Shown here: piece by piece, positions 1 through 64,000 of the stretch
Numbering within the stretch: position 1 is the first letter of the stretch
Layout: every line of letters starts with the position of its first letter
NCBI GenBank assembly: GCA_016930085.1
Contig: JAFGHO010000125.1
Location: forward strand, 1-64,000
Origin: Spirochaetales bacterium
GTDB lineage: Bacteria; Spirochaetota; Spirochaetia; SZUA-6; JAFGRV01
Direction: 5' to 3'
DNA length: 64,000 nucleotides
Position numbers and translations under genes: made by a program
The notes under the pieces: model-generated
Databases searched by the model: none
Seen by the model: the letters and a program-made list of their open reading frames with translations, nothing else
What the model was told of the DNA's origin: nothing

Positions 1-577
1 CACCGCCGCACATTTCGGAAGCCGGGGTTTCCGGCGATGCCCATGCAGACGGCCTCGAATCCATGTCCTGCGTCTGGAGTTCGGGCGGTATCCAGACGAC
101 ATGGTCGCTTCCCCCTTTTCCCACCATATAAATGAAAAACCTGGCGCTCCCGTTCCCGTCGAGTTCCGTACAGCGCAGCAGATAATCACATCCCCATTTG
201 AGGACGTCGAGTAAATGCCCTTGCTGGCCGGTCTCCACGTAGGCGTCCTTGAACTCGTAGTAGCCCCATCCGAGGGTGGCAATCGCATAGACCTGCGGCT
301 GTCCGAACTTCACATGATCGCCGCAGTCATGAAATCCCCCGCTGACATCGATTGTTCCGGAGCCGAGGGGATGGGGATGTACGGCGTCCCAGATATGGCA
401 GTCCCCTCGCCATTGGAGCCGCGTGTTTTCGGCAACATCCGGGCCGCACATATTGGCATCGTAGAAATAGATTGATTTTTGCAGCGCCTCCGCCCAGTTG
501 ACCTCATAGGCATGAACTCCGAAAACGGAGAGAAGCAGAACCGCGCATAAAAGCATGCAGACTTTTTTTTGTTTCAT
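1..577 (-). CDS. Glycoside hydrolase family 9 endoglucanase, N-terminal part (runs off left edge)
   Basis: An open frame starts at ATG 577 and continues off the left edge, giving 192 residues. Residues 1-23 form a signal peptide ending VHA. The mature part begins with the GH9-type NWAEALQKS segment. GGFHDCGDHVKF (residues 80-91) matches the GH9 hallmark GGWYDAGDHVKF, whose two aspartates (here D84 and D87) position and activate the nucleophilic water. GH9 enzymes are inverting beta-1,4-glucanases, exported to act on cellulose. The usual Ala between the aspartates is Cys here. The distal catalytic Glu and any binding or dockerin module lie outside the window. The upstream region (578-719) is AT-rich and holds two small dyads, 611-630 and 630-644. 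Confidence 0.9.
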   Translation of the reverse strand, partial: MKQKKVCMLLCAVLLLSVFGVHAYEVNWAEALQKSIYFYDANMCGPDVAENTRLQWRGDCHIWDAVHPHPLGSGTIDVSGGFHDCGDHVKFGQPQVYAIATLGWGYYEFKDAYVETGQQGHLLDVLKWGCDYLLRCTELDGNGSARFFIYMVGKGGSDHVVWIPPELQTQDMDSRPSAWASPETPASEMCGG

Positions 578-719
578 TTTTTTTTCCTTTATATTACGTT
601 TTTTTATTCGTTTATTTTTCCGTAAATAAATGAGAACCACTCATGTTCAATCCTACACGAAACTCCATCAATGATAAATAGGGAAATCCCTCATTCCGGG
701 ATCGTCTTTTTATCCGAAA

Positions 720-1607
720 TCAGGAAAGCATGGAGAGAAATCCTTTCACGGCCAGCGAAAGATACCTGTTTTTTCTATACACCACTCCCATCGACACGGA
801 AGGCAGTCTCAGATAATCGACGATCACAGAAGATGCGAGTAAACCTTTCTCCATTTCTTCTTCCACCGCCATGGCGGGAACAACCGAGATACCCGCCCCC
901 ACCCGGACAAAGCGTTTGATGACCTCCACGGAACTCAGCTCCATACTGACTGAAAGACGAACCCTGGCCCCTTCACACACCCGGTCCAGTATCTTTCTCG
1001 TCGCGCAATACCGGTCGAGGAGGATGCAGTCATAGCTTTCCAGGTCTTTCAGGAAAACAGATTCACGCCCCGCAAACGGATGTCCTGGATGGTAGATGAC
1101 GAGGTCATGTCTGGGGAAAAGGGGAAGCGCTTCGAGTTCGTGGGGGACGTCCAGAAGGGTCACGATCCCGAGGTCGACATTATTCTCCGACACAAGCCGC
1201 ATTGTTTTCGGGGACGGGGCATTACGGACGATGATGTCGATTCCCGGATACGAGTCGTTGTACTGCCGCAAAATACCGGGCAACCGGTAGCAGGCGGTCG
1301 TATCCGACGTGGATAACCGGAGGGTTCCTTTTTTCATCCGCCGCAGGTCACCGAGTTCCGCTTCAGCATCGAGGAGGAGCGTTTCCAGCCGTCCGAGGTA
1401 TTTGTGAAGCACCTTGCCGCCTTCCGTCAACCTCACATATTTCGTCGTCCTGTCAAAGACTTTTATCCCGGTTATCTCTTCAAGGCGCGAAATCTGGATA
1501 CTGAGTGCGGCCTGCGTCCTGAAGACCTTCGAGGCGGCAGCGGAAAAGCTTTTATATTGTGCGACCGCAAGAAATGCGCGTATCTGTTCAAAGGTAATAT
1601 CGATCAT
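720..1607 (-). CDS. LysR-family transcriptional regulator
   Basis: This 295-residue protein has the usual LysR length and layout. Residues 4-64 form the winged helix-turn-helix (FEQIRAFLAVAQYKSFSAAA, then SIQISRLEE and LTEGG). Residues 90-290 form the periplasmic-binding-like effector domain. It is divergent from the IMP dehydrogenase gene across 97 bp that contain a GATAC-N11-GTATC dyad of LysR-box type, so it may control itself and that neighbour. The effector cannot be told from sequence. The GH9 gene lies on the same strand 142 bp downstream and is another possible target. Confidence 0.9.
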   Translation of the reverse strand: MIDITFEQIRAFLAVAQYKSFSAAASKVFRTQAALSIQISRLEEITGIKVFDRTTKYVRLTEGGKVLHKYLGRLETLLLDAEAELGDLRRMKKGTLRLSTSDTTACYRLPGILRQYNDSYPGIDIIVRNAPSPKTMRLVSENNVDLGIVTLLDVPHELEALPLFPRHDLVIYHPGHPFAGRESVFLKDLESYDCILLDRYCATRKILDRVCEGARVRLSVSMELSSVEVIKRFVRVGAGISVVPAMAVEEEMEKGLLASSVIVDYLRLPSVSMGVVYRKNRYLSLAVKGFLSMLS

Positions 1608-1668
1608 TTATTAGCTTTACTTATATATAATATAATAATTATTAATTTGCATTATAATCAATCTACGT

Positions 1669-1689
1669 GATACTGTCAATACAAGTATC
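1669..1689. promoter_or_regulatory. Candidate LysR-type operator (GATAC-N11-GTATC)
   Basis: GATAC at 1669-1673 and GTATC at 1685-1689 are perfect inverted half-sites separated by 11 bp, matching the T-N11-A geometry of LysR sites. The dyad lies between the divergent LysR and IMP dehydrogenase genes, ending 15 bp before the guaB start and just before its ribosome binding site. Binding there would block guaB expression. This is inference from position and symmetry. Confidence 0.45.
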
Positions 1690-1704
1690 GGAAAGGAGCG
1701 GCAT

Positions 1705-3180
1705 ATGGCAACGATTCTCCCAACCCTCTCATTGAGTCTGAAAGACTTCAGGCTTTTGCCGGGTTTTACGGATGAAACACATCATGTTTCAAAGGTTTCA
1801 CTCGAAACACGACTCAGCAGAAGGGGGGACGGCTATCTATCCATCGCCGTCCCCTTTCTCAGCGCGGCAATGCAGGCCGTGACGGGGGTCGATATGGCAA
1901 TCGCGATCGCGCACCTCGGCGGTGCCGGCGTCCTGCCCGCAAGCCGGACGATCGAAGAGCAGTGCAGACAACTCGAAACGATCAAGCGGTACAAAGCCGG
2001 TTTCCAGACGGACATTGTCACCTTTTCGGGCGACAAGAAGATTTCCGAAGTACTCGGTGTGATGAAAAAGACAGGATATTCGATTTTTCCCGTTACGGAT
2101 ACCGGCCTTTTTCACGGAAAACTCACCGGGGTGATTACGGACAAGGATTTCGATCCCCGCTACGACGGCGACCTGCGCGTTGAGGATATCATGAGAAAAG
2201 ACGTCCAGTGCGGGGTCGGTATCGACGATCTGAAAGAAGCGAACAAAATCATGATCGGCTACGGACGGGGATTTCTTCCGATCGTCTCCCGGGAGGGTAC
2301 CCTCGAGGCGGTCGTTTTCAAGAAGGACCTGGACAAGCATATCCGCCACCCGCACGCGACGGTGGACGAAAAGAAACGTATCCGCGTCGGGGCCGCGGTT
2401 TCGACCCACCCGGAAGACGCAGAACGCGCCGAGGAATTGGTCGCGCGGGGCGCGGACTTTCTGGTCATTGACAGTTCGGACGGACACACCGTGTATCAGG
2501 CGGAGACGATTTCGCGGCTGAAAAAGCGCTTCAATGTACCGGTCATCGCCGGAAATGTGGTCACCCGTGAGGGATTCAGAATGTGCGCCGAACTCGGTGC
2601 GGACGCGGTAAAGATCGGGATGGGGATCGGTTCGGGCTGCATCACACAGGAGGTGAAAGCGACCGGCAGGGGCCAGGCGACCGCGATTATGGAAATAGCG
2701 GAGGAACGGGACGCGATGGCCGCCTCGGGCCGCTATGTTCCCCTTATCGCCGACGGCGGCATTTCATCCACCGCCGATATCGTCATCGCCCTCGCCCTTG
2801 GGGCCGATACGGTGATGATGGGAAACTTTTTCGCCCGCTTCACCGAAAGCGGAGGAAAGCTTATCCGGGGCGGCAACGGAAAGACCATGAAGGAATACTG
2901 GATGGAGGGAAGCGGTAAAGCGGCCAATCACAGGAGGTACGGAACAAGCGCCGCGGTTTTTTTTGAAGAAGGGATTGCCGGACACCTCCCCCACGCGGGC
3001 TCGATATACACGAAGCTCCCCGGTTATATCGCCCGTATCACCTCGGCATTGAGTACGGCCGGTGCCGTCTCGATCCGGGAACTTCATGAAAAGGCGGTCC
3101 TCGAACGGATATCGGAGTCCGCCAAAACGGACAGCGGGGTGCACGACATGACCGCTGCGGCGAAGCTGTGCCCGGAATAA
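1705..3180 (+). CDS. guaB: IMP dehydrogenase, Tritrichomonas-like subtype
   Basis: This 491-residue enzyme would oxidise IMP to XMP with NAD+, the committed step of guanine nucleotide synthesis. A beta/alpha barrel is interrupted by two CBS motifs at about 104-225. The catalytic loop is GSGCITQEV with Cys312, where most bacteria have GSICTTR. The flap carries MKEYW (395-399) and an Arg-Tyr pair (R411-Y412) corresponding to the water-activating Arg/Tyr dyad. The loop and flap resemble the protozoan Tritrichomonas foetus enzyme more than the E. coli type, as I remember them. A ribosome binding site (AAGGAG, 1692-1697) precedes ATG 1705. It stands alone; guaA is not in the window. Confidence 0.92.
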   Translation: MATILPTLSLSLKDFRLLPGFTDETHHVSKVSLETRLSRRGDGYLSIAVPFLSAAMQAVTGVDMAIAIAHLGGAGVLPASRTIEEQCRQLETIKRYKAGFQTDIVTFSGDKKISEVLGVMKKTGYSIFPVTDTGLFHGKLTGVITDKDFDPRYDGDLRVEDIMRKDVQCGVGIDDLKEANKIMIGYGRGFLPIVSREGTLEAVVFKKDLDKHIRHPHATVDEKKRIRVGAAVSTHPEDAERAEELVARGADFLVIDSSDGHTVYQAETISRLKKRFNVPVIAGNVVTREGFRMCAELGADAVKIGMGIGSGCITQEVKATGRGQATAIMEIAEERDAMAASGRYVPLIADGGISSTADIVIALALGADTVMMGNFFARFTESGGKLIRGGNGKTMKEYWMEGSGKAANHRRYGTSAAVFFEEGIAGHLPHAGSIYTKLPGYIARITSALSTAGAVSIRELHEKAVLERISESAKTDSGVHDMTAAAKLCPE

Positions 3181-3358
3181 CGATGCGGGCGCGATATATC
3201 GGGCGGGTCCTGCTGATGAATGCGGGGGCGGCGATGAGAGGCGACACCTCAGGCTATATGCGTTTTCCGGTTGCCTGGTAAGAAAATAAGCAAAATATTT
3301 TGAATTCCCCGTCATTTTATATTAATATTAATAGTATATATTGCATATATAAGTAAAT

Positions 3359-5677
3359 ATGATCAGGAACAAATTGACATTCGGAATATTCATGAACCTT
3401 ATCGAAGGCAGATTCCAATCCGAAATCTGGATGGGGTTGAACAGTTTTTGCACAAAGAACAATATCGACCTCGTTATATTCAATGGAAAATTACTAAAAC
3501 CGTTTTACAAATATGACAATCAAAGCAATATCATTTACGAATATGTCAACAACAAGATCGTCGACGGGCTTGTGATCCCTTCGTTATTGTTTTTATTCGG
3601 TAAAAACAGGCAGGGTGTCGTTCAGTTTATCAGAAAATTCAAGAATTTGCCTGTCGTCAGTCTCGGTTTGCCGATTAACGGTCTGCTTAATGTCATGATC
3701 GATCAGAAGGCGGGCATGCGCAGCCTGTGCGAACATATCATCATCCACCACTCGGCCAAAAATATTTTGTTCATCTCGGGGCAGGAAAGCCATCCCGACG
3801 CGGTAATACGGCTCAATGTGTTAAAGAAAGTTCTCAAAGAAAACAATATGAAAATGAATCCCGATCTGTTGGGGTTCGGAAATTTCACCAGCAGATCGGC
3901 GGAAAAAATCGTACAAAACGTTATCGACAAAAACATCAAATTCGACGCAATTATCGCCGCGAATGACGAAATGGCGATCGGGGCGTATACGACCCTGCAA
4001 AACAACAATATCAAGGTACCGAAGGACGTTATTGTAACGGGGTTTGACGATATCGATGACATGAAATATCTGGTGCCGCCGTTCACGACGGTAAGGCAGC
4101 CTTTGTTCGAGATGGGTGAAAAAGCGGGAGAATTACTCCTGAAAAAAATAAATAATGAAATCATCTCCGGCAATGCGGTGGAGAGAGCGGAACTTGTCAT
4201 ACGGGAATCATGCGGATGTCTTTTGTTTTCCTCCAAAATAAATATTAATAACAATATACGCATAAACAAAAACAAGGAAACAATCGAATGTTTTTTAAAG
4301 GAAAAAAATCGTATAGTTCCTTATATGAAAAGCGTCTTGATGTCCGGCGAAGAAATAAATATCGATTATGACGATCTTTTGAACAGCTTTTTCGATATGT
4401 TCGTCAAGGATATTTCTTCGGAAAGTAACGCGGATATACTCGTCAAATATATTAATGATGTATTTATCCACAATATCATTATCGGGTCCCAGAATGTCTA
4501 CAACTGGAAACAGTCTCTGGAGATTATGAAGAATTTCATTTACAGAAATATCGATGCCGATTCCGGTGTGTCGTCCAGGATCGATGAAATATTTTATAAA
4601 ATCGACATGATGTTGTTGAAATTCACGCAACGCGCCGAATCGTATAAAAATTTCGTCATCGACAGGAATATCTGGGAACTGAGTCTGATTTTAAGGAGCA
4701 TTCGAACGGCTTCCAGATATTCGGAATTGAGAAATGCCGTTTACAATAATTTGAAGATTCTGGGTATAAAAACAGTATATATCTTTTTGTATGAAAAATT
4801 TTTCGAGAATTACCGGCAGCCTGACTTCAAAATTCCAAAAAAAGCCCAGTTATTTGTAAAATACGAACAGGTCAAGGAAGATCATGTCGAAAAAGGTTTT
4901 ATAAAAACGAATGAACTGCTTCCGCATGAAATATTTTCCGCGCGTGAGAAAAAGACCCTGCTTGTTTTCCCATTATGTTCGGAAATCGTACATTTCGGCT
5001 ATGTTGTGTATGAAATGAGTAATGTGGAAAACTTTATATACGAGTCCCTGACCGAACAGATTTCTTCAACCCTCTATAATATTTATCAACTTGACATGAG
5101 AAGACAGGCCGAGGACCAGTTGAGGGATGCGCTGGTGGAACTAAAGGCACTGAACAAGGAACTGCATAATCTGTCGGTAAGGGATGAGTTGACGGGCCTC
5201 TACAACAGACGCGGCCTTCTTTTAATTGGAGAAGAGCGGTTCAACAATACTAAATCCAACGAACGCTTTGCCATTTTATACGGCGATCTGGACGATCTTA
5301 AAGTCATCAATGACAGCTTCGGTCATACCGAAGGGGATTTCGCAATAAAAACCATCTCCGATATTCTGCGGAATACATTAAAATCCGCCGACATAGAAGG
5401 CAGACTGGGCGGGGATGAGTTTGTCGTGATTATCGACAATATCTCCGATGAAAATGATGTGGGTATCATCATCGAAAAGATACAAAAGAATATCGAAGCG
5501 TTTAATAAAGCCTCAAAAAAACCGTACAACCTCTCGATCACTTTCGGATATTCCATCTTTGACAAGAACAAATATATTGCATTTTCGCAGATGCTGAAAG
5601 AAGCCGATAAACGGTTGTATTCATTCAAAAAAAAGAAAAAGCCGGATTTCACGATTATCAAGACTAAAAAGAAATAA
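3359..5677 (+). CDS. Periplasmic-binding-like sensor fused to a diguanylate cyclase (GGDEF)
   Basis: The protein has 772 residues. Residues 1-285 resemble a LacI/GalR sugar-binding domain (Peripla_BP_3) without the DNA-binding headpiece, ending in the RESCGC segment often seen in such fusions. A GAF-like or undefined middle follows, then a coiled coil (about 575-605) and a GGDEF domain with intact GGDEF at 684-688. There is no signal peptide, so sensing is probably cytoplasmic. It should make cyclic di-GMP from GTP. The inhibitory I-site RxxD reads KSAD, so product inhibition may be lost. The ATG has no clear Shine-Dalgarno sequence; a 12-bp palindrome ATTAATATTAAT lies in the AT-rich upstream region. 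Confidence 0.88.
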   Translation: MIRNKLTFGIFMNLIEGRFQSEIWMGLNSFCTKNNIDLVIFNGKLLKPFYKYDNQSNIIYEYVNNKIVDGLVIPSLLFLFGKNRQGVVQFIRKFKNLPVVSLGLPINGLLNVMIDQKAGMRSLCEHIIIHHSAKNILFISGQESHPDAVIRLNVLKKVLKENNMKMNPDLLGFGNFTSRSAEKIVQNVIDKNIKFDAIIAANDEMAIGAYTTLQNNNIKVPKDVIVTGFDDIDDMKYLVPPFTTVRQPLFEMGEKAGELLLKKINNEIISGNAVERAELVIRESCGCLLFSSKININNNIRINKNKETIECFLKEKNRIVPYMKSVLMSGEEINIDYDDLLNSFFDMFVKDISSESNADILVKYINDVFIHNIIIGSQNVYNWKQSLEIMKNFIYRNIDADSGVSSRIDEIFYKIDMMLLKFTQRAESYKNFVIDRNIWELSLILRSIRTASRYSELRNAVYNNLKILGIKTVYIFLYEKFFENYRQPDFKIPKKAQLFVKYEQVKEDHVEKGFIKTNELLPHEIFSAREKKTLLVFPLCSEIVHFGYVVYEMSNVENFIYESLTEQISSTLYNIYQLDMRRQAEDQLRDALVELKALNKELHNLSVRDELTGLYNRRGLLLIGEERFNNTKSNERFAILYGDLDDLKVINDSFGHTEGDFAIKTISDILRNTLKSADIEGRLGGDEFVVIIDNISDENDVGIIIEKIQKNIEAFNKASKKPYNLSITFGYSIFDKNKYIAFSQMLKEADKRLYSFKKKKKPDFTIIKTKKK

Positions 5678-5680
5678 GGA

Positions 5681-6130
5681 CTATAACTCATAAAGTTTCA
5701 GGTATTCATGGATTTCCTTGAGTTGTTTGTCGAGTTTTTTCGTGATGAAGCGTCCGATATGGTTGCGGACGGGCGGGAAAAACATGAGGAGGCCGATAAA
5801 ATCGGTGATAAAACCGGGGGTGATAAGGAGAATGCCGCCGGTAAGAATCCCCGCAAGGTTGATGAACTCCTGTGCCGGGTATTCCCCTTTCCTGATTTTT
5901 TCCTTCAGCGACGTGAGGATCGTATTGACCTGTACCAGGGCGATCAGCACCCCGAAAAGGCCGGTGGACGCGGCAAGGGCAAGGAGGAGATACTGACCGA
6001 AAAAATCACTCATGTATATAATCAAAAAGATCTCCGACAGGGGAAGCAGCGTATAGAGGAGTGAAAGGAGGAGGAGTCTGATGACAAATCCCTTGTCGAA
6101 TAGTTTGAGAATAACACCGATATCGAACAT
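5681..6130 (-). CDS. FxsA-like integral membrane protein
   Basis: A 149-residue protein with several hydrophobic segments and the FxsA-family pattern: PLSEIFLIIYMSDFFG near the N-terminus and GILLITPGFITDFIGLLMFFP near residues 95-115, followed by a charged tail. FxsA is an inner-membrane protein named for its effect on phage F exclusion of T7; its biochemical role is unknown. The frame could open at TTG 6142, but ATG 6130 fits the family better. No ribosome binding site is visible, and a -10-like box lies 11 nt upstream, so the transcript may have almost no leader. Its 3' end meets that of the GGDEF gene with a 3-bp gap. Confidence 0.82.
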   Translation of the reverse strand: MFDIGVILKLFDKGFVIRLLLLSLLYTLLPLSEIFLIIYMSDFFGQYLLLALAASTGLFGVLIALVQVNTILTSLKEKIRKGEYPAQEFINLAGILTGGILLITPGFITDFIGLLMFFPPVRNHIGRFITKKLDKQLKEIHEYLKLYEL

Positions 6131-6141
6131 AGTGACTGGCA

Positions 6142-6170
6142 ATCATAGCATGTCTTTTTAAAATCGACAA
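6142..6170 (-). promoter_or_regulatory. Predicted promoter for the FxsA-like gene
   Basis: On the minus strand TTGTCG (6170-6165) and TATGAT (6147-6142) are separated by 17 bp. The ATG lies 11 nt after the -10 box, so transcription would start about 4 nt before the start codon. Seen by eye; no expression evidence. Confidence 0.45.
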
Positions 6171-6272
6171 GATGTATCTGTTTTTCTTCGCGGGGAAGCC
6201 GCAAGAATTCTCTTGCAGGCATCGCTTTTATGTCCTATTATGTTCTCCTGTTATGGACGGTAACAAAAGACT

Positions 6273-7394
6273 ATGATCAGACTGCTTCTCATCGACGACG
6301 ATCCCCGCCTTCATGAAACCCTCGGCATGGTGCTTTCGGACGAATACACGATCATTTCCGCGTATACCGGGGAAGAGGGTATTGAAAAAGCATTAATCGC
6401 GCAGCCGGATGTGGTGCTTCTCGACGTCAATCTGCCCGATACCGACGGTATCTCGGTCCTCGCTGCGATATGCTCGACGATCACCCATCCGCCCGTCGTC
6501 ATGCTGACCGTATCCGAAGACATAAAAACGGCCGTTAAAGCAATAAAAACGGGTGCATTCGATTATATCAACAAACCCTACGAACTCGATGAACTCAAAG
6601 ACGTTCTCGCGCGGGCGATCCGCCACAGGTTTTATTGCAGGGAAGCCCCGTCATCGGTCTATAAAAACCGGATCATCGGGGTAAGTCCCGCGATACAAAG
6701 CATCAGGACGGCTGTCGAAAAATACGCACAAACCGATTCGGCGGTCCTGGTGTGCGGTGAAAGCGGTACGGGGAAGGAACTGGTCGCGGAACAGCTGCAC
6801 CGGCTTTCATACCGCCGTACCGGTCCGTATGTGAAGGTCAACTGCTCGGCACTGCCGGATTCCCTCGTCGAGTCCGAGTTGTTCGGTTCGGAAAAAGGGG
6901 CGTTTACCGACGCGGTAAAGAAAATCGGTCTTTTCCAGCAGGCTGAGGGGGGTACCATTCTCCTTGATGAAATCGGGGAGATGTCCCCCTTTATCCAGAC
7001 GAAACTGCTTCGCGCAATAGAGAACAAGGAGATCATGCGTATCGGCGGCAGGGAGACCATCAAGCTCGATATAAGGATTGTCGCGGCAACCAACAGGGAC
7101 CTCAAACAGGCGATCGCGGAAAAAACATTCAGGGAGGATCTATTTTACCGGCTTCATGTCCTGACGGTGACAATCCCGCCGCTCAGGGACCGGAAAGAGG
7201 ATATTCCGGTACTGGCATCTCATTTTACGGGTATTCTTTCATCCGGAGAAGCCGTGATTTCCGATTCCGCCATGGACAAACTTACGAACCACTCATGGCC
7301 GGGTAACGTCCGTGAATTGAAAAACGTCCTTGAACGGGCGCTCGTTCTTTCCGAAGGAACGACCATAACCCCGGGGACGATCGTTTTCCCTTGA
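6273..7394 (+). CDS. NtrC-type response regulator lacking the DNA-binding domain
   Basis: The protein has 373 residues. The receiver domain (1-120) has acidic D8-D10, phospho-acceptor D51, T79 and K101. A sigma-54 activator AAA+ domain follows: Walker A GESGTGKE (162-169), Walker B around D232-E233, and the R.DLFYRL segment (287-293). The sigma-54 contact loop reads GAFTDA (209-214) instead of GAFTGA. The protein ends at VFP straight after the AAA+ C-subdomain; the Fis-type helix-turn-helix normally found there is absent and no continuation appears in the next 100 bp. It may activate sigma-54 promoters from solution. No sensor kinase is adjacent. Confidence 0.9.
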   Translation: MIRLLLIDDDPRLHETLGMVLSDEYTIISAYTGEEGIEKALIAQPDVVLLDVNLPDTDGISVLAAICSTITHPPVVMLTVSEDIKTAVKAIKTGAFDYINKPYELDELKDVLARAIRHRFYCREAPSSVYKNRIIGVSPAIQSIRTAVEKYAQTDSAVLVCGESGTGKELVAEQLHRLSYRRTGPYVKVNCSALPDSLVESELFGSEKGAFTDAVKKIGLFQQAEGGTILLDEIGEMSPFIQTKLLRAIENKEIMRIGGRETIKLDIRIVAATNRDLKQAIAEKTFREDLFYRLHVLTVTIPPLRDRKEDIPVLASHFTGILSSGEAVISDSAMDKLTNHSWPGNVRELKNVLERALVLSEGTTITPGTIVFP

Positions 7395-7501
7395 TTATAC
7401 CGATGTAAAAAACGGACAGGCGGTGAGAACCGGCAGCCATTACGCGACACATAAGGACTGTTCCGTATAATTACACAATAACAGCGAAGACCGACAGAAT
7501 C

Positions 7502-8167
7502 TCAATCGGCTTCCGATTCGACATTTTTTCCCTCCGATACGAGTTCGACAACCGCGACCGGCGAACCGGGCGGCCCCTGGACCGCCTTGAAGCGGACGTA
7601 CCGGAAGTCGGATTTCCTGTACCAGTAATCTCCGTGCCAGAAATTACCGGCAAATCCGGAAGGCCGTATCCTGACGTGAATCGTCTCCGCAGGGACGCCA
7701 TTGATCTCGATCGTCTCGACATCCATCCGTTTTGCCTCAAACTCATAGATCGAAAGATCGTTCGAATTGATCGTCCAGAACCGGTCTTCGGCCTTTTCCG
7801 ACCGCACAAACGCTTCCAGACTAAAATGAATACACTGGTACCACGGATAATCGTTAACCGTGTATTTCTTTGCCGTCTTTTTCCCTTTGAACGTCCCATT
7901 CAGAGAGATTCCGTTACCCGTTCGTTCGGCGGCAATATCGGTTTTTTTCCCCCGGTGTTCCCATCTGAGTTGTTCAAAATCACGGTTCACATACCAGGAA
8001 TTGGCCGATGACGTTATCGTAAACCCTCCGGTTGTTTGTTCGATGCGATATTCCCAGTATTCCGTCTCCCCTTTCTTTGTCATCCTGTATTCGAGTACCT
8101 CGTTCGCGGAGGCTGGAAACGAAAGGCAAACGAAGAGGAAGAGGAATACCGTCATATACGGTTTCAT
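7502..8167 (-). CDS. Exported protein of unknown function, DUF3108-like pattern
   Basis: The start chosen is ATG 8167, preceded by AAGGAG 8 nt upstream; the frame is open further upstream but lacks a signal there. The 221-residue product has a signal peptide (MKPYMTVFLFLFVCLSFPASA). The mature part is beta-rich, with the repeated 'EYRMTKKGETEYWEYRIE' style and a C-terminal YWYRKSDFRYVRFK strand pair. This recalls the DUF3108/outer-membrane lipid-binding style of fold, but I do not recognise it firmly. It lies 140 bp after the membrane-bound AraC regulator gene on the same strand, so the two may be co-expressed. Confidence 0.72.
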   Translation of the reverse strand: MKPYMTVFLFLFVCLSFPASANEVLEYRMTKKGETEYWEYRIEQTTGGFTITSSANSWYVNRDFEQLRWEHRGKKTDIAAERTGNGISLNGTFKGKKTAKKYTVNDYPWYQCIHFSLEAFVRSEKAEDRFWTINSNDLSIYEFEAKRMDVETIEINGVPAETIHVRIRPSGFAGNFWHGDYWYRKSDFRYVRFKAVQGPPGSPVAVVELVSEGKNVESEAD

Positions 8168-8307
8168 GCGATGTGTTCTCCTTCCCGGCCCGATAAGTAT
8201 GGACTGAAACGACACCTCCCGCGGGGAAGCCGGCGCCTCAAACCGCACGAGTTCATGCAACCTCATCGCACAGGAACTCATGCTGCCTTAAATTCAAATG
8301 CGATATA

Positions 8308-9435
8308 TCATTCACCATGCCGTTCCCTGTATTCCGTCGGAGATATTCCCGTACTCTGCTTGAAGATTTTATTGAAATAGGAGGTATCCCTGTAGCCGAC
8401 CTTGCAGCTGATATCGATAATTCTGAGATCGGATTTTTCAAGCAGCCGTTTTGCCTCTTCGATGCGTATTGTATTGATCAATTGCTTGAACGATTGATGA
8501 TATTTTTCTTTTATAAGATTGTAAATACGAAACGAAGGTATTCCCAGGACTCTCTGCATTTTCGTCGTAGAAATATCGGGACAACAATAATACTCTTCGA
8601 TATACGTGCCGATACGTTCCGCTTCGACATCCCGGTCCATCTTGAACCGCGGATTTTTATGACGAACAAGGGGATCATTTGATTTTCGTTTTACATATAA
8701 ACCGGTAATTAACAATGCGGCATAATAAATAACGAGACCGCCCGTCACCATATATCCATAGACGCCCATTTCCCTGCAGAAAGCGATTTCTTCGAATATA
8801 AACGATTTTATTTCACCATCCTCCGATTCACCGCTGCCGCTTTTAAAAAATATCCGAAACGCGGAAACTTTGTTGAATATCGCCACGCCTGTGGAATGTT
8901 CAGAAAGACTGGTGCCGGCATCGTTTGGTTCTTCTGCGGAAAATGCCGCCATTCGTATTGTGTAAACCGGCTGTAACGGCGTTATATCGACTGTCGCGGC
9001 ATAATTCCCGATTGTTTCCTTGTTTTTTTGATCTGCTTCGGAAAAATCAGTTTCGGCTGTCCGGATGACAAGCCGCAGGCGTTGTCGATGGGTCGCTTTT
9101 CCGATTTTCAGACGAACATAGTCGTATCCTGAAATATCGACAAAGGGATGTTTCACGTCAAACCGGAAGGCAATCCCGGTCGACTCTCCGAGCCGTTCGT
9201 TTGTCCCGGGCGCAAATGCTGCAAGCAGCTTTTCCGAATCGTATGCGAACTCCTCAATCAAAGGCCCGCCGGCCTCGCTTGGGGATTTCGTTATCTCGAT
9301 ATACCGTTTATCCGACGCCAGTATCGAAGGAAAGACATACCACGGCCTGTCAAAAAAGTGCAGAACGACCGGTGCGAGCAGAGTGAGTGGAATTATCAGG
9401 AGAAAGAAAATGATAACCCTATACATACGTTTCAC
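8308..9435 (-). CDS. Membrane-anchored AraC-family regulator
   Basis: The protein has 375 residues. A hydrophobic segment at 7-28 and another near 228-248 bracket a roughly 200-residue extracytoplasmic domain that looks beta-rich (VDISGYDYVRLKIG, LRLVIRTAE). The C-terminal 100 residues form an AraC double helix-turn-helix, including RIEEAKRLLEKSDLRIIDIS and GYRDTSYFNKIFKQSTGISPTEYR. The layout implies direct signalling: an external ligand, possibly a sugar, is sensed outside and DNA is bound inside. The sensor part resembles the carbohydrate-binding beta-sandwich seen in other such regulators, but this is weak. Targets are unknown; the exported protein gene downstream and the dockerin-LRR gene upstream are candidates. 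Confidence 0.85.
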   Translation of the reverse strand: MKRMYRVIIFFLLIIPLTLLAPVVLHFFDRPWYVFPSILASDKRYIEITKSPSEAGGPLIEEFAYDSEKLLAAFAPGTNERLGESTGIAFRFDVKHPFVDISGYDYVRLKIGKATHRQRLRLVIRTAETDFSEADQKNKETIGNYAATVDITPLQPVYTIRMAAFSAEEPNDAGTSLSEHSTGVAIFNKVSAFRIFFKSGSGESEDGEIKSFIFEEIAFCREMGVYGYMVTGGLVIYYAALLITGLYVKRKSNDPLVRHKNPRFKMDRDVEAERIGTYIEEYYCCPDISTTKMQRVLGIPSFRIYNLIKEKYHQSFKQLINTIRIEEAKRLLEKSDLRIIDISCKVGYRDTSYFNKIFKQSTGISPTEYRERHGE

Positions 9436-9565
9436 GCGTTGTATTCTTTCCGTACCGGGATTGACAGCGACCGTTTTCTTTTTTTAGCAGAATTCGTGTT
9501 TTTTCGACAAGTACCCGTACACGCCACACTGTCAACTATATTACGGCGGCGGGCTTTTGTAAAGA

Positions 9566-9587
9566 ACCGGCCGGCGTGCCGGCCGGT
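9566..9587. repeat. Perfect GC-rich inverted repeat (10-bp arms, 2-bp centre)
   Basis: ACCGGCCGGC at 9566-9575 and GCCGGCCGGT at 9578-9587 are perfect inverted arms with a 2-bp GT centre. It is upstream of both divergent genes, so it is not an ordinary terminator. It could be a protein-binding dyad or a transcription roadblock. Confidence 0.6.
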
Positions 9588-9663
9588 CGTTTCCTCATAT
9601 CATATTACAGACGCGCCTTTATATGCAATACAGCCGGATAAGACACTCTCGTACAAATTTTCC

Positions 9664-9693
9664 TTTACACGACCGCTTTATTCGTGGTATAAA
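9664..9693 (+). promoter_or_regulatory. Predicted promoter for the dockerin-LRR gene
   Basis: TTTACA (9664-9669) and TATAAA (9688-9693) are 18 bp apart, placing the transcript start near 9700, about 60 nt before the ATG. Confidence 0.5.
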
Positions 9694-9758
9694 TAACAAA
9701 CACCATTAAATAACAGTGATAAAGACAAACGAAGGTCCATGTTAAAGGGAGTAAAAAA

Positions 9759-11414
9759 ATGAAACGACTTTTTTCTCACCGCTTACTCATTACGTGCATT
9801 CTTTTTCTCGCCCCCGCGGCCCTCTTCTCCCAAACATTGGGAGATGTGAACGGCAATGGGAATATCGATATCGTCGATGCCCTTCTTGTTGCCCAGTATT
9901 ACGTCGGTCTCGATCCGGCCAACTTTAATCCCGATGTCGCCGACACGAACTGCAATGGAAACATCGATATCGTGGATTCACTGCTCGTCGCACAATACTA
10001 TGTCGGCCTTATTACCGAATTCGAAGGGTGTACTGGCGGTACGACACCGGTGCCGACGACTCCCCCAGGCGGGTCCGGCGGCTCGGTCATTATATTTGAG
10101 GACGGCAATCTGGAGACGGCGATCCGTGAAAGGATCGGTATCCCGGCGGGAGATATCACGCAGGAAGATGTCGAGGGGATCAGTCAGTTGAATTTGTCGA
10201 ACTTTTCCATCTCGGATATTTCGGGACTCGAAAATTTTTCGTCATTGACGCGGCTCGACCTTTCACATAACGACATCACCGATATCGAACCGATTGCGGA
10301 CCTTTCTCTGCTGGCCGAACTCTATCTTTACGGAAACCGCATAGATGATATCTCCGCACTCGCCGGATTGACAAATCTCGTCATCCTCTATCTGAATGAA
10401 AACCTGATCGGCGACATCGGGCCGCTTGCCGGCCTGACGGCACTGACCAATCTCTTTCTTACCGGCAACAATCTGCAATATATCGATGCCGTATCGGGTC
10501 TCACCGCGCTCGAATATCTGTACATCGACAACAATCGGATAATCGATATCGGTCCCGTCACCGGTCTTTCCAATCTGCTGTATCTTTCTCTGAACAATAA
10601 TCAGATAAGCAATCTGGCGGCATTGTCCGACCATACACAGCTGTTGTTTATTTCTCTCAACGAAAACCTCATATCAAATATCGATCCGATCGCGGCCGGA
10701 CTTCCGTCTCTCCGCTATCTGTATCTCAAGAACAACCGGATCAGTAATATTTATTCACTCGCCGCACTTTCCGGGCTGGAAGTCCTCGATCTCGACCTCA
10801 GCGGCAATCAAATTGAAAGTATCGATGTGCTGTCGACGCTCGCGCCGGTCGCGGAGCTCAAACTCAATCTCGCCGGGAACCAGATATCGGACATCGGAGC
10901 GCTCGAAGCACTCGATTCCCTGGTAAAACTCGACCTTTCTGATAATCGGATAAGTTCACTCGATTCACTGTCCGAACACGCGATGCTGCAGGAACTCATC
11001 CTGGATAACAACCAGATATCCGTGATCGATCCGCTCGCGCAGGGACTCACTTCCCTGAACCGGTTGTCTTTGAGTAATAATCAGATCGTCAATATCTATT
11101 CACTCCCGGCTTTCGTCTCCCTCTACTACCTCGATCTCAGCGGAAACCGGATATCGAATATCGATGTTATCTCGACACTGACATCCCTGGAAGAACTCGA
11201 CCTTTCGGACAACCTGATCTCCGATATCGATCCGCTGGCCCCTCTTTCCTCATTGAAGTTCCTTTATCTCGACGACAATGATATCGGCTATGTCGACGCC
11301 CTCGGGGGTCTTTCTTCTCTCACTGCCATCTCAATCGTCAATAATCCGCTCACATCATCCGCGATATCCATATTGGAATCATTGGCGTCGAACGATATCG
11401 ACGTCACCTACTGA
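9759..11414 (+). CDS. Secreted leucine-rich-repeat protein with N-terminal dockerin
   Basis: The 551-residue product has a signal peptide (1-24, ending LFSQ). A type I-like dockerin follows directly (about 28-88): two calcium-loop/helix repeats, GDVNGNGNIDIVDALLVAQ and DTNCNGNIDIVDSLLVAQ, each ending YYVGL. A short Thr/Pro/Gly linker leads into about 18 leucine-rich repeats of about 22 residues (internalin/SDS22 style, L..L..L.L..N.I.DI..L), covering residues 145-551. Dockerins are usually C-terminal and on enzymes; here one is N-terminal on a binding scaffold. It probably acts at the cell surface or on a substrate, docked to a cohesin. A long hairpin follows the stop codon. Confidence 0.92.
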   Translation: MKRLFSHRLLITCILFLAPAALFSQTLGDVNGNGNIDIVDALLVAQYYVGLDPANFNPDVADTNCNGNIDIVDSLLVAQYYVGLITEFEGCTGGTTPVPTTPPGGSGGSVIIFEDGNLETAIRERIGIPAGDITQEDVEGISQLNLSNFSISDISGLENFSSLTRLDLSHNDITDIEPIADLSLLAELYLYGNRIDDISALAGLTNLVILYLNENLIGDIGPLAGLTALTNLFLTGNNLQYIDAVSGLTALEYLYIDNNRIIDIGPVTGLSNLLYLSLNNNQISNLAALSDHTQLLFISLNENLISNIDPIAAGLPSLRYLYLKNNRISNIYSLAALSGLEVLDLDLSGNQIESIDVLSTLAPVAELKLNLAGNQISDIGALEALDSLVKLDLSDNRISSLDSLSEHAMLQELILDNNQISVIDPLAQGLTSLNRLSLSNNQIVNIYSLPAFVSLYYLDLSGNRISNIDVISTLTSLEELDLSDNLISDIDPLAPLSSLKFLYLDDNDIGYVDALGGLSSLTAISIVNNPLTSSAISILESLASNDIDVTY

Positions 11415-11429
11415 TGATATTCATTTCCG

Positions 11430-11461
11430 TGGAGTACAGGAAGATTGCTTCCGGTACTCCA
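11430..11461 (+). terminator. Long hairpin after the dockerin-LRR gene, probable terminator
   Basis: An 8-bp outer stem (TGGAGTAC 11430-11437 with GTACTCCA 11454-11461) and a 5-bp inner stem (GGAAG/CTTCC) are separated by one A/G mismatch, with an ATTG loop. It lies 15 nt after the stop codon. The following T-run is weak, so termination may be incomplete. Confidence 0.55.
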
Positions 11462-11547
11462 TTGATATCTGCATTCGTTTTGTCGCGTGTTGTTATTACG
11501 ATACATCCTGTGTCAACCGATAGAAAACGGCAATTCGCGCGGCGGCC

Positions 11548-11580
11548 GGGAACGGTATCGATGCCTTTTATTCCGTTCCC
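11548..11580 (-). terminator. Hairpin at the end of the 11568-12854 operon
   Basis: GGGAACGG (11548-11555) and CCGTTCCC (11573-11580) form a perfect 8-bp stem with a 17-nt loop. It overlaps the stop codon of the minus-strand gene. There is no U-run, so it could be an mRNA-stabilising hairpin instead. Confidence 0.4.
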
Positions 11581-12173
11581 CTGATTATACAATAGGTATT
11601 GGTAATATCCGCTTCCCGGTAGCGGCCCGGAATTTTTCTATTGTTGCCCACGTATTCGATCGTTATCGCGCTTCTCCGTTCCACATCGATCCATTCGACG
11701 AAAATGGCGCTGTGACCGTGTCCGCCGTACGGCAGGTTGCAATACATCACCCAGTCACCGGGTGTGATTATTGAAGGATCCGCATAAGGGCCGGATGATT
11801 TCTCCTTGTAGATTTCTCCCCTCTTTTCTTTCGAAAGTCCGGCTTTTTCGTACACGCTGTTAACATACCCCCAGCAGCTTCCGAGGACAAGGTCTTTGCC
11901 GTCCACCATCTCCACGGCCGAGTTCAGCACCCTGCCTCCGGGGGTATCGGAGGAGGCATGCGTTCTTGCAACCACCGATACCGCGTGGGGGGAAAAGGCG
12001 GAGAACCCCGAAGATTCTGATTTGAGGAGGGGGACCTCTTTTTTTTCTTTTTCCGCAGGAAGTTTTTCCTTTTCAAACGGCCGGTCTGCGGCCGGCAGAA
12101 AAGAAACACACTGAGAGAATAAAAAAACGGATACGACCGCCGCCGGCAGTAATGATAATCGCAAGGTTTTCAT
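11568..12173 (-). CDS. Exported cysteine peptidase/amidase-like protein (NlpC/P60 or CHAP-like)
   Basis: The product has 201 residues. A hydrophobic N-terminus ends LFSQC, a poor lipobox, so either lipoprotein or secreted. A charged Glu/Lys-rich stretch (34-52) precedes a domain with GSCWGYVNSVYEKAG (Cys100), GDWVMYCN and GGHGHSAIFVEW (His152/His154). This Cys...GD...GH.A arrangement is the pattern of NlpC/P60- and CHAP-type papain-like amidases that cut peptidoglycan peptides. The assignment rests on these motifs only. The gene starts 12 bp after the stop of the upstream gene, so the two form an operon. Confidence 0.65.
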   Translation of the reverse strand: MKTLRLSLLPAAVVSVFLFSQCVSFLPAADRPFEKEKLPAEKEKKEVPLLKSESSGFSAFSPHAVSVVARTHASSDTPGGRVLNSAVEMVDGKDLVLGSCWGYVNSVYEKAGLSKEKRGEIYKEKSSGPYADPSIITPGDWVMYCNLPYGGHGHSAIFVEWIDVERRSAITIEYVGNNRKIPGRYREADITNTYCIIRGTE

Positions 12174-12185
12174 TATCCACCCCCT

Positions 12186-12854
12186 TTAGTATTCAATCGA
12201 ACGAGACACTTTATCCCTCGGTCTTCTCCGCACGTCGGCGTAGGTGTAATATTCGCTTCGCGACAGCCAGTTTCCATTTTCGTCAAAATCATGGTATTCG
12301 ATCGAGACTTCGACGGCGAATGTTCCGTCCGGATTATAAAGTCTGATATGTTTCAGATCTCCCTCTTCCGTGTATACGAATATCTTGTTGAAAAGCAGTG
12401 TTTCTTCTTCATTATAATATTTTAGTCCGGTGATGCTGCCTTCAGGTGAAAACCGGGAGACTGTTTTAAAAAAGAGAGACCCGTCGGTACGACGCACGGT
12501 TTCGGTAACCGTATCGGTCTCATACCGCACGACCGAGATACGGACAGGCGTATTGTCGTGGTTTGTCGTCACTTTTTTGATCGTCTCATCGCCGTACGAA
12601 AAGACCGTTTTCTCGAGAAGGCCGCCGTCCTTGTCATAAAACTCCATTTTAACGAGCAGGCCTTCATCGTCATAATACTGGTTGACGATTTTCGTAATCC
12701 CGCCTTCGAACCAGCCCCGTGAAGACTTCCAGTTGTATGTCCTGATTTCCGAAACGACTTTTTTTGCCGGCGATTTTACCGGATACCCGTCGGCAGGCAG
12801 GGAAAAAACACCGGCAAAAAAAAACAAAAAAGATAATAATGCCACATGTTTCAC
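12186..12854 (-). CDS. Exported protein with YD/MORN-like beta-hairpin repeats
   Basis: The 222-residue product has a signal peptide (1-23). The mature part has irregular repeats of the type 'YDDEGLLVKMEFYDKDGGLLEKTVFSY', 'YNEEETLLFNKIFVYTEEGDLKHIRLYNPDG', reminiscent of antitoxin YwqK/MORN-like or RHS/YD hairpins. These often form extended beta surfaces. No catalytic motif is visible. It is the first gene of a two-gene operon with the amidase-like gene. AAGGAAGAG lies about 13 nt before the ATG. Confidence 0.7.
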   Translation of the reverse strand: MKHVALLSFLFFFAGVFSLPADGYPVKSPAKKVVSEIRTYNWKSSRGWFEGGITKIVNQYYDDEGLLVKMEFYDKDGGLLEKTVFSYGDETIKKVTTNHDNTPVRISVVRYETDTVTETVRRTDGSLFFKTVSRFSPEGSITGLKYYNEEETLLFNKIFVYTEEGDLKHIRLYNPDGTFAVEVSIEYHDFDENGNWLSRSEYYTYADVRRRPRDKVSRSIEY

Positions 12855-13042
12855 GACTGCACTCTTCCTTTCACGTTATTTTTCAGGCACATATAAAAAA
12901 ATAGTACAGCGGCCCCCATAAGTCAAGGGCGATATATATTTCGAAGCCATGAAACGGCATAATCGTTCACAACGAATGTCATTTTCGTTCATAAAGAACG
13001 ACCGGACGAAACCATAATCGTCACCGTGTACCGAAAAAAACC

Positions 13043-13071
13043 TTGCATTTTATAATTGTTTATGATATAAT
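13043..13071 (+). promoter_or_regulatory. Predicted sigma-70-type promoter for the GH12 gene
   Basis: TTGCAT (13043-13048) and a consensus TATAAT (13066-13071) are 17 bp apart. The transcript would start near 13078, about 190 nt before the start codon. Confidence 0.65.
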
Positions 13072-13137
13072 GAGCTGACTCTCCAAGGAACAAAGAGAAA
13101 TTAAGGTTTTCAAAAACAGGCAGTGAAGTGTCTTCTC

Positions 13138-13170
13138 AAAAAGGGGTGGATGAAATGGACCTCTTTTTTT
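13138..13170 (+). promoter_or_regulatory. Terminator-like hairpin in the GH12 leader (possible attenuator)
   Basis: GGGGT (13143-13147) pairs with ACCTC (13159-13163, one G-U), extended by an A-run before and a T-run (13164-13170) after, with an 11-nt loop. It resembles an intrinsic terminator but sits between the promoter and the coding start, as in attenuated leaders. An alternative is mRNA stabilisation. Confidence 0.4.
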
Positions 13171-13270
13171 ATTTATAACAACCAAAAGAAAAAGGAGGTA
13201 AAAAAACATACATCCCAAAAATCATTATATAGTCGATTAAATAAAGATATCAAGAAAGGAAATATGAGAA

Positions 13271-14731
13271 ATGAATAAAAAGATGATTATGAAAGCAGGT
13301 GGATTCATAATTCTCGTTATGCTGATGATGGGGCAGATCGTTTTCGCGCAGGAAATTTGCGGTAAATACGATGCTGTCCAGGTGAACGGGGGTGAATACA
13401 CGGTACAGAACAATTGCTGGGGCTCGGACGCCCGGCAATGCATCAATGTAAATGGTACGGGCTTTACCGTCACCGTTTCCGAACACAACCAGGGTTCGGT
13501 CGCCTCATATCCTTCGATTTACAAAGGATGTCACTGGGGAGACTGTACGGCAAACAGCGGGCTGCCGCTTCAGATAAACACGATCAGCAGCGCCCAGTTT
13601 ACCTATGAGGTAAGCAGCAACAGGCCTTCGGGCACCTATAATGTGTCCGCGGAAGCCTGGATCAGTCCGTCTGCCGATTCGAGCATGGGATATGACGGCG
13701 GAGCGGAAATCATGATCTGGCTCGATAACAGCGGAATGTACCCGGCCGGTTCCCAGATCGGGACGTTTGACGGCCATGACGTCTATTACTCGGACATCGG
13801 GTGGAACTTTCTCACCTATGTCAAGACGGGAAGAAGTTCGGCAAGCGGCGATATCATGGCATTCATCAATGACGCCATGTCGCGCGGTTATGTTCAGCCG
13901 AACTGGTACCTCCACGTCTTCGAGGCCGGTTTTGAACTCATGGTCGGCGGCGCGGGCCTTCAGGTGACGAATTTCTCCTTTTCGGCTCAAACCGGAAGTC
14001 AGTCGACACCCGACCCGACAAACCCGCCCACCGTGACAAATCCGCCGAACACGAATCCACCGGCAACGAATCCTCCCGCCACCAATCCTCCGATCACGAA
14101 TCCACCGCAGCCCGGCGAGGGGGACGTGTGGATCGTTCCGGAAAACCAGAATGTACGCACTTCGACGATCTTCAATGTTCAGATTCACGCAAATACCGGT
14201 TCACAACGACTCGGCGCATACGGCTTCGATCTTTCCTATGACAGCGCCTACGTCGTCGCCAACACGTCGATCGGGACGGAAGGCGTCGAAGCGGGCCCCG
14301 ACGGCTTCATCTCCGCAGTCAACTCGTCAAACAACGGAATAATCAGAATGAGCGGATTCGATACGAACGGGAAAGGCCCTGGTACGGACCTCCATGTTCT
14401 CACCGTCAACCTCTATGCCCAGCAGAACCGCGGCACGACATATCTCGGGCTCGATATAATCGATTTCACCAATCTCGATACGGTCCCCATCGGTAATCCC
14501 AACGGCAGGGGCGCCAATGTGACAATTTCCGATGTCAAAGTCGGTGACGTCAATGGAGACGGCAACGTCAATATTACCGATGCCCTGTTGACGGCACAGT
14601 ATTATGTCGGTCTTCAACCGTCGGGATTCAACGCCGATGCCGCGGACGCGAACTGTGACGGCCAGATAAATATCACCGATGCGCTCCGCATCGCACAATA
14701 TTACGTGGGATTGATCAGTCAACTCTGTTAG
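13271..14731 (+). CDS. GH12 glucanase with cohesin-like domain and C-terminal dockerin
   Basis: This 486-residue exported enzyme has a signal peptide (1-26). Residues 28-240 form a GH12 beta-jelly-roll: YPSIYKGCHWGDCT (80-93), nucleophile E146 in GAEIMIW and acid/base E222 in AGFELMVGG. GH12 are retaining endo-beta-1,4-glucanases or xyloglucanases. A Thr/Asn/Pro linker (TNPPATNPP repeats, 248-282) leads to a domain at about 285-422 with the cohesin pattern (VWIVPENQNV, FNVQIHANTGS, YGFDLSYDSAYV). A dockerin follows at 425-486 with two DxNxDGxxNITDAL repeats. A cohesin-like domain and a dockerin on one chain is unusual. A terminator follows the gene. Confidence 0.9.
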   Translation: MNKKMIMKAGGFIILVMLMMGQIVFAQEICGKYDAVQVNGGEYTVQNNCWGSDARQCINVNGTGFTVTVSEHNQGSVASYPSIYKGCHWGDCTANSGLPLQINTISSAQFTYEVSSNRPSGTYNVSAEAWISPSADSSMGYDGGAEIMIWLDNSGMYPAGSQIGTFDGHDVYYSDIGWNFLTYVKTGRSSASGDIMAFINDAMSRGYVQPNWYLHVFEAGFELMVGGAGLQVTNFSFSAQTGSQSTPDPTNPPTVTNPPNTNPPATNPPATNPPITNPPQPGEGDVWIVPENQNVRTSTIFNVQIHANTGSQRLGAYGFDLSYDSAYVVANTSIGTEGVEAGPDGFISAVNSSNNGIIRMSGFDTNGKGPGTDLHVLTVNLYAQQNRGTTYLGLDIIDFTNLDTVPIGNPNGRGANVTISDVKVGDVNGDGNVNITDALLTAQYYVGLQPSGFNADAADANCDGQINITDALRIAQYYVGLISQLC

Positions 14732-14754
14732 ATTTCGATTGTCAAGAATATAAG

Positions 14755-14782
14755 GGCAGCCCGTCAAAGGCTGCCTTTTTTT
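14755..14782 (+). terminator. Intrinsic terminator after the GH12 gene
   Basis: GGCAGCC (14755-14761), a 7-nt loop, GGCTGCC (14769-14775), then seven T. It lies 24 nt after the stop codon, between convergent genes, and resembles the one after the GH5 gene. Confidence 0.88.
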
Positions 14783-17026
14783 CTATTCTCCGTAATAAAC
14801 GATCAGTTTATCATGAACCAGAACAACGAGATCCGCGATCCGGTCGCCGTCGATATCTCCGGAAGCGCAGCCGTGAGGTTCAAAGCCGCTCCCGAGTGAG
14901 GATTCGATCATGGAGGAAACCTGGTATATTTCAAAACCGAGCCGCTTTTCAAGCGTTTCGCCTGTCTTCTCCACAATCTCAAGCGCCCTGTTTTTCCTAT
15001 CAAGAAGTCCGATCATTTTTCTTTCTTTTCTGCCGGACTTATCGATATTACCGACCCTGAGTGACGAAAAAAACCAGAGAAAGGGATTTTCCGCCTGACT
15101 GCCGTATTCGGCCTTCAGGACGGGAATTGTGCTCTTTGCCCGGTCATGGAGAAGGTGCATGCCGTTCCTGTCGACAAAAAGAAGTCCTTTCCCGGATGTC
15201 CCGTTTGCCGCCGTAAAGCCATAAAGATCGTCGATATCGCCATTGACGTGCAGCATAAGGGGTTTCCCGTTCATCGAGTCGTCCGGGAACCAGAAAAGGG
15301 TTTGCGAACTCCGGTCGAAGAACAGGTAGCCGTCCTTTCCGTTTTTCCCGGGATAACGGCAGACGGAAACAAGATGCGCAGTTTCGACTGAGGGATTGAA
15401 CTGGCAGGTGATGGTATAACCGCTTCCATTCCACCGATATTCCCGCGCGATACGGTCTTCGCAAATGATGAGTTTGCAGACGGACTGTTCATACATGGGA
15501 AGGATTTGAGCGGGGGTCGTCTTTTTGGAAAGGTTTTTGAGTTCCGAGGATTCGATGTGCTTCAGGGTATCACCGTTAAAATGGTACACCTCCGGTGAAT
15601 TGTAGGGAATAAAGAAAACGATACCGGTCGTTCCCGCATCGACTTTATAAAAAAGCATATCCGACGGGGTTCCGGAAAGGGTGACCGTCGAGTCCGTTCT
15701 CGTCCTGATACTCCCGTCCGTTCGCCAGCTGAGTTCGGAAAGGGTAAACTCTCGTGTTCGTTTTCCCTTAAAAAGACAATAAACGCTTTCCCCGTATGAA
15801 GTAACTGCGGTGGGGGTGTCCGGTAATTCCAGTATCTGCGGGAACCCGATTATTTTCCTTTTAAAATGACAGGCCAGTTTATCTTCCGATCCCGAATAAC
15901 AGACGATATTGCCGTCTTCGTCAAGCAGCAGCTTTTCCACCCCGGAAAGCGAATCGACGATAAACGGTTCCTCCTTGAATCCCTTTTCCATCCCATAATA
16001 AATGTGAAGCTGGCTGTATTCCGGGATCGACACAATCATATCTTTTTTTGAATCTTCATTGATATCGGCAAGCATCCATGAGTTTTCACCGGCCAGACGG
16101 CCATGGAACGGAAGGGTCTCCGGTAGTAATTCCTCCCGGTCGAAGAAATCGGCAGCCGGTACATCCGAAAGCCGATAAAGCCTGAATACCCTGTTGTTTT
16201 TTAAAATAATACCGATATCGTGATGCCCTCCCTTATCCGAATCGATTGCATCGATATAATATGCGCTGCCTATATCGAGGGGTATTTCCCATCCGAATGT
16301 TCCGTTTTTGGTTCCGGGCCGGATTTTCACGGGCAATTCGGTATTGCTGAACGAAAGAAGAAGATCTGCATACGCATCGCCGGTGAACTCACCGGTCCGC
16401 ATAAAGGTACATGTACTGTCCGAAAAAGGAATCAATATCCTCTTTTTAAAGGAATCCTTTTCTTCATTCCAGAGAATTTCGATATTGTTCCTCCTGGCGA
16501 GTATGATTTCCGGTTTCGAATCGTTATTCAGGTCCCTCACTTCACATCCGATAAAATCGATATCACGGCCGAGATATGGCTTGACCGGGGGCCCGAAGCT
16601 TCCGTCTTTATCCTGATAGAGAATCAACAATCCGAACGGCTTCCCGATGTTGATAATATCGATCAGGTTATCGTTATCGAGATCGGTGCAGACCATCTTC
16701 TTTACAATCTGGTCCACGACAAAACCCCTGTTGATAAAACTTTCTTCGACGGTTTTCTGAACCTCCGAGACCGCAACACCCTTTTTTCGTATCAACAATT
16801 CGATCCTCGATATACCGTTATCGGCAAAGACGATATCATCGACACCATCCCCGTTCATATCAACGATAGTAAGCTGGTCCGTGTTCGCATGAAACGTATA
16901 GACTTCCCTGCAGGAAAAACCGAAATCCCGGACCACGTCCGAGGCGTAGCCGGATGTTACCGTGTAAAAAATTAGGAGAAAAAAGAAAAACACCGTGTTT
17001 TTACATACCCGGTTTCGCTGGTCCAT
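14783..17026 (-). CDS. Exported FG-GAP/VCBS-repeat protein
   Basis: The start chosen is ATG 17026, with GGGAGGTAG about 5 nt upstream; this avoids overlap with the preceding gene and begins a signal peptide (to VTSGYA). The 747-residue mature protein contains FG-GAP-type calcium-binding loops (DMNGDGVDDIVFAD, DLDNDNLIDIINI, DLNNDSKPEIIL, DINEDSKKDMIV and a final DIDGDRIADLVVL), implying a beta-propeller. Such proteins are extracellular binding or adhesion scaffolds. It is the last gene of an operon with a trypsin-like protease and a lipoprotein, so an envelope role is likely. The ligand is unknown. Confidence 0.82.
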   Translation of the reverse strand: MDQRNRVCKNTVFFFFLLIFYTVTSGYASDVVRDFGFSCREVYTFHANTDQLTIVDMNGDGVDDIVFADNGISRIELLIRKKGVAVSEVQKTVEESFINRGFVVDQIVKKMVCTDLDNDNLIDIINIGKPFGLLILYQDKDGSFGPPVKPYLGRDIDFIGCEVRDLNNDSKPEIILARRNNIEILWNEEKDSFKKRILIPFSDSTCTFMRTGEFTGDAYADLLLSFSNTELPVKIRPGTKNGTFGWEIPLDIGSAYYIDAIDSDKGGHHDIGIILKNNRVFRLYRLSDVPAADFFDREELLPETLPFHGRLAGENSWMLADINEDSKKDMIVSIPEYSQLHIYYGMEKGFKEEPFIVDSLSGVEKLLLDEDGNIVCYSGSEDKLACHFKRKIIGFPQILELPDTPTAVTSYGESVYCLFKGKRTREFTLSELSWRTDGSIRTRTDSTVTLSGTPSDMLFYKVDAGTTGIVFFIPYNSPEVYHFNGDTLKHIESSELKNLSKKTTPAQILPMYEQSVCKLIICEDRIAREYRWNGSGYTITCQFNPSVETAHLVSVCRYPGKNGKDGYLFFDRSSQTLFWFPDDSMNGKPLMLHVNGDIDDLYGFTAANGTSGKGLLFVDRNGMHLLHDRAKSTIPVLKAEYGSQAENPFLWFFSSLRVGNIDKSGRKERKMIGLLDRKNRALEIVEKTGETLEKRLGFEIYQVSSMIESSLGSGFEPHGCASGDIDGDRIADLVVLVHDKLIVYYGE

Positions 17027-17069
17027 GTGTCTACCTCCCGTATTTTTCACGCCGCTTTTTGATCGTCCA

Positions 17070-18989
17070 TTACATCGTTTCGTCATACATCGTTATCAAA
17101 AGTTTATACGTGTCGTGTTCCCGCGTGATGGAAAACACCAGCCGGTTTAGGAACCGTGAAAAATAATCGGTCGCAGGTAATTGATCCTTGTCGAAATAAA
17201 AGTCATTTCTTTCAGCCTCGTTCACAAGAAATTCACGGTATTCTTCATCGACATCTTCCATGTTTTCCATAAGTTTACGGTACATATCCGACATCTGTTT
17301 TTGACTCTCAATATACGAAATCAGGGCGTCGATAACGGATTTGATGTAAATATTGCAATCGATAACCCCGTAGGAGATAAGATTGTTTCCCGGTGTTTCC
17401 GAAAGCATTTTCAAATACAAATCGGTATCATAATATGAAATATCGGCCGTTGTGGCCATATATGTTCCCGCGTTCTTCACCTGAATGGTATTTTTAATGC
17501 AATCAATGTCCCCGAAATATATATTGCCGTCGATGATGCCGAGAGCGAATATCTGTTTCTGTCCGGCCGCCGTCTTCTCCTCGTCATTCTGAGTGAAATC
17601 CAGGATGTAGAGGGTATGTCCGATAAAATCTTCAATCCGTATCGTATCCTTCATGGTTTTTCGCAGCAAGGATTGTTCGGAAAATATCGTATCGACCGTG
17701 CGGCTCATTGTCTGCGGATCGTCGAGTTCCCAGGCTAAAACGGATTTCTGAATTCCGTCCTCTTCAATACCGTACGAAGAGACCGTCATCCCGAGCGGCT
17801 CGATTAAATCGGCATAAATCTCGACGCCGAGCATGGTCTCGGCCATCGTCAACCCCGAAGTTAATTGCATATACTCTTCATTCCCGAACGATTCGAAGAA
17901 CAGCAGCAACTCGTACCAGAAATCATCCGCATTCAATAGCATCTCCTGGTAGGAGTATGCGGCCGACGGAACGAACGAGAGACGGCGTTCATCCTTGACA
18001 AGCTCGCCATTGAAAAGACTGAAAATCCCCCTTCCGTCTTCGGGAGCTCCAATCAGATTCCCTTCCACTATAATCGCGTTCGTCTCCGGTATCAGCCTGA
18101 AGGATATCTCCTCAATCGAATCGAACCCCAAAAAAGCGAATAAGGATTCTACATTCGCTTTATTGACGTCATTTTCCTGTGATTCTGAGGGTATCTGCTG
18201 CATCCGATCCAATGAACGGTACACATTTTCAAAGGTTGCCCGTGTGATGGTAATATCCATACAGGGAATCCCCTCCGGTTCTATCGCGCGGGCGAAAGAG
18301 ATCGAGGAGATGACGGCTTCGACCCAGAAACGGTCATTCGATTCGAACATTGTATTTCCGCAATGCGCGTAGTATATGGCATTCGGTACCGGTTCCCCGT
18401 CTTTTTCCCGGTAATACACCTCCGTCCCTTCATACAGATAGTGAGTGAACCGTTCGTCATTCTGCTTATTGCGAATCAACGCTTCTTCCAGACTGATATA
18501 CGTTTGAAAATCTTCCGGCGTCATCCGGAGCAGGATAAAATTCTTTTCCGTTGCGGTCATTCCTTCGCCGGAAGCGACACCGATAAGGACTTCCCCTTTG
18601 AAAAGGAGAAATTGTTGAAGGAGCATCTTGCCTGTTTCCCCGATGCGACTCCCGTCGCCGATATATGTCCGGTAAAAGCTTTTCGTGACATATGAAAGAA
18701 GCTGCGTATCGTCGAGAAACCGCTGAAACTCATCCCCGTTGTACAGTCTTCCCAAAGGTGAATCCGCCAATGCTTCAAGCAGCAGTCCCATATCAATGAC
18801 GGAAACCACCATGGTAACATCTTCAGGCAGGAGTTCGTGACGGTAATAGGAATCCCTTCCCTGAAGGCGAATGTTCGTCTTCACGGCCGGACTATTATCA
18901 GGTATACTTTTACAATTCGAAAGCATAACAATAACGACAAAAAGAACAGCCATAACGTGTTTGAGGGTCATGGATCGTTTCATATTCAT
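17070..18989 (-). CDS. Large lipoprotein, DUF3352-like
   Basis: The product has 639 residues. The N-terminus MNMKRSMTLKHVMAVLFVVIVMLSNC ends in a spirochaete-type lipobox (LSNC, Cys26), so it should be a lipid-anchored envelope protein. The body has the pattern of DUF3352 proteins: LLPEDVTMVVSVIDMG at the start, then two alternating domains with 'GEVLIGV', 'FIGHTLYILDF' and 'IYFGD' strands. No enzyme motif is seen. It is co-transcribed with an upstream trypsin-like protease gene (11-bp gap) and the downstream FG-GAP gene (43-bp gap). GAGGAG precedes the ATG. Confidence 0.78.
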   Translation of the reverse strand: MNMKRSMTLKHVMAVLFVVIVMLSNCKSIPDNSPAVKTNIRLQGRDSYYRHELLPEDVTMVVSVIDMGLLLEALADSPLGRLYNGDEFQRFLDDTQLLSYVTKSFYRTYIGDGSRIGETGKMLLQQFLLFKGEVLIGVASGEGMTATEKNFILLRMTPEDFQTYISLEEALIRNKQNDERFTHYLYEGTEVYYREKDGEPVPNAIYYAHCGNTMFESNDRFWVEAVISSISFARAIEPEGIPCMDITITRATFENVYRSLDRMQQIPSESQENDVNKANVESLFAFLGFDSIEEISFRLIPETNAIIVEGNLIGAPEDGRGIFSLFNGELVKDERRLSFVPSAAYSYQEMLLNADDFWYELLLFFESFGNEEYMQLTSGLTMAETMLGVEIYADLIEPLGMTVSSYGIEEDGIQKSVLAWELDDPQTMSRTVDTIFSEQSLLRKTMKDTIRIEDFIGHTLYILDFTQNDEEKTAAGQKQIFALGIIDGNIYFGDIDCIKNTIQVKNAGTYMATTADISYYDTDLYLKMLSETPGNNLISYGVIDCNIYIKSVIDALISYIESQKQMSDMYRKLMENMEDVDEEYREFLVNEAERNDFYFDKDQLPATDYFSRFLNRLVFSITREHDTYKLLITMYDETM

Positions 18990-19000
18990 CTCCTCAAAAA

Positions 19001-19984
19001 TTATTTGTTTCCGGGCTTTCGCGGTGCGGGCGGGTAATAGACACCGGTTTCGGAATTGCTTTCATTATAGGCATAGGCATCGAGGTTATCGAGGAGAAAC
19101 ATGCAGTCGCGGGCCGGAATGGCGAAGTTCAGTCCTTCCATACCGTAAACCCCCATACAGACAACACCGACGACCTGGCCTTTCATATTGAAGAGGGGGC
19201 CGCCCGAGTTTCCCGGATTGACGGGCGCGTCGATTTGTATGAACAATTTCCCGCCGAAATTCCTGCCCGAGTGACTGACGACACCCTCGGTAACGGTTCT
19301 TTCCAGACCAAGCGGGTTCCCGATGACGAATACCTTTTCTCCGACGACAGGCTTGTCTTCGGCAAAGAAAAAGACGGGAACGATATCCGCCTTTAACGTT
19401 TCCTCTATTTTAAGAACGGCGAGGTCGTGAAAAGGATCGAGTGAGATAATCCTTACATCATTATATGTCTGCTGATTCATTTCCCGCTTTTTACGTATGT
19501 ATTGAACCACTGAAATGTGCCGCTCATTTTGAATAACATGGAAATTGGTGATCAAATAGCCCTCTTTGTTGATGAAAAACCCGGAGCCCAGCTGTCCCGG
19601 CGTTTTTATCATCAGCACAGAAGGGGAAAACCGGTTCACCGCTTCGACGGTGGTAAGCGTTTCCGATATGCCGGTGTGATAGATATGTGAGTTTTCTTCA
19701 TCCCGGCTGATGTTACCGTCGTTTTTCCTGATATCGAAAATATAGTCCCGCGGGATCTTGAGAATATCGAACCCGATATCGACGACAACATAATTGTCGT
19801 TCTTCATGACGACCGCAGCCTCGATCCTGATGCCGCCTTTAAGCACGATTATCTCCGCGGATATGCCTGCCGGATCAAGCAACAGGAAAAGGAGCATAAA
19901 CACGGCCGTATAAATAAGCTTTCCGTTTCTCATTCCATAACTAAATATAACGATTTTATTTCCGATTTTCCATATTTTCATCAT
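19001..19984 (-). CDS. Exported trypsin-like (S1C, Deg-type) serine protease without PDZ
   Basis: The product has 327 residues. Catalytic triad: H149 (TNFHVIQ), D187 (PFHDLAVLKI) and S260 (NPGNSGGPLF). The N-terminal hydrophobic stretch 22-44 is a signal or anchor; the true start may be ATG 19933 (residue 18). A roughly 90-residue N-terminal domain (IIVLKGGIRIEAAVV, YVVVDIGFDILKIPRDYI) precedes the protease fold and resembles a small beta domain of unknown role. There is no C-terminal PDZ, unlike DegP/HtrA; the protein ends in a Pro-rich tail. It probably cleaves envelope proteins and is first in a three-gene operon. No clear ribosome binding site is seen. Confidence 0.88.
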   Translation of the reverse strand: MMKIWKIGNKIVIFSYGMRNGKLIYTAVFMLLFLLLDPAGISAEIIVLKGGIRIEAAVVMKNDNYVVVDIGFDILKIPRDYIFDIRKNDGNISRDEENSHIYHTGISETLTTVEAVNRFSPSVLMIKTPGQLGSGFFINKEGYLITNFHVIQNERHISVVQYIRKKREMNQQTYNDVRIISLDPFHDLAVLKIEETLKADIVPVFFFAEDKPVVGEKVFVIGNPLGLERTVTEGVVSHSGRNFGGKLFIQIDAPVNPGNSGGPLFNMKGQVVGVVCMGVYGMEGLNFAIPARDCMFLLDNLDAYAYNESNSETGVYYPPAPRKPGNK

Positions 19985-20032
19985 ATGCCGGAAAAAAAGT
20001 CATTCCGTACGCGGAATCACTCTTTTTCTTTA

Positions 20033-20061
20033 TTGACAGTTTTCAGTCATTTTCCTATTCT
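20033..20061 (+). promoter_or_regulatory. Predicted promoter for the phosphoesterase gene
   Basis: A consensus TTGACA (20033-20038) and TATTCT (20056-20061) are 17 bp apart, giving a short leader of about 27 nt. A small dyad (ATTCCG 20002-20007, CGGAAT 20012-20017) lies upstream in the divergent region. Confidence 0.7.
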
Positions 20062-20094
20062 CATAACACGACCCATGTACGCAGGAACACGGCA

Positions 20095-20868
20095 TTGAAA
20101 AAATCATTCATCATTCTTTCTCTTTTCTTCTTTTTTTTGTGTTCATGCCTCTTTGGAGAGGCCCCGGATCATTTCCGGTTTGTCATACTGGGGGACAGGA
20201 CCGGAGGCCGCATCGACCCCATCTATGAGTGTATCGTGGAAAATTCTCTCGCCCATAATGCCGATTTCTATATAACGGTCGGGGATCAAATCGACGGCGG
20301 GGTATCCCGGACCGATTCGATTCATAAACAGTGGGACGGCTATCTATCCATTATCGAACCCGTTCCCGTCCCCGTTTTTCTCGTCCCGGGCAATCATGAC
20401 ATCTGGAGCCCGCTTTCGGAAACCATCTGGTACCAAAAAACCGGAAGAAATCCGAACTACAGTTTCACTCATCGCCATGTCCATTTCACGGTCCTGGATA
20501 CAAGCAGGTGGGAAAGCGGCGAAACCCTTCCGGAAACCACGATCACATGGTTGAAAGAGGATCTGGCGAAAAACAAAACCGCGCCGCTTACCATCGTCTT
20601 TTACCACAAACCCTTCTGGTATACCACCCTGCGTTTTGAAAAGAAGGACATGCTGCATGACATATGCAGGGAATACGGCGTCGATGCGGTTTTTAACGGT
20701 CACCTTCATATCTATCACGCCGCCGAGTATGACGGCATCCGGTACACGATCGTCGGATCGTCCGGGGGGTCGCTGAAAGAATACGGTTCTTCCCGCGACA
20801 ACTTCTTTCATTACGCCGTGGTCGATATCGAAGGAAACGAAATCAAGGTGACGATCATACCAATTTAA
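20095..20868 (+). CDS. Exported calcineurin-like metallophosphoesterase
   Basis: The product has 257 residues and starts at TTG 20095: the only nearby ATG (20074) runs into a stop, and AGGAA sits 7 nt upstream of the TTG. The N-terminus is hydrophobic and ends LCSCLFGEA, either a signal peptide or a lipobox. Metal-binding motifs: GDRTGG (33-38), GDQIDGG (63-69), GNHD (99-102), HKPFWY and NGHLHIYH. These define a two-metal phosphoesterase of the Icc/purple acid phosphatase superfamily; the substrate cannot be told. It probably acts in the periplasm or at the surface. Confidence 0.88.
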   Translation: MKKSFIILSLFFFFLCSCLFGEAPDHFRFVILGDRTGGRIDPIYECIVENSLAHNADFYITVGDQIDGGVSRTDSIHKQWDGYLSIIEPVPVPVFLVPGNHDIWSPLSETIWYQKTGRNPNYSFTHRHVHFTVLDTSRWESGETLPETTITWLKEDLAKNKTAPLTIVFYHKPFWYTTLRFEKKDMLHDICREYGVDAVFNGHLHIYHAAEYDGIRYTIVGSSGGSLKEYGSSRDNFFHYAVVDIEGNEIKVTIIPI

Positions 20869-20904
20869 TATGATTGCCTGTTCCGTTCTTCTCTGCTGAA
20901 AAAG

Positions 20905-20933
20905 TTGACATTTTTACGGTATTGTGATATGCT
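20905..20933 (+). promoter_or_regulatory. Predicted promoter for the CARDB lipoprotein gene
   Basis: TTGACA (20905-20910) and TATGCT (20928-20933) are 17 bp apart. The leader is about 75 nt, with GGAGGG just before ATG 21014. Confidence 0.7.
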
Positions 20934-21013
20934 AAAGCCAATCATATCACTATCTCCCATACTGATCAAAAAACCGGTTTATTCATGGGTTGGCATTATA
21001 TAAGGAGGGAAAA

Positions 21014-22603
21014 ATGAAAAAGAGAATTTTATACGCATTCTGTGTCATTGTTGTTATTCTCACAGGATGTCCTTCACCTTCACCGACACCGGAAATCGTC
21101 GTGTCCGATGAAACGGTTATCGTCGAGGATAACGATATAGAAGAGGCAATAGAATCGATAATACCGACAGGGGGGGAGGTTTCACAAGGGTGCTCGATCA
21201 CGATCCCGTCCTCTTCGCCTCTTGCACAAAACCTTTCAGTCGGGAATGTCCTCGGCTGCGGTATCACCGATAAAACACCATACGGACTGCTCCAGAAAAT
21301 CGAATCGATAGAAGACAATGGCGATACGACAATTGTCCGGACCAGGCCGGCGGCACTGAACGAGGCATTCGAGGAATTACACGTCGATACGCCGATACAA
21401 ATCGATGAATCCACCGTAAGCCAATCGGTACCCCTCGTCAAGGGGGTGACCTGTTCGCGCGGAAGCGGCATTCCGGGTTCGCGGGCCGGTGTCAGCTTTT
21501 CTTACGACTTTCTCGATGTCGTTCTTGCAGAATACGGCGGGGCTAAAATAAGGGCGAACGGAAATATATCCGTCGGTATTTCCGCCCGGTTTATCTGCGA
21601 TATAAGCTGGTTTCATATTGACAGAATCGGTTTCCGCGTGGATTTCGATGAGGAGGCGAGACTCGAGATATCGGCTGAATATGAGGCTGCTATCGATATT
21701 GAGATACCGGTCTACACCCAGACCTTTAATGCGATCGTCATCATGGCGGGGTACGTTCCCATCGTCATTATTCCGACATTGACAATCATGGTGGGCTTAG
21801 ACGGTGAAATTTCGGCAAGCGTCACGGCGGGTGTGGTCCAGTACAGCCATTTCGACAGTTCCGTCGTCTACACCTCGTCTGAGGGACGGTGGTCGACCGA
21901 ACAAAACAATAATTCGGGGTTTACTCCGATCATGCCTCGGGCCGATTTCAGCTGTTCCGTAAAGGCATATGCGGGACCTTACCTCGATATCATGCTGTAC
22001 GGAATCGTGGGGCCGTATGTGTGCGCGAGGGGGTACCTCGCCCTCGACGTATTACTCAACACCGACCCCCCCCCGATCCCGTGGCTTACCCTCGATGCGG
22101 GCGTGGAAATCGCGGTGGGCGTCAACATTACCCCCATCGCCGACGCCTTGAGCTGGCTCGGGATCGCGATCGACGGGCGCTACGAATACAGCCTTCCCCT
22201 CTATGAGGTACGAATTCTCGAATTGCCGGCGGTCGACCTCACGCCGGTAAACCTCGAAGCCATCTCATCGACCTACCTCTTTGTTTATGAGACACCTATT
22301 GAAATGATGGTTAGTATCCGTAATGAATCCGACTTCGATTTACCTGAACCGTGCACGGTACGGTGGGAAATCTACAGTCCGGGCTCCTCCGTCCCCACAT
22401 ATACCTATACACAGTCGCTCCCCTCTCTTGCCGCCAGGACCACAAGCGGGCCGCTCTTCTGGTCATGGACACCCCACCTGGGTATCGATACGGCACATAA
22501 CAGAATCGTGGTCACGGTCGATCCCGACAACGCGATAAACGAACTCAATGAGGACAATAATGAGGCGATACTCGATATTACGATCGAAGCGTCACCGGTA
22601 TGA
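21014..22603 (+). CDS. Lipoprotein with C-terminal CARDB domain
   Basis: The start chosen is ATG 21014 because of the strong AAGGAGGG before it. The 529-residue product has a lipobox VILTGC (Cys18), then a Ser/Pro-rich tether. The central 350 residues are beta-rich and unassigned (repeated valine/isoleucine strands, e.g. EIPVYTQTFNAIVIMAGY). The C-terminal 110 residues match the CARDB fold: VDLTPVNLEAIS, IRNESDFDLPEP, then DPDNAINELNEDNNEAILDI, whose NE.NEDNN signature is characteristic. CARDB domains are extracellular adhesion modules. A surface role is likely. Confidence 0.83.
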   Translation: MKKRILYAFCVIVVILTGCPSPSPTPEIVVSDETVIVEDNDIEEAIESIIPTGGEVSQGCSITIPSSSPLAQNLSVGNVLGCGITDKTPYGLLQKIESIEDNGDTTIVRTRPAALNEAFEELHVDTPIQIDESTVSQSVPLVKGVTCSRGSGIPGSRAGVSFSYDFLDVVLAEYGGAKIRANGNISVGISARFICDISWFHIDRIGFRVDFDEEARLEISAEYEAAIDIEIPVYTQTFNAIVIMAGYVPIVIIPTLTIMVGLDGEISASVTAGVVQYSHFDSSVVYTSSEGRWSTEQNNNSGFTPIMPRADFSCSVKAYAGPYLDIMLYGIVGPYVCARGYLALDVLLNTDPPPIPWLTLDAGVEIAVGVNITPIADALSWLGIAIDGRYEYSLPLYEVRILELPAVDLTPVNLEAISSTYLFVYETPIEMMVSIRNESDFDLPEPCTVRWEIYSPGSSVPTYTYTQSLPSLAARTTSGPLFWSWTPHLGIDTAHNRIVVTVDPDNAINELNEDNNEAILDITIEASPV

Positions 22604-22641
22604 CCGTTGAAGCAGTATAATATATGCGGGCCGGGAAGGGC

Positions 22642-22700
22642 TGAAACGGAATCCGTCATACACTTGAAATACCGTCAACCCTGTTCCCGTTTCATTTTTT
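22642..22700 (+). terminator. Possible terminator after the CARDB lipoprotein gene
   Basis: TGAAACGG (22642-22649) pairs with CCGTTTCA (22687-22694), followed by six T. The loop is long (37 nt), so confidence is modest. Confidence 0.4.
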
Positions 22701-22835
22701 CAAGCCGCCCGAACGCCGCATAGAGTATCATTATTGCATGTTCGCATAATTTATCTGCTATTCTATAACAGCATGGTAATATTCGCAAAAAAAAACAGGT
22801 AAATTATTCCTGCCGCTTATTGATTCGGCGACATA

Positions 22836-23177
22836 TCAGTCTATTTCCATGACAATCGTGGCGCATCCCCACGTATCGTAAGAACCGGCAAAGCCGCCGT
22901 CATAATAATGGTAGCCGTAGCGCTCGTGGGTAACATCATAATATTTGTTCCCCAAACCGGGTACCTCAAAGTAATACGTTCCATCGAGCCCGGTATAGGT
23001 GACATACGAAATTCCAAAATATTTATCGGGATCGTTATAAACATTCAATGACACTTTGACGGCCTGCAGGGGAATATCAAAGGGATATTCGATCACGGTT
23101 CCACACACGCACTCATCGTCAAAACCGCACGAAACGAACAGGCAAAGCAGAAGCAGTACCAGGGCTATATGTTTCAT
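22836..23177 (-). CDS. Small lipoprotein with carboxypeptidase-regulatory-like fold
   Basis: The 113-residue product has a signal sequence ending LFVSC (Cys17), a lipobox. The mature 96 residues read like a single transthyretin-like/carboxypeptidase-regulatory beta-sandwich: CGTVIEYPFDIPLQAVKVSL, then a 'TGLDGTYYFEVPG' turn typical of that fold. This is a binding or structural module, not an enzyme. It is monocistronic. AGGAGGAAGG precedes the ATG. Confidence 0.75.
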   Translation of the reverse strand: MKHIALVLLLLCLFVSCGFDDECVCGTVIEYPFDIPLQAVKVSLNVYNDPDKYFGISYVTYTGLDGTYYFEVPGLGNKYYDVTHERYGYHYYDGGFAGSYDTWGCATIVMEID

Positions 23178-23255
23178 TCCTTCCTCCTGTTTTAATGTAC
23201 TTTCTTCTTTTCTACAAAATAATATAGCACTCGTGGGTCAAAAAACAAAACCGGC

Positions 23256-23285
23256 TTGACTTTGACGCACACAACAGCCTATCAT
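23256..23285 (+). promoter_or_regulatory. Predicted promoter for the 23383 gene
   Basis: TTGACT (23256-23261) and TATCAT (23280-23285) are 18 bp apart, about 98 bp before the start codon. Confidence 0.45.
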
Positions 23286-23382
23286 TTTTTTCAGGGCCGA
23301 TATGGTATGAAAAAATAACCTGTCCAAAACAAATGACGACTTGCCGGTACGGAAAATACCATATATATAAAGGAGTAACGAT

Positions 23383-23898
23383 ATGAATAAAGGTTTTTTG
23401 CTTATCGGTTTTCTTATCGCATCGGCGTATGTCCATGCCGATTGTACCGAATCGCTTCTGACAAAAGACATCCTCCCGTATTTCAAGGCGGTCGAAGGCA
23501 TCCTCAACGATGAAGCGGTCCGTGATCTTGAGGTGATGAACGATTTCTTCGTCATCCGCGAGGAATGGTACGAAAGCAGCCTCACAAAAGGCCAGTGGTA
23601 CGGGAAGACCCTCGATATCTGGTTTTGCATGGGAAAGGAACGGGAGATCGTCCGGCTGGATGAGACGGAGAAGAGGATTTATTACACGGCCGGCAGGTAC
23701 GACTGGCCCGGCGATTACGGGGCGGAAAGAGATATCACGATCATCTATAAAATCTTCTTTAAAATCAAGGGTGACCGGATCGTCTTTATGATCAGAAACG
23801 ATTGCTGGTATTATACGGTCGTGGGAACGTTAAGAAAAGATACGGCGGGGAAATTCAGGATGTATGACCTCAGTGAGAAAGCCTTTCCGCATGACTAG
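23383..23898 (+). CDS. Exported protein of unknown function
   Basis: The 171-residue product has a signal peptide (1-19, ending YVHA). The mature protein has an alternating strand pattern (FFVIREEWYES, LDIWFCMGKEREIVRLDETEKRIYY, IFFKIKGDRIVFMI). I do not recognise a family and see no catalytic motif. AAAGGAG sits 8 nt before the ATG. An upstream promoter candidate and the absence of close neighbours suggest it is transcribed alone. A 12-bp palindrome TCCCGGCCGGGA (23955-23966) follows the gene. Confidence 0.72.
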   Translation: MNKGFLLIGFLIASAYVHADCTESLLTKDILPYFKAVEGILNDEAVRDLEVMNDFFVIREEWYESSLTKGQWYGKTLDIWFCMGKEREIVRLDETEKRIYYTAGRYDWPGDYGAERDITIIYKIFFKIKGDRIVFMIRNDCWYYTVVGTLRKDTAGKFRMYDLSEKAFPHD

Positions 23899-24007
23899 AG
23901 ATATGGCGGTATCCATAATTAAAATCGACGTATCATGGAAAATTATTCTGTTTGTCCCGGCCGGGATGTAGATATGGGAAGCGTGGTAAGGGTGGTATAT
24001 GTGTTTT

Positions 24008-24550
24008 TCAGAGACGAAGTATCCAAAAAGGTAAATAATGACTCGTATACATGGAAATTGATCCATTTCGACCTGGTAGATGTTGAATTATCATAGACAA
24101 TTGTCGTAAATTCCTCTGAAGGGACTGCCGTAAGCTATTCTCCTCACTACTCCATTGCTTAAATCTTTTCTCAAATTCTTCAATCACTTTATTTCCGTAT
24201 TTCTCAACCATCGCAAAAAACAACTCCAACAACCCCCTCAAAAGCTGCGCGATACTATAACAATTTAAGTCCGCATGCAGCAGCTTTATCTTACGATACA
24301 CATCTTCAGGAAAATACACATGTACATGTTCCCTGATTTCATCGCGATCAAGTGATACCGGTCGATATCGACTCATTCTTTGTTTTCCCCATTGATGCTC
24401 CTTTACAATCAAAGGATCAATAATAGATATAATTCCGACAATGACCCTGGACAACGATATTCTTGTACGGAACAAATGGAGATTTCTCAACTTTTCTTTC
24501 ATTGTATCCGTAATAATAAAATGGAATTCATGCGGATCTGATTGTATCAT
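24008..24550 (-). CDS. Protein of unknown function with two ribbon-helix-helix-like segments
   Basis: A 180-residue protein with CAAGGAG 7 nt before the ATG. Two segments have the strand-helix-helix pattern of RHH/CopG DNA-binding domains. Residues 9-44 read FHFIITDTMKEKLRNLH...SLSRVIVGIIS; residues 75-110 read VHVYFPEDVYRKIKLLH...SIAQLLRGLLELF. A coiled C-terminus with many Glu/Lys/Gln follows. If real, one chain would carry both halves of an RHH dimer. It recalls DUF1564-type proteins, but I cannot assign it. Nearby AT-rich, decayed sequence suggests an acquired or mobile context. Confidence 0.6.
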   Translation of the reverse strand: MIQSDPHEFHFIITDTMKEKLRNLHLFRTRISLSRVIVGIISIIDPLIVKEHQWGKQRMSRYRPVSLDRDEIREHVHVYFPEDVYRKIKLLHADLNCYSIAQLLRGLLELFFAMVEKYGNKVIEEFEKRFKQWSSEENSLRQSLQRNLRQLSMIIQHLPGRNGSISMYTSHYLPFWILRL

Positions 24551-25405
24551 ACACCACTCCTTGGTTAATTATTCTCACACATTATATAACGCTCAAAAAG
24601 TGCGTACGGCATTGATTTTTTTCATAAAAAAATAAAAGTCATACAAACTTATAATCATCGAGAATTATCCAAGTAATTGAATATATAAGGTAGAAAATAC
24701 ATTGATAACCATCAAACTTGAATTCCCGTAATAATATATATATGCTAAAGATGAAATATACGATTTACCGATGGCATTTCGTGCTTTATTTTAATCTTTT
24801 TATATGTAGGAGATCATATTCCGGATGAACCAAACTAAAAACAGAAACCGGGACACCAATGGCTAAGGAGTCTATCGGTATCTTTATAAAAAACGGTCTC
24901 CTGCATGATCGCTACCGGATCGTGAAAAGCGTCGGCACCCCCCTTAAAAACATCATCTTCACGCCGAAGAGACATTCTCGTTTCTCGGTTCCACGCCGCG
25001 GTTTTAGTTAAAAAATGATATCCGTCAAATCAACACGATCCATCAAAAGAAAATAGAAATCGAGGATTCCGAATAGGATACGTATGTCAATGATTTCATC
25101 AAGGACATAAAATAACAACATCGTGATCTGTATGACAAAGATTTCGACCAGGATGTTTATACACCGATAACAGCGGGGAAAAGCCATAAAAGTCATATTC
25201 GAAACGTAGACATGGAGAACGACGTGCGATAAAGATAAACCGTATACCGTCAGCTTTACAGAAAGGAGATAATATGAACGCTGACATCGACTATTTTCGG
25301 GAACCGATAATTCTCTATATACGGCACGAGAATTACAGAAAAGGCTTCACGGTTCGCCAATACTGCCGATCATGCACCGGTTTGCGGATAAAAGAATAGC
25401 CGATT
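24551..25405. other. 855-bp AT-rich stretch without an intact gene
   Basis: This region holds short frames and decayed coding sequence (see the pseudogene entry) plus a 41-codon frame at 25274-25399 (start MNADIDYFREPIIL) with a good AAGGAG. That short frame ends without a recognisable domain; it may be a small gene or another remnant. I see no RNA gene or terminal repeats. Confidence 0.5.
24859..25222 (+). pseudogene. Decayed coding sequence, possibly a kinase-like gene remnant
   Basis: ATG 24859 opens a 50-codon frame reading IFIKNGLLHDRYRIVKSVG, which looks like the start of a Ser/Thr kinase domain (usually L..RYRIV..LG.GG) but lacks the glycine loop. After its stop, another frame (about 25013-25222) reads like protein (NDIRQINTIHQKKIEIEDSE, then DTYVNDFIKDIK, then HRDLYDKDFDQDVYTPIT). 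It is broken by in-frame TAG and TAA codons. The pattern suggests a gene lost by point mutations and shifts. The original function is uncertain. Confidence 0.4.
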
Positions 25406-25990
25406 GTGAGAATTCGGATTAACATACCGGGATTTTTGTTGTATAATATCATTACCGTGAGTGTAATCATCGAAACAGAGCGCCTTATGATTCGTGAACT
25501 GGCGTCCGACGACGTCAATGAACTGTCGGAAGTGCTTTCCGATCCCCGCTTGATGATATATTATCCCCGGCCCTTCACCCGCGATGAAATAATACAATGG
25601 ATCGACCGTAATATCGGGAGTTATAAACGATACAACTACGGACTTTGGGCGGTTATATTGAAAGAAAACGAGGACTTTCTGGGCGACTGCGGCATTACAA
25701 TACAGGAAATAGAAGGCAGGCTGTTACCTGAAATCGGGTACCATATTAAAAGGGCGTATTGTGGAAAAGGGTACGCAACGGAAGCGGCGGCGGCATGTAT
25801 CGATTATGCGTTTCACCGTCTTAACATCGACACTCTCTATATGTTCACCAAACTAGACAATATTCCTTCGATACGGGTAGGTGAAAAAATCGGCATGAAA
25901 TTCGTAAAAAAATTTAATAAAAAGGTTATGGGGGTTGTTGTTCGGGAAGTACTCTATCGCATCAACAAGGAAAAAAGGCACGACACATGA
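25406..25990 (+). CDS. GNAT N-acetyltransferase (RimJ/RimL-like)
   Basis: The 194-residue frame opens at GTG 25406. The family usually starts about where ETERLMIREL occurs, so GTG 25457 may be the real start (177 residues). It has the GNAT pattern: ETERLMIREL (strand 1), DFLGDCGI (strand 4), then EIGYHIKRAYCGKGYATEAAAA, containing the acetyl-CoA-binding R/G-x-x-G-x-G/A, and RVGEKIGMKFV near the C-terminus. The acceptor may be a ribosomal protein N-terminus or a small molecule. It follows the decayed stretch and has no operon partner. Confidence 0.82.
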   Translation: MRIRINIPGFLLYNIITVSVIIETERLMIRELASDDVNELSEVLSDPRLMIYYPRPFTRDEIIQWIDRNIGSYKRYNYGLWAVILKENEDFLGDCGITIQEIEGRLLPEIGYHIKRAYCGKGYATEAAAACIDYAFHRLNIDTLYMFTKLDNIPSIRVGEKIGMKFVKKFNKKVMGVVVREVLYRINKEKRHDT

Positions 25991-26092
25991 ACAAAGCTAT
26001 TTCCATAAACACATCGAATGTAAACAAACGACTCCCAAAGGAGAAACGTTCTCCGGAAACCATTTGTTTATATCAATTAGTCCGATAAATTA

Positions 26093-26133
26093 CCGGTACG
26101 GTAACCTTTGTTGATCCGCAGGAACCGTGCCGG
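26093..26133 (-). terminator. Possible terminator of the DUF362-dockerin gene
   Basis: Arms CCGGTACGGT (26093-26102) and ACCGTGCCGG (26124-26133) pair with one mismatch around a 21-nt loop, 38 bp beyond the stop codon. No clear U-run follows on the minus strand. Confidence 0.35.
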
Positions 26134-26170
26134 GATTTCCATCATTACCGTTCACTGTATCGGCTTCGTA

Positions 26171-28066
26171 TCAGCAGAACTGGTAAATCAATCCCACCGA
26201 ATATTGCGCGATCAAAAGTGCGTCGACGATATTGATCTGTCCGTCGCAGTTGGTGTCCGCCCTGCTCTGATCGAAGTTCTGCGGATTAGCGCCCACGTAG
26301 AACTGCGCCGTAAGCAGCGCATCGACGATAGAGACTGAACCGTCGTTATTGACATCACCCAGAGCGCCTGCCGGCGGGTTCGTCCCGAAGGGTGGGTCCG
26401 TCATGAACGGGGGATTGGTCACGGTCGGCGGGTTTGTCACGACAGGGGGACTGGTCACGGTCGGCGGAGAAGTCGGTGAACCGCCCGAAGTCGCGAGAAG
26501 CTCGATCCCGTTTCCCGTCCCGAGGTTTCGCGAGTACTGCTTCGATTGCGGGTTGTTCCAATGCTCGTGAACACCCAGGCTTTGCAGAGACGATCCGTCG
26601 TTTTCAGGATCGTAGAAGGTTCCGGAGGGGGGGTTGTCAGCCTGCGCCGCTTCATGGAGATAATTATCGGCATTATCCCAGAGCGTCCATTCGCCATTGA
26701 GAAAATCCAGTGCGACCGAATCGATCGCCACGCCGTCCTGGGACATGAATATACTGGAAGGCCAGTCATTGTTGAAGGGAGCCATACTCCACCGTGTCGG
26801 GTTTCCGCTGATCTGTGGAGCGCCCCAGAGACCGTCGATAATAAAAAGAAGCGTTTTGCCACCGATTTCCCGATGCCCCAGAAGATCGACGAGACAGTTG
26901 TACGTTCCCATCCCGTTTCTATGGTCATTGATCGCCGTATGGATGTCACGACAGTTCTGGATCGATCCAAAGTGGTTTTTACCACATAAAGTGACCGCCG
27001 TTTCGCTTTCATGTTTTTTCAGCAGTGCGAGATTGATCAGGTATTCGGCGTCCCACAGGCACCGGGCGACGCGACGCGTCTGGGCATTCGATGAGGAGAT
27101 ACCCGAATAGGTGATGCCATTGTCCACCCACTGGACGGTCCCCACGGAACCCCAACCCATGGTCGCCTCAAACCGGACATTCGGATAGGCCTGCGACACG
27201 CAGGTGTACACATAATTTCCTATCGTGCCCACACCGCCGTCATAAACGACGATATTGTTTGCAGGCACCCCGGCATGCGAAACAAGTGATTCGACGACAG
27301 CCAGCACTGTTTCCGCCGTCGCGTCGATCGCGCTTCCCATTTTGTTCTGGGAGGATGTGTTGACCGTGTTTATTTTGATCGCGATCGTCTCGCCGCTGCT
27401 GTAGCCGGATGCCCCCCGGCCGTGATTCTGGTTAAAATACCGGAAAATCGCGTCCCACGCGCTCGATGCGTCCGATTCTCCGGCCAGGGTCATGACCGCG
27501 TCGGAGATCATCCGGTTTACCGCCTGCTGATTGGTATTACCCGACTGGTACCAGGAACCCGAAGGCGTGTCCGCCGTCGCGTCGGGATTGTGCGCCCATG
27601 CGACACGTCCCGGATTGATTCCCTTTGCCGTTCCGACGGGTGAATTGGCGGGATCGGCCGGATTCCAGTCCGCATAGACCACAGGCTGCTCGGCGATGAT
27701 CGTGTTGACCAGAGACGAGGTAAAAAGTCCCGCTCCGATGCAAAGTACCATATAGAAAAGCGCAGTCTTGACGCTCATCTTCTTTGTAAAGGCCTTGATT
27801 TTCTTGAAAAGGGTAAAAGAACCGAGAATTCCGGCAAGAAACGATATAAAACTCACACCGATGCCTGCCGCGATCCGCTGGCAGGGATATGCGGCCCGGC
27901 TTGGTTTTGGAACCGTTCGTATAAGGAACCAGACGATGGCGAGAATACCTATGACCGGAAGAAAAAACAGATGCTTTTTTTCCGACATCTTTACCGCGAT
28001 GATTTTCCCGGATTTCTTACATATTCGAAAATATTTTTTCATTATGTGCAGTATTGATCGATACAT
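26171..28066 (-). CDS. Membrane-anchored DUF362-domain protein with C-terminal dockerin
   Basis: The product has 631 residues, with AGAGG 7 nt before ATG 28066. Three hydrophobic helices (about 31-50, 64-90, 98-122) anchor it. Residues 130-545 contain the DUF362 pattern (IAIKINTVNTSS, AVVESLVSHAGVPANNIVVYDGG, LINLALLKKHESETAVTLCGKNHFGS, LFIIDGLWGA). A Ser/Thr/Pro linker (TNPP/TSPP repeats) leads to a dockerin (about 570-631): GDVNNDGSVSIVDALLTAQFYVG and DTNCDGQINIVDALLIAQYSVG. DUF362 proteins are uncharacterised; some have ferredoxin-like clusters, but none is seen here. With membrane helices and an outward dockerin, it could tether cohesin proteins to the cell. Confidence 0.85.
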   Translation of the reverse strand: MYRSILHIMKKYFRICKKSGKIIAVKMSEKKHLFFLPVIGILAIVWFLIRTVPKPSRAAYPCQRIAAGIGVSFISFLAGILGSFTLFKKIKAFTKKMSVKTALFYMVLCIGAGLFTSSLVNTIIAEQPVVYADWNPADPANSPVGTAKGINPGRVAWAHNPDATADTPSGSWYQSGNTNQQAVNRMISDAVMTLAGESDASSAWDAIFRYFNQNHGRGASGYSSGETIAIKINTVNTSSQNKMGSAIDATAETVLAVVESLVSHAGVPANNIVVYDGGVGTIGNYVYTCVSQAYPNVRFEATMGWGSVGTVQWVDNGITYSGISSSNAQTRRVARCLWDAEYLINLALLKKHESETAVTLCGKNHFGSIQNCRDIHTAINDHRNGMGTYNCLVDLLGHREIGGKTLLFIIDGLWGAPQISGNPTRWSMAPFNNDWPSSIFMSQDGVAIDSVALDFLNGEWTLWDNADNYLHEAAQADNPPSGTFYDPENDGSSLQSLGVHEHWNNPQSKQYSRNLGTGNGIELLATSGGSPTSPPTVTSPPVVTNPPTVTNPPFMTDPPFGTNPPAGALGDVNNDGSVSIVDALLTAQFYVGANPQNFDQSRADTNCDGQINIVDALLIAQYSVGLIYQFC

Positions 28067-28446
28067 TTTTTACCTCTTTCTTTAATGTATTTTCTTTTCG
28101 TTGCCCTATACTATCATAAACACGAACTCAATGCAAGCTTACGGTTATCCCGAGGATATTCACGCACTTTTATCACAAACTATTTGATGTTATTTTACAA
28201 TAAGTGTTTTTTGCTAAAAAAACATAGAATATTCCCCCTACATGAGTTCTTCATATGTATCGCCCGTTCATTCAATGTCCGGACGCCTTATCACCGGTAT
28301 TGGTGATAATTGTTCACCTGTATTGGTAATAGCTTTACCGTTTATTTCGTATTACGTTTTGTCTGTACCACGGGAACAGCCATGCGGTATTACGGACTAT
28401 ATACGAACCGTATGGTACATCCTGAATAAAATATAGGAGGTATACT
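28067..28446. other. 380-bp divergent intergenic region upstream of the GH5 gene
   Basis: AT-rich non-coding sequence between the DUF362-dockerin and GH5 genes. It holds the tandem dyads at 28288-28339 and a strong TAGGAGGT 6 nt before ATG 28447. I could not place a confident promoter. Confidence 0.5.
28288..28339. promoter_or_regulatory. Tandem inverted repeats, candidate operators of the GH5 cellulase gene
   Basis: A perfect dyad TTATCACC-GGTATT-GGTGATAA (28288-28309) is followed by an imperfect copy TTCACC-TGTATT-GGTAAT (28313-28330), centre to centre 23 bp or about two helical turns. A third overlapping dyad GGTAA-N5-TTACC covers 28325-28339. Such spacing suits cooperative repressor or activator dimers on one DNA face. 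The regulator is unknown. Confidence 0.5.
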
Positions 28447-30900
28447 ATGAAAGGTTATACAAAAAGCATGTTCTGTATGGTATTTATCATGATTTGTACG
28501 TTACTTTCCGCACAATCATGGCATATCGAGTACAAAACGCCGGATACCCATACACAGGAACAATGGATAAAGGCGTACTTTAAAATCTACAATGATTCGG
28601 GAACAACCGTCTCCTTATCCGATCTTACGATACGCTACTGGTACACGCCCGACGGTACGGCCGGGGATGTGTTCGGCTGCTGGTGGGCTCAGGCCGGGTC
28701 CGCGAATGTTACTGGTTCGTTCCAGGATATAACACCCCCCTTAACGGGCGCTGGCCGTTATTGTGAAATCGGATTTACGGCAGAAGCGGGAACGCTTTCA
28801 AGCGGTACCGATTCCGGTGAAATCCAGTGTGCCTGGCACGGGGCGGACTGGCGTACGTACGACGAGACGGACGATTACTCCCAGGACCACACACTCACCG
28901 CTTATACGACGTGGGACAGGGTGTGTCTCTATCTCGGCGGCGAGTCTGTCTGGGGTACGGAACCCGGTTCGGGACAGGATCCGACACCTGAAGTGACGCC
29001 GGAAACAACCACGACCACGACTCCGGAGAATACACCGACCCTTACGACTCCCGTGGATCCGACGCCGACCGAAACAGCGACACCGACGCCCTCCCCGACC
29101 CCGGAAGCGACCCCCGAACAGACCTCCGTCCCCGGAACGGGCACCGGGATCCTCCTCGAAGCCGAGGATTACACCGGATATTCCGATTCAACGGGCGGCA
29201 ATGAAGGGAACACCTACCGGACAGACGACGTCGATATCGAACCGTGCGCCGAAGGCGGCTACAATGTCGGCTGGATCACTGACGGGGAATGGCTTCAGTA
29301 CGATCTGGCTGTCGATGCTTCGGATATCTTTATCGTCTACGTCCGTGTGGCGAGTCCGCTTGGAAAAACCGACGGTTTTTACATCGAACTCGACGGTACC
29401 GACGTCACCGGACCGGTTGAAATTCCCAACACCGGCGCGTGGCAAAGCTGGCAGGACAGCGTTATCGGGGGTATTCCCATAAGCGCCGGAGTCCATACGC
29501 TTCGAATCGTGATGCACGGGGATTTCAACTTTAACTTTATCTATCTCGCTTCGGAAACCATGCCTCCCGGACCTACCGAACCGCCCGGGGCATTACCCAC
29601 CTCCACCCCCCCGCCGGGTTATGTCAGTGCCGTCAGCCGATTCGGCAGCCTTCAGGTATCGGGAACACAACTTTCCGACCAGAACGGGAATCCGGTACGC
29701 CTCAAGGGAATGTGTTCCCACGGACTTCAGTGGTTCCCGTTCATGAAGGAACACACGATTCACAACCTCGTCTATGACTGGAATATCCAGGTCATCCGCC
29801 CGGCCATGTATATCGAAGACTATAAAAACGGGGATTACTGGGGCGGATACATCGCGCAGCCCGAATACATGAAAAACAAATTGATCGAGATGATCGACGA
29901 CGCCCTTGACGCGGGTATCTATATCCTCATTGACTGGCACATTCATAACGATCCGACGAACTTTACATCGGAATCCCTTGCCTTTTTCGAGGAAATGGCG
30001 GCCGACTACGGATCGTATCCAAACATTATCTATGAAATCTGCAATGAACCGGAGAATGTCTCATGGTCCACGGTAAAATCGTACGCAACCGTCATCATCC
30101 CCGCCATCAGGGCGATCGATCCTGACAATATCATCATCGTCGGGACCCAGAACTGGTGCCAGGACCTCGACGTGGCAGCAGACGACCCCCTTACCGGGTA
30201 CACGAACATCATGTACGCCCTCCACTTCTACGCAGGGACCCATTATCAGTCTATCAGGGACAAGGCCGATTACGCCCTCAACAGCGGACTGCCGGTCATC
30301 GTCTCCGAATGGGGGACAAGCGATTCGACCGGCGGTTCGAACGGCGTTACCTATTTCCCCGAATCCGATGTGTGGGTCGACTGGATGAACCAGAGGAACC
30401 TCACCTGGATCAACTGGAACTTCAGCAATAAATCCGAATCATCGGCGGCACTGAAAGCGGATGCGAATATCGGCGGCCCGTGGGACGATGCCGATCTTAC
30501 CGCATCGGGGCTGTACATTAAAACCCTCATGCTTTCGGACGACCCCGAGCCGACCCCCACACCAACCACTCCGCCGGAACCAACTTCCACCACTCCGCCG
30601 GAACCAACTCCAACGTCACCGCCTGATCCGACCCCCACACCGCAGACGGGCGAAACCTGCACCCCGGGTTCTTCAATCACTCCGGATTTTGTCTACGATG
30701 GGACGGGCGACCATTGCTGGGAAGCGGCCTCGCTGGGGAATTATATCAATTCATGGAACCTCTCCGTTCTCGAAGTCAACGGGGTCGATCTGACCAACCA
30801 GTACGCAGGTGCGGAAAGTCTTCCGCCGAAAATCGACGGCAAGTACTATGTCCGCTACAAATGTTCAGTAAGCTGGGGTCATTTCGAAGCCAAAAATTAA
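28447..30900 (+). CDS. Multi-domain GH5 endoglucanase with CBM3 and CBM6 modules
   Basis: This 817-residue secreted enzyme has a signal peptide (1-22). An N-terminal CBM3 (about 24-176, WHIEYKT..., IRYWYTPDG) binds crystalline cellulose. A Thr/Pro/Glu linker follows, then a CBM6-like module (about 237-373, LEAEDY, NVGWITDGEWLQYDL). The catalytic GH5 domain spans about 395-700: LKGMCSHGLQWF, acid/base E534 in EICNEPE and nucleophile E621 in VSEWGT. A second Pro/Thr linker precedes a C-terminal module of about 75 residues (GSSITPDFVYDGTGDHCWEA, GKYYVRYKC) whose family I do not recognise; it is probably carbohydrate-binding. There is no dockerin, unlike the GH12 enzyme. Confidence 0.95.
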   Translation: MKGYTKSMFCMVFIMICTLLSAQSWHIEYKTPDTHTQEQWIKAYFKIYNDSGTTVSLSDLTIRYWYTPDGTAGDVFGCWWAQAGSANVTGSFQDITPPLTGAGRYCEIGFTAEAGTLSSGTDSGEIQCAWHGADWRTYDETDDYSQDHTLTAYTTWDRVCLYLGGESVWGTEPGSGQDPTPEVTPETTTTTTPENTPTLTTPVDPTPTETATPTPSPTPEATPEQTSVPGTGTGILLEAEDYTGYSDSTGGNEGNTYRTDDVDIEPCAEGGYNVGWITDGEWLQYDLAVDASDIFIVYVRVASPLGKTDGFYIELDGTDVTGPVEIPNTGAWQSWQDSVIGGIPISAGVHTLRIVMHGDFNFNFIYLASETMPPGPTEPPGALPTSTPPPGYVSAVSRFGSLQVSGTQLSDQNGNPVRLKGMCSHGLQWFPFMKEHTIHNLVYDWNIQVIRPAMYIEDYKNGDYWGGYIAQPEYMKNKLIEMIDDALDAGIYILIDWHIHNDPTNFTSESLAFFEEMAADYGSYPNIIYEICNEPENVSWSTVKSYATVIIPAIRAIDPDNIIIVGTQNWCQDLDVAADDPLTGYTNIMYALHFYAGTHYQSIRDKADYALNSGLPVIVSEWGTSDSTGGSNGVTYFPESDVWVDWMNQRNLTWINWNFSNKSESSAALKADANIGGPWDDADLTASGLYIKTLMLSDDPEPTPTPTTPPEPTSTTPPEPTPTSPPDPTPTPQTGETCTPGSSITPDFVYDGTGDHCWEAASLGNYINSWNLSVLEVNGVDLTNQYAGAESLPPKIDGKYYVRYKCSVSWGHFEAKN

Positions 30901-30911
30901 GACAATTGTCG

Positions 30912-30942
30912 TACAAAGGCAGCCTGAACGGCTGCCTTTGTA
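30912..30942 (+). terminator. Intrinsic terminator after the GH5 gene
   Basis: A perfect 13-bp stem (30912-30924 with 30930-30942) around a TGAAC loop, core GGCAGCC/GGCTGCC. It shares the core sequence of the GH12 terminator. A 10-bp palindrome GACAATTGTC (30901-30910) lies between the stop codon and the stem. Confidence 0.8.
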
Positions 30943-30984
30943 TACATAAAAACGACAGGTGTTTTAGCGCCTTTCAATACAGTG

Positions 30985-31011
30985 AAAAACACTTGCACCG
31001 TAAGTGTTTTT
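30985..31011 (+). terminator. Second hairpin upstream of the SiaB-like gene
   Basis: A 10-bp stem (AAAAACACTT 30985-30994 with AAGTGTTTTT 31002-31011) and a 7-nt loop, ending in T. It sits 22 nt before ATG 31034, so it may be a second terminator or a leader element of the signalling operon. Confidence 0.5.
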
Positions 31012-31033
31012 TAAGTAAAATCGGGAATGAATC

Positions 31034-31588
31034 ATGATCAATGACCTCCATACATTCAAAGACGGAATACAAAAAAGCGGTATCATCTGCTGCTTTACCG
31101 GGCCGTTCACACAGGACCTGCTGATCGGGATCGGTGCGACAATCAAGAGAAAAATGGAACTCGAAGGCGAACACACGAGGATTATCCTCGATCTGTTCTC
31201 CGTGCTTGTCGAGGAAACACAGAACATCATCCATCACTCCGCGGAACGCACCCCCAACCTCCCCTCCTCACCGGAAAAACAGACACTCGCATGCGGTATC
31301 ATCGTCGTCGGCAAAGAAAATCACCGCTATTATATCCAGGGCGGCAATTACATCGATAACGACAGGATAGCGGCGATCCGGGAGAAACTGGATGCCCTCG
31401 GCCATATGAGTAGAAAGGAACTGGATACCTATTATAAAAAACAGCGAAGGCAGAAATCCGTGAACAAAACCCAGAAGGCCGGTCTCGGTTTTATCGAAGT
31501 CGCCCGAAAGGTGAGTAAACCAATCGAATATACCTTCAAGAAAATAGACAACGCTCGTTCTTTTTTTTCATTTATCGCGACTATATAA
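31034..31588 (+). CDS. SiaB-family protein kinase (DUF6272)
   Basis: A 184-residue protein resembling SiaB of Pseudomonas, a GHKL-type kinase that phosphorylates the partner protein SiaC. Visible pattern: IICCFTGPFTQDLLIGIG near the N-terminus, the ATP-site helix RIILDLFSVLVEETQNIIHHS (E..QN), and CGIIVVGKENHRYYIQGGNYID. The gene lies 11 bp before a SiaC homologue, and a hybrid kinase follows; in Pseudomonas the neighbours are a PP2C phosphatase (SiaA) and a diguanylate cyclase (SiaD), not seen here. Only a weak GGGA precedes the ATG. Confidence 0.82.
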   Translation: MINDLHTFKDGIQKSGIICCFTGPFTQDLLIGIGATIKRKMELEGEHTRIILDLFSVLVEETQNIIHHSAERTPNLPSSPEKQTLACGIIVVGKENHRYYIQGGNYIDNDRIAAIREKLDALGHMSRKELDTYYKKQRRQKSVNKTQKAGLGFIEVARKVSKPIEYTFKKIDNARSFFSFIATI

Positions 31589-31599
31589 AGGAAAGAAAT

Positions 31600-31992
31600 A
31601 TGGAAAATCTTGTTATCAAAGCAACAAAGTGTACGCCCCGTATCGTGTTCGACAGCGAACACGCATCTCTCGAGATCAGCGGTGTGTCGTATCCCGAAAA
31701 CACCTCGGCGTTCTACACCCCCGTATTCGAATGGCTGAACACCTTTATGGCGACGCCAAAAATCGGAAAAGTGAATGTGCGGCTTGAAATAGAATATTTC
31801 AACAGCAGCTCATCCAAGATACTTCTCGATTTCTTCGATATCCTCGATGAGGCCGCGGGCGGGGGAAAGAAAATCACCGTTTACTGGGTGTATGACAGCC
31901 GTAACCAGCAGGCCCTTCAATACGGAATCGAGTTCAAGGAGGACATCAACCACCTCGATTTCCATATCACCTGCAAGGACGCAAACGAATGA
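31600..31992 (+). CDS. SiaC-family regulatory phosphoprotein (DUF1987)
   Basis: A 130-residue protein with the DUF1987 pattern: TPRIVFDSEHASLEISGVSYPENTSAFY, then LEIEYFNSSSSKILLDFFDIL and VYWVYDSRNQQALQYGIEF. In Pseudomonas, SiaC is phosphorylated by SiaB on a Thr in this loop and, when unphosphorylated, binds and activates a diguanylate cyclase. Here the loop has four Ser (69-72), so phosphorylation on Ser is expected. AAAGGAAAG precedes the ATG. Its stop overlaps the start of the hybrid kinase by 4 bp (ATGA), indicating translational coupling. Confidence 0.85.
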   Translation: MENLVIKATKCTPRIVFDSEHASLEISGVSYPENTSAFYTPVFEWLNTFMATPKIGKVNVRLEIEYFNSSSSKILLDFFDILDEAAGGGKKITVYWVYDSRNQQALQYGIEFKEDINHLDFHITCKDANE

Positions 31993-33662
31993 AAGCTTCG
32001 GGCGCGCTTTTTTCCGGTGAAGAAGCCGTTATCCGCGAATGCACAGCGATATTGAAAGAAAAAAAAAGCGAAAAGACGATCCGGCGAGAAGCGTATGAGA
32101 CCCTCTTCCGCCACTATGAAAAGCTTTATAAAAAAATGAAACGCCTCGTCAGTCTTTCCGACGGTCAGCAGGCGGCGTTACAGAAATCGAACGAAACCAT
32201 CACCGCACAGCGTGAAAGCCTCAAACGGCTCGACAGGGAAAAGACCGATTTTTTCATCAACCTCGCCCATGAAATCAAGACCCCCCTCACACTGATAAAA
32301 AACTACCTCAACAAATACATTAGTGAAAAAGGACCGGACGGCGACCTCGATCTCGTCAGAAGGAACTTTGAAAAACTCATCCGCGATATCGTCAATGTAA
32401 TGGATTTCGAGAAAGTCGAAGGGGGCGGTCCGCTCTACGATCACAGCCCGATTATCAACCTGAGTGACCTGGTGAACATGAAAACGGCATTGTTCATCGA
32501 ACTCGCCCGTGGAAAAAACATTTCAATGACGGCCGATATCACGGAGGGCCTCTATGTTCAAATGGACCCGGCGGCGGCCGAGCGTATCATCAACAACCTT
32601 GTCGAAAACGCGATCAAATATACCGATCCGGGCGGCTCAATCCGTGTGTCGCTATGGGGAAAAGAAAACGACGTTCTTTTCGGGGTCAGGGACACCGGGA
32701 CCGGTATTCCAAAGGATTGTCTTGATACGATTTTCAGGCCGTACTACCAGCTGTCCCACAGAAAGAGAAGTTCCCGGGGCATCGGTATGGGATTGAACAT
32801 CGTCAAAAAAATAACGGAAGAAGCGGGCGGAGACATTACCGTACAAAGCAAGGAAGGAAAGGGCAGCGAGTTCGTCATCAGACTGCCCGGCCAGCCCCCC
32901 TCTCCCGATGCCGTGGAAACCGGACCGCTTGAACGCGATATCCACGCCCGTTTCCGAAAAAAACCGAAGGCCGCAACAGAATCGATCGTAAAGGGGAGGC
33001 GGACCCTCCTCATCGTCGAAGACAACGCGGACCTCCTTTCGTTCCTTGCCGAACGGCTGGGCGAAACTTATAACGTTTTCTGTGCGTCAAACGGCAGGGC
33101 GGCAATGGAGAAACTCTCCCGTATCGCCCGGCCGGATCTGATCCTTTCCGATATCATGATGGACGAAATGGACGGGTATGCATTGTATGAAGCGCTAAAA
33201 AGAAAACCCGCATTCAAAGCGGTCCCGTTCATTTTCATAACGGCCAGAACGTCGCAGCGGGAAAAAATAGAGGCGATCGCCCGCGGCGCGGTGGATTATA
33301 TCAACAAACCCTTCGATATCGAGGAACTCGCTGCGAAAATCTCGGCGCTTATCGGTCTGGCAGAAGCAAAAAAGCACGAGAGCGAATCCGCAGTCGAAAA
33401 AAGGATCATCGACGCGATCCGTCACGGTAAAAACGAAGAGGACGAACGCTATCGCTTCGAGGAAAATTGCCGCAGGTTCGGCCTGACGGCGAGGGAGAAG
33501 GAAATCGCATTGCTTTTACTCGAAGGCAAAGAAGACAAGGAAGCGGCGTACGCCATGCATATCTCCTACAATACGGAACGGACCCACGTGAAGCACATCT
33601 ATGAAAAATGCGGGGTCCAGAACAAGGTCGAACTGGTCAACCTTCTGAAAGGCAGGGGGTAA
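31989..33662 (+). CDS. Hybrid histidine kinase with receiver and LuxR-type output
   Basis: The protein has 557 residues and no membrane segment. A coiled N-terminus (about 25-85) leads to HisKA with H94 in NLAHEIKTPL, a HATPase (N203/N207, DTGTGI, GIGMGLNIVKK), a receiver (340-455; VEDN, phospho-acceptor D388, K440) and a LuxR-type helix-turn-helix at 485-557 (LTAREKEIALLLLEGKEDKEAA). Kinase, receiver and DNA-binding output are thus fused in one soluble chain. With no own sensor domain, input may come from the co-transcribed SiaB/SiaC-like pair through the N-terminal coil. Regulated genes are unknown. Confidence 0.88.
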   Translation: MKASGALFSGEEAVIRECTAILKEKKSEKTIRREAYETLFRHYEKLYKKMKRLVSLSDGQQAALQKSNETITAQRESLKRLDREKTDFFINLAHEIKTPLTLIKNYLNKYISEKGPDGDLDLVRRNFEKLIRDIVNVMDFEKVEGGGPLYDHSPIINLSDLVNMKTALFIELARGKNISMTADITEGLYVQMDPAAAERIINNLVENAIKYTDPGGSIRVSLWGKENDVLFGVRDTGTGIPKDCLDTIFRPYYQLSHRKRSSRGIGMGLNIVKKITEEAGGDITVQSKEGKGSEFVIRLPGQPPSPDAVETGPLERDIHARFRKKPKAATESIVKGRRTLLIVEDNADLLSFLAERLGETYNVFCASNGRAAMEKLSRIARPDLILSDIMMDEMDGYALYEALKRKPAFKAVPFIFITARTSQREKIEAIARGAVDYINKPFDIEELAAKISALIGLAEAKKHESESAVEKRIIDAIRHGKNEEDERYRFEENCRRFGLTAREKEIALLLLEGKEDKEAAYAMHISYNTERTHVKHIYEKCGVQNKVELVNLLKGRG

Positions 33663-33670
33663 TTGCCATG

Positions 33671-33901
33671 TCAATCATTTTTTAAAAACGACAATATCTG
33701 CCTTATTATTCTCACTGATATTATCAATACTATTATTTCCAGCAAAGGACTTATGTAGAGAAACATGTTGTTTTCCAGATAACCGGTTTTATTGTTTATC
33801 AAACTCTCGATAAGTACAACGATACCGGCTATTGCACCTATGTTGGCTAAAATGATACCGAGTAGTATAAAAATAACTCCGATTATTAATCCTTTACTCA
33901 T
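33671..33901 (-). CDS. Small two-helix membrane protein of unknown function
   Basis: The start chosen is ATG 33901, where the hydrophobic part begins; upstream codons read as unlikely protein. The 76-residue product has two transmembrane helices (about 5-32 and 46-70) joined by a short polar loop with NNKTGYLENN. No family is recognised. It is convergent with the hybrid kinase gene. A TATACA lies 11 nt upstream of the ATG, but no -35 box is evident. Reality of the gene is likely but not certain. Confidence 0.5.
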   Translation of the reverse strand: MSKGLIIGVIFILLGIILANIGAIAGIVVLIESLINNKTGYLENNMFLYISPLLEIIVLIISVRIIRQILSFLKND

Positions 33902-34000
33902 TTTCGTCTGTTTGTATACCTTTTCTCCCGTCCCATTTCCTCTGTTGTGACACAGGAAAATGAAACAATCTTCGTCCCCCCGCAACCGCCGCGCACTCCC

Positions 34001-35401
34001 CTACACCCGGTAGGTCTCCTGCGAAAGCCCGTAACTCAGCGATTTTGCCATCCGCAGCGCGTCTTCGGTATCGATGATGTGGCGGGCGGCGAGCCCCGCG
34101 AGGTAGTTGCAGTCCACCCGCCGCGCCATGTCGTGCCGCGCCGGGATCGAGGGGAAGGCCCGCGTGTCGTCGATGAATCCGATGAGGTTGTACACCCCCG
34201 CGGTTTCGAGGACCCCTTCGCGCTGGCGTATCATGCCCCGGATGCTGTCGTGGAACCACCAGGCCGGCCCGAGTTTCATCGCGGGGTAATGTCCCGCGAG
34301 CGGCGCCAGTTCCCTCGAATAGGTCGACTCGTCGAGGGTGAAGACCACGAGGGTAAACTTCGGATTGTTGCCGTAGGTGTTGAGGATCTCACGCATGTTC
34401 CTCGTGAACTCGGTCGCGACCGGGATATCCGCTCCCTTGTCCGGTCCGAACTTTCTGAACAGCCCGAGGTTGTGGTTCCGGTAGGAGCCGGGGTGGATCT
34501 GCATGACGAGCCCGTCTTCCGTGCTCATCCGCGCCATTTCCATCATCATGTGCCCGGTAAACCTCCGTGCGTCTTCCGGGTCAGCTTCGCCGGACAGCGC
34601 CTTTTCGAAAACGGCCGCGGCCTCCGTTTCGGAAAGCATCCGGATATACGGCTCCTCGATCCCGTGATCGGTCGAGACCGCGCCCATCGATTTAAAAAAG
34701 GCCCGCCGCTGTTCGAGGGCTTCGATGAATCGCTTGAAGGAGGTGACGTCGATCCCGGTGATCCCGGAAAGCCGGCCGATATTCGTGCGCCATGCGGGAT
34801 GAAGGAGATTTGTCACGTCATCAGGCCGGAAACAGGGGACGACCGTCCCCTTCCACCCGGATTCCCGTATCGCCGTGTGGTGTTCGAGGGTATCGGCTGC
34901 GCCGTCCGTCGTCGAAAGCACCTCGATCTTGAAACGCTCGAACAGCGCGCGCGGGAGATAGTCGGGCTGCGCGAGTTTTTCCGCGATCCGGTCGTAGATC
35001 CGCATCGCGTTCCGCCCTTCCGGCTTTTCCTCCACCCCGAAGACCTCCTCGAACTCCGTTTTCAGCCATATGCCGGTGGGGGTCCCGGCGAAAAGGTAAA
35101 AGTGCTCGCAGAAAAGCTTCCATATCTTTCGCGGATCGGTTTCATAGGGGGAGTTGTCGAGGGGTTTTATCCCGATGTTTTCGAGTCTGATGCCCTGTGA
35201 ATAAAGCATGCGGAAGACGTAGTGGTCGGGGATGATGATGAGGTGCGCGGGATCGGGAAAGGATTCGTTCTTCGCAAAAAGCGCGGGGTCCACATGGCCG
35301 TGGGGGCAGATGAGGGGAAGGTTTTTCACCTCATCGTAGAGTTCGGCAGCGATCTTCCGTACCGAAGGATCGGGATCGAAAAAGCGTTCGGGGTGTATCA
35401 T
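34001..35401 (-). CDS. uxaC: Glucuronate isomerase
   Basis: A 466-residue protein matching UxaC over its full length: PLICPHGHVDP (metal-binding His pair), FGVEEKPEGRNAMRIYDRI, LSTTDGAADTLEHH, ATEFTRNMREILN, PAWWFHDSIRGM and the final DCNYLAGLAARHI. UxaC interconverts D-glucuronate/D-fructuronate and D-galacturonate/D-tagaturonate, the entry step for plant-wall uronic acids. AAAGGAG precedes the ATG. It is 387 bp from the galU/glucuronokinase genes on the same strand. Very GC-rich third positions create long false frames on the other strand. Confidence 0.96.
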   Translation of the reverse strand: MIHPERFFDPDPSVRKIAAELYDEVKNLPLICPHGHVDPALFAKNESFPDPAHLIIIPDHYVFRMLYSQGIRLENIGIKPLDNSPYETDPRKIWKLFCEHFYLFAGTPTGIWLKTEFEEVFGVEEKPEGRNAMRIYDRIAEKLAQPDYLPRALFERFKIEVLSTTDGAADTLEHHTAIRESGWKGTVVPCFRPDDVTNLLHPAWRTNIGRLSGITGIDVTSFKRFIEALEQRRAFFKSMGAVSTDHGIEEPYIRMLSETEAAAVFEKALSGEADPEDARRFTGHMMMEMARMSTEDGLVMQIHPGSYRNHNLGLFRKFGPDKGADIPVATEFTRNMREILNTYGNNPKFTLVVFTLDESTYSRELAPLAGHYPAMKLGPAWWFHDSIRGMIRQREGVLETAGVYNLIGFIDDTRAFPSIPARHDMARRVDCNYLAGLAARHIIDTEDALRMAKSLSYGLSQETYRV

Positions 35402-35788
35402 GGCGGGCTCCTTTATCGTTTATTGCACGCACAGCTTATACCGGTTCATTCGTTTGTTCAAGGACCCGGAGAGATACGGGTCGATGATGAATACAAGCAA
35501 ACCTTCTGCATACTTATATAAGAAAATGGAATCTCTCACAGAGGTTATTCCATCTAATTCGTTATAATAAAAGATACTGACAAACTCATTACAATCGGAA
35601 ATACTGACAATATAATTAATTGTCAGTATAATTTATTGATAATGTAATATTGGATCCTGCTGTTTTATATGTATTCAAATTTATTTTTCTGTGCGCTTCG
35701 TGAACTCTGTGAGAAATTTTCTTAATGTAAATCGTGAAAGAAATTTTATGAATTATAAAAAAAATTTATTCAACAGGAATCAATAACC
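35402..35788. other. 387-bp AT-rich intergenic region with repeats
   Basis: It lies between uxaC and galU and has no gene. It holds the perfect dyad at 35601-35629 and a direct repeat of ATACTGACAA (35574-35583 and 35601-35610). A long-range inverted pair TCTCACAGAG/CTCTGTGAGA lies near 35534 and 35713. Likely the uxaC promoter region. Confidence 0.5.
35601..35629. promoter_or_regulatory. Perfect 11-bp inverted repeat, candidate operator upstream of uxaC
   Basis: ATACTGACAAT (35601-35611) and ATTGTCAGTAT (35619-35629) are perfect inverted arms around a 7-bp centre. A third half-site copy, ATACTGACAA, lies at 35574-35583. The position, 200 bp upstream of uxaC, suits a regulator of uronate genes or a terminator of galU transcription. 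Confidence 0.45.
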
Positions 35789-36670
35789 CTATTCCGCATT
35801 TCCCGTTTCGCCCTTGATTTTTGCTGTCAGAAACGCGCGGAAATCCTTTGCGTATTCATGGCGCTTGAGACCGAACTCGACGGCCGTCTTGAGGTATTCG
35901 AGTTTGTTCCCGATATCGTAGCGTTTCCCCTCGATCACGCAGGCGCTGATGTCTTCACGTTTCAAGAGAAGTTTCAGGGCATCGGTCAGCTGAAGCTCGT
36001 TGTTTTTTCCCCGTTCCGTTTTTTCCAGGGTCTTGAAAATCGCAGGGGTGAGGATGTACCTGCCCGCGACGGCGAGGTTTGAGGGGCTTTTCCCCGGTTC
36101 GGGTTTTTCGACGAGATCCTTGACGTCCCAGATCCGGTCGCTCACCTTACGGCCGTCGACGATCCCGTAGCGCCAGACCTTGTCGTCCGGGACCGTTTCC
36201 ACCGCGATGATGCTGTGCTGATATTGTTCGTAGATGTCGATCAGCTGCTGGGTGACCGGGATGACCGCGTCGATCACCGTGTCTCCCAGAAGCACGGCGA
36301 ACGGTTCGTTTCCCACATGCTGTTTCGCGTAGGAAATCGCGTCCCCCAGCCCGTTCGGTTCTTTCTGCCTGATATAATGGATGTTCGCCATCTCCCCGAT
36401 GCGCCGGATTTCGTTATAGAGGTCCTTCGAATCCTTGGTTTCGAGCAGGGCCTCGAGTTCCGTGGTCCGGTCGAAATGATCCTCGATCGCGCGCTTGCCT
36501 TTTCCGGATATGATGAGGATATCGTCGATTCCCGAATCGATCGCCTCCTGCACCACGTACTGGATGACGGGCGTGTCGATAATCGGGAGCATCTCCTTTG
36601 GTTGTGATTTTGTCGCGGGCAGAAATCGTGTTCCCAGTCCCGCTGCCGGAATAACCGCTTTTCTTATCAT
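35789..36670 (-). CDS. galU: UTP-glucose-1-phosphate uridylyltransferase
   Basis: A 293-residue enzyme with the full GalU pattern: PAAGLGTRFLPATKSQPKEMLPI (8-30, nucleotide binding and catalytic Arg/Lys), QYVVQEAIDSGI, KEPNGLGDAI, FAVLLGDTVID, DLVEKPEPG and GRYILTPAIF. It makes UDP-glucose from glucose-1-phosphate and UTP. AAGGAGAG precedes the ATG. It follows the glucuronokinase gene by 50 bp on the same strand, so the two are probably co-transcribed. Relatives in this family sometimes accept glucuronate-1-phosphate, which would complete a salvage route to UDP-glucuronate; that is inference. Confidence 0.95.
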   Translation of the reverse strand: MIRKAVIPAAGLGTRFLPATKSQPKEMLPIIDTPVIQYVVQEAIDSGIDDILIISGKGKRAIEDHFDRTTELEALLETKDSKDLYNEIRRIGEMANIHYIRQKEPNGLGDAISYAKQHVGNEPFAVLLGDTVIDAVIPVTQQLIDIYEQYQHSIIAVETVPDDKVWRYGIVDGRKVSDRIWDVKDLVEKPEPGKSPSNLAVAGRYILTPAIFKTLEKTERGKNNELQLTDALKLLLKREDISACVIEGKRYDIGNKLEYLKTAVEFGLKRHEYAKDFRAFLTAKIKGETGNAE

Positions 36671-36720
36671 CCTTCTCTCCTTGCGTCAATTGCATCCGTT
36701 TTTAAAATTCCCCGCGCAAT

Positions 36721-37716
36721 TTATATTACATACGGCCTGATAACCCGCGCCCCGATCTTCTTCATTTCGACGATGAGGTGGTTGAGCATCTCGTCGTCCC
36801 TGTACATGCCGATAATCGAACCGCCCGAACCGGCGAACTTTGCCGAAGCGCCGCACGCCCGCGCTGTACGGACCATATTCATGTTTTCCGGGCTGATATT
36901 CATGATCGAACTGCGCAGATCGAAATTCTCGTCGATCAGCCGCGAAAGGGTCCCGTCATCGCGTGCTTCGAGGGCCGCAAGGCCTTCACGCGCCACATCC
37001 GCGATCCGGCAGAGGGTGTCGATCACCGTTTGGTCCCCCGCGTCGAAACGGGTGCGGATATTGTTCAGCACCTGGCCGGATACCTTGCCCAGGTCGAGCC
37101 TGTAGGCGATGTACAGCCCCGGAAGCAGCGCCGGGTCGAGCTGCCGGTATTTTCCGCAGCCTTTTTCCCTCAGGTGCTTCTTCTCGAAATCCATGTACAC
37201 GCACCCCTCGTATACCTGGATCACGCGGTCCTGCAGGCCCGCGTTGATGCCGAGTTCCTCCACTTCCGTCTGGAGGATGAGGGTGGGGAGGTATTCCTTT
37301 GGAATCGGTATATCGTAGAAGGCGGTCAGGGCCTTCATCATGGCCGTGACAATGGCACTCGATCCGGCCAGCCCCACCTGCCGCGGAATCGTCGACTGGT
37401 ATTGCACGGTGAAGTTTTTCTTTTCGAGCCGAAATCCGTGCTCCCGGCAGTATTCGAAGAATTTCTTGATCGACGCCTTGATGAGGCGGTCACCCCCGTA
37501 ATACCCGTGCAGCTGGATCGATTCGAAGAGGTCGTAGATATTGTCAAAGGTGTTCACGTCCTGTTTCTGGGGTTCGATATGGAGTTTCGGCGTCTGATAG
37601 AGGGCGATTCGGGCGCCGAAATTCCGCACGCTTATCGAAATCGTCCGGCCGAAATAGCCGTCGGACGGATTTCCCAAAAGCCCGGCCCTGGCAAACGCCC
37701 TCGAATCGATAATCAC
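36721..37716 (-). CDS. GHMP kinase, plant-type glucuronokinase homologue
   Basis: The start chosen is GTG 37716: GCAGGAGGAAGC sits just upstream, whereas ATG 37758 has no ribosome binding site. The 331-residue product is a GHMP kinase (ATP loop IPRQVGLAGSSAIV, C-terminal FAGSGGSIIG). It closely follows Arabidopsis glucuronokinase as I recall it: FARAGLLGNPSDGYFGRTIS, LHGYYGGDRLI, ELGINAGLQDRVIQVYEG and VYMDFEK. The plant enzyme phosphorylates glucuronate at C1. Immediate neighbours are galU and, 1.3 kb further, uxaC. Other GHMP sugar kinases are possible, but these motifs favour glucuronokinase. Confidence 0.8.
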   Translation of the reverse strand: MIIDSRAFARAGLLGNPSDGYFGRTISISVRNFGARIALYQTPKLHIEPQKQDVNTFDNIYDLFESIQLHGYYGGDRLIKASIKKFFEYCREHGFRLEKKNFTVQYQSTIPRQVGLAGSSAIVTAMMKALTAFYDIPIPKEYLPTLILQTEVEELGINAGLQDRVIQVYEGCVYMDFEKKHLREKGCGKYRQLDPALLPGLYIAYRLDLGKVSGQVLNNIRTRFDAGDQTVIDTLCRIADVAREGLAALEARDDGTLSRLIDENFDLRSSIMNISPENMNMVRTARACGASAKFAGSGGSIIGMYRDDEMLNHLIVEMKKIGARVIRPYVI

Positions 37717-37810
37717 CGCTTCCTCCTGCAAAAATACGTTCCTTAAGGAAAAAACCATTATACCGCGGAATACCCGTTTTGGTAAAGCCCGGGATTTTCA
37801 CACACCGCCG

Positions 37811-38548
37811 TTATTTTACGATCTCGAAGGTCACCCGCAGTACCGACGACACCGGTATCTCTCCCGGAAATAACGTTCCGTATTGGTCGGATACCTCACC
37901 GGGAGACGAATAGACCGCGTTCGACACCCACGATTTTCCGGCATACGGCCACGCTGAAGAACCTTCCGTCTCTTCGACAATCGATATCGGTCTGCCTGCC
38001 CTGAAACCGAGTTCCCCGGCGATCCGCCCGGCTTTTTCCTTCGCGGCCAGGACCGCCATCCGTTGTGCCTCATGCCGTTGCTTCTCGAGTTCCGTTGTTT
38101 TAAAGCGGATTCCGGTAATCGAGGTAATCCCTGAGGTAAACAAATCGGCGAGAAGCCCCTCGAACACGGAAAGGTCTGTAAGTGTCAACTGCATCGACCG
38201 GGAGACAAAAAAGCCGAGGAATTTCTCCTTCGAGTAACAATTGTCGTACCGGGGCGCGATGGAAAGATAATCTATTTTCAATTGTTTTATCCCGATTTTA
38301 TGCTTCTTCATCACCCCCTCGATCTTTCGAAGCACATCATCGTGTTCCTTTTTTGCCTTCCACAAATCGTTGTTTCGTTTCTCTACGGATATGATGATGT
38401 CGACCGAATCGGGGACGAGTCTGATTTCAGCCTTACCGGTAACCGTGATACCCGGCAGGCTTGATTCTTCGGCATACCCGTGTATACCGCACGCGAAAAA
38501 CATAATACAGGCCGCTAATACCGGAAAAAAATGGCCGTTCTTTATCAT
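37811..38548 (-). CDS. Exported SIMPL-domain (DUF541) protein
   Basis: The start chosen is ATG 38548, with GGAGGTG 5 nt upstream and a signal peptide beginning there (MIKNGHFFPVLAAC). The 245-residue product has the SIMPL pattern: ITVTGKAEIRLVPDSVDIIISVEK at the start, then LTDLSVFEGLLADLFTSGITSITGIRF, QRHEAQRMAVLAAKEKAGRIAGELG and the C-terminal VLRVTFEIVK. SIMPL proteins are periplasmic or outer-membrane-associated, of unclear role, linked to oxidative or envelope stress. Monocistronic. Confidence 0.87.
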   Translation of the reverse strand: MIKNGHFFPVLAACIMFFACGIHGYAEESSLPGITVTGKAEIRLVPDSVDIIISVEKRNNDLWKAKKEHDDVLRKIEGVMKKHKIGIKQLKIDYLSIAPRYDNCYSKEKFLGFFVSRSMQLTLTDLSVFEGLLADLFTSGITSITGIRFKTTELEKQRHEAQRMAVLAAKEKAGRIAGELGFRAGRPISIVEETEGSSAWPYAGKSWVSNAVYSSPGEVSDQYGTLFPGEIPVSSVLRVTFEIVK

Positions 38549-38758
38549 AACCGGCACCTCCGTCATTGAAATGATGATGAAAGTATAGCAAAGGGAATCA
38601 TGCCGGTTGTCATACACCTGTAAAATAAATGTAAAAACAATGAAAAAACAACCGGATGGAATGACCGGTTACCCGGACCCGGTTATCTTTCCCATTTTGC
38701 TTTTTATTATTGACCGTCGTAAAAATATACGGTATCCTGATGAAAAAAGGAGCCCGCC

Positions 38759-39397
38759 ATGCCGGAAAGAAGAGAACTCGATATCGGTATATCCAAATAC
38801 GCCCGTGAAAAGGTCATCGAACGGCTGAAATACGGGTTTACCCACGATCATCTCGAACAGCAGGATTTCGAGAAACGTCTCAATATCGCGATCAATACAC
38901 AATCGAAGGCCGACCTCATTGAACTCGTCGACGATCTGCCGGAAATAAACGAGGAGCCCGGCCCCGGAGATGCGGGTACGGCATTCCCCGTCTCAATAAA
39001 CAGGGGGCAGGTCAGGGATAAAAGCGTCATGGTCAGTATTTTCGGCGGCACCGAACGGAAAGGGGTATGGAAACCGTCCAGAACGACAAACATGGTGGCC
39101 TTTATGGGAGGCGTCGATCTCGATTACACGAACGCAGTGTTTCCGCCCGGGATTACCGAAATCAATGTCTTCTGTATGATGGGCGGCATCGAAATCACCG
39201 TTCCCCCCGGCGTCAATGTGGAAAACCAGTGCGTGTCGATTCTGGGCGGTGTCGATGACAAAAGCACACAGACGGACGATCCCCGGTGTCCTACCATTGT
39301 GATAAAGGGGGTGGTCCTCCTTGGGGGGATCGATATAAAAGCCCCCAAAGAAGGGCTTATGAAACGTATTCTCAAAAAACTCGGACTGGACGAGTAG
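38759..39397 (+). CDS. DUF1707/LiaF-like cell-envelope response protein
   Basis: A 212-residue soluble protein. Residues 1-65 form a DUF1707/SHOCT-like helical domain (SKYAREKVIERLKYGFTHDHLEQQDFEKRL). Residues 85-200 are the beta-helical LiaF C-terminal fold (VMVSIFGGTERKGVWKPS, FMGGVDLDYTNA, MMGGIEITVPPGV, ILGGVDDKS, LLGGIDIKAP). LiaF proteins restrain the LiaRS cell-wall stress system. No membrane helices or LiaRS partners are seen, so this may be a stand-alone regulator. AAAGGAG precedes the ATG. Confidence 0.83.
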   Translation: MPERRELDIGISKYAREKVIERLKYGFTHDHLEQQDFEKRLNIAINTQSKADLIELVDDLPEINEEPGPGDAGTAFPVSINRGQVRDKSVMVSIFGGTERKGVWKPSRTTNMVAFMGGVDLDYTNAVFPPGITEINVFCMMGGIEITVPPGVNVENQCVSILGGVDDKSTQTDDPRCPTIVIKGVVLLGGIDIKAPKEGLMKRILKKLGLDE

Positions 39398-39523
39398 ATA
39401 ACCGTAGCCCTTTCCCCCCATTTTCATTGAAATCCCAATCGATTACCGTTATATTTGTATCAGGGAACAATCCCCGCATAGAAAAAAGCAGAAACGGATT
39501 TTTTATTGATGAGAGGATGAGGT

Positions 39524-40120
39524 TTGAAACCAGGCGTCCGAAAACTCATACTGCTTGCGCTCTGCACAGGGTTCATCTGGTCCTGTAATGATATTTTCTA
39601 CAATCCCTTTACCGAAAATACGTACAAAGGCGAGGACGAAGTGCCGACACCCGGGCCGACCGATGTCCCGACCGCAGCACCCACCTCCGAACCGACACCC
39701 GCGGGTTCAAATGAAACCCCGGAAAACGCTGAACCGGTCGAACTCGTTGCGGGAAGCGCGCAGGTGGCGGCGGACAATACGGACGCGAACCAGGCCGTCA
39801 CCATGACCCCGGACTCCTGTGTCGGCTGGACGACCGAAGGGAGTGATCTCTTTTACAGCATCGCCCTCACCGGGGGAGAAACGATTACGATCATAATTAC
39901 CCCCGACGGATGGGACCCGGCACTCTACCTTTTTACCGATGCCTTGAACCCGGAGGGAAGCTGCGTGGCCGGGGCGGAAGACGAGGGTGTCGACGGACAG
40001 GAAACCATCGTTTACCCTGTTCCCGTGGGTGAAGACGGCACCTATATTATCGGGGTGGATTCATACTTTCCCGATTTATTGGGCGATGGCCCCTTTACCC
40101 TCGACATTTCCGTCGAGTGA
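39524..40120 (+). CDS. Lipoprotein with pre-peptidase C-terminal-like domain
   Basis: The 198-residue product starts at TTG 39524, with GAGAGGATGAGG just upstream; no ATG fits. A signal sequence ends FIWSC (Cys21). A Pro/Thr/Ala linker (40-65) is followed by about 130 residues resembling the PPC beta-sandwich: SCVGWTTEGSDLFYSIAL, GETITIIITPDGWDPALYLF and DGTYIIGVDSY. PPC domains accompany secreted proteases and bind proteins or sugars; here one stands alone on a lipid anchor. It is convergent with the aldehyde dehydrogenase gene. Confidence 0.8.
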   Translation: MKPGVRKLILLALCTGFIWSCNDIFYNPFTENTYKGEDEVPTPGPTDVPTAAPTSEPTPAGSNETPENAEPVELVAGSAQVAADNTDANQAVTMTPDSCVGWTTEGSDLFYSIALTGGETITIIITPDGWDPALYLFTDALNPEGSCVAGAEDEGVDGQETIVYPVPVGEDGTYIIGVDSYFPDLLGDGPFTLDISVE

Positions 40121-41566
40121 TCACTTCAGAAATCTTTTCAACAGCCGTAATTTCCCTTTATAGGGCGGATACCGGATGGGATTATCGATCCCCAACGAGT
40201 TTTTCATGACCGATTTATAATGGGTAAAGGTATCGAACGAGGCCCTGCCACGGTACCGGCCCATTCCGCTCGTTCCCACGCCGCCGAAGGGAAGGAAGGG
40301 ATTGGCGAAAAAGACGAGGGTGTCATTGATGCACCCCCCGCCGAACGGAACCGTGCGAAGGATCTCCTCCTGCGTTTTTTTATCGTTTGAAAACAGATAC
40401 AACGCGAGAGGATGCGAATGACTATTGACGATATCGACCGCCTCATCGAGCCGGTCGTAGGAGACCACCGGCAGAACGGGCCCGAATATTTCCTCTTCCA
40501 TGATCGTCCCGTCGAGCGGACAGTTGCGGAGAATGGTCGGTTCGATAAAAAGATGTTCCCTGTCCGCCCGCCCCCCCGCAACGATCTCCCCCTGCCCCAG
40601 TAACGAGGAAAGCCGCATAAAATGCTTTTCATTGATGATCCGTGAATAATCGCTGCTTTTGAATCGGTCTTTTCCATAAAAACGGTCGAGATATGTTTTC
40701 ATCGCTCCAAGAAGCGCTTCCTCGATATCCTTATGAACCAGAAGGTAATCCGGACCGATGCATGTCTGGCCCGCGCTGTAGAATTTGCCCCACACGATAC
40801 GTTTTGCCGCGAGATCGGTATCCGCATCGCGGGCGACGATACAGGGATTCTTCCCGCCCAGCTCGAGCGTCAGCGGTGTGATATCCCGTGCCGCGGCACG
40901 CATGACGAGTTTCCCCACTTCAATGCCGCCCGTAAAAAAGATATAGTCGAACCGCTCGTCCAGCAGGGCCTGATTGACCTCCCTGCCGCCTTTGAACATA
41001 CTCACAAAATGGGGGGGGAAGACGTTCGATATGATTTCTTCCATGACATCACTCGTGTGACGGGAGTAATGCGCCGGTTTCAAGACGGCGCAGTTTCCCG
41101 CCGAAATCGCACCGATCAGGGGATTCACAAGAAGAATGAAAGGATAGTTCCACGTTGCGACAATCAACACGACGCCGTAGGGCTCCGGGAAGATATGACT
41201 CGATGAGGGAAAATGAAGAAGGGGGGTATGAACGTTCACGGGCTTCGCCCATTTTTTCAGCTTTTTTATATGCATGCCGATTTCATCGTAAAACAGACCG
41301 ATCTCCGACGAATAGGCCTCGAACCGCGGTTTCCCGAGATCCCGCCGCAGGGCACAGAAGATACTTTCTTCATTCTCCTTTACCGCCGCCCGCAGCCGCT
41401 TCAGCTGTTCCAGCCTGAAAGCGGTATCCTTTGTTTGATGGGTCGAAAAGAAATCACGCTGTTTTTTGATTGTTTCCCTGATACCGTAAGCCGGTGTCCG
41501 GCTATACTCCCGGGAACCGGGTCCCGTGCGGTTTTTATCCTCTTCTATAAAAGGTGACGGGTCCAT
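40121..41566 (-). CDS. NAD(P)-dependent aldehyde dehydrogenase (ALDH3-like)
   Basis: The enzyme has 481 residues from ATG 41566. The frame stays open to TTG 41602, but the upstream codons coincide with a consensus promoter, so ATG 41566 is preferred; it lies 7 nt after the -10 box and has no ribosome binding site. Motifs: VLIVATWNYPF, FFTGGIEVGK (nucleotide binding), LTLELGGKNP (general base Glu), GQTCIGPDY (nucleophile Cys, near residue 269 of this start), EIFGPVLPV and FLPFGGVGTSGMG. ALDH3-type enzymes oxidise medium- or long-chain aldehydes to acids. Confidence 0.92.
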   Translation of the reverse strand: MDPSPFIEEDKNRTGPGSREYSRTPAYGIRETIKKQRDFFSTHQTKDTAFRLEQLKRLRAAVKENEESIFCALRRDLGKPRFEAYSSEIGLFYDEIGMHIKKLKKWAKPVNVHTPLLHFPSSSHIFPEPYGVVLIVATWNYPFILLVNPLIGAISAGNCAVLKPAHYSRHTSDVMEEIISNVFPPHFVSMFKGGREVNQALLDERFDYIFFTGGIEVGKLVMRAAARDITPLTLELGGKNPCIVARDADTDLAAKRIVWGKFYSAGQTCIGPDYLLVHKDIEEALLGAMKTYLDRFYGKDRFKSSDYSRIINEKHFMRLSSLLGQGEIVAGGRADREHLFIEPTILRNCPLDGTIMEEEIFGPVLPVVSYDRLDEAVDIVNSHSHPLALYLFSNDKKTQEEILRTVPFGGGCINDTLVFFANPFLPFGGVGTSGMGRYRGRASFDTFTHYKSVMKNSLGIDNPIRYPPYKGKLRLLKRFLK

Positions 41567-41573
41567 TGATGTC

Positions 41574-41602
41574 ATTGTACGGGCATTATTAATCAATGTC
41601 AA
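41574..41602 (-). promoter_or_regulatory. Consensus promoter just upstream of the aldehyde dehydrogenase
   Basis: TTGACA (41602-41597), 17-bp spacer, TACAAT (41579-41574). ATG 41566 follows the -10 by 7 nt, so the mRNA may begin at the start codon. Confidence 0.65.
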
Positions 41603-41706
41603 GGAATAACTGTGAAAGGTATCCGGGCGTCTGTATTATCACAAGCTTTGGGGACAGGAATAATGTCGAAACAAATACAGAACGGCTGCCGTTTGGTGAT
41701 TCATCA

Positions 41707-42678
41707 TCAATAAAAAAAACGTATCGACGGCATCGTGATATATTCGACATCGGGATCTTTCATTGCATCGGTCCCGTATCTGTATGGCGTCCCGTTAAAA
41801 TAATCTTCGGGAATGATGAACGCCGTGGCTTTTAGTGCAGACGGACCTGAACCCCGTATCGGTATATCCATGATCATATAGATTTGAACTTCCTCTAGGC
41901 TGTCAAAACTGTCTTTTAAAAATTCGACATTCATATCCCAGATAATTCTCGAACTGGACTTTTCGGATTCAAAATACGCTATTGTATTATCATGATTCCA
42001 GAAAGCGACGGTATCCACGGGGGATATTCTTTTTTCTTCCTGTCCGGAAGACGAACACAACCGTAACTCCATATGCAATATGATGTTCCCGGCGTAATCG
42101 ACGGCGTCCGGGTCGGGTTTTCCCCATGTTGACCCGTCACCGGTCAAAGGATCTAGTAAAACCCTTGTGTCGGGAAACAGCAATTCCCCTTTGAAGGGCA
42201 TGATAATCATGCCGCCGGTGTTATCATAGCAATAGTCGCAGTCGATATCCATCTTGTCGAGACAGATCGTACAGACGGAGCGGTCACCGTGCGAATAGGT
42301 ATGATCGGAAATGACCGGTTGATATAAAAACAAGTGATCGGGGATAACGATGTTATCGATTCCGCTTCTATCGGAATAATAAGAGATGAATAACGCAGGA
42401 TCATCGATATCGTCTGTTCCGTCGTTATCGGTGTCTTTGGTGAAATGACACAACATTGAATCGGCATAGACAAAAAAAACGTCCGGCTTTATGGTTGGAA
42501 GAGCCGTCGCCGGTGCCGTGGTCGGTACCGGAGTGGGTATTTCGTCTTCAGGCGATTCCTTCTCATTATCGGAGAAAATATCGACCCTGGAACAGGCGGT
42601 AAAGAAAAAGAATGAGCAGGTAAAAATAATTAAAAACCCGGCGGCAGCCTGATATTTCAGATAAAATTTTCTTTCCAT
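41707..42678 (-). CDS. Lipoprotein of unknown function
   Basis: The 323-residue product has an N-terminus ending FFFTAC (Cys29), a lipobox. A Pro/Thr linker (PTPVPTTAPATALPT) tethers a roughly 270-residue domain with a calcium-loop-like DTDNDGTDDIDDP and two CxxC pairs (CTICLD, DCDYCYD) that may form disulfides or bind metal. I do not recognise the family. It is divergent from the 43055 gene across 376 bp. Confidence 0.7.
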   Translation of the reverse strand: MERKFYLKYQAAAGFLIIFTCSFFFFTACSRVDIFSDNEKESPEDEIPTPVPTTAPATALPTIKPDVFFVYADSMLCHFTKDTDNDGTDDIDDPALFISYYSDRSGIDNIVIPDHLFLYQPVISDHTYSHGDRSVCTICLDKMDIDCDYCYDNTGGMIIMPFKGELLFPDTRVLLDPLTGDGSTWGKPDPDAVDYAGNIILHMELRLCSSSGQEEKRISPVDTVAFWNHDNTIAYFESEKSSSRIIWDMNVEFLKDSFDSLEEVQIYMIMDIPIRGSGPSALKATAFIIPEDYFNGTPYRYGTDAMKDPDVEYITMPSIRFFY

Positions 42679-43054
42679 AATTGTATCCTCCCGTTATTTA
42701 TTATGACCCGGCAGAAATATTACAAAATATCAGCCGGACAACTAAATACAACGGGTCCATTTAACAATGAAAAGAGACGGAAGGTCAACATGAATTTCTT
42801 TTTCAAATCATCCTCGTTCATGAAAAACAATGTAAAATAACCGCCAATATACCCGCAACAATCATCACAATATTGTATCTCACAAAGCACACGGCTTGAA
42901 ACCCGGATTAAATTATATTAGTATTTTTCAAATTAGTTTTTAAACTGTCGTTTGGCAATTACTATTCAGTGTCATTGAATATCCTGGATTTATTTGACAT
43001 AATAAGCAGTATGTTTGTCTTCCCATTATAAAACAAAGTAATATTCGACGGGGT
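42679..43054. other. 376-bp divergent intergenic region
   Basis: AT-rich and non-coding. It includes TTGACA near 42995 without a well-spaced -10, and a 16-codon frame at 42790 that does not look like a gene. Nothing else recognisable. Confidence 0.4.
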
Positions 43055-43723
43055 ATGAATATGACAAAACCGAACTTTTTAGTTTATCTCTTTTTCTTCC
43101 TTGGATCATCACCTGTCTTTGCCGACGCGTCCGGTACCCTCATTACCGTCTTCTGGAATACGGTTGCCGAAAACGAAACCAAGTATTTCCATTCCGAACT
43201 CTCGACGCCCGAAGACTGGGAAATCCTGCGGTTGTCCATAAAGAACATCGACACGGGTTTGGACGCCCTCATCATGTCTGAAATAATCGGGGGTAAAAAC
43301 CGGCTGATTATCACAACGGGGTGCAGAAAGGAACTCTTCGGCCTGGCGGAAAAGATCGTGAGCATGGCCCCCTCTTTGAAACTGCTTTCACCCGTCGCCC
43401 TCTTTCCAAGGCTGACCGAATTCGAGCCCTTTACCGTCGACGGTATCGCGCTGTCTGTCGGCGACGTCGCCGTCCGTTTTGACGATCCCGAAGACGGTAT
43501 GTACGATCTGATCTATGTCCTGCCTGAGGAACACATCGCAAAGGTGACATACGATGAAACCGACGAGTATTATACGGCATACATGAACGTATTGTATCTT
43601 ATGACCATGCAGGTTCTCGGTGAACGGCTAATGGCGGAAAAAATAAACGGCATTGACATGTTTCGAGTCAACGTCTTCATGCCGGGTATTCCCCTGTCGA
43701 AATTATGCGAACGGATAAAGTGA
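43055..43723 (+). CDS. Exported protein of unknown function
   Basis: The 222-residue product has a signal peptide (1-24, ending PVFA). The mature part alternates helices and strands (LITVFWNTVAENETKYFHSEL, LFGLAEKIVSMAPSLKLLSPVALFP, YDLIYVLPEEHIAKVTYDETDE). No family is recognised and no catalytic motif seen. The repeated 'SMAPSLKLLSPVALF' could be an oligomerisation helix. A small gene follows after 13 bp, suggesting an operon. Confidence 0.68.
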   Translation: MNMTKPNFLVYLFFFLGSSPVFADASGTLITVFWNTVAENETKYFHSELSTPEDWEILRLSIKNIDTGLDALIMSEIIGGKNRLIITTGCRKELFGLAEKIVSMAPSLKLLSPVALFPRLTEFEPFTVDGIALSVGDVAVRFDDPEDGMYDLIYVLPEEHIAKVTYDETDEYYTAYMNVLYLMTMQVLGERLMAEKINGIDMFRVNVFMPGIPLSKLCERIK

Positions 43724-43736
43724 CCGTTGAGCAGGC

Positions 43737-44009
43737 ATGAATCAGGTCCTCCTTTACGATGCCATTCACGCATCGAATAAAGCCGGTATCGAAAACGACG
43801 AACGCTACCGCTCCGAATCCGCCCACGCCACCTTCTGCAGGTTCACCTCGCCCCTGCGCGATCCGGCGGGGCTGCTCCGTTACATAGAGAAGCACCGGTC
43901 GTATGCCCTGGGAACGGAAACGGTTGCGGTAATTGAACTGGTCGAACACGACTGGTACAACAGATCATCGGCGAAAAGGATAATAAAACAGTATGTTCTA
44001 GTGGGATGA
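43737..44009 (+). CDS. Small protein of unknown function
   Basis: A 90-residue soluble protein starting 13 bp after the preceding stop, with GAGCAGG upstream. It is polar, with a mixed pattern (LLYDAIHASNKAGIENDERYRSES, LLRYIEKHRSYALGTETVAVIELVEHDW). It has no recognised domain. The close spacing and ribosome binding site support it as a real co-transcribed gene, but short length and lack of family leave doubt. Confidence 0.5.
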   Translation: MNQVLLYDAIHASNKAGIENDERYRSESAHATFCRFTSPLRDPAGLLRYIEKHRSYALGTETVAVIELVEHDWYNRSSAKRIIKQYVLVG

Positions 44010-44088
44010 AATGCTGCAATGCATCATTATCGTAAAAATGAACATTCCATACAATTATCGTTGTTCAATATATCGAGAGGCGGCCCCT

Positions 44089-45756
44089 TCACCCTCCGGC
44101 ATCCCCGTCTTCGTTCCCCCCGGCAATCACGCCCCTCACCGGTTCGTCGATCTGCGGATACCCTTCGGCGCCCAGACTGGTCAGAATAAGCCGGAGTGTG
44201 TTGAGGGCGGACTTCCCTTCTATATCGAGTCTCCTGCCGCCGAAATAAACGGCATTGAAGATCCGGTACGCGTCGCGCTCTTCGATCCGGAGTTTCGCGA
44301 CATGGTTTCTGATCCCGTGATCCGACTGTAAAATAATGACGCAGCCGGGATTGCGGCGGATAAGCGAGGTCACCACAAGCCGGAGGCGTCTCGAAACGAA
44401 CTGGTGCTGGCCTGCATAATAGTCCTTGACCGACCAGGTGCGCCGCCCCTCGTGCAGAATGGTGCCGTCTGCCTTGAAGAGGAACGGCACATGGGGGCAG
44501 CAGATATATGAAAAAACAACGGTTTTCTCCGCAAAATCCGGATTCGAGGGTTCCTGAAAAAAATCGAATATGCCCAGGACGTTGCTCACCCACGGTTTCC
44601 AATCCTCATGCAGCGTCCGGTATCCTTCCGAGGCAAAGACCTCCTCCGTTGTCAGAAGCGGCAAGGCTTCGTGTTCCGTTATATCCTCATCGCCCGGCGT
44701 TTCCATTATGTTGAAAATCGATAGAATCGATTTGTCCGCCGCGATATCCTCCACCGTTGAGCCGTTCTCCGTCATGTACCGGACTTTTTCCAGGATCTCC
44801 GGCTCCCTGAGACTCATAATCGAATTGAAATAGCCGTTACTGGTCGATACCTGATACAATGCATACCCCAGCGATCGAAACGCCTCATACAGCGCAGAGG
44901 TTTCTCCGTTCAGCGTCCGGGCCTCCTTATCCGTCATTTTCTCCGTTGCCACATAATCCAGGTTCACCAGATCCGCCATGCACTTGGGTGTCGAGAGGGA
45001 ATTGCTGTAGCTGGAATCGGAGATAGAAAAGCCAATGTCAAGAAGAAACCGCCTGAAGGCCTCTTCACTCTCGTCATAATACTTCCCGAATACCGTAAAG
45101 TCCGCGTATTCATCCATGATAAACAGGTATATATCCGTCTTCCCTTCTTTTTTCTCCGTCACCGAAACCATCTGAGGATCATCGGTTACCCGGCGCGTGA
45201 TATCTCCCCGATCCTGTGAAGAGGAACGTGAAACATTCGGTTCACCCATGATCCGGACGATCGAAGGGACAATACCGATGGTGGCAGACAAAAGCAGAAA
45301 GCCGAGGGTTGCCATGAAGATCAGCGCGATCTTTGACTGTATGTTCTTTTTCTCGACCGCCCTGATGAGAAAGAAACATCCTGTCAGGAGAATCACACTC
45401 AATACGATACCCCCCGCAATCGTGTCGATAGACGGCAGTACGGCCCCGGAGAGGGACTTCAACGTGCTGAAATTCAGGAAGACCGCCATCAAAGCGGCGC
45501 TCCACAACCCGGCTGAGGCCGGTTTTCGCAGAATGAGGGTGAGTATCGCAAGCAGTCCCAGACCGCAGGCGGCGGAAATCGTCAGGGGAGGTATAATGAG
45601 GGCAAACGGCATTTCATCGGTATTGTTCGTATACAGCAGATACATCGGCAGAACACAGACAAAGAGGGTAAGCAGGAGGGGGACGAATATCCGGCGGGGA
45701 AGTTTTTTCCATTCAAGCGGGTATTTTTCTCTGTACGCACGGCTGAATATCTGCAT
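44089..45756 (-). CDS. Membrane sulfatase-like (alkaline phosphatase superfamily) protein
   Basis: The 555-residue product has four N-terminal transmembrane helices (about 24-150). A large extracytoplasmic domain follows, with IYLFIMDEYAD at about 215 (metal/nucleophile region of the sulfatase/phosphotransferase fold) and IILQSDHGIRNH (metal-binding DHG) near 490. The layout resembles LtaS- or EptA-type envelope phosphotransferases, but the canonical nucleophile Thr/Ser is not obvious, so activity is uncertain. It is preceded by an MGH1-like glycosidase gene (11-bp gap), pointing to envelope glycan or osmolyte metabolism. Confidence 0.8.
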   Translation of the reverse strand: MQIFSRAYREKYPLEWKKLPRRIFVPLLLTLFVCVLPMYLLYTNNTDEMPFALIIPPLTISAACGLGLLAILTLILRKPASAGLWSAALMAVFLNFSTLKSLSGAVLPSIDTIAGGIVLSVILLTGCFFLIRAVEKKNIQSKIALIFMATLGFLLLSATIGIVPSIVRIMGEPNVSRSSSQDRGDITRRVTDDPQMVSVTEKKEGKTDIYLFIMDEYADFTVFGKYYDESEEAFRRFLLDIGFSISDSSYSNSLSTPKCMADLVNLDYVATEKMTDKEARTLNGETSALYEAFRSLGYALYQVSTSNGYFNSIMSLREPEILEKVRYMTENGSTVEDIAADKSILSIFNIMETPGDEDITEHEALPLLTTEEVFASEGYRTLHEDWKPWVSNVLGIFDFFQEPSNPDFAEKTVVFSYICCPHVPFLFKADGTILHEGRRTWSVKDYYAGQHQFVSRRLRLVVTSLIRRNPGCVIILQSDHGIRNHVAKLRIEERDAYRIFNAVYFGGRRLDIEGKSALNTLRLILTSLGAEGYPQIDEPVRGVIAGGNEDGDAGG

Positions 45757-45767
45757 CAGGTTTCTCT

Positions 45768-47198
45768 TTAAAGCTTATCGATGAGGATGGAGCACTTGCC
45801 CGAGGGGATGGGAAGCGTCCGCTTTTTCGACCCGAGAATGTTGATCGTAAAATAGTAGAGTTTTTCCGATTCAAGCCTGATTTCCCAGCCGCGTCCGCTC
45901 TGATTCGAGATGATCTTGATCATATTCCGTTTCAGGGAAAGGTCCTCCATACCCATGGCCTCGAGGGTCGGGACGATCCAGTCGATCGTTTTTCTTGGAA
46001 GGGAAATATAAAACCCGATCACGTTTTCGATCATGAGCGCGACCGTACACAAACCGGCGTACGGAAGAAAAAGTTTGCGAGGAAACTCGTTTTTCTTTGT
46101 CCATTTCGAGGGCCCGGCCCCCACCGGAACATACGCTTCCCACAGCGAACCCTCGCTCCCGTCTTCCGGGTTGAGGCAGTCGAGCAGAAAATAACTATGC
46201 CTGAGGGATACCTGCCGCGCCAGATCGAAACGGCCGTATTTTTCGAGCCCCTTGACGATCATGAAGGTAAAATGGGTAAAAACCGATCCCCGGTACCCCA
46301 TGCCGTGTTTGTTGAAATGCCGCTCTTTCGCGGCGAGTGAGGGAAAAGGATTATCGAGTCCGAATTCGTTCGGATTGGAAAGATGGGAAATAATACGTTC
46401 GCTTTTTACCTTGTTGGGAATTTCCGCGAAAAGCGGCCAGAAGGAAGCGATCGTTTTCACCTTGAGCTGGCGTTCCTTTTTGTCGAGGTCGTAGTAATAC
46501 GCGTCGGTCTCGTTCCACATAAGGTTGTTGATCCGTGTTTTCAGGGAGAAATATTTTTTCTTGAAGCGGTAGCTTCGTTCCTTGTCGTTCATTATCTCAC
46601 CCAGGGCGGACATATAGAGGGCATTGATCGCCTGCTGCACATTGAAATCGATCGGGTACATCATCTCTTCACGCGGCGAGTTTTCCATGGTCGTGGCGGC
46701 CAACGGCACGGAATAAAGGCCGTTATCCTGCCTGAATGTCTTCTCGAGCCAGTTGTAATACTTTTCGAGGACCGGCATGATTTCTTTCACACGTTTCTTG
46801 AAACCGAGTTTGTGGTAAATATTGAACTCCGCCCAGGAAAAAAGCGGGGGGAGAACGCATTCGGGATTATTTTTCGAAAACACCGGTTGGCCGTTTTTTT
46901 CACTGTAGATGCCGCGTATCGCCCCCGAAGGTTCCTGTTTTGTATAAAAATTATCCAAAAGCGGGGTGACAGGGAAAATCTTGTTGCTGTACACCAGAAA
47001 AAAACTGGAAAAAATCGCCTCAAACTGATTTATCGTATCGTTGTGGGGATAATTGAAATATTTTGTATGCAATCCGTTATGGGAATTACCGTTTTTCCAG
47101 GACCCCTTTATCCAGGTCCACGTCTTGTCATAAAGGTCTACCAGATCCTGATCGTAAAACTTGATCTTCGGGAACACCTTTCCAGTTGTCTTTGCCAC
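45768..47198 (-). CDS. MGH1-like/GH63-type (alpha/alpha)6 glycosidase
   Basis: The start chosen is GTG 47198, 5 nt after AAGGAG; GTG 47204 overlaps that site. The 476-residue product is soluble. Its pattern (FSWAEFNIYHKLG, LYSVPLAATTMENSPREEMMYPIDFNVQQAINALYMSALGE, MWNETDAYYYDLDKK, NKHGMGYRGSVFTHFTFMIVKGLE, GSEGSLWEAYVPVGAGP) matches the barrel of GH63/GH37 and mannosylglycerate-hydrolase-like proteins. D-containing MYPIDFN and E-containing LWEAY are candidate catalytic sites. It would hydrolyse an alpha-linked glycoside such as mannosylglycerate or trehalose. It forms an operon with the sulfatase-like gene. Confidence 0.75.
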   Translation of the reverse strand: MAKTTGKVFPKIKFYDQDLVDLYDKTWTWIKGSWKNGNSHNGLHTKYFNYPHNDTINQFEAIFSSFFLVYSNKIFPVTPLLDNFYTKQEPSGAIRGIYSEKNGQPVFSKNNPECVLPPLFSWAEFNIYHKLGFKKRVKEIMPVLEKYYNWLEKTFRQDNGLYSVPLAATTMENSPREEMMYPIDFNVQQAINALYMSALGEIMNDKERSYRFKKKYFSLKTRINNLMWNETDAYYYDLDKKERQLKVKTIASFWPLFAEIPNKVKSERIISHLSNPNEFGLDNPFPSLAAKERHFNKHGMGYRGSVFTHFTFMIVKGLEKYGRFDLARQVSLRHSYFLLDCLNPEDGSEGSLWEAYVPVGAGPSKWTKKNEFPRKLFLPYAGLCTVALMIENVIGFYISLPRKTIDWIVPTLEAMGMEDLSLKRNMIKIISNQSGRGWEIRLESEKLYYFTINILGSKKRTLPIPSGKCSILIDKL

Positions 47199-47313
47199 TA
47201 TCACTCCTTCAAATAAGACCGACCGCCGGCCTTATATCCGTCTTAAACCGTTATAATATCTAAAGTTAAACGGGATGCACTACAGCGTTTCCACACGACT
47301 ATCGAACAAACCG

Positions 47314-48414
47314 TTATTGTATCATTTGTTCGGGATCAGTCAACTGTTTTTTTATTTCTCCCATTATCCTATTATATACCTGCTGTATCGGGACACCCTT
47401 TCCCCTGCTTATCTCGAGCAGATCGTCAAACTCGGGCATCTGCTTTATCAGGGTCCGTCCTTTGTATCCCTCTTTGACACGTATCGTTCCGAACGGCGTC
47501 TCAATTTTCCGGATTTTCCGGTATACCATGAACCGCTTTGCCCGGTAAAAACGAATCCCGAAGGTCGATGTCCCGGTCAAAAGGAGGTCTGCAATCCTTT
47601 CAATATCTTCGGGTTTTGTCAACACCTGAACGAAAAAACCGGTCCGTCCTTTCTTCATGCCGGCCGGCACCACAAAATAATCCAGGGCGCCCGCTGAAAG
47701 CACCGCTTGCATCGCTTCCGCCAGTACCTCCGGCGTACTGTCATCGATATTCATCTCGCAAACGAAAACCTCATCGGTATCATATCCGTTTCCACATCCT
47801 GAAATTCCTTCTCCCCGAATAAGCCTGACACACGGCTTCACGCCTTTTACCGTTATCTCCCTCACTTCACGAATCCTCATCCCGTACGACACGGTAAAGG
47901 GATAGAAATAATGAAGGAGTATTCGGGCGAGTGGCGGCGGGACCGATTCCGCCGCGGCATCAAGGCGAATCTTTTTGTTTTTGAAAAGGTGCATCGTGGC
48001 GGTCGGGGAGGTCATGCCGATTCCCGGTACCGTTGATACGATCTCCGTTTTCTCCTTTATCTTTTGAAGAAGAACGATAATCGAAAGTAAAAGAAAATGA
48101 TCCGCAGCCTCGATGTCACCCGTTTCCCCGCTCAAGACGATTTTCCCAAAAACGGATGCGTATGCCCCGGTGCAGGCAAGGGCGTCTTCATGCGATATTG
48201 GTGGATATTTTCCGAAAACCTCCTCTATCCGCTTCCGATCGAGTGGCCGGTCCGTGGTCTTTGTTCCAAACAACGAGCTTATACCATTGAGGTAGGGAAC
48301 ATGACATCCCTCTAGACTTTCCCTCAGAAAAACGCTCCCCTTTTCTTCCAGACAGAGAAGACATTGAAGAAGAAGGACGCTATTCAATCCCGCGGTCATA
48401 TCGATGAGCCACAC
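47314..48414 (-). CDS. larC: LarC-like nickel-insertion protein, divergent N-terminus
   Basis: The 366-residue product starts at GTG 48414 with AAAGGA 8 nt upstream, inside the larB end. LarC inserts nickel into the pyridinium bis-thioacid cofactor (NPN) using CTP. The C-terminal half matches well (VCEMNIDDSTPEVLAEAMQAVLSAGALDYFVVPAGMKKGRTGFFVQVLTKPEDIE, GIRFYRAKR). The N-terminus reads WLIDMTAGLNSVLLLQ where family members have D.faGiSGDM, so the SGD loop is lost. The His-rich segment found in many LarC proteins is absent. Function may be altered. Confidence 0.85.
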   Translation of the reverse strand: MWLIDMTAGLNSVLLLQCLLCLEEKGSVFLRESLEGCHVPYLNGISSLFGTKTTDRPLDRKRIEEVFGKYPPISHEDALACTGAYASVFGKIVLSGETGDIEAADHFLLLSIIVLLQKIKEKTEIVSTVPGIGMTSPTATMHLFKNKKIRLDAAAESVPPPLARILLHYFYPFTVSYGMRIREVREITVKGVKPCVRLIRGEGISGCGNGYDTDEVFVCEMNIDDSTPEVLAEAMQAVLSAGALDYFVVPAGMKKGRTGFFVQVLTKPEDIERIADLLLTGTSTFGIRFYRAKRFMVYRKIRKIETPFGTIRVKEGYKGRTLIKQMPEFDDLLEISRGKGVPIQQVYNRIMGEIKKQLTDPEQMIQ

Positions 48415-48416
48415 CG

Positions 48417-49160
48417 TTATTTTCCTTTATTAATCATTGAAGCAATAAAGCCCGCTCCAAACCCGTTATCGATATTTACCACCGCAACACCCGGCGCACA
48501 GGAATTGAGCATGGTCAGCATTGCGGCGTACCCCCCGCTTCCCGTTCCATACCCGACGGACGTCGGCACGGCGATTACCGGGCCGCCGGTAAGTCCCGCG
48601 ATCACTCCCGGTAGGGCCCCGTCCATTCCGGCTACGGCGACAATCACCCTGCTTTTTCTGAGGTCATCGAGTTTTGAAAAAAGACGGTGAATCCCCGCGA
48701 CGCCGATATCCCAATGGGTGGTGACCGCGGACCCCATGACGCGGGCCGTTACGGCAGCCTCTTCGGCGATGGGGATATCGGATGTCCCGGCGGAAACGAC
48801 ACTTACCAGTCCGCTTCCTTCACCGATGTTGCCGATCGTGATCACGCCGCTTCGCTCGTAGAATGTCACATGATCGAAGCTTTTATCCAGAAGACGGTAG
48901 ACACTCTCACGGGCGCGGGTCAGAAGGATGATTCTGTTGCCCGGCTTCAGAACCCCGACAATATCGCAAATATCCCTGTCTGTTTTATTCAGGCAATAAA
49001 CGACTTCCGGGTAACCGGTTCTCCCGGAACGGGCAAGATCCACTTCGGCGAAACCAAGGTGACCGCTCATCAAACCGACGAGCCGCCCGTATCCCTCTTC
49101 AGGAAGGATTTCGCCTTCCTTTATTTTCAGCAAAATATCGATAATGTGGTCTTTTCCCAT
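48417..49160 (-). CDS. larB: LarB, NPN cofactor biosynthesis carboxylase
   Basis: A 247-residue protein matching LarB: YPEVVYCLNKT, VVSAGTSDIPIAEEAAVTARVMGS, DIGVAGIHRL, VIVAVAGMDGALPGVIAGLTGGPVIAVPTSVGYG and the C-terminal NSCAPGVAVVNIDNGFGAGF. LarB carboxylates and hydrolyses nicotinic acid adenine dinucleotide, the first step to the nickel-pincer cofactor. It is 2 bp upstream of larC. LarE, the sulfur-transfer enzyme needed next, is not in the window; nor is the racemase LarA, so these may lie elsewhere. Confidence 0.93.
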   Translation of the reverse strand: MGKDHIIDILLKIKEGEILPEEGYGRLVGLMSGHLGFAEVDLARSGRTGYPEVVYCLNKTDRDICDIVGVLKPGNRIILLTRARESVYRLLDKSFDHVTFYERSGVITIGNIGEGSGLVSVVSAGTSDIPIAEEAAVTARVMGSAVTTHWDIGVAGIHRLFSKLDDLRKSRVIVAVAGMDGALPGVIAGLTGGPVIAVPTSVGYGTGSGGYAAMLTMLNSCAPGVAVVNIDNGFGAGFIASMINKGK

Positions 49161-49254
49161 TCCGAAAGCAAATCCTTTTTCGCTCTTCTCGACTTCCTCT
49201 GATTTTTCCGCTTCCTATAAGATAACGGAGATTTGCTGATAAGTCAAATTTTTT

Positions 49255-50109
49255 TTATTTTTTGTTCACATCCTCTCCACGGGGCCCCGCCGACAGAAAT
49301 CGGTAAAGGACCTCCCCAACATAGAAAAGGGAATCCCTGGAACAATGATCTATCGTATCCTGTTGCGTGTGCCATTGGGGATAATCGATATCGATGAGTA
49401 TCACAGCCGGAATCCCGGAACGAATGAAAGGATAATGATCGCCGATGACGGCATTCACCGTATTATTGAAAAAACAGGGAAATCCCAGCCCCCTCCCGAT
49501 CGAAAATATGGTTTTTAGCACCCCCTTTGACATCCCGGTCACGCAGGAATTGAAATCGATATTCAGGTGCATATCCAACCCACCGACCATATCAAGGGCG
49601 ATGACCAGGTCGGGTTTCACCCTTCCTTCTTTCGCATAGATTTCCGCACCCACGCCGAACTCGTATCCGTCGATATTGCCGACATCCTCGGCGTCGAAAA
49701 GGACAAAGACGACATCGGTTGCCGGCTCCGTTTCCGAAAACGCCCGCATAAGTTCCAATATGACGGCAACACCACTCGTTCCGTCATTGACGCCGGGAAT
49801 GGGGATATTTCTTTGCGCCGGATCGGCTTCATTATCGGCGATCCACCGCGTATCGAAGTGGCTTCCCAAAAGAATCGTGAATTCCGGATTCCTGCCCTTT
49901 ATAAGGCCGCAGACATTCGCGCACTGTATCTGTGTTCCCCGAAAAGGAAGCGAAAACTCCTGAAGCCACGATGTCCGGCAAAGCGGCTGCATACGGTGAA
50001 AAAAGTCGGTGATCGCCGCTTTATGTTCGGCGGTGCCCGGCGGCCGTTTTCCACTGGCGGCAAATGTGACGAGAAGCTCCCATGCGCGCTGCGGGTCAAA
50101 GCCGTTCAC
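49255..50109 (-). CDS. M28-family zinc peptidase (glutaminyl-cyclase-like)
   Basis: The 284-residue product starts at GTG 50109, 5 nt after GAGGAG, which lies in the end of the ClpX-like gene, so translation is coupled. Zinc-ligand motifs: GSHFDTRW, GVNDGTSGVAV, FDAEDVG, ALDMVGG and a C-terminal WHTQQDT. These define an M28 aminopeptidase fold; the short length, absence of a PA domain and the overall pattern resemble glutaminyl-peptide cyclotransferases. No signal peptide is visible, so it acts in the cytoplasm, on peptides, possibly after the linked ATPase. Confidence 0.85.
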   Translation of the reverse strand: MNGFDPQRAWELLVTFAASGKRPPGTAEHKAAITDFFHRMQPLCRTSWLQEFSLPFRGTQIQCANVCGLIKGRNPEFTILLGSHFDTRWIADNEADPAQRNIPIPGVNDGTSGVAVILELMRAFSETEPATDVVFVLFDAEDVGNIDGYEFGVGAEIYAKEGRVKPDLVIALDMVGGLDMHLNIDFNSCVTGMSKGVLKTIFSIGRGLGFPCFFNNTVNAVIGDHYPFIRSGIPAVILIDIDYPQWHTQQDTIDHCSRDSLFYVGEVLYRFLSAGPRGEDVNKK

Positions 50110-50111
50110 GA

Positions 50112-51236
50112 TTACTCCTCGATCGTACTGACGATGGTATCGTCCTTTACCGTAAGATGAATGGCGATATCCCTTTTCTTTGCGGAGTAGGCGTCAAAAC
50201 AGGCATTTTCAAGATGTTCGGTAATGAGAGCATGCAGTCCCCTGGCCCCGGTCTCCTTTTTCAGACAACGCTTGACGATGACCTCATAGACCGCATCATC
50301 CACGACGAGCCTGATACCGTCGAGGATCAATTCGTTGATATACTTGACAATCGTGTTCCGGTGCAGAATATCTTTCAGTGTTTCCTCGGACAGGGGGTTG
50401 AAAGGGATAATCCGCGCGAACCGGCCCACGAGTTCGGGCATGAGTCCGTACGCCTCGAAATTGGCCGCCTTTTCCACATCCTCACGTGAGAGGGGCTGTG
50501 AAATACCGCCGGAGAGCCCGATATCCGCTTCCCTGTTAAAACCGATATGTTCTTCCTGCATGCTGAACTTGAGTACCTTTCTGAAACCGGAAAAGGTACC
50601 GCAGGCAATAAAAGGGACATCCGCTGTGTTGAACGCGACCCGCGGTGCGTATGTCGAATGGCTGAGTTCACTCGGCACATCGATTTCCGCCGCCTCGAGC
50701 ATTTTCAGAAGTTCCCGCTGGACGCCGAATCCGGTCACGTCTTTTGTGGTTCCCTGACCCGCGAACACCGCCGTATTCTTGCCGGCTGCTATTTTGTCGA
50801 ACTCGTCGATGCAGACAATCCCCACGGAAGCGAAATGGGGGACATCACGCGCCGCGTAAAGGAGTTTCGTCATGATGCTTCCCACATCCTGTCCCACATA
50901 TCCTGTTTCAGAGTAGGAGGTGATATCGATAGTGACGGTGGGAAGCTTCAGCACCTTTTCAAAAAGCAGTTCGATCAGGTAGGTTTTCCCGCAGCCGGTC
51001 GGACCGATCAGCATGATGTTTTCCTTTGCCGGAAGCCTGTTCCGGTCGATATTGCCGAGGTAGATCTTTTTCACCCTGCCGATGTGACGGTATGCCATAA
51101 GACAGACCGCCTTTCGGGCTTCTTCCTGATCGATATACCCGTTTTCACTCAGGATATCGAACATTTCCTGCGGGCTGTAAAGAGGAATGCTTTCGATAAG
51201 GGATAAAAACTTTGTCTTGTATTCCCTGTCTGCCAC
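50112..51236 (-). CDS. ClpX-like AAA+ unfoldase lacking the zinc-binding domain
   Basis: The 374-residue product starts at GTG 51236 with GGGGA before it. AAA+ motifs: Walker A GPTGCGKT (78-85), pore loop GYVG (112-115), Walker B CIDEFD (142-147), and PELVGR (267-272). The IGF tripeptide (231-233) sits where ClpX has its ClpP-contact loop, so partnership with a ClpP-like peptidase is possible. The N-terminal zinc domain of ClpX is replaced by a short helical region. It overlaps functionally with the downstream M28 peptidase gene (2-bp gap). A 13-bp palindrome, ATGATGACATCAT (51243-51255), lies between it and the divergent DUF4416 gene. Confidence 0.87.
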   Translation of the reverse strand: MADREYKTKFLSLIESIPLYSPQEMFDILSENGYIDQEEARKAVCLMAYRHIGRVKKIYLGNIDRNRLPAKENIMLIGPTGCGKTYLIELLFEKVLKLPTVTIDITSYSETGYVGQDVGSIMTKLLYAARDVPHFASVGIVCIDEFDKIAAGKNTAVFAGQGTTKDVTGFGVQRELLKMLEAAEIDVPSELSHSTYAPRVAFNTADVPFIACGTFSGFRKVLKFSMQEEHIGFNREADIGLSGGISQPLSREDVEKAANFEAYGLMPELVGRFARIIPFNPLSEETLKDILHRNTIVKYINELILDGIRLVVDDAVYEVIVKRCLKKETGARGLHALITEHLENACFDAYSAKKRDIAIHLTVKDDTIVSTIEE

Positions 51237-51276
51237 ATCCCCATGATGACATCATATCATGCGATGTGTCAATATC

Positions 51277-51305
51277 TTCACGGTATTCCCTTTTTTTGAT
51301 ACACT
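51277..51305 (+). promoter_or_regulatory. Predicted promoter for the DUF4416 gene
   Basis: TTCACG (51277-51282), 17-bp spacer, TACACT (51300-51305); ATG 51313 follows by 7 nt with no ribosome binding site, compatible with a leaderless mRNA. Confidence 0.4.
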
Positions 51306-51312
51306 TAATTCC

Positions 51313-51843
51313 ATGGGACACATAAAGCCTTATACCCCGGTCAAACTCGTGACGGGTATCCTGACAAGCGCCCCGGCAGCGGAACCTGCATTACTCCGCG
51401 AACTGACCGCACGTTTCGGAACTATCGATTACCGCAGTCCGTCGTTACCCTTCGGTTATACCGGCTACTATGACGGCGAAATGGGCACCCCCATCACGCG
51501 GTTCTTTTTTTCCTTTTCCGACCTCATCCTGCCTGACCGTCTTTCCGGCATCAAGCGCGCGACGAACCTGATCGAAACCTCTTTTATGATAGACGGCAAC
51601 CGGAAGGTCAATATCGATCCGGGGATTCTCTCCCTGAGTAATTTTATCCTCGCAACGACGAAGATCTCCTCGCACCGTATCCCCCTCACGGACGGCATGT
51701 ACGGCGAAATCACCCTCCTCTTTCAAAAAGGGAGCTTCCGGCCCCTCGAATGGACCTATCCTGATTACCGTGACGGGAAGTACATCGGGATCCTCAATAC
51801 CGTAAGGGAGTTGTATAAAAAACAACTTGAATCGAACAAGTAG
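51313..51843 (+). CDS. DUF4416-family protein
   Basis: The start chosen is ATG 51313; codons before it overlap the promoter. The 176-residue product matches DUF4416: PVKLVTGILTSAPAAEPALLRELTARFGTIDYRSPSLPFGYTGYYDGEMG, then NIDPGILSLSNFILATTK and ITLLFQKGSFRPLEWTYPDYR. The family is common in spirochaetes and Deltaproteobacteria relatives, and its function is unknown; it is soluble and single-domain. It is divergent from the ClpX-like gene. Confidence 0.82.
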   Translation: MGHIKPYTPVKLVTGILTSAPAAEPALLRELTARFGTIDYRSPSLPFGYTGYYDGEMGTPITRFFFSFSDLILPDRLSGIKRATNLIETSFMIDGNRKVNIDPGILSLSNFILATTKISSHRIPLTDGMYGEITLLFQKGSFRPLEWTYPDYRDGKYIGILNTVRELYKKQLESNK

Positions 51844-51982
51844 GTCTCTTTGTTTGTGTTGATAAAAAATTTGATATCTATTACTGTCAATAATTTATCC
51901 ACTAGAATTTAGTTCTCTTGAAAATATTAGTATAGAATATATTTATAATAAATTAAGCTAATATAGAAAAATATAGAGAAAC

Positions 51983-52594
51983 CTAATACTTTCTATCAAC
52001 TCTCTCACACATCCTATTAAAATGAATTGATAATTTATATAATAGCAACCAAAATCCATATTGTGACAATGAGACTATTCGTATATCGGATATATTTTTA
52101 CGCTTAATATATTCATTATTACAGCAACAAATACGATCAAAAAATATAAAAGAATCCTCAAATAAACCTTGGCCTTTTGGTAGAAAGAATGTTTGCGTGA
52201 TTTTTTGTTTTTTTAGGTCATTTAAATGATCTTCAATAGAACTTTCAGTATAAATACGTTTTTCTAATAATAATTTTTTATACTTACTTATTTTAAAAAT
52301 AGGAGAATAAACAATATTTGAAGAATATTTACGCTTATTAAATACATCTATATCGCATGTATTGGATAAAATCAAAGAAGTAGCTGCTCTAATCTCTTTA
52401 TCAGGAAGATTTAGAACAAGTAATCCTTTTAAACAGTCACCTTGGTAGATTATTTCTCTATCTTTTTCAATGTAACTATACATTCTGTCGTCAATATTAG
52501 AAGGAAAAAGAGATAAATCTGAGAATAATTTATCTTCTGTTTCAGGACTAAGATATTTTGGAAGAAATTGTTTAATATCATCCAAATCAAGCAT
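51983..52594 (-). CDS. AT-rich island protein 3 (unknown, SNTCDI motif)
   Basis: The product has 203 residues. It begins 3 bp after the preceding stop, so it is translationally coupled. A recognisable feature is LILSNTCDIDVFNKRKY (about 73-89), like the 'LSQxCDI' motif of small uncharacterised proteins often found near restriction or defence genes, followed by TQTFFLPKGQ. Codon use is very AT-rich and differs from flanking genes, suggesting recent transfer. No catalytic motif is identifiable; the conserved Cys-Asp could be functional. Confidence 0.7.
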   Translation of the reverse strand: MLDLDDIKQFLPKYLSPETEDKLFSDLSLFPSNIDDRMYSYIEKDREIIYQGDCLKGLLVLNLPDKEIRAATSLILSNTCDIDVFNKRKYSSNIVYSPIFKISKYKKLLLEKRIYTESSIEDHLNDLKKQKITQTFFLPKGQGLFEDSFIFFDRICCCNNEYIKRKNISDIRIVSLSQYGFWLLLYKLSIHFNRMCERVDRKY

Positions 52595-52597
52595 TTT

Positions 52598-52900
52598 CTA
52601 CATTAAGTCCCAAAAATTATCGTTTACTAAACTTACAATCCTGCTATCCAAATCCTTCGAATCATTTGTTAATTTATTAATAAATTTATTTATTATTTCA
52701 ATTTTATTTAGTAAAGAACGTTCAGGATCATTTATATTTTCAAGATTTATTTTATTGGCAAAAGGTTCATCTTCTATATCAGGAAAATTAAATACAGAAC
52801 TAGTATCAATACCTGTCTGTTCAAGAACACCGTATAAAACCAGCACTGCTGCTGTCGCAATAGCTATTGGCTTAATATTTGAAGCAGTATTCTCAGTCAT
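52598..52900 (-). CDS. AT-rich island protein 2 (small, single membrane helix)
   Basis: A 100-residue protein with one probable transmembrane helix (IKPIAIATAAVLVLYGVLEQTG, residues 9-30). A charged helical C-terminus follows (INDPERSLLNKIEIINKFINKL...). It starts 9 bp after the TIGR04255-like stop and ends 3 bp before the next gene. No family is recognised. A short membrane-anchored partner between two larger proteins is a layout seen in some abortive-infection or toxin systems; that comparison is only suggestive. Confidence 0.65.
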   Translation of the reverse strand: MTENTASNIKPIAIATAAVLVLYGVLEQTGIDTSSVFNFPDIEDEPFANKINLENINDPERSLLNKIEIINKFINKLTNDSKDLDSRIVSLVNDNFWDLM

Positions 52901-52909
52901 TTTTTCCTC

Positions 52910-53641
52910 TTAATACTCAGGATTTAAGGATTTCAAGAAATCGGGTTTTAATAAATTAAAAAATGTCGTTTTCTCTTTATTGTGACCATTATCGATTATT
53001 TTTTTATATTCGATAATATTTATTGAATTAGAGTCTCCAATATTATATATGCAATCTATATCAATAAGTGAACCCACAATTTCTTTCCCTTTAATTTTAA
53101 CTGGCAAATTATTTGTAATTTTAATGATTTTTATATAGCCTTCATCCTTTATTTCGGTCCTCAAATGAGTACTTTCATCCCGAATTTCTTTATTATTAAT
53201 TTTTATATCGAGATTTATCTTATTGAATAATAAAAGATCAAAAAAATTTATATATCGAAGACCAATCCGTTGTGTCTTCAATATAATATTTTTCAAATCA
53301 ATTTTATCTAAAACATCATTAATAAACGAAAAATATTTATCCCAACCAATATATTCATCGATATTCACGAAAATTATTGCACGTGGTCCAATATTAAATT
53401 GTAATGGCTCCTTATCATTAGTAAGTGAGTAATGCGCATTATATATTAAGCTTGGATCTTTTGATCGTATAGCCTCGGGAATTTGTAAAATAGGCAATTT
53501 CCTTACGTGCGGAAAATCTGAGGAAATTTTTGAGTAAATTACTCCAAATACGGCATCATCTGGAAGCATAGAAGTAAATCTGATCTCAATATCTGCCTCT
53601 ATTATTGGACAAGGATTAATATTTTTTGGTAAATCATTCAT
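52910..53641 (-). CDS. TIGR04255-like protein (AT-rich island protein 1)
   Basis: A 243-residue protein beginning MNDLPKNINPCPIIEADIEIRF, with the layout of the sporadically distributed TIGR04255 family: an N-terminal 'P.i.a.ieirF' strand, FNIGPRAIIFVNIDEYIGWDKYFSFINDVLDKI and RIGLRYINFFDLL, then a beta-rich C-terminus. Function is unknown. It leads a three-gene operon. No ribosome binding site is seen and the -10 box is 8 nt before the ATG, so the mRNA may be leaderless. Very AT-rich codon use marks it as foreign. Confidence 0.75.
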   Translation of the reverse strand: MNDLPKNINPCPIIEADIEIRFTSMLPDDAVFGVIYSKISSDFPHVRKLPILQIPEAIRSKDPSLIYNAHYSLTNDKEPLQFNIGPRAIIFVNIDEYIGWDKYFSFINDVLDKIDLKNIILKTQRIGLRYINFFDLLLFNKINLDIKINNKEIRDESTHLRTEIKDEGYIKIIKITNNLPVKIKGKEIVGSLIDIDCIYNIGDSNSINIIEYKKIIDNGHNKEKTTFFNLLKPDFLKSLNPEY

Positions 53642-53649
53642 TACTATTA

Positions 53650-53678
53650 AATATATAGAATAATTTAAGGTTACGCAA
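53650..53678 (-). promoter_or_regulatory. Predicted promoter of the AT-rich island operon
   Basis: Minus strand: TTGCGT (53678-53673), 17-bp spacer, TATATT (53655-53650). ATG 53641 follows 8 nt later. The operon thus has its own promoter, separate from the thioredoxin-like gene upstream. Confidence 0.45.
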
Positions 53679-53766
53679 GAAATTCCTAAAAAATGTCATT
53701 TTAAAATCTTTCATATTAATTTAACAATGCTATTAAAAAAACCTTCTAGCTGCTTTAAGACATCTC

Positions 53767-54984
53767 CTATTCCGCAAGCAATGCCTTGATCATTCGTTCG
53801 AGGTAGGTGAAATTTCCCGCGTTGAAGTAACCGTCGCGGACAATACCGCCCTTGCCGATGAGAATGTAGCCCGGAACCGAATCGATGCCGTAGTCATACA
53901 TGAGCGCCGGACCGATCGCCACGGGCCACGTAAGGTTTCTCTTTTTGTAATAATGATTTTTCATGTATCCGGCTTCCTCTTCTTCGGAAATCCCTGTTTT
54001 GTTTTCATAGCTTCCCACGTACCTCGTCATCCCGACGATGATAAAATCATCACTATCGATACGCTCCCGCAGCCGTTCCAAAAACGGCAGATCGGTATTG
54101 CAGGTCCTGCAGTCCCAGGTGAAAAAATCGAGTAACAGCACCTTTCCCGTTTGTTCGGACAGATTGCCGGGCATTCCCTTGCCGATCACATGGTCACAGG
54201 AGGGGTTTATCGCCTTGCCGCCGAGTACCTGCAGTCTTTTCTCATATATCCCGAGCTGGACCTTGTCTCGTTCGTCCGAAAACTCATCCCGCGCCTGACG
54301 CAGTACTTTGTATGCTTCCTCGAGTTCTCCGATTCTGCTCATGATAAACATTCTCAATCCGGCGATATAGAGCAGCGGGACCTTGTTCTTCAATTCGGGA
54401 TCCGCTTTGATCGAATCGAGTAGTGTCGTCGCCAACCGGTAATACACCCGCGCTTCCCGGTAAGCCCCTGTCTCGGCATATCCCAGCGACAGCATGAAGT
54501 AGCAGTAAAGTTGTTCGTCCGGTGGAAAAATGGCAATGGTGACGTAATTCAGGATCTCGCCGGGTTCGATAAGGTATGCGTTCGAAAAATAAAGCTGGAT
54601 CAGGGATTTTTCGTATTTTGTATCCGCGTATCTGATGAAAAGGGTTTTCGCGATCGTGATCAGCATGAGTTCGTCGTGGGCGATATCGGCGATTTCAATG
54701 AGACCCTCGAGATCCTCCTTTGACCGGTCTTCAAGAGAAATCCCTTCGAGAAACCGCATTGCCGTTTCCGCCCTCAGGTTCATTTCCCGGTAATATCTGT
54801 CGTGCGTTTCCAGATAGGCGTTACCCTTTTTTTCCTGCAGCGACTTCTCGATTTTCACGGCCGCAAGGCGCATGCTTTCAAGCTTCGCAAGCTGTTCTTC
54901 GACCGTACCCGCATCCTCCTGTCCGCACGAGCAAATTGCCAGGAGAAATAGCAGCATGAAAGGCCGTATGGTTTTCATCATCAT
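53767..54984 (-). CDS. Thioredoxin-like (TlpA/AhpC-TSA) lipoprotein
   Basis: The 405-residue product has a signal sequence ending LLAICSC (Cys20), a lipobox. Residues 25-260 are helical, TPR-like (LINIA-type repeats, FMLSLGYAETGAYREARVYYRLATTLLD). The C-terminal 140 residues are a thioredoxin fold with WDCRTCNTDLPFLERL (CRTC redox pair) and VPGYILIGKGG (cis-Pro). It would reduce or oxidise disulfides, or act in cytochrome maturation, at the outer face of the membrane. GAATTAATCGATG precedes the start without a clear ribosome binding site; MMM start codons are ambiguous. Confidence 0.85.
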   Translation of the reverse strand: MMMKTIRPFMLLFLLAICSCGQEDAGTVEEQLAKLESMRLAAVKIEKSLQEKKGNAYLETHDRYYREMNLRAETAMRFLEGISLEDRSKEDLEGLIEIADIAHDELMLITIAKTLFIRYADTKYEKSLIQLYFSNAYLIEPGEILNYVTIAIFPPDEQLYCYFMLSLGYAETGAYREARVYYRLATTLLDSIKADPELKNKVPLLYIAGLRMFIMSRIGELEEAYKVLRQARDEFSDERDKVQLGIYEKRLQVLGGKAINPSCDHVIGKGMPGNLSEQTGKVLLLDFFTWDCRTCNTDLPFLERLRERIDSDDFIIVGMTRYVGSYENKTGISEEEEAGYMKNHYYKKRNLTWPVAIGPALMYDYGIDSVPGYILIGKGGIVRDGYFNAGNFTYLERMIKALLAE

Positions 54985-55026
54985 CGATTAATTCCTTTCC
55001 CCGTTTACCGGCATTATAGCAACGGT

Positions 55027-55434
55027 CTATTTTGGAACAACCATTCCCTCGAGGGTCAGCATCGGTTGTGTCTCCGGAATGTTCGTCTGAACGGTAATCA
55101 CTTTTGCCATATATCCCGAAAAACCAGTTGTCCGTATGTCTCCGGAAATGACACCGCTGCCGCCGGGTTCGATTACTCTGTCGAATCGTTCAATCGATAG
55201 ACACCAGCATGACAGTAAAAGATCATTGATGACAAGCACTTCGCTTCCGGGATTCGAAAAAGAAAATGAATACGGGACACGATCCCCTTCCCGTACTTCA
55301 CCGAAATTGACCGCGTCTTTCTCGAATACGATTGCGGGTCCCTTGATCGTTTTTCCGAAACATCCCGGTAATAAAAACAGGATAATGGTAAAAAACAAAA
55401 AAATCCCGGTTGATCGTTTGCTTTCGACAGACAT
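55027..55434 (-). CDS. DUF1573 lipoprotein
   Basis: The 135-residue product has a lipobox LLPGC (Cys25). The mature part matches DUF1573: DAVNFGEVREGDRVPYSFSFSNPGSEVLVINDLLLSCWCLSI, then VIEPGGSGVISGDIRTTGFSGYMAKVITVQTNIPE. This immunoglobulin-like domain (ASH-like) is typical of Bacteroidetes and spirochaete envelope proteins, of unknown role. It is 42 bp upstream of the thioredoxin-like gene on the same strand, so the two may work together in redox or assembly in the envelope. Confidence 0.85.
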   Translation of the reverse strand: MSVESKRSTGIFLFFTIILFLLPGCFGKTIKGPAIVFEKDAVNFGEVREGDRVPYSFSFSNPGSEVLVINDLLLSCWCLSIERFDRVIEPGGSGVISGDIRTTGFSGYMAKVITVQTNIPETQPMLTLEGMVVPK

Positions 55435-55689
55435 TTCTTTTTTTCCCTGTATCAGTTGTACAAATTCCTCGTAAAAAAATCAACCCGTTCTTCCCTCGCC
55501 GAACCCTCTTCATATCGAGGCCCCCTTTTTATGAATATCGTGATTACCGTCATCGGACAGGTCCGATTCCCGACGTCGCCATCCCGGCCGGCCGCAGGAT
55601 GTCGCATTTACATAATAACGGTGAACCGGTATACTTACCGCTGTTGATGCCGAGGTATTTATCCGGCGGGACGGGGAGGACAAACGAAT

Positions 55690-58065
55690 ATGGAGAAAAA
55701 ACTCATCATCATGATCGTAACGATATCGATAACGGCGGTTATCGTCTGTGTAACCGGATTTGTCCTTATTCCGGAGTTGTCCGGAAATCCGTCTGTACGA
55801 AACGTGAAAGCATTGCTTGCCGACTACGATATCCCGGGGGCATTCGCTTCCGCCGAAAAGGGAATCGGGCTTTTCCCCGACAACGTGTCTTTGCGGCTGT
55901 TTCTGTTGAAGACGGTCAATATCTCGTTTTACTGTGCTTATCCTTTCTACTACGGTTTCAGCAATCACCCCCTGGTGATAGAAACGGTCGAACGATTCGG
56001 GAAGGGGACACACGCGGAACTGGTATCGGAAACCGGGCATTATTTCTGGATAAAAAACGAAAAGGACAGGGCGATACCATATTTCGAGAAGGCGGTCGAA
56101 CTCGATCCCGGTTATTACCAGCCATACAATTTTTTGGGGAATTATTATTACGAGACCGATCTCGCCCGCGCGGTCCAATATTACGAAAAACTCTTCGCGT
56201 TGAAACCCGAGTCCCTCGACTTTCTGGGTATCTCCATCATCGACGAGTACATCGACAACCGTATCATCGGGAATACGGGGGTGAAACGGCTTTTTCTGAA
56301 CGATCCTTCCCCGAGGATCCTCGATAATCTTTCCTTATTCAAGCGGTTGGAGTTTTTACAGCTGACCGGTCCTTCGGTGACAGACGGTTATTCGGGCTAT
56401 ATCCGGAAATCCCCGCACCTGAAAGCCCTCTGTCTCCGACTCAATTCGATATCACGGATCGAACAACTCGACGGCCTCGATGACCTCCTGTTTCTCGCAA
56501 TCAACGACAATACACTGGACAAAATTGAAAATATCGGGCTTCTCGGCAATCTCAAGGTACTCGACCTGCGGGGAAACCGGATCTCCGCGATCGCGGGTCC
56601 GGAAAGTCCGCCTCACATCGAACGGCTTTATCTGAGTCACAACATGATAACGAAGATTGAAAACCTCGAAGGGTTGGCCGGCCTCAGGCACCTCGATCTC
56701 TACGACAACCTGATACAAAGGATCGAAAACCTCGACCGCCTTCCCGATCTCGAAATCCTCAATCTCTATTTCAACCGAATCACGACCATCGAGAACCTCG
56801 ATTCGTCAGGGAACCTCAAACACCTTTACCTCAGGGGAAATTCGATCTCGAAGCTGGAGAACCTCGACGGTCTTTCCGGCCTCGAAACCCTCGACCTTTA
56901 CGGGAACCTGATCGAAACCATCGAAAACCTCGAGGGGTTGACCGGCCTCACGATACTCAATCTCTGTAAAAACAAAATCGAGCGGATCGAACATCTCGAT
57001 ACCCTCGTGAATCTGAGGGAACTCGATCTGCGGATGAACAGGATTGATGCGATCCGGAATCTCGAACGGCTGACGAATCTCCGTAGCCTTTCATTGAGTT
57101 ATAACGGCATCCGGAAAATCGAGAACCTCGACGCATTACGGAACCTGGAAACTCTTTATATGAGTGTGACCGAAATCGAAAGGATCGAAAACCTCGAAAG
57201 GCTGACCAACCTGAAACACCTCTTCCTGGGCGGGGCGCACATCAAAAAAATCGAAAACCTCGATACACTGACACGGCTTCAAACCCTATACATGAGCGGC
57301 AACGAGATAAGCAGGCTCGAAAACCTGTCGGCACTGACGAACCTCACCTCCCTCAATCTCGGCACCAACCTCATCGAAAAAATCGAGAACATCGGGACGC
57401 TGTCGCACCTCGAAACCCTCGATCTGTACGAGAACAGGATCGCCATACTCGGAAATGTCGACGGTCTGACCGGCCTCAGGAGGCTGTATCTCGGGAACAA
57501 CCGCTTTGGAACCGGGGATGAAACCGTGCTTCAAATTCCCGCCTCGCTGAGAAACCTGAAAGCCCTCGCTATCGGCGGCCCCGGCTATATGGAACCGGGA
57601 CACATCCGAGATCTCCGGGGCCTCGAATACCTGGAAGCTATCGAGGAACTCGAGTTTTCGTATCAGGACCTGAGCAAACTCCCCGATATTTCAACGTTAA
57701 AAAAACTGACCAAATTACATCTCGAAAAACACACTCACCTGGCGCCCCTCGATTTCAAGCGATTCCCCCCTTCGATCACCTCCATGATTCTCTGGAATGT
57801 CAACCTCACCGATCTCGACGGTATCGGGCATTGTGAAAATCTCCGCACCCTGTGGGTCGGCGACAATCCCCGTCTCGAAAGCATCGCCGGGGTGAACGAC
57901 CTGAAACACCTCGAGGAACTGAACATCGGTCTGTGCAATAATCTGCCTGAATCCGAACTCCTTAATCTTCTATCGGTCGATACTCTGATGACGGCACTCG
58001 ATCAATACCCGCCCCGTATCATCGAAGCACTTCAAATGAAAGGGATAACCGTCAAAATGTACTGA
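55690..58065 (+). CDS. Membrane-anchored TPR and leucine-rich-repeat protein
   Basis: A 791-residue protein. One N-terminal helix (5-29) anchors it. TPR-like repeats follow (about 45-180: FWIKNEKDRAIPYFEKAVELDPGYYQPYNFLGNYYYE). Residues 225-790 hold over 20 leucine-rich repeats of 22 residues in SDS22 style (L..L..LDLY.N.I..IENL), nearly identical in their 'IENL' turns. GGGGAGG precedes the ATG. The LRR face probably binds protein partners outside the membrane. It has no dockerin, unlike the other LRR protein in the window, and its repeats are more uniform. Confidence 0.9.
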   Translation: MEKKLIIMIVTISITAVIVCVTGFVLIPELSGNPSVRNVKALLADYDIPGAFASAEKGIGLFPDNVSLRLFLLKTVNISFYCAYPFYYGFSNHPLVIETVERFGKGTHAELVSETGHYFWIKNEKDRAIPYFEKAVELDPGYYQPYNFLGNYYYETDLARAVQYYEKLFALKPESLDFLGISIIDEYIDNRIIGNTGVKRLFLNDPSPRILDNLSLFKRLEFLQLTGPSVTDGYSGYIRKSPHLKALCLRLNSISRIEQLDGLDDLLFLAINDNTLDKIENIGLLGNLKVLDLRGNRISAIAGPESPPHIERLYLSHNMITKIENLEGLAGLRHLDLYDNLIQRIENLDRLPDLEILNLYFNRITTIENLDSSGNLKHLYLRGNSISKLENLDGLSGLETLDLYGNLIETIENLEGLTGLTILNLCKNKIERIEHLDTLVNLRELDLRMNRIDAIRNLERLTNLRSLSLSYNGIRKIENLDALRNLETLYMSVTEIERIENLERLTNLKHLFLGGAHIKKIENLDTLTRLQTLYMSGNEISRLENLSALTNLTSLNLGTNLIEKIENIGTLSHLETLDLYENRIAILGNVDGLTGLRRLYLGNNRFGTGDETVLQIPASLRNLKALAIGGPGYMEPGHIRDLRGLEYLEAIEELEFSYQDLSKLPDISTLKKLTKLHLEKHTHLAPLDFKRFPPSITSMILWNVNLTDLDGIGHCENLRTLWVGDNPRLESIAGVNDLKHLEELNIGLCNNLPESELLNLLSVDTLMTALDQYPPRIIEALQMKGITVKMY

Positions 58066-58100
58066 TCGAAAACTTCGGACGATTCACCGGAACCCGTATC

Positions 58101-58129
58101 TTGACAAATTCACCTTCCGTATATTACAT
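58101..58129 (+). promoter_or_regulatory. Predicted promoter for the glycoconjugate cluster
   Basis: TTGACA (58101-58106), 17-bp spacer, TTACAT (58124-58129); a 34-nt leader to ATG 58163 with AAGGA 8 nt before it. Confidence 0.5.
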
Positions 58130-58162
58130 TATTATACGGCAATACAATGATAAGGACGTTAT

Positions 58163-59863
58163 ATGTATATTCTTGGAATATGGGACGGTCACGATTCCGG
58201 GATCGCGCTGCTTGAAAACGATACCATTCTCTTTGCGATCAACGAAGAACGGTTGTCGAGAAGAAAACTCGATATTGCCTTTCCGGAAAAATCGATCGAA
58301 TATGCTTTGCGCTACGCGAATATAAAAAAGAAAGATGTCGGTGTCATTGCCGCTTCCACGACCGAATTCGCCAAAACATTATGGCGGTTGTTCCCGTTTC
58401 TGAAGGAAAGCTACTACCTGCTGCGACGCAGGAAAAAGGAATATTCCGCCCTCGATGCGGTCAAGAAACAGCTGAAATACAAGATTACGGAGCTACAGTT
58501 CGACCCTGTTTCACGATGGATCAGCACATCACTTTTAAAACGCAAACTGAAAAAGATGGGTTTCAGAAATTTCCGGTTGTCCCTTTTCGATCATCACTTC
58601 TGCCACGCGGCAAGCGCAGCCTTTTCGAGCGGATTCGATAAAGGTCTGGTCATTACCATCGACGGCATCGGGGACACCCTCTCGTGTACCATAAGCTCGT
58701 TTGTCGACGGAAAGCTCGAACGGATCAAGGCGGTTTCCGGGAGGAATTCTTTCGGGATATTTTTCGAACACGTCACCAATCTCCTCAACATGAGGGAACT
58801 CGAAGACGAGGGCAAGGTGATGGCCCTCGCCAATTACGCCCTGGTCATCGAGGACGATAAGAATCCCCTTCTCGATTTCTTTACCGTCAAGGGCCTCGAG
58901 GTGAGGGCACGATACGGATCGCTTAAAACCTATAAAAAACTGAAACAAATTCTCTGGAAATATCCTTCCGAACAGTTTGCCTATATGGCACAGCGTACAC
59001 TGGAACTCAAAATTACGGAACTCGTCAGGAACGCCGTCAAGGAAACGGGATTGAAAAAACTCTGCCTTTCCGGGGGGACATGTTCCAATATAAAGGTAAA
59101 CATGCTTCTCAAAAATCTGCCCGAAGTCGAGGATGTGTACATTTTCCCCCACATGGGAGACGGCGGGCTTGCTTTGGGAAGCGCGATGGCGGCGAATTAC
59201 CGGCTCAACGGGAAATCACGATATGATGTTTCGAAGGTTTACTTCGGCCCGGAATATTCGGATGATTACATAAAAACCCTTCTTGAAAAAAGCGACCGGA
59301 ACAAAATACGATACACCTTGAGTACGTCGATCGAAAAGGATGTCGCCGCAATTATCCATGAAGGAAATATCGTCTTCTGGTTTCAGGGGAGAATGGAGTA
59401 CGGACCGCGGGCCCTCGGTAACAGAAGTATCCTGGCCCCGCCGCATTCACAGGAAATAAAAAACGAATTGAATCTCGTTCAAAAAAAACGGGTGTGGTAT
59501 CAGCCGTTTTGTCCGTCCATGCTCTATGAGGATGCAAAGGAAATCCTTTTGGACCTCAAGGGAACGCCGAACGCCTTTATGACCATGGGGTACATGGTAA
59601 AAAAGGACAAACTGCCCCTGGTACAGGGGGTGATCAATATCGACGGTTCATGCAGACCACAGATCATCAGAAACGAAAATCCGCGATACAAGCGGCTGCT
59701 TCAAGAATATAAAAACCTGTCGGGAAGCGGAATACTGCTTAATACCAGTTTCAATATACACGGAGATCCCCTTGTCTGCTCGCCGGAGGACGCACTTGCC
59801 ACATTTCTGAATACAAAAGCACGATATCTGGTTCTCGGTAATTACCTGGTGAGAAAACCATGA
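58163..59863 (+). CDS. Carbamoyltransferase (NodU/CmcH family)
   Basis: A 566-residue enzyme. N-terminal kinase-like (Kae1-type) domain: ILGIWDGHDSGIALL, FDHHFCHAASAAFSSGF and VITIDGIGDTLS. C-terminal domain: FQGRMEYGPRALGNRSILA. The family transfers carbamoyl from carbamoyl-phosphate, via carbamoyl-adenylate, to a hydroxyl of a sugar or antibiotic. Placed at the head of a glycosyltransferase-rich cluster, it probably decorates a surface sugar. Its stop overlaps the next start by 4 bp. Confidence 0.92.
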   Translation: MYILGIWDGHDSGIALLENDTILFAINEERLSRRKLDIAFPEKSIEYALRYANIKKKDVGVIAASTTEFAKTLWRLFPFLKESYYLLRRRKKEYSALDAVKKQLKYKITELQFDPVSRWISTSLLKRKLKKMGFRNFRLSLFDHHFCHAASAAFSSGFDKGLVITIDGIGDTLSCTISSFVDGKLERIKAVSGRNSFGIFFEHVTNLLNMRELEDEGKVMALANYALVIEDDKNPLLDFFTVKGLEVRARYGSLKTYKKLKQILWKYPSEQFAYMAQRTLELKITELVRNAVKETGLKKLCLSGGTCSNIKVNMLLKNLPEVEDVYIFPHMGDGGLALGSAMAANYRLNGKSRYDVSKVYFGPEYSDDYIKTLLEKSDRNKIRYTLSTSIEKDVAAIIHEGNIVFWFQGRMEYGPRALGNRSILAPPHSQEIKNELNLVQKKRVWYQPFCPSMLYEDAKEILLDLKGTPNAFMTMGYMVKKDKLPLVQGVINIDGSCRPQIIRNENPRYKRLLQEYKNLSGSGILLNTSFNIHGDPLVCSPEDALATFLNTKARYLVLGNYLVRKP

Positions 59864-61650
59864 AGGGATCACCGGGTGAACCTCCCGCCGTCGACAACGG
59901 ATTAATCGATAAAAATCCGCCCGCAGACCGTATATTCACCGTTAAAAACATCCTGATTGTCAATATACTCATAATCGCTTTCCTTGCGGTCGCCGCTTTC
60001 ATCATACTTCTGCTATCCGGGATGCAGATCCACGAATTACATTCCTTTCTCGCCTCCTATTATGTATATCTGCTCGAGTTCAATTTCTTTCTTCTCCTCT
60101 GCGCGTGTTTCTTCAACATACGATATATCAGGGAAATATGCCGGGAAATCGGGAAAAAGCCCCTCCTTCTGCTGCTTTTATTGGCGGTTGCCGGGATGAT
60201 CCTGGTATCGGCCGTCACCCCGCGTCACCACCGTTCTTTTTACGACGAGGACATCTATAACAGCATCGGCCAGTGCATTGCATCACCGCACAAACGGGCG
60301 GTCATGTGTAATGAAGGTTATTACGAAAACGGGGAACTGAATGTCGCTACGGAAGAATACAACAAGCAGCCGGCGGGTTACCCGCACCTTATCAGCATCA
60401 TTTTCAGAATCTTCGGGACGAACGAAATCCATTCGTTCGTCATGAACAACGTCCTCTTCGGGTTGACGATCATCGTGGTTTTTTTTATTTCCTTTCTCCT
60501 GTTTAAAAACACCTTCGCGGGACTCATGGCTTCACTCGCCTTCTTCTGTATACCGGCCAACCTCCAATGGTTCAATACATCGTCGGTCGAGCCCGCGGCC
60601 GCCTTTTTCGCGGCCCTGGCCGTGTTTGCCCTGCTGCTTTATATACGAAACAAAAAGCCGGCGACCCTCTTCTTTTTTGCCGTATCGCTGGCATTTTCAT
60701 TCAATTTCAGGACGGAAAGCATCATTATCGCCTTTGTCGCGCTGCTCGTCATCCTGTTGAAAGACATCCGGATCCTGAAACGGAGAGATCTGTATATCTT
60801 CGGTGTCCTGTTTCTGATCCTTTCAACCGGGATATTCCTCCATCTCTATTCGGTGAGAGATTACGACTGGGGGGCGGGCGAGAACGTAAAAAAGATCTCG
60901 ACCGACTTTTTGCTTCCCCATCTCTCGACGAACACCCTCTTTTATTTCAATAATGCATTTTTTCCCGTGTTCTTCACCCTGCTTGCGATCACCGGTCTTG
61001 TCTTTTACAAAAACAGGGAACATATCAGAGACAAACTCATCCTGCTAGGATGGTTTGTGGTCTTCTGGGCCATGTTTCTCGTCTTTTATGCGGGTGAATA
61101 CAACTATAATGACTGGCTCAGTATCCGTTTCACGGTCCTCACCCATGTCCCCTTATCGATACTGATCGGTCTGGGGGCATCGTTTCTGCGCGGACTTTTG
61201 ACCGCGCGATTCAAACGGATCCCGGCGGTCCTGCCGCTTTTGGTGATCGCGAATCTGGTCTATTTTATGCCGTACATCCGCTCGGAAGCGGGCGGTGAAA
61301 ACGAAATGAGCAGAATGGATCATCACTACGCGATGGAGTTCATCTCCCTGATGCCGGGAAACTCGATCATCTACACCCACAACCCGAACATGTTCCTGAT
61401 CCACAAGCAAAGCGCGGTCCAGACCTCGAGTGAAACCTACCGGCCGGGGATTATCGAGTACCATCGCCAGCGGTTCAACGACAATGTCTATATCCACTAT
61501 AATTACTGGTCAAATTTTCCGAATGACCTGCAACGGGGATTTACCGAACTGATTTTGAACAAATACAAGTACGAGATTATAAAAGAATATTATTACAAGC
61601 AATACAAATACGGTCTGTACAAAATAACGGGAATAAGGGAATCCGGATAA
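59860..61650 (+). CDS. GT39/ArnT-like polytopic membrane glycosyltransferase
   Basis: The 596-residue product has about 10-11 transmembrane helices. The first external loop carries YDEDIYNSIGQCI (an acidic DE pair as in GT-C enzymes), CNEGYYENG and EYNKQPAGYPHL, then FNTSSVEPAAAFFAAL. The fold resembles GT39/GT83 GT-C enzymes that transfer sugars from polyprenyl-phosphate donors outside the membrane. A close paralogue starts at 63414. The gene overlaps the carbamoyltransferase gene by ATGA, and a radical SAM gene follows after 7 bp, so it is operonic. Confidence 0.82.
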   Translation: MKGSPGEPPAVDNGLIDKNPPADRIFTVKNILIVNILIIAFLAVAAFIILLLSGMQIHELHSFLASYYVYLLEFNFFLLLCACFFNIRYIREICREIGKKPLLLLLLLAVAGMILVSAVTPRHHRSFYDEDIYNSIGQCIASPHKRAVMCNEGYYENGELNVATEEYNKQPAGYPHLISIIFRIFGTNEIHSFVMNNVLFGLTIIVVFFISFLLFKNTFAGLMASLAFFCIPANLQWFNTSSVEPAAAFFAALAVFALLLYIRNKKPATLFFFAVSLAFSFNFRTESIIIAFVALLVILLKDIRILKRRDLYIFGVLFLILSTGIFLHLYSVRDYDWGAGENVKKISTDFLLPHLSTNTLFYFNNAFFPVFFTLLAITGLVFYKNREHIRDKLILLGWFVVFWAMFLVFYAGEYNYNDWLSIRFTVLTHVPLSILIGLGASFLRGLLTARFKRIPAVLPLLVIANLVYFMPYIRSEAGGENEMSRMDHHYAMEFISLMPGNSIIYTHNPNMFLIHKQSAVQTSSETYRPGIIEYHRQRFNDNVYIHYNYWSNFPNDLQRGFTELILNKYKYEIIKEYYYKQYKYGLYKITGIRESG

Positions 61651-61657
61651 GAAACCG

Positions 61658-62728
61658 ATGACGTTTGCCAGAAAAATCAGAGATTATCTCCTCTTTGCGC
61701 GGAACATCGTGCTTTCCTCATTCAACGCCCTCCCGTATCCGTACAAGCTGACCTTCGCGATTACGAGCAAATGCAATCTCCGCTGCCTTACCTGCTGCGT
61801 ATGGAAACGGAAATCGAGCGGCGAATTGACATTCGATGAAATCGACCGGTTTTTCCGCCTCAACCCGTTTTTCAACTGGATCGATCTCACCGGCGGGGAG
61901 ATATTCCTGAGAAACGACCTGCTCGATATTACGAAAAGCATCAGAAAGCATCTCCCGCACCTCGTTCTCCTCCACTATCCCACGAACGGGTATCTGACCG
62001 ACCGTATCGTCGCGGTGACGAAGGAGATCGCATCTCTGAGGTTCAATAAAGTGGTCATTACCGTGAGCATCGACGGTAACCGGGAGGTTCACAACAGGAT
62101 ACGAAACTCCGACCGTGCTTTCGACCGGAGTATCGCGACGTACCGTGAATTGAAAAAGATCAAAAATATCGAGGTCTATATCGGTTGTACATTATCACCG
62201 TTCAACATCGACCACTTCGAAAGCTTTGTCGGGGATTTGAGGGAATATCTTCCCGATATCGGCGATTCCGACATACACCTCAACATCTACCATTATTCGG
62301 AAAATCTCTATTCCAACGAACGGCTCGATTTCGATATCGAAAAAAGTATCTCCCTCATCAATGAGTTTGTCTCGAGAAAGGGCTTTTTCCTCGTCAATCC
62401 TGTCGCGCTTCTCGAATACGTGTACCTGAAAAACATCGGGCGCTACCTGCGGTCCCGACGTTCACCCTTCCCGTGCAATTCCGGAAGTATCTCCTGTTTC
62501 ATCGATAACCGCGGCAACGTGTTTCCCTGTACGGGTCTCGATACGAATCTCGGGGATTTGAGGGAGAACGACTTCGATCTCCTGAGAATTCTCTCGAAAG
62601 AACGGTCCCTCGCCGTCAATAAAGCGATCAGAAGCGGCAGATGTCCCCATTGCTGGACGCCCTGCGAAGCATATCAGAATATACTGAGTAATTTATTTAT
62701 AAGGAGAAGATCTCATGGCATTAATTGA
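61658..62728 (+). CDS. Radical SAM protein with SPASM-like C-terminus
   Basis: A 356-residue protein with the CxxxCxxC cluster motif (C39, C43, C46 in TSKCNLRCLTCC) and the GGE motif (LTGGEIFLRND). The C-terminus has CNSGSISCFIDNRGNVFPC and CPHCWTPCEAYQ, Cys-rich as in SPASM/twitch domains binding an extra iron-sulfur cluster. It would use S-adenosylmethionine to make a radical; the substrate is unknown but, from the neighbours, could be a glycan or lipid precursor. Its end overlaps the next gene by 14 bp. Confidence 0.87.
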   Translation: MTFARKIRDYLLFARNIVLSSFNALPYPYKLTFAITSKCNLRCLTCCVWKRKSSGELTFDEIDRFFRLNPFFNWIDLTGGEIFLRNDLLDITKSIRKHLPHLVLLHYPTNGYLTDRIVAVTKEIASLRFNKVVITVSIDGNREVHNRIRNSDRAFDRSIATYRELKKIKNIEVYIGCTLSPFNIDHFESFVGDLREYLPDIGDSDIHLNIYHYSENLYSNERLDFDIEKSISLINEFVSRKGFFLVNPVALLEYVYLKNIGRYLRSRRSPFPCNSGSISCFIDNRGNVFPCTGLDTNLGDLRENDFDLLRILSKERSLAVNKAIRSGRCPHCWTPCEAYQNILSNLFIRRRSHGIN

Positions 62729-63401
62729 TCGTTTATGTGTCGTCATCCCGGCGAAAGACGAAGAACAGTCGATCGGCGAAATAGTCCGGGCATGCAAAAA
62801 ATTCACGAACAAGGTGATTGTGGTGGACGGCAATTCACAGGACAAAACCCGGGATATCGCCGCATCATGCGGCGCGAAGGTCGTGCTGGACCCCGGCAAA
62901 GGAAAGGGAAGCGGAATCAGGGCGTCGATCGATCACGTCGATGACGAGGATATCGTCGTATTTATCGACGCGGACGGGTCCCACGATCCGGAGGATATCC
63001 CGAGGCTTGTCAAACCGATCCAGGAGGGAAAGGCCGACCATGTCACCGGTTCGCGGCTTATCGGCGGATCGAGCGAGCTTCACGGCGGATTCGACGAGTT
63101 CATGCGGTTGACGGGCAGCTCGTTTATCACCTTCTGCATCAACAGTAAATTCAAGGTACAGCTGAGTGACAGCCAGAACGGGTTCAGGGCGATCCGCGGG
63201 GCCGTTCTCAGGGACCTCGGCCTCGAATCGAACACGACAACCATCGAACAGGAAATGATCATCAAGACACTGAAAAAAAATTACATCATGGGGGAGGTAC
63301 CCACGCATGAACACAGAAGAAAATACGGCGAATCCCATATCAAGATGTCCAAAGCCTTTTTCCCCTATATCTACAGTTTCATCAAGCACCTGTATTTTTA
63401 A
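62715..63401 (+). CDS. Family 2 glycosyltransferase (dolichol/polyprenyl-phosphate mannosyltransferase-like)
   Basis: A 228-residue soluble GT-A enzyme: CVVIPAKDEEQSIGEIV, VIVVDGNSQDKT, VVFIDADGSHDP (DXD metal site), DHVTGSRLIGGS and LSDSQNGFRAIRG. The short length and SDSQNGFRA motif match polyprenyl-phosphate hexose synthases, which supply donors to GT39-like membrane enzymes such as the two neighbours. AAGGAG precedes the ATG within the end of the radical SAM gene. Confidence 0.9.
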   Translation: MALIDRLCVVIPAKDEEQSIGEIVRACKKFTNKVIVVDGNSQDKTRDIAASCGAKVVLDPGKGKGSGIRASIDHVDDEDIVVFIDADGSHDPEDIPRLVKPIQEGKADHVTGSRLIGGSSELHGGFDEFMRLTGSSFITFCINSKFKVQLSDSQNGFRAIRGAVLRDLGLESNTTTIEQEMIIKTLKKNYIMGEVPTHEHRRKYGESHIKMSKAFFPYIYSFIKHLYF

Positions 63402-63413
63402 GGAGACATGACA

Positions 63414-64000
63414 ATGCATACCGGGATCGTAAAGATAATGAAATTAATCGTCAATCGGATTGTGAAGGTATATACATTGATTATCGATTATCTTTATATC
63501 GCGTTTTTGGGCGTCATCGGCTTTATGCAATACCTGTTTTTGAGATTATCGCATTATCTCGCCTTTGCATTATTTATCGGTATCCTGCTTATATCCCGGA
63601 ATCTTCCCGTCTACGACCTGCAGCAATTTCTTTCCGTTTATTCCGTTTATCTTCTCGAGGCTGTTTTCATTCTCTTCATCGCTCTTTTCTTCCTCAATAT
63701 CAAATACTTCAGGGCCATATTGAAAAAAATCGAGGCGAGATATAAAGTTCTGGTGCTTGTCGTCGCGATCGCCGGCATTCTTCTGGCATCTTTTATGGCG
63801 CCCCGTGTTCACCGAATATACTACGATGAAGATATTTACAACAACATCGGCCAATGTATCGCTGACGGGCGGAAGGCCGTTTTATGTAACGAGGGATACT
63901 ATGAAAACAATATTCTCAGGATCGTCCAGGGAGAATACAACAAACAGCCGCAGGGGTACCCCTATCTGACAAGTGTCGTCTTCCGGCTTTTCGGGACGAA
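63414..64000 (+). CDS. GT39-like membrane glycosyltransferase, N-terminal part (runs off right edge)
   Basis: The open frame from ATG 63414 (8 nt after AAGGAG) runs past the right edge; ATG 63408 is in frame but too close to the ribosome binding site. The visible 195 residues have three hydrophobic segments and a loop YDEDIYNNIGQCI, CNEGYYENN, EYNKQPQGYPYL. This is almost the same as in the 59860 gene product, so the two are paralogues in one cluster. It has an extra N-terminal stretch of about 30 residues before the shared part. Confidence 0.87.
   Translation, partial: MHTGIVKIMKLIVNRIVKVYTLIIDYLYIAFLGVIGFMQYLFLRLSHYLAFALFIGILLISRNLPVYDLQQFLSVYSVYLLEAVFILFIALFFLNIKYFRAILKKIEARYKVLVLVVAIAGILLASFMAPRVHRIYYDEDIYNNIGQCIADGRKAVLCNEGYYENNILRIVQGEYNKQPQGYPYLTSVVFRLFGT

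Follow-up and report, generated by a model that had tools for sequence, protein, structure and literature searches.

The window analysed here is a 64,000-nucleotide stretch of DNA from a Spirochaetales bacterium, whose genome assembly comprises 5.36 Mb in 135 contigs and is about 96% complete. Its forward strand carries a single operon of three genes: siaB (31034-31588, 184 aa), siaC (31600-31992, 130 aa), and a gene for a hybrid histidine kinase (31989-33662, 557 aa). This arrangement, given in a preliminary description, is borne out by an open reading frame check and family scans. The same description held the genes to be translationally coupled; at the siaC/kinase junction, the stop of siaC and the start of the kinase gene do overlap in ATGA (31989-31992). 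Overlap is limited to the one junction, since 11 bases separate the first two genes. A promoter scan of the operon gave 6 promoter-like sites, where shuffled sequences average 3.4 (SD 1.7), and a terminator scan gave 4 terminator-like sites against 5.0 in shuffles.

In Pseudomonas aeruginosa, the SiaABCD system consists of the PP2C phosphatase SiaA, the kinase SiaB, SiaC, and the diguanylate cyclase SiaD (PMC8457831, PMC7647112). The first gene of the operon encodes a SiaB-family protein kinase (DUF6272), which scores 168.7 bits against NF038262 (cut-off 85) and 132.8 bits against PF19788, and matches the partner chain of SiaC in 6kko (6kko_A) with an E value of 1.1e-20. Its E60 aligns with E61 of P. 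aeruginosa SiaB, the predicted catalytic residue of that protein (PMC7647112). The second gene encodes a SiaC-family phosphoprotein (DUF1987; PF09345, 136.7 bits, cut-off 24.5) that matches 6kko_C and 6k4f_U at E 1e-19. One SiaC and one clear SiaB, the product of the 31034-31588 gene, are found in this about 96% complete assembly. Both proteins fall under the cut-offs of the NCBI equivalog models for Pseudomonas SiaB and SiaC (107.9 against 225 bits and 105.7 against 150 bits, respectively) and are therefore family members, not SiaB and SiaC orthologues by those models. Neither the equivalog scores nor the GGDEF target of SiaABCD proper is found here, where the candidate target is the kinase. 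What the locus does have is a SiaB/SiaC module: a SiaB over its family cut-off, a SiaC with Ser/Thr at the phosphosite, and a candidate target with a stalk motif.

Alignment with 6kko_C and 6k4f_U, together with a residue check, places S69 of the window SiaC (codon 31804-31806, forward strand) at the position of SiaC T68, which is the phosphosite and also touches the SiaD stalk (PMC8457831, PMC7647112). The Ser noted at this site in the preliminary description is thus present, but we reject it as a special feature. In a single scan for SiaC relatives, of whose 366 matches the best 80 yielded 79 SiaC loci, Ser occupies the site in 77 of the 79, and the other two fall outside the pattern used; the query alignment, with Ser in 2 of 5 rows, may bias the scan toward such loci. 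Among the Spirochaetota SiaC sequences that fit the phosphosite pattern (n = 10), seven have Thr and three Ser.

The third gene encodes a kinase with stalk-HisKA-HATPase-REC-LuxR architecture, all on the forward strand. Short N-terminal helices predicted at aa 4-7 and 9-24 (31998-32060) precede a stalk motif for predicted SiaC docking at aa 38-74 (32100-32210), whose core, SDGQQ, spans S57-Q61 (32157-32171). They are followed by HisKA (aa 85-144), in which H94 (codon 32268-32270) is the predicted phospho-acceptor of the motif HEIKTP, by HATPase_c at aa 193-301 (32565-32891; PF02518, 101.8 bits), by a receiver at aa 341-451 (33009-33341; PF00072, 83.9 bits) with D388 in LSDIMM, and by a LuxR/GerE helix-turn-helix at aa 499-551 (33483-33641; PF00196, 43.2 bits). 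HATPase_c, Response_reg, and GerE pass their cut-offs, and HisKA lies just under its own (24.9 against 26.9 bits). The motif check finds HEIKTP at 94, NLVENA at 203, DTGTGI at 235, GIGMGL at 264, LSDIMMDEMDGY at 386 (D388), and NTERTHVK at 528. The protein therefore has the H-box, N and G boxes, receiver Asp, and helix-turn-helix of a hybrid histidine kinase with LuxR output, and the GerE match confirms the earlier proposal that it has its own DNA-binding output. That proposal also called it a kinase without a sensor. No transmembrane stretch is evident in it (maximum 19-residue hydropathy 1.15), but its N-terminus is not empty, bearing the docking stalk motif. In an AlphaFold2 model built on 6 sequences (mean pLDDT 73, pTM 0.39), an unbroken helix, 31-112, runs from the stalk motif through H94, with 37 residues along it between S57 and H94.

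SiaD of P. aeruginosa also has short N-terminal helices, and its long helical stalk contains two similar motifs, both bound by SiaC; T68 of SiaC enters between two stalk helices and bonds S82 and Q86 in one motif and S50 and Q54 in its counterpart, and binding is blocked once T68 is phosphorylated (PMC8457831). The kinase core aligns with SiaD S82-Q86, such that S57, D58, and Q61 map onto S82, D83, and Q86, and G59 matches G52 of the first SiaD motif. Other contact residues are altered: D91 to K and R80 to S on the kinase side, and R103 to Q, I71 to S, and L107 to Y in the window SiaC.

Because a single-sequence PDB search with the kinase N-terminus gave only chance matches (Cas12k, E 7.9), a profile of 22 stalks, A5, was needed. 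It combines the window stalk with 21 from SiaC neighbors elsewhere, leaves out SiaD, and takes in 22 of 25 collected segments. Its rows were picked among SiaC neighbors by an SD..Q pattern, so that the counts of stalk-SiaC adjacency given below are descriptive and partly circular; more independent tests are a PDB search, co-occurrence across 392 genomes, and a profile without the window and its relative. A5 recognizes the kinase stalk in the source genome at E 6.8e-15. When the window row and a close relative are removed from the profile, the kinase still scores 35.6 bits, compared with 2.2 bits for the next window ORF and 11.5 bits for the best of 5000 shuffles. The N-terminal stalk of the kinase is thus probably a SiaC dock, and since the kinase would bear the same docking stalk as SiaD, the switch probably controls transcription here.

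We consider it likely, as predicted from sequence, that this operon encodes a partner switch in which a DNA-binding histidine kinase is the target of SiaC. Unphosphorylated SiaC would dock where the kinase dimer forms its coiled-coil stalk (aa 38-74), just upstream of H94 on the same helix. Because one predicted helix bears both the dock and H94, SiaC is well placed to set the state of the kinase, and docking would, judging from this position, determine the phosphorylation of the kinase's own receiver and the DNA binding of its LuxR domain. By analogy with SiaABCD, SiaB would phosphorylate SiaC S69, which would then clash in the stalk groove and be released, and a PP2C phosphatase encoded elsewhere, for which the C134 protein described below is the best candidate, would reverse the phosphorylation. 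The effect of docking could also have the opposite sign: SiaC may inhibit the kinase or favor its phosphatase state, with phosphorylation by SiaB turning the output on. Nothing in the sequence fixes the sign, and a histidine kinase can be driven into either state by a coiled-coil input. Docking on SiaD, however, activates the enzyme by stabilizing its dimer (PMC8457831), and by this analogy we favor activation, the inhibitory version being unlikely though a serious contender.

A different possibility is that SiaC serves a diguanylate cyclase or another enzyme encoded elsewhere and that the kinase is a mere co-transcribed regulator of the operon. The Pseudomonas target is the cyclase SiaD (PMC8457831), GGDEF domains are present on 32 of the 59 stalk proteins near SiaC (drawn from the best 80 of 366 matches plus four loci), and the source genome encodes GGDEF proteins, including a periplasmic-binding-protein/GGDEF sensor at 3359-5677 in the window. 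However, the kinase itself bears the stalk, and the A5 search of the about 96% complete source genome found no second convincing stalk protein. The next match after the kinase (C5, E 0.037) lies deep within a protein of the response-regulator/GGDEF type, and we took it for a chance hit. The preliminary description had named the 3359 protein, coupled with a lack of gene linkage, as the outcome that would overturn its reading; that protein has no stalk match, and the gene order recurs in a second genome. Service to an enzyme elsewhere is, in our judgment, improbable.

Searched against 177,635 PDB sequences, A5 ranks SiaD (7e6g_A) first, at E 6.4e-5, and matches nothing else under E 0.39. The match covers residues 65-99 of the SiaD chain and, weakly, 43-56, and so spans the contacts S82/Q86 and S50/Q54. 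At an E threshold of 0.001, A5 picks out 12 of 392 Spirochaetota genomes, all of which encode SiaC, and SiaC is found in only 26 of the 392 (hypergeometric 4e-16 for 12/12 versus 26/392, a figure to be read with the caveat that genomes of one phylum are not independent). The 12 genomes span 11 genera and include the source genome, which is itself represented in A5. Twenty of the 26 SiaC matches are strong (E below 1e-30), and all 12 stalk genomes are among those 20. It is therefore very improbable that the stalk is a generic dimerizing coiled coil resembling SiaD through heptad bias rather than SiaC binding: the stalk is predicted to be helical and many kinases have signaling helices at the equivalent position, but SiaD alone stands out in a database with many coiled-coil proteins, and the stalk keeps to a few SiaC genomes although such genomes hold many kinases. 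Moreover, the residues that never vary in A5 are Y, S, D, and Q, and the last three of these are contact residues in SiaD (PMC8457831).

Stalk and SiaC lie within about 1.5 kb of each other in 10 of the 12 Spirochaetota genomes and on separate contigs in the other two (G232 and G272). At E 0.001 the stalk is missing from eight of the 20 genomes with a strong SiaC, three of which show a weaker match next to SiaC, and some cyclases linked to SiaC have no stalk match. In a set of 61 relatives, the stalk is found in six, including all five with a strong SiaC; the sixth, G002, encodes a protein joining the stalk to a class III cyclase, and SiaC was not found in it.

Of the 79 SiaC loci (from the best 80 of 366 matches), 53 contain stalk ORFs, 55 in all, and 42 of these ORFs share the strand of the siaC gene and are no more than 200 bases away from it. 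The DNA examined at the other 26 loci showed none. Adding the window and three Spirochaetota loci to these 55 gives 59 stalk proteins, whose domains were called with small purpose-made profiles and confirmed by Pfam for submitted representatives. Besides the 32 with GGDEF, this sample includes 5 with a class III cyclase, 5 with HD, 4 hybrid kinases, 2 hybrid kinases with LuxR (the window and L017), 4 CheA-like proteins (L024, L025, L029, and L031), 5 with other HATPase domains, and 2 that the small profiles left unassigned, one of which is a PP2C phosphatase (L021). The predicted SiaC dock is thus portable and precedes many kinds of output, and what appears broadly conserved, from these sequence comparisons, is SiaB-SiaC with a stalk protein of variable output.

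Stalk-HisKA-HATPase-REC proteins are linked to SiaC at five other loci (L041, L089, L169, L058, and L051). Like the window kinase, these and the CheA-like proteins combine a SiaC neighborhood with an N-terminal stalk; unlike it, they have REC, Hpt, SiaB, or CheX-like domains at the C-terminal end, and none has LuxR. At L058, the stalk, HisKA, HATPase, two receivers, Hpt, and a SiaB domain are fused in a single protein adjoining SiaC, a fusion that links the SiaB/SiaC switch to histidine kinases.

The order siaB-siaC-kinase, with the same domains, recurs in one further genome of the family, G004, whose locus appears to be L017 (the proteins are the same); L013 and L017 were counted once. The two kinases are 53% identical, with S57, D58, Q60, and Q61 invariant and D388 conserved, and GerE scores 49.3 bits (PF00196) in the G004 protein. 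The gene order, whose conservation in relatives was proposed earlier as a check, is thus conserved, but narrowly, since the triad with LuxR output is found in two genomes, the source genome and G004. Together with the SiaD-type stalk and the other SiaC-linked stalk kinases, this second occurrence supports the original suggestion that a partner switch has been rewired to act through a kinase that binds DNA. The G004 kinase lacks 14 residues between stalk and HisKA relative to the window kinase. Counted from the position of the stalk Ser (Asn in L089), the phospho-acceptor His comes 37, 37, 37, 23, and 23 residues later in five SiaC-linked kinases, and the difference between the two spacings, 14 residues, equals two heptads. 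L058 breaks this rule with 55 residues, and L051, where a PAS domain intervenes, falls outside it.

The window system resembles SiaABCD in that one operon encodes homologues of SiaB and SiaC together with a candidate target bearing the stalk, and in the target's short N-terminal helices and long stalk helix with S/D/Q contacts. It differs in its output, HisKA-HATPase-REC-LuxR rather than GGDEF, in having one recognizable stalk motif rather than two, in Ser replacing Thr at the phosphosite, in equivalog scores below cut-off, and in the absence of a linked SiaA. One-protein two-component systems are hybrid kinases with a DNA-binding domain, such as the Bacteroides HTCS, and the window kinase likewise has kinase, receiver, and helix-turn-helix in one chain. 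Unlike HTCS, however, it has no membrane or periplasmic sensor, its input is expected to be a partner protein, and its DNA-binding domain is LuxR rather than AraC. Further partner switches are those of the RsbV/RsbW type, in which a STAS-like protein is phosphorylated on Ser/Thr and exchanges partners as SiaC is expected to do here. The window proteins differ from these, and from HsbR-HsbA-HsbD, in belonging to DUF1987 and DUF6272 and in having a histidine kinase as candidate target instead of a sigma/anti-sigma factor or a diguanylate cyclase. HsbR-HsbA-HsbD, a partner switch too, shares the same kind of STAS-like, Ser/Thr-phosphorylated protein (PMC8457831).

SiaC switches are already known, and there is nothing unusual about the kinase domains. 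What seems new, as far as the open-licence literature shows, is that likely SiaC targets of many kinds, histidine kinases among them, can be recognized by the SiaD stalk motif, and that the likely target here has its own DNA-binding domain; in that literature we found no account of the stalk being attached to kinases or to other outputs. The 2021 eLife study left open the role of the widespread DUF1987 proteins elsewhere and suggested modulation of adjacent proteins (PMC8457831). The stalk motif provides a sequence rule for singling out the candidate SiaC target of a genome and for predicting which residues make contact, and the DUF1987 question therefore becomes testable gene by gene. It also suggests that a Ser/Thr partner switch reaches histidine kinases directly, in this lineage a DNA-binding one. 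If true, transcription would be an output of a system described for c-di-GMP (PMC8457831, PMC7647112).

No PP2C gene adjoins siaB, siaC, or the kinase gene at the locus, and the source genome holds 20 PP2C domains. One of them stands out against the SiaA model, with 218.6 bits compared with 84.9 for the next, although the model cut-off is 700 and the match covers the PP2C part only. It belongs to a membrane protein encoded on contig C134, here called the C134 protein, in which six hydrophobic stretches are accompanied by HisKA, HATPase, receiver, and a PP2C domain with GD, DxxGHG, and DD motifs. At 1e-40, with the best 16 candidates scored in many genomes, the SiaA model has matches in at least 6 of the 61 relatives: the source genome; the SiaC genomes G037, G040, and G051, where the match is close to SiaC; G052, where it covers profile positions 15-405, outside the PP2C part; and G036 (140.8 bits). 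Under the same scoring, G004 has no match at 1e-40, and the association with SiaC is accordingly a loose one. A 230-residue N-terminal stretch of the C134 protein occurs once each in G000 and G004, the two triad genomes; a search of three other genomes of the family did not find it. In G004 the stretch is found about 5.6 kb from siaB, on the contig that carries SiaBC, where its gene runs off the contig end partway through HisKA; searching with the REC-PP2C half did not clearly recover the rest. The presence of this stretch in both triad genomes, few as these are, suggests that the C134 protein is the SiaA equivalent, and we regard this kinase-REC-PP2C protein, unlinked to siaBC, as the best candidate.

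A wider interpretation, to which we give slightly less than an even chance, is that the SiaC stalk is a general dock for many outputs and here joins two phosphorelay proteins end to end through SiaB-SiaC. The membrane kinase-REC-PP2C protein would be the input phosphatase, acting on the SiaB-SiaC switch, which would in turn control the transcriptional output, the soluble kinase-REC-LuxR protein; His-Asp signaling would thereby pass through a Ser-phosphate step and then back to His-Asp. A second SiaB-like gene of the source genome (C104, L016), which was considered and rejected as part of the same switch, lies in a separate operon alongside genes for a CheA-like kinase and a PP2C protein; it is a better fit to the slr1658/slr1659 superfamilies, though under their cut-offs.

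The triad of siaB, siaC and the kinase gene is preceded by two repeats, both found by eye. A perfect 11-bp hairpin without a T run (30914-30940) sits between siaB and the cellulase-like gene that ends at 30900, suggesting that the triad is a transcription unit of its own. Closer to the siaB start (31034), a perfect 10-bp inverted repeat at 30985-31011 (AAAAACACTT, a loop of 7, then AAGTGTTTTT) is a possible operator or hairpin. Both genomes with the triad also encode near it a large protein with two dockerin-like repeats at its C-terminal end (DVNxDG...DALLIAQ; family assigned by eye), at 26171-28066 in the window and at 2142-4967 in L013, the corresponding locus of the relative G004, and these proteins are probably secreted.

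Besides the triad, the window's genome has a further operon (L016, contig C104, 40000-57000), which encodes a distant SiaB-like protein and one that resembles slr1659, together with a CheA-like kinase and a PP2C phosphatase. Judged from sequence, this operon looks like a partner switch apart from the triad and of the slr1658/slr1659 kind, an assignment made from model matches under the model cut-offs. A locus in another relative (L015, G001) has a gene order resembling that of L016.

At five other loci (L018, L027, L028, L064 and L068), one SiaB gene has a SiaC gene on either side. The stalk, the predicted SiaC-docking coiled coil, recurs in a stalk-cyclase protein of the relative G002 (L123 on contig C32, ORF 4496-5542; cyclase domain named by eye), a genome in which a SiaC search found no SiaC. 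The archaeon Methanospirillum (L079 and L093) has SiaC plus a stalk-HATPase protein whose stalk match is weak. At L058, a gene (3994-6987) immediately precedes SiaC and a stalk-GGDEF gene; its 997-residue product combines a stalk with HisKA and HATPase domains, a pair of REC domains and an Hpt domain, and ends in a SiaB domain.
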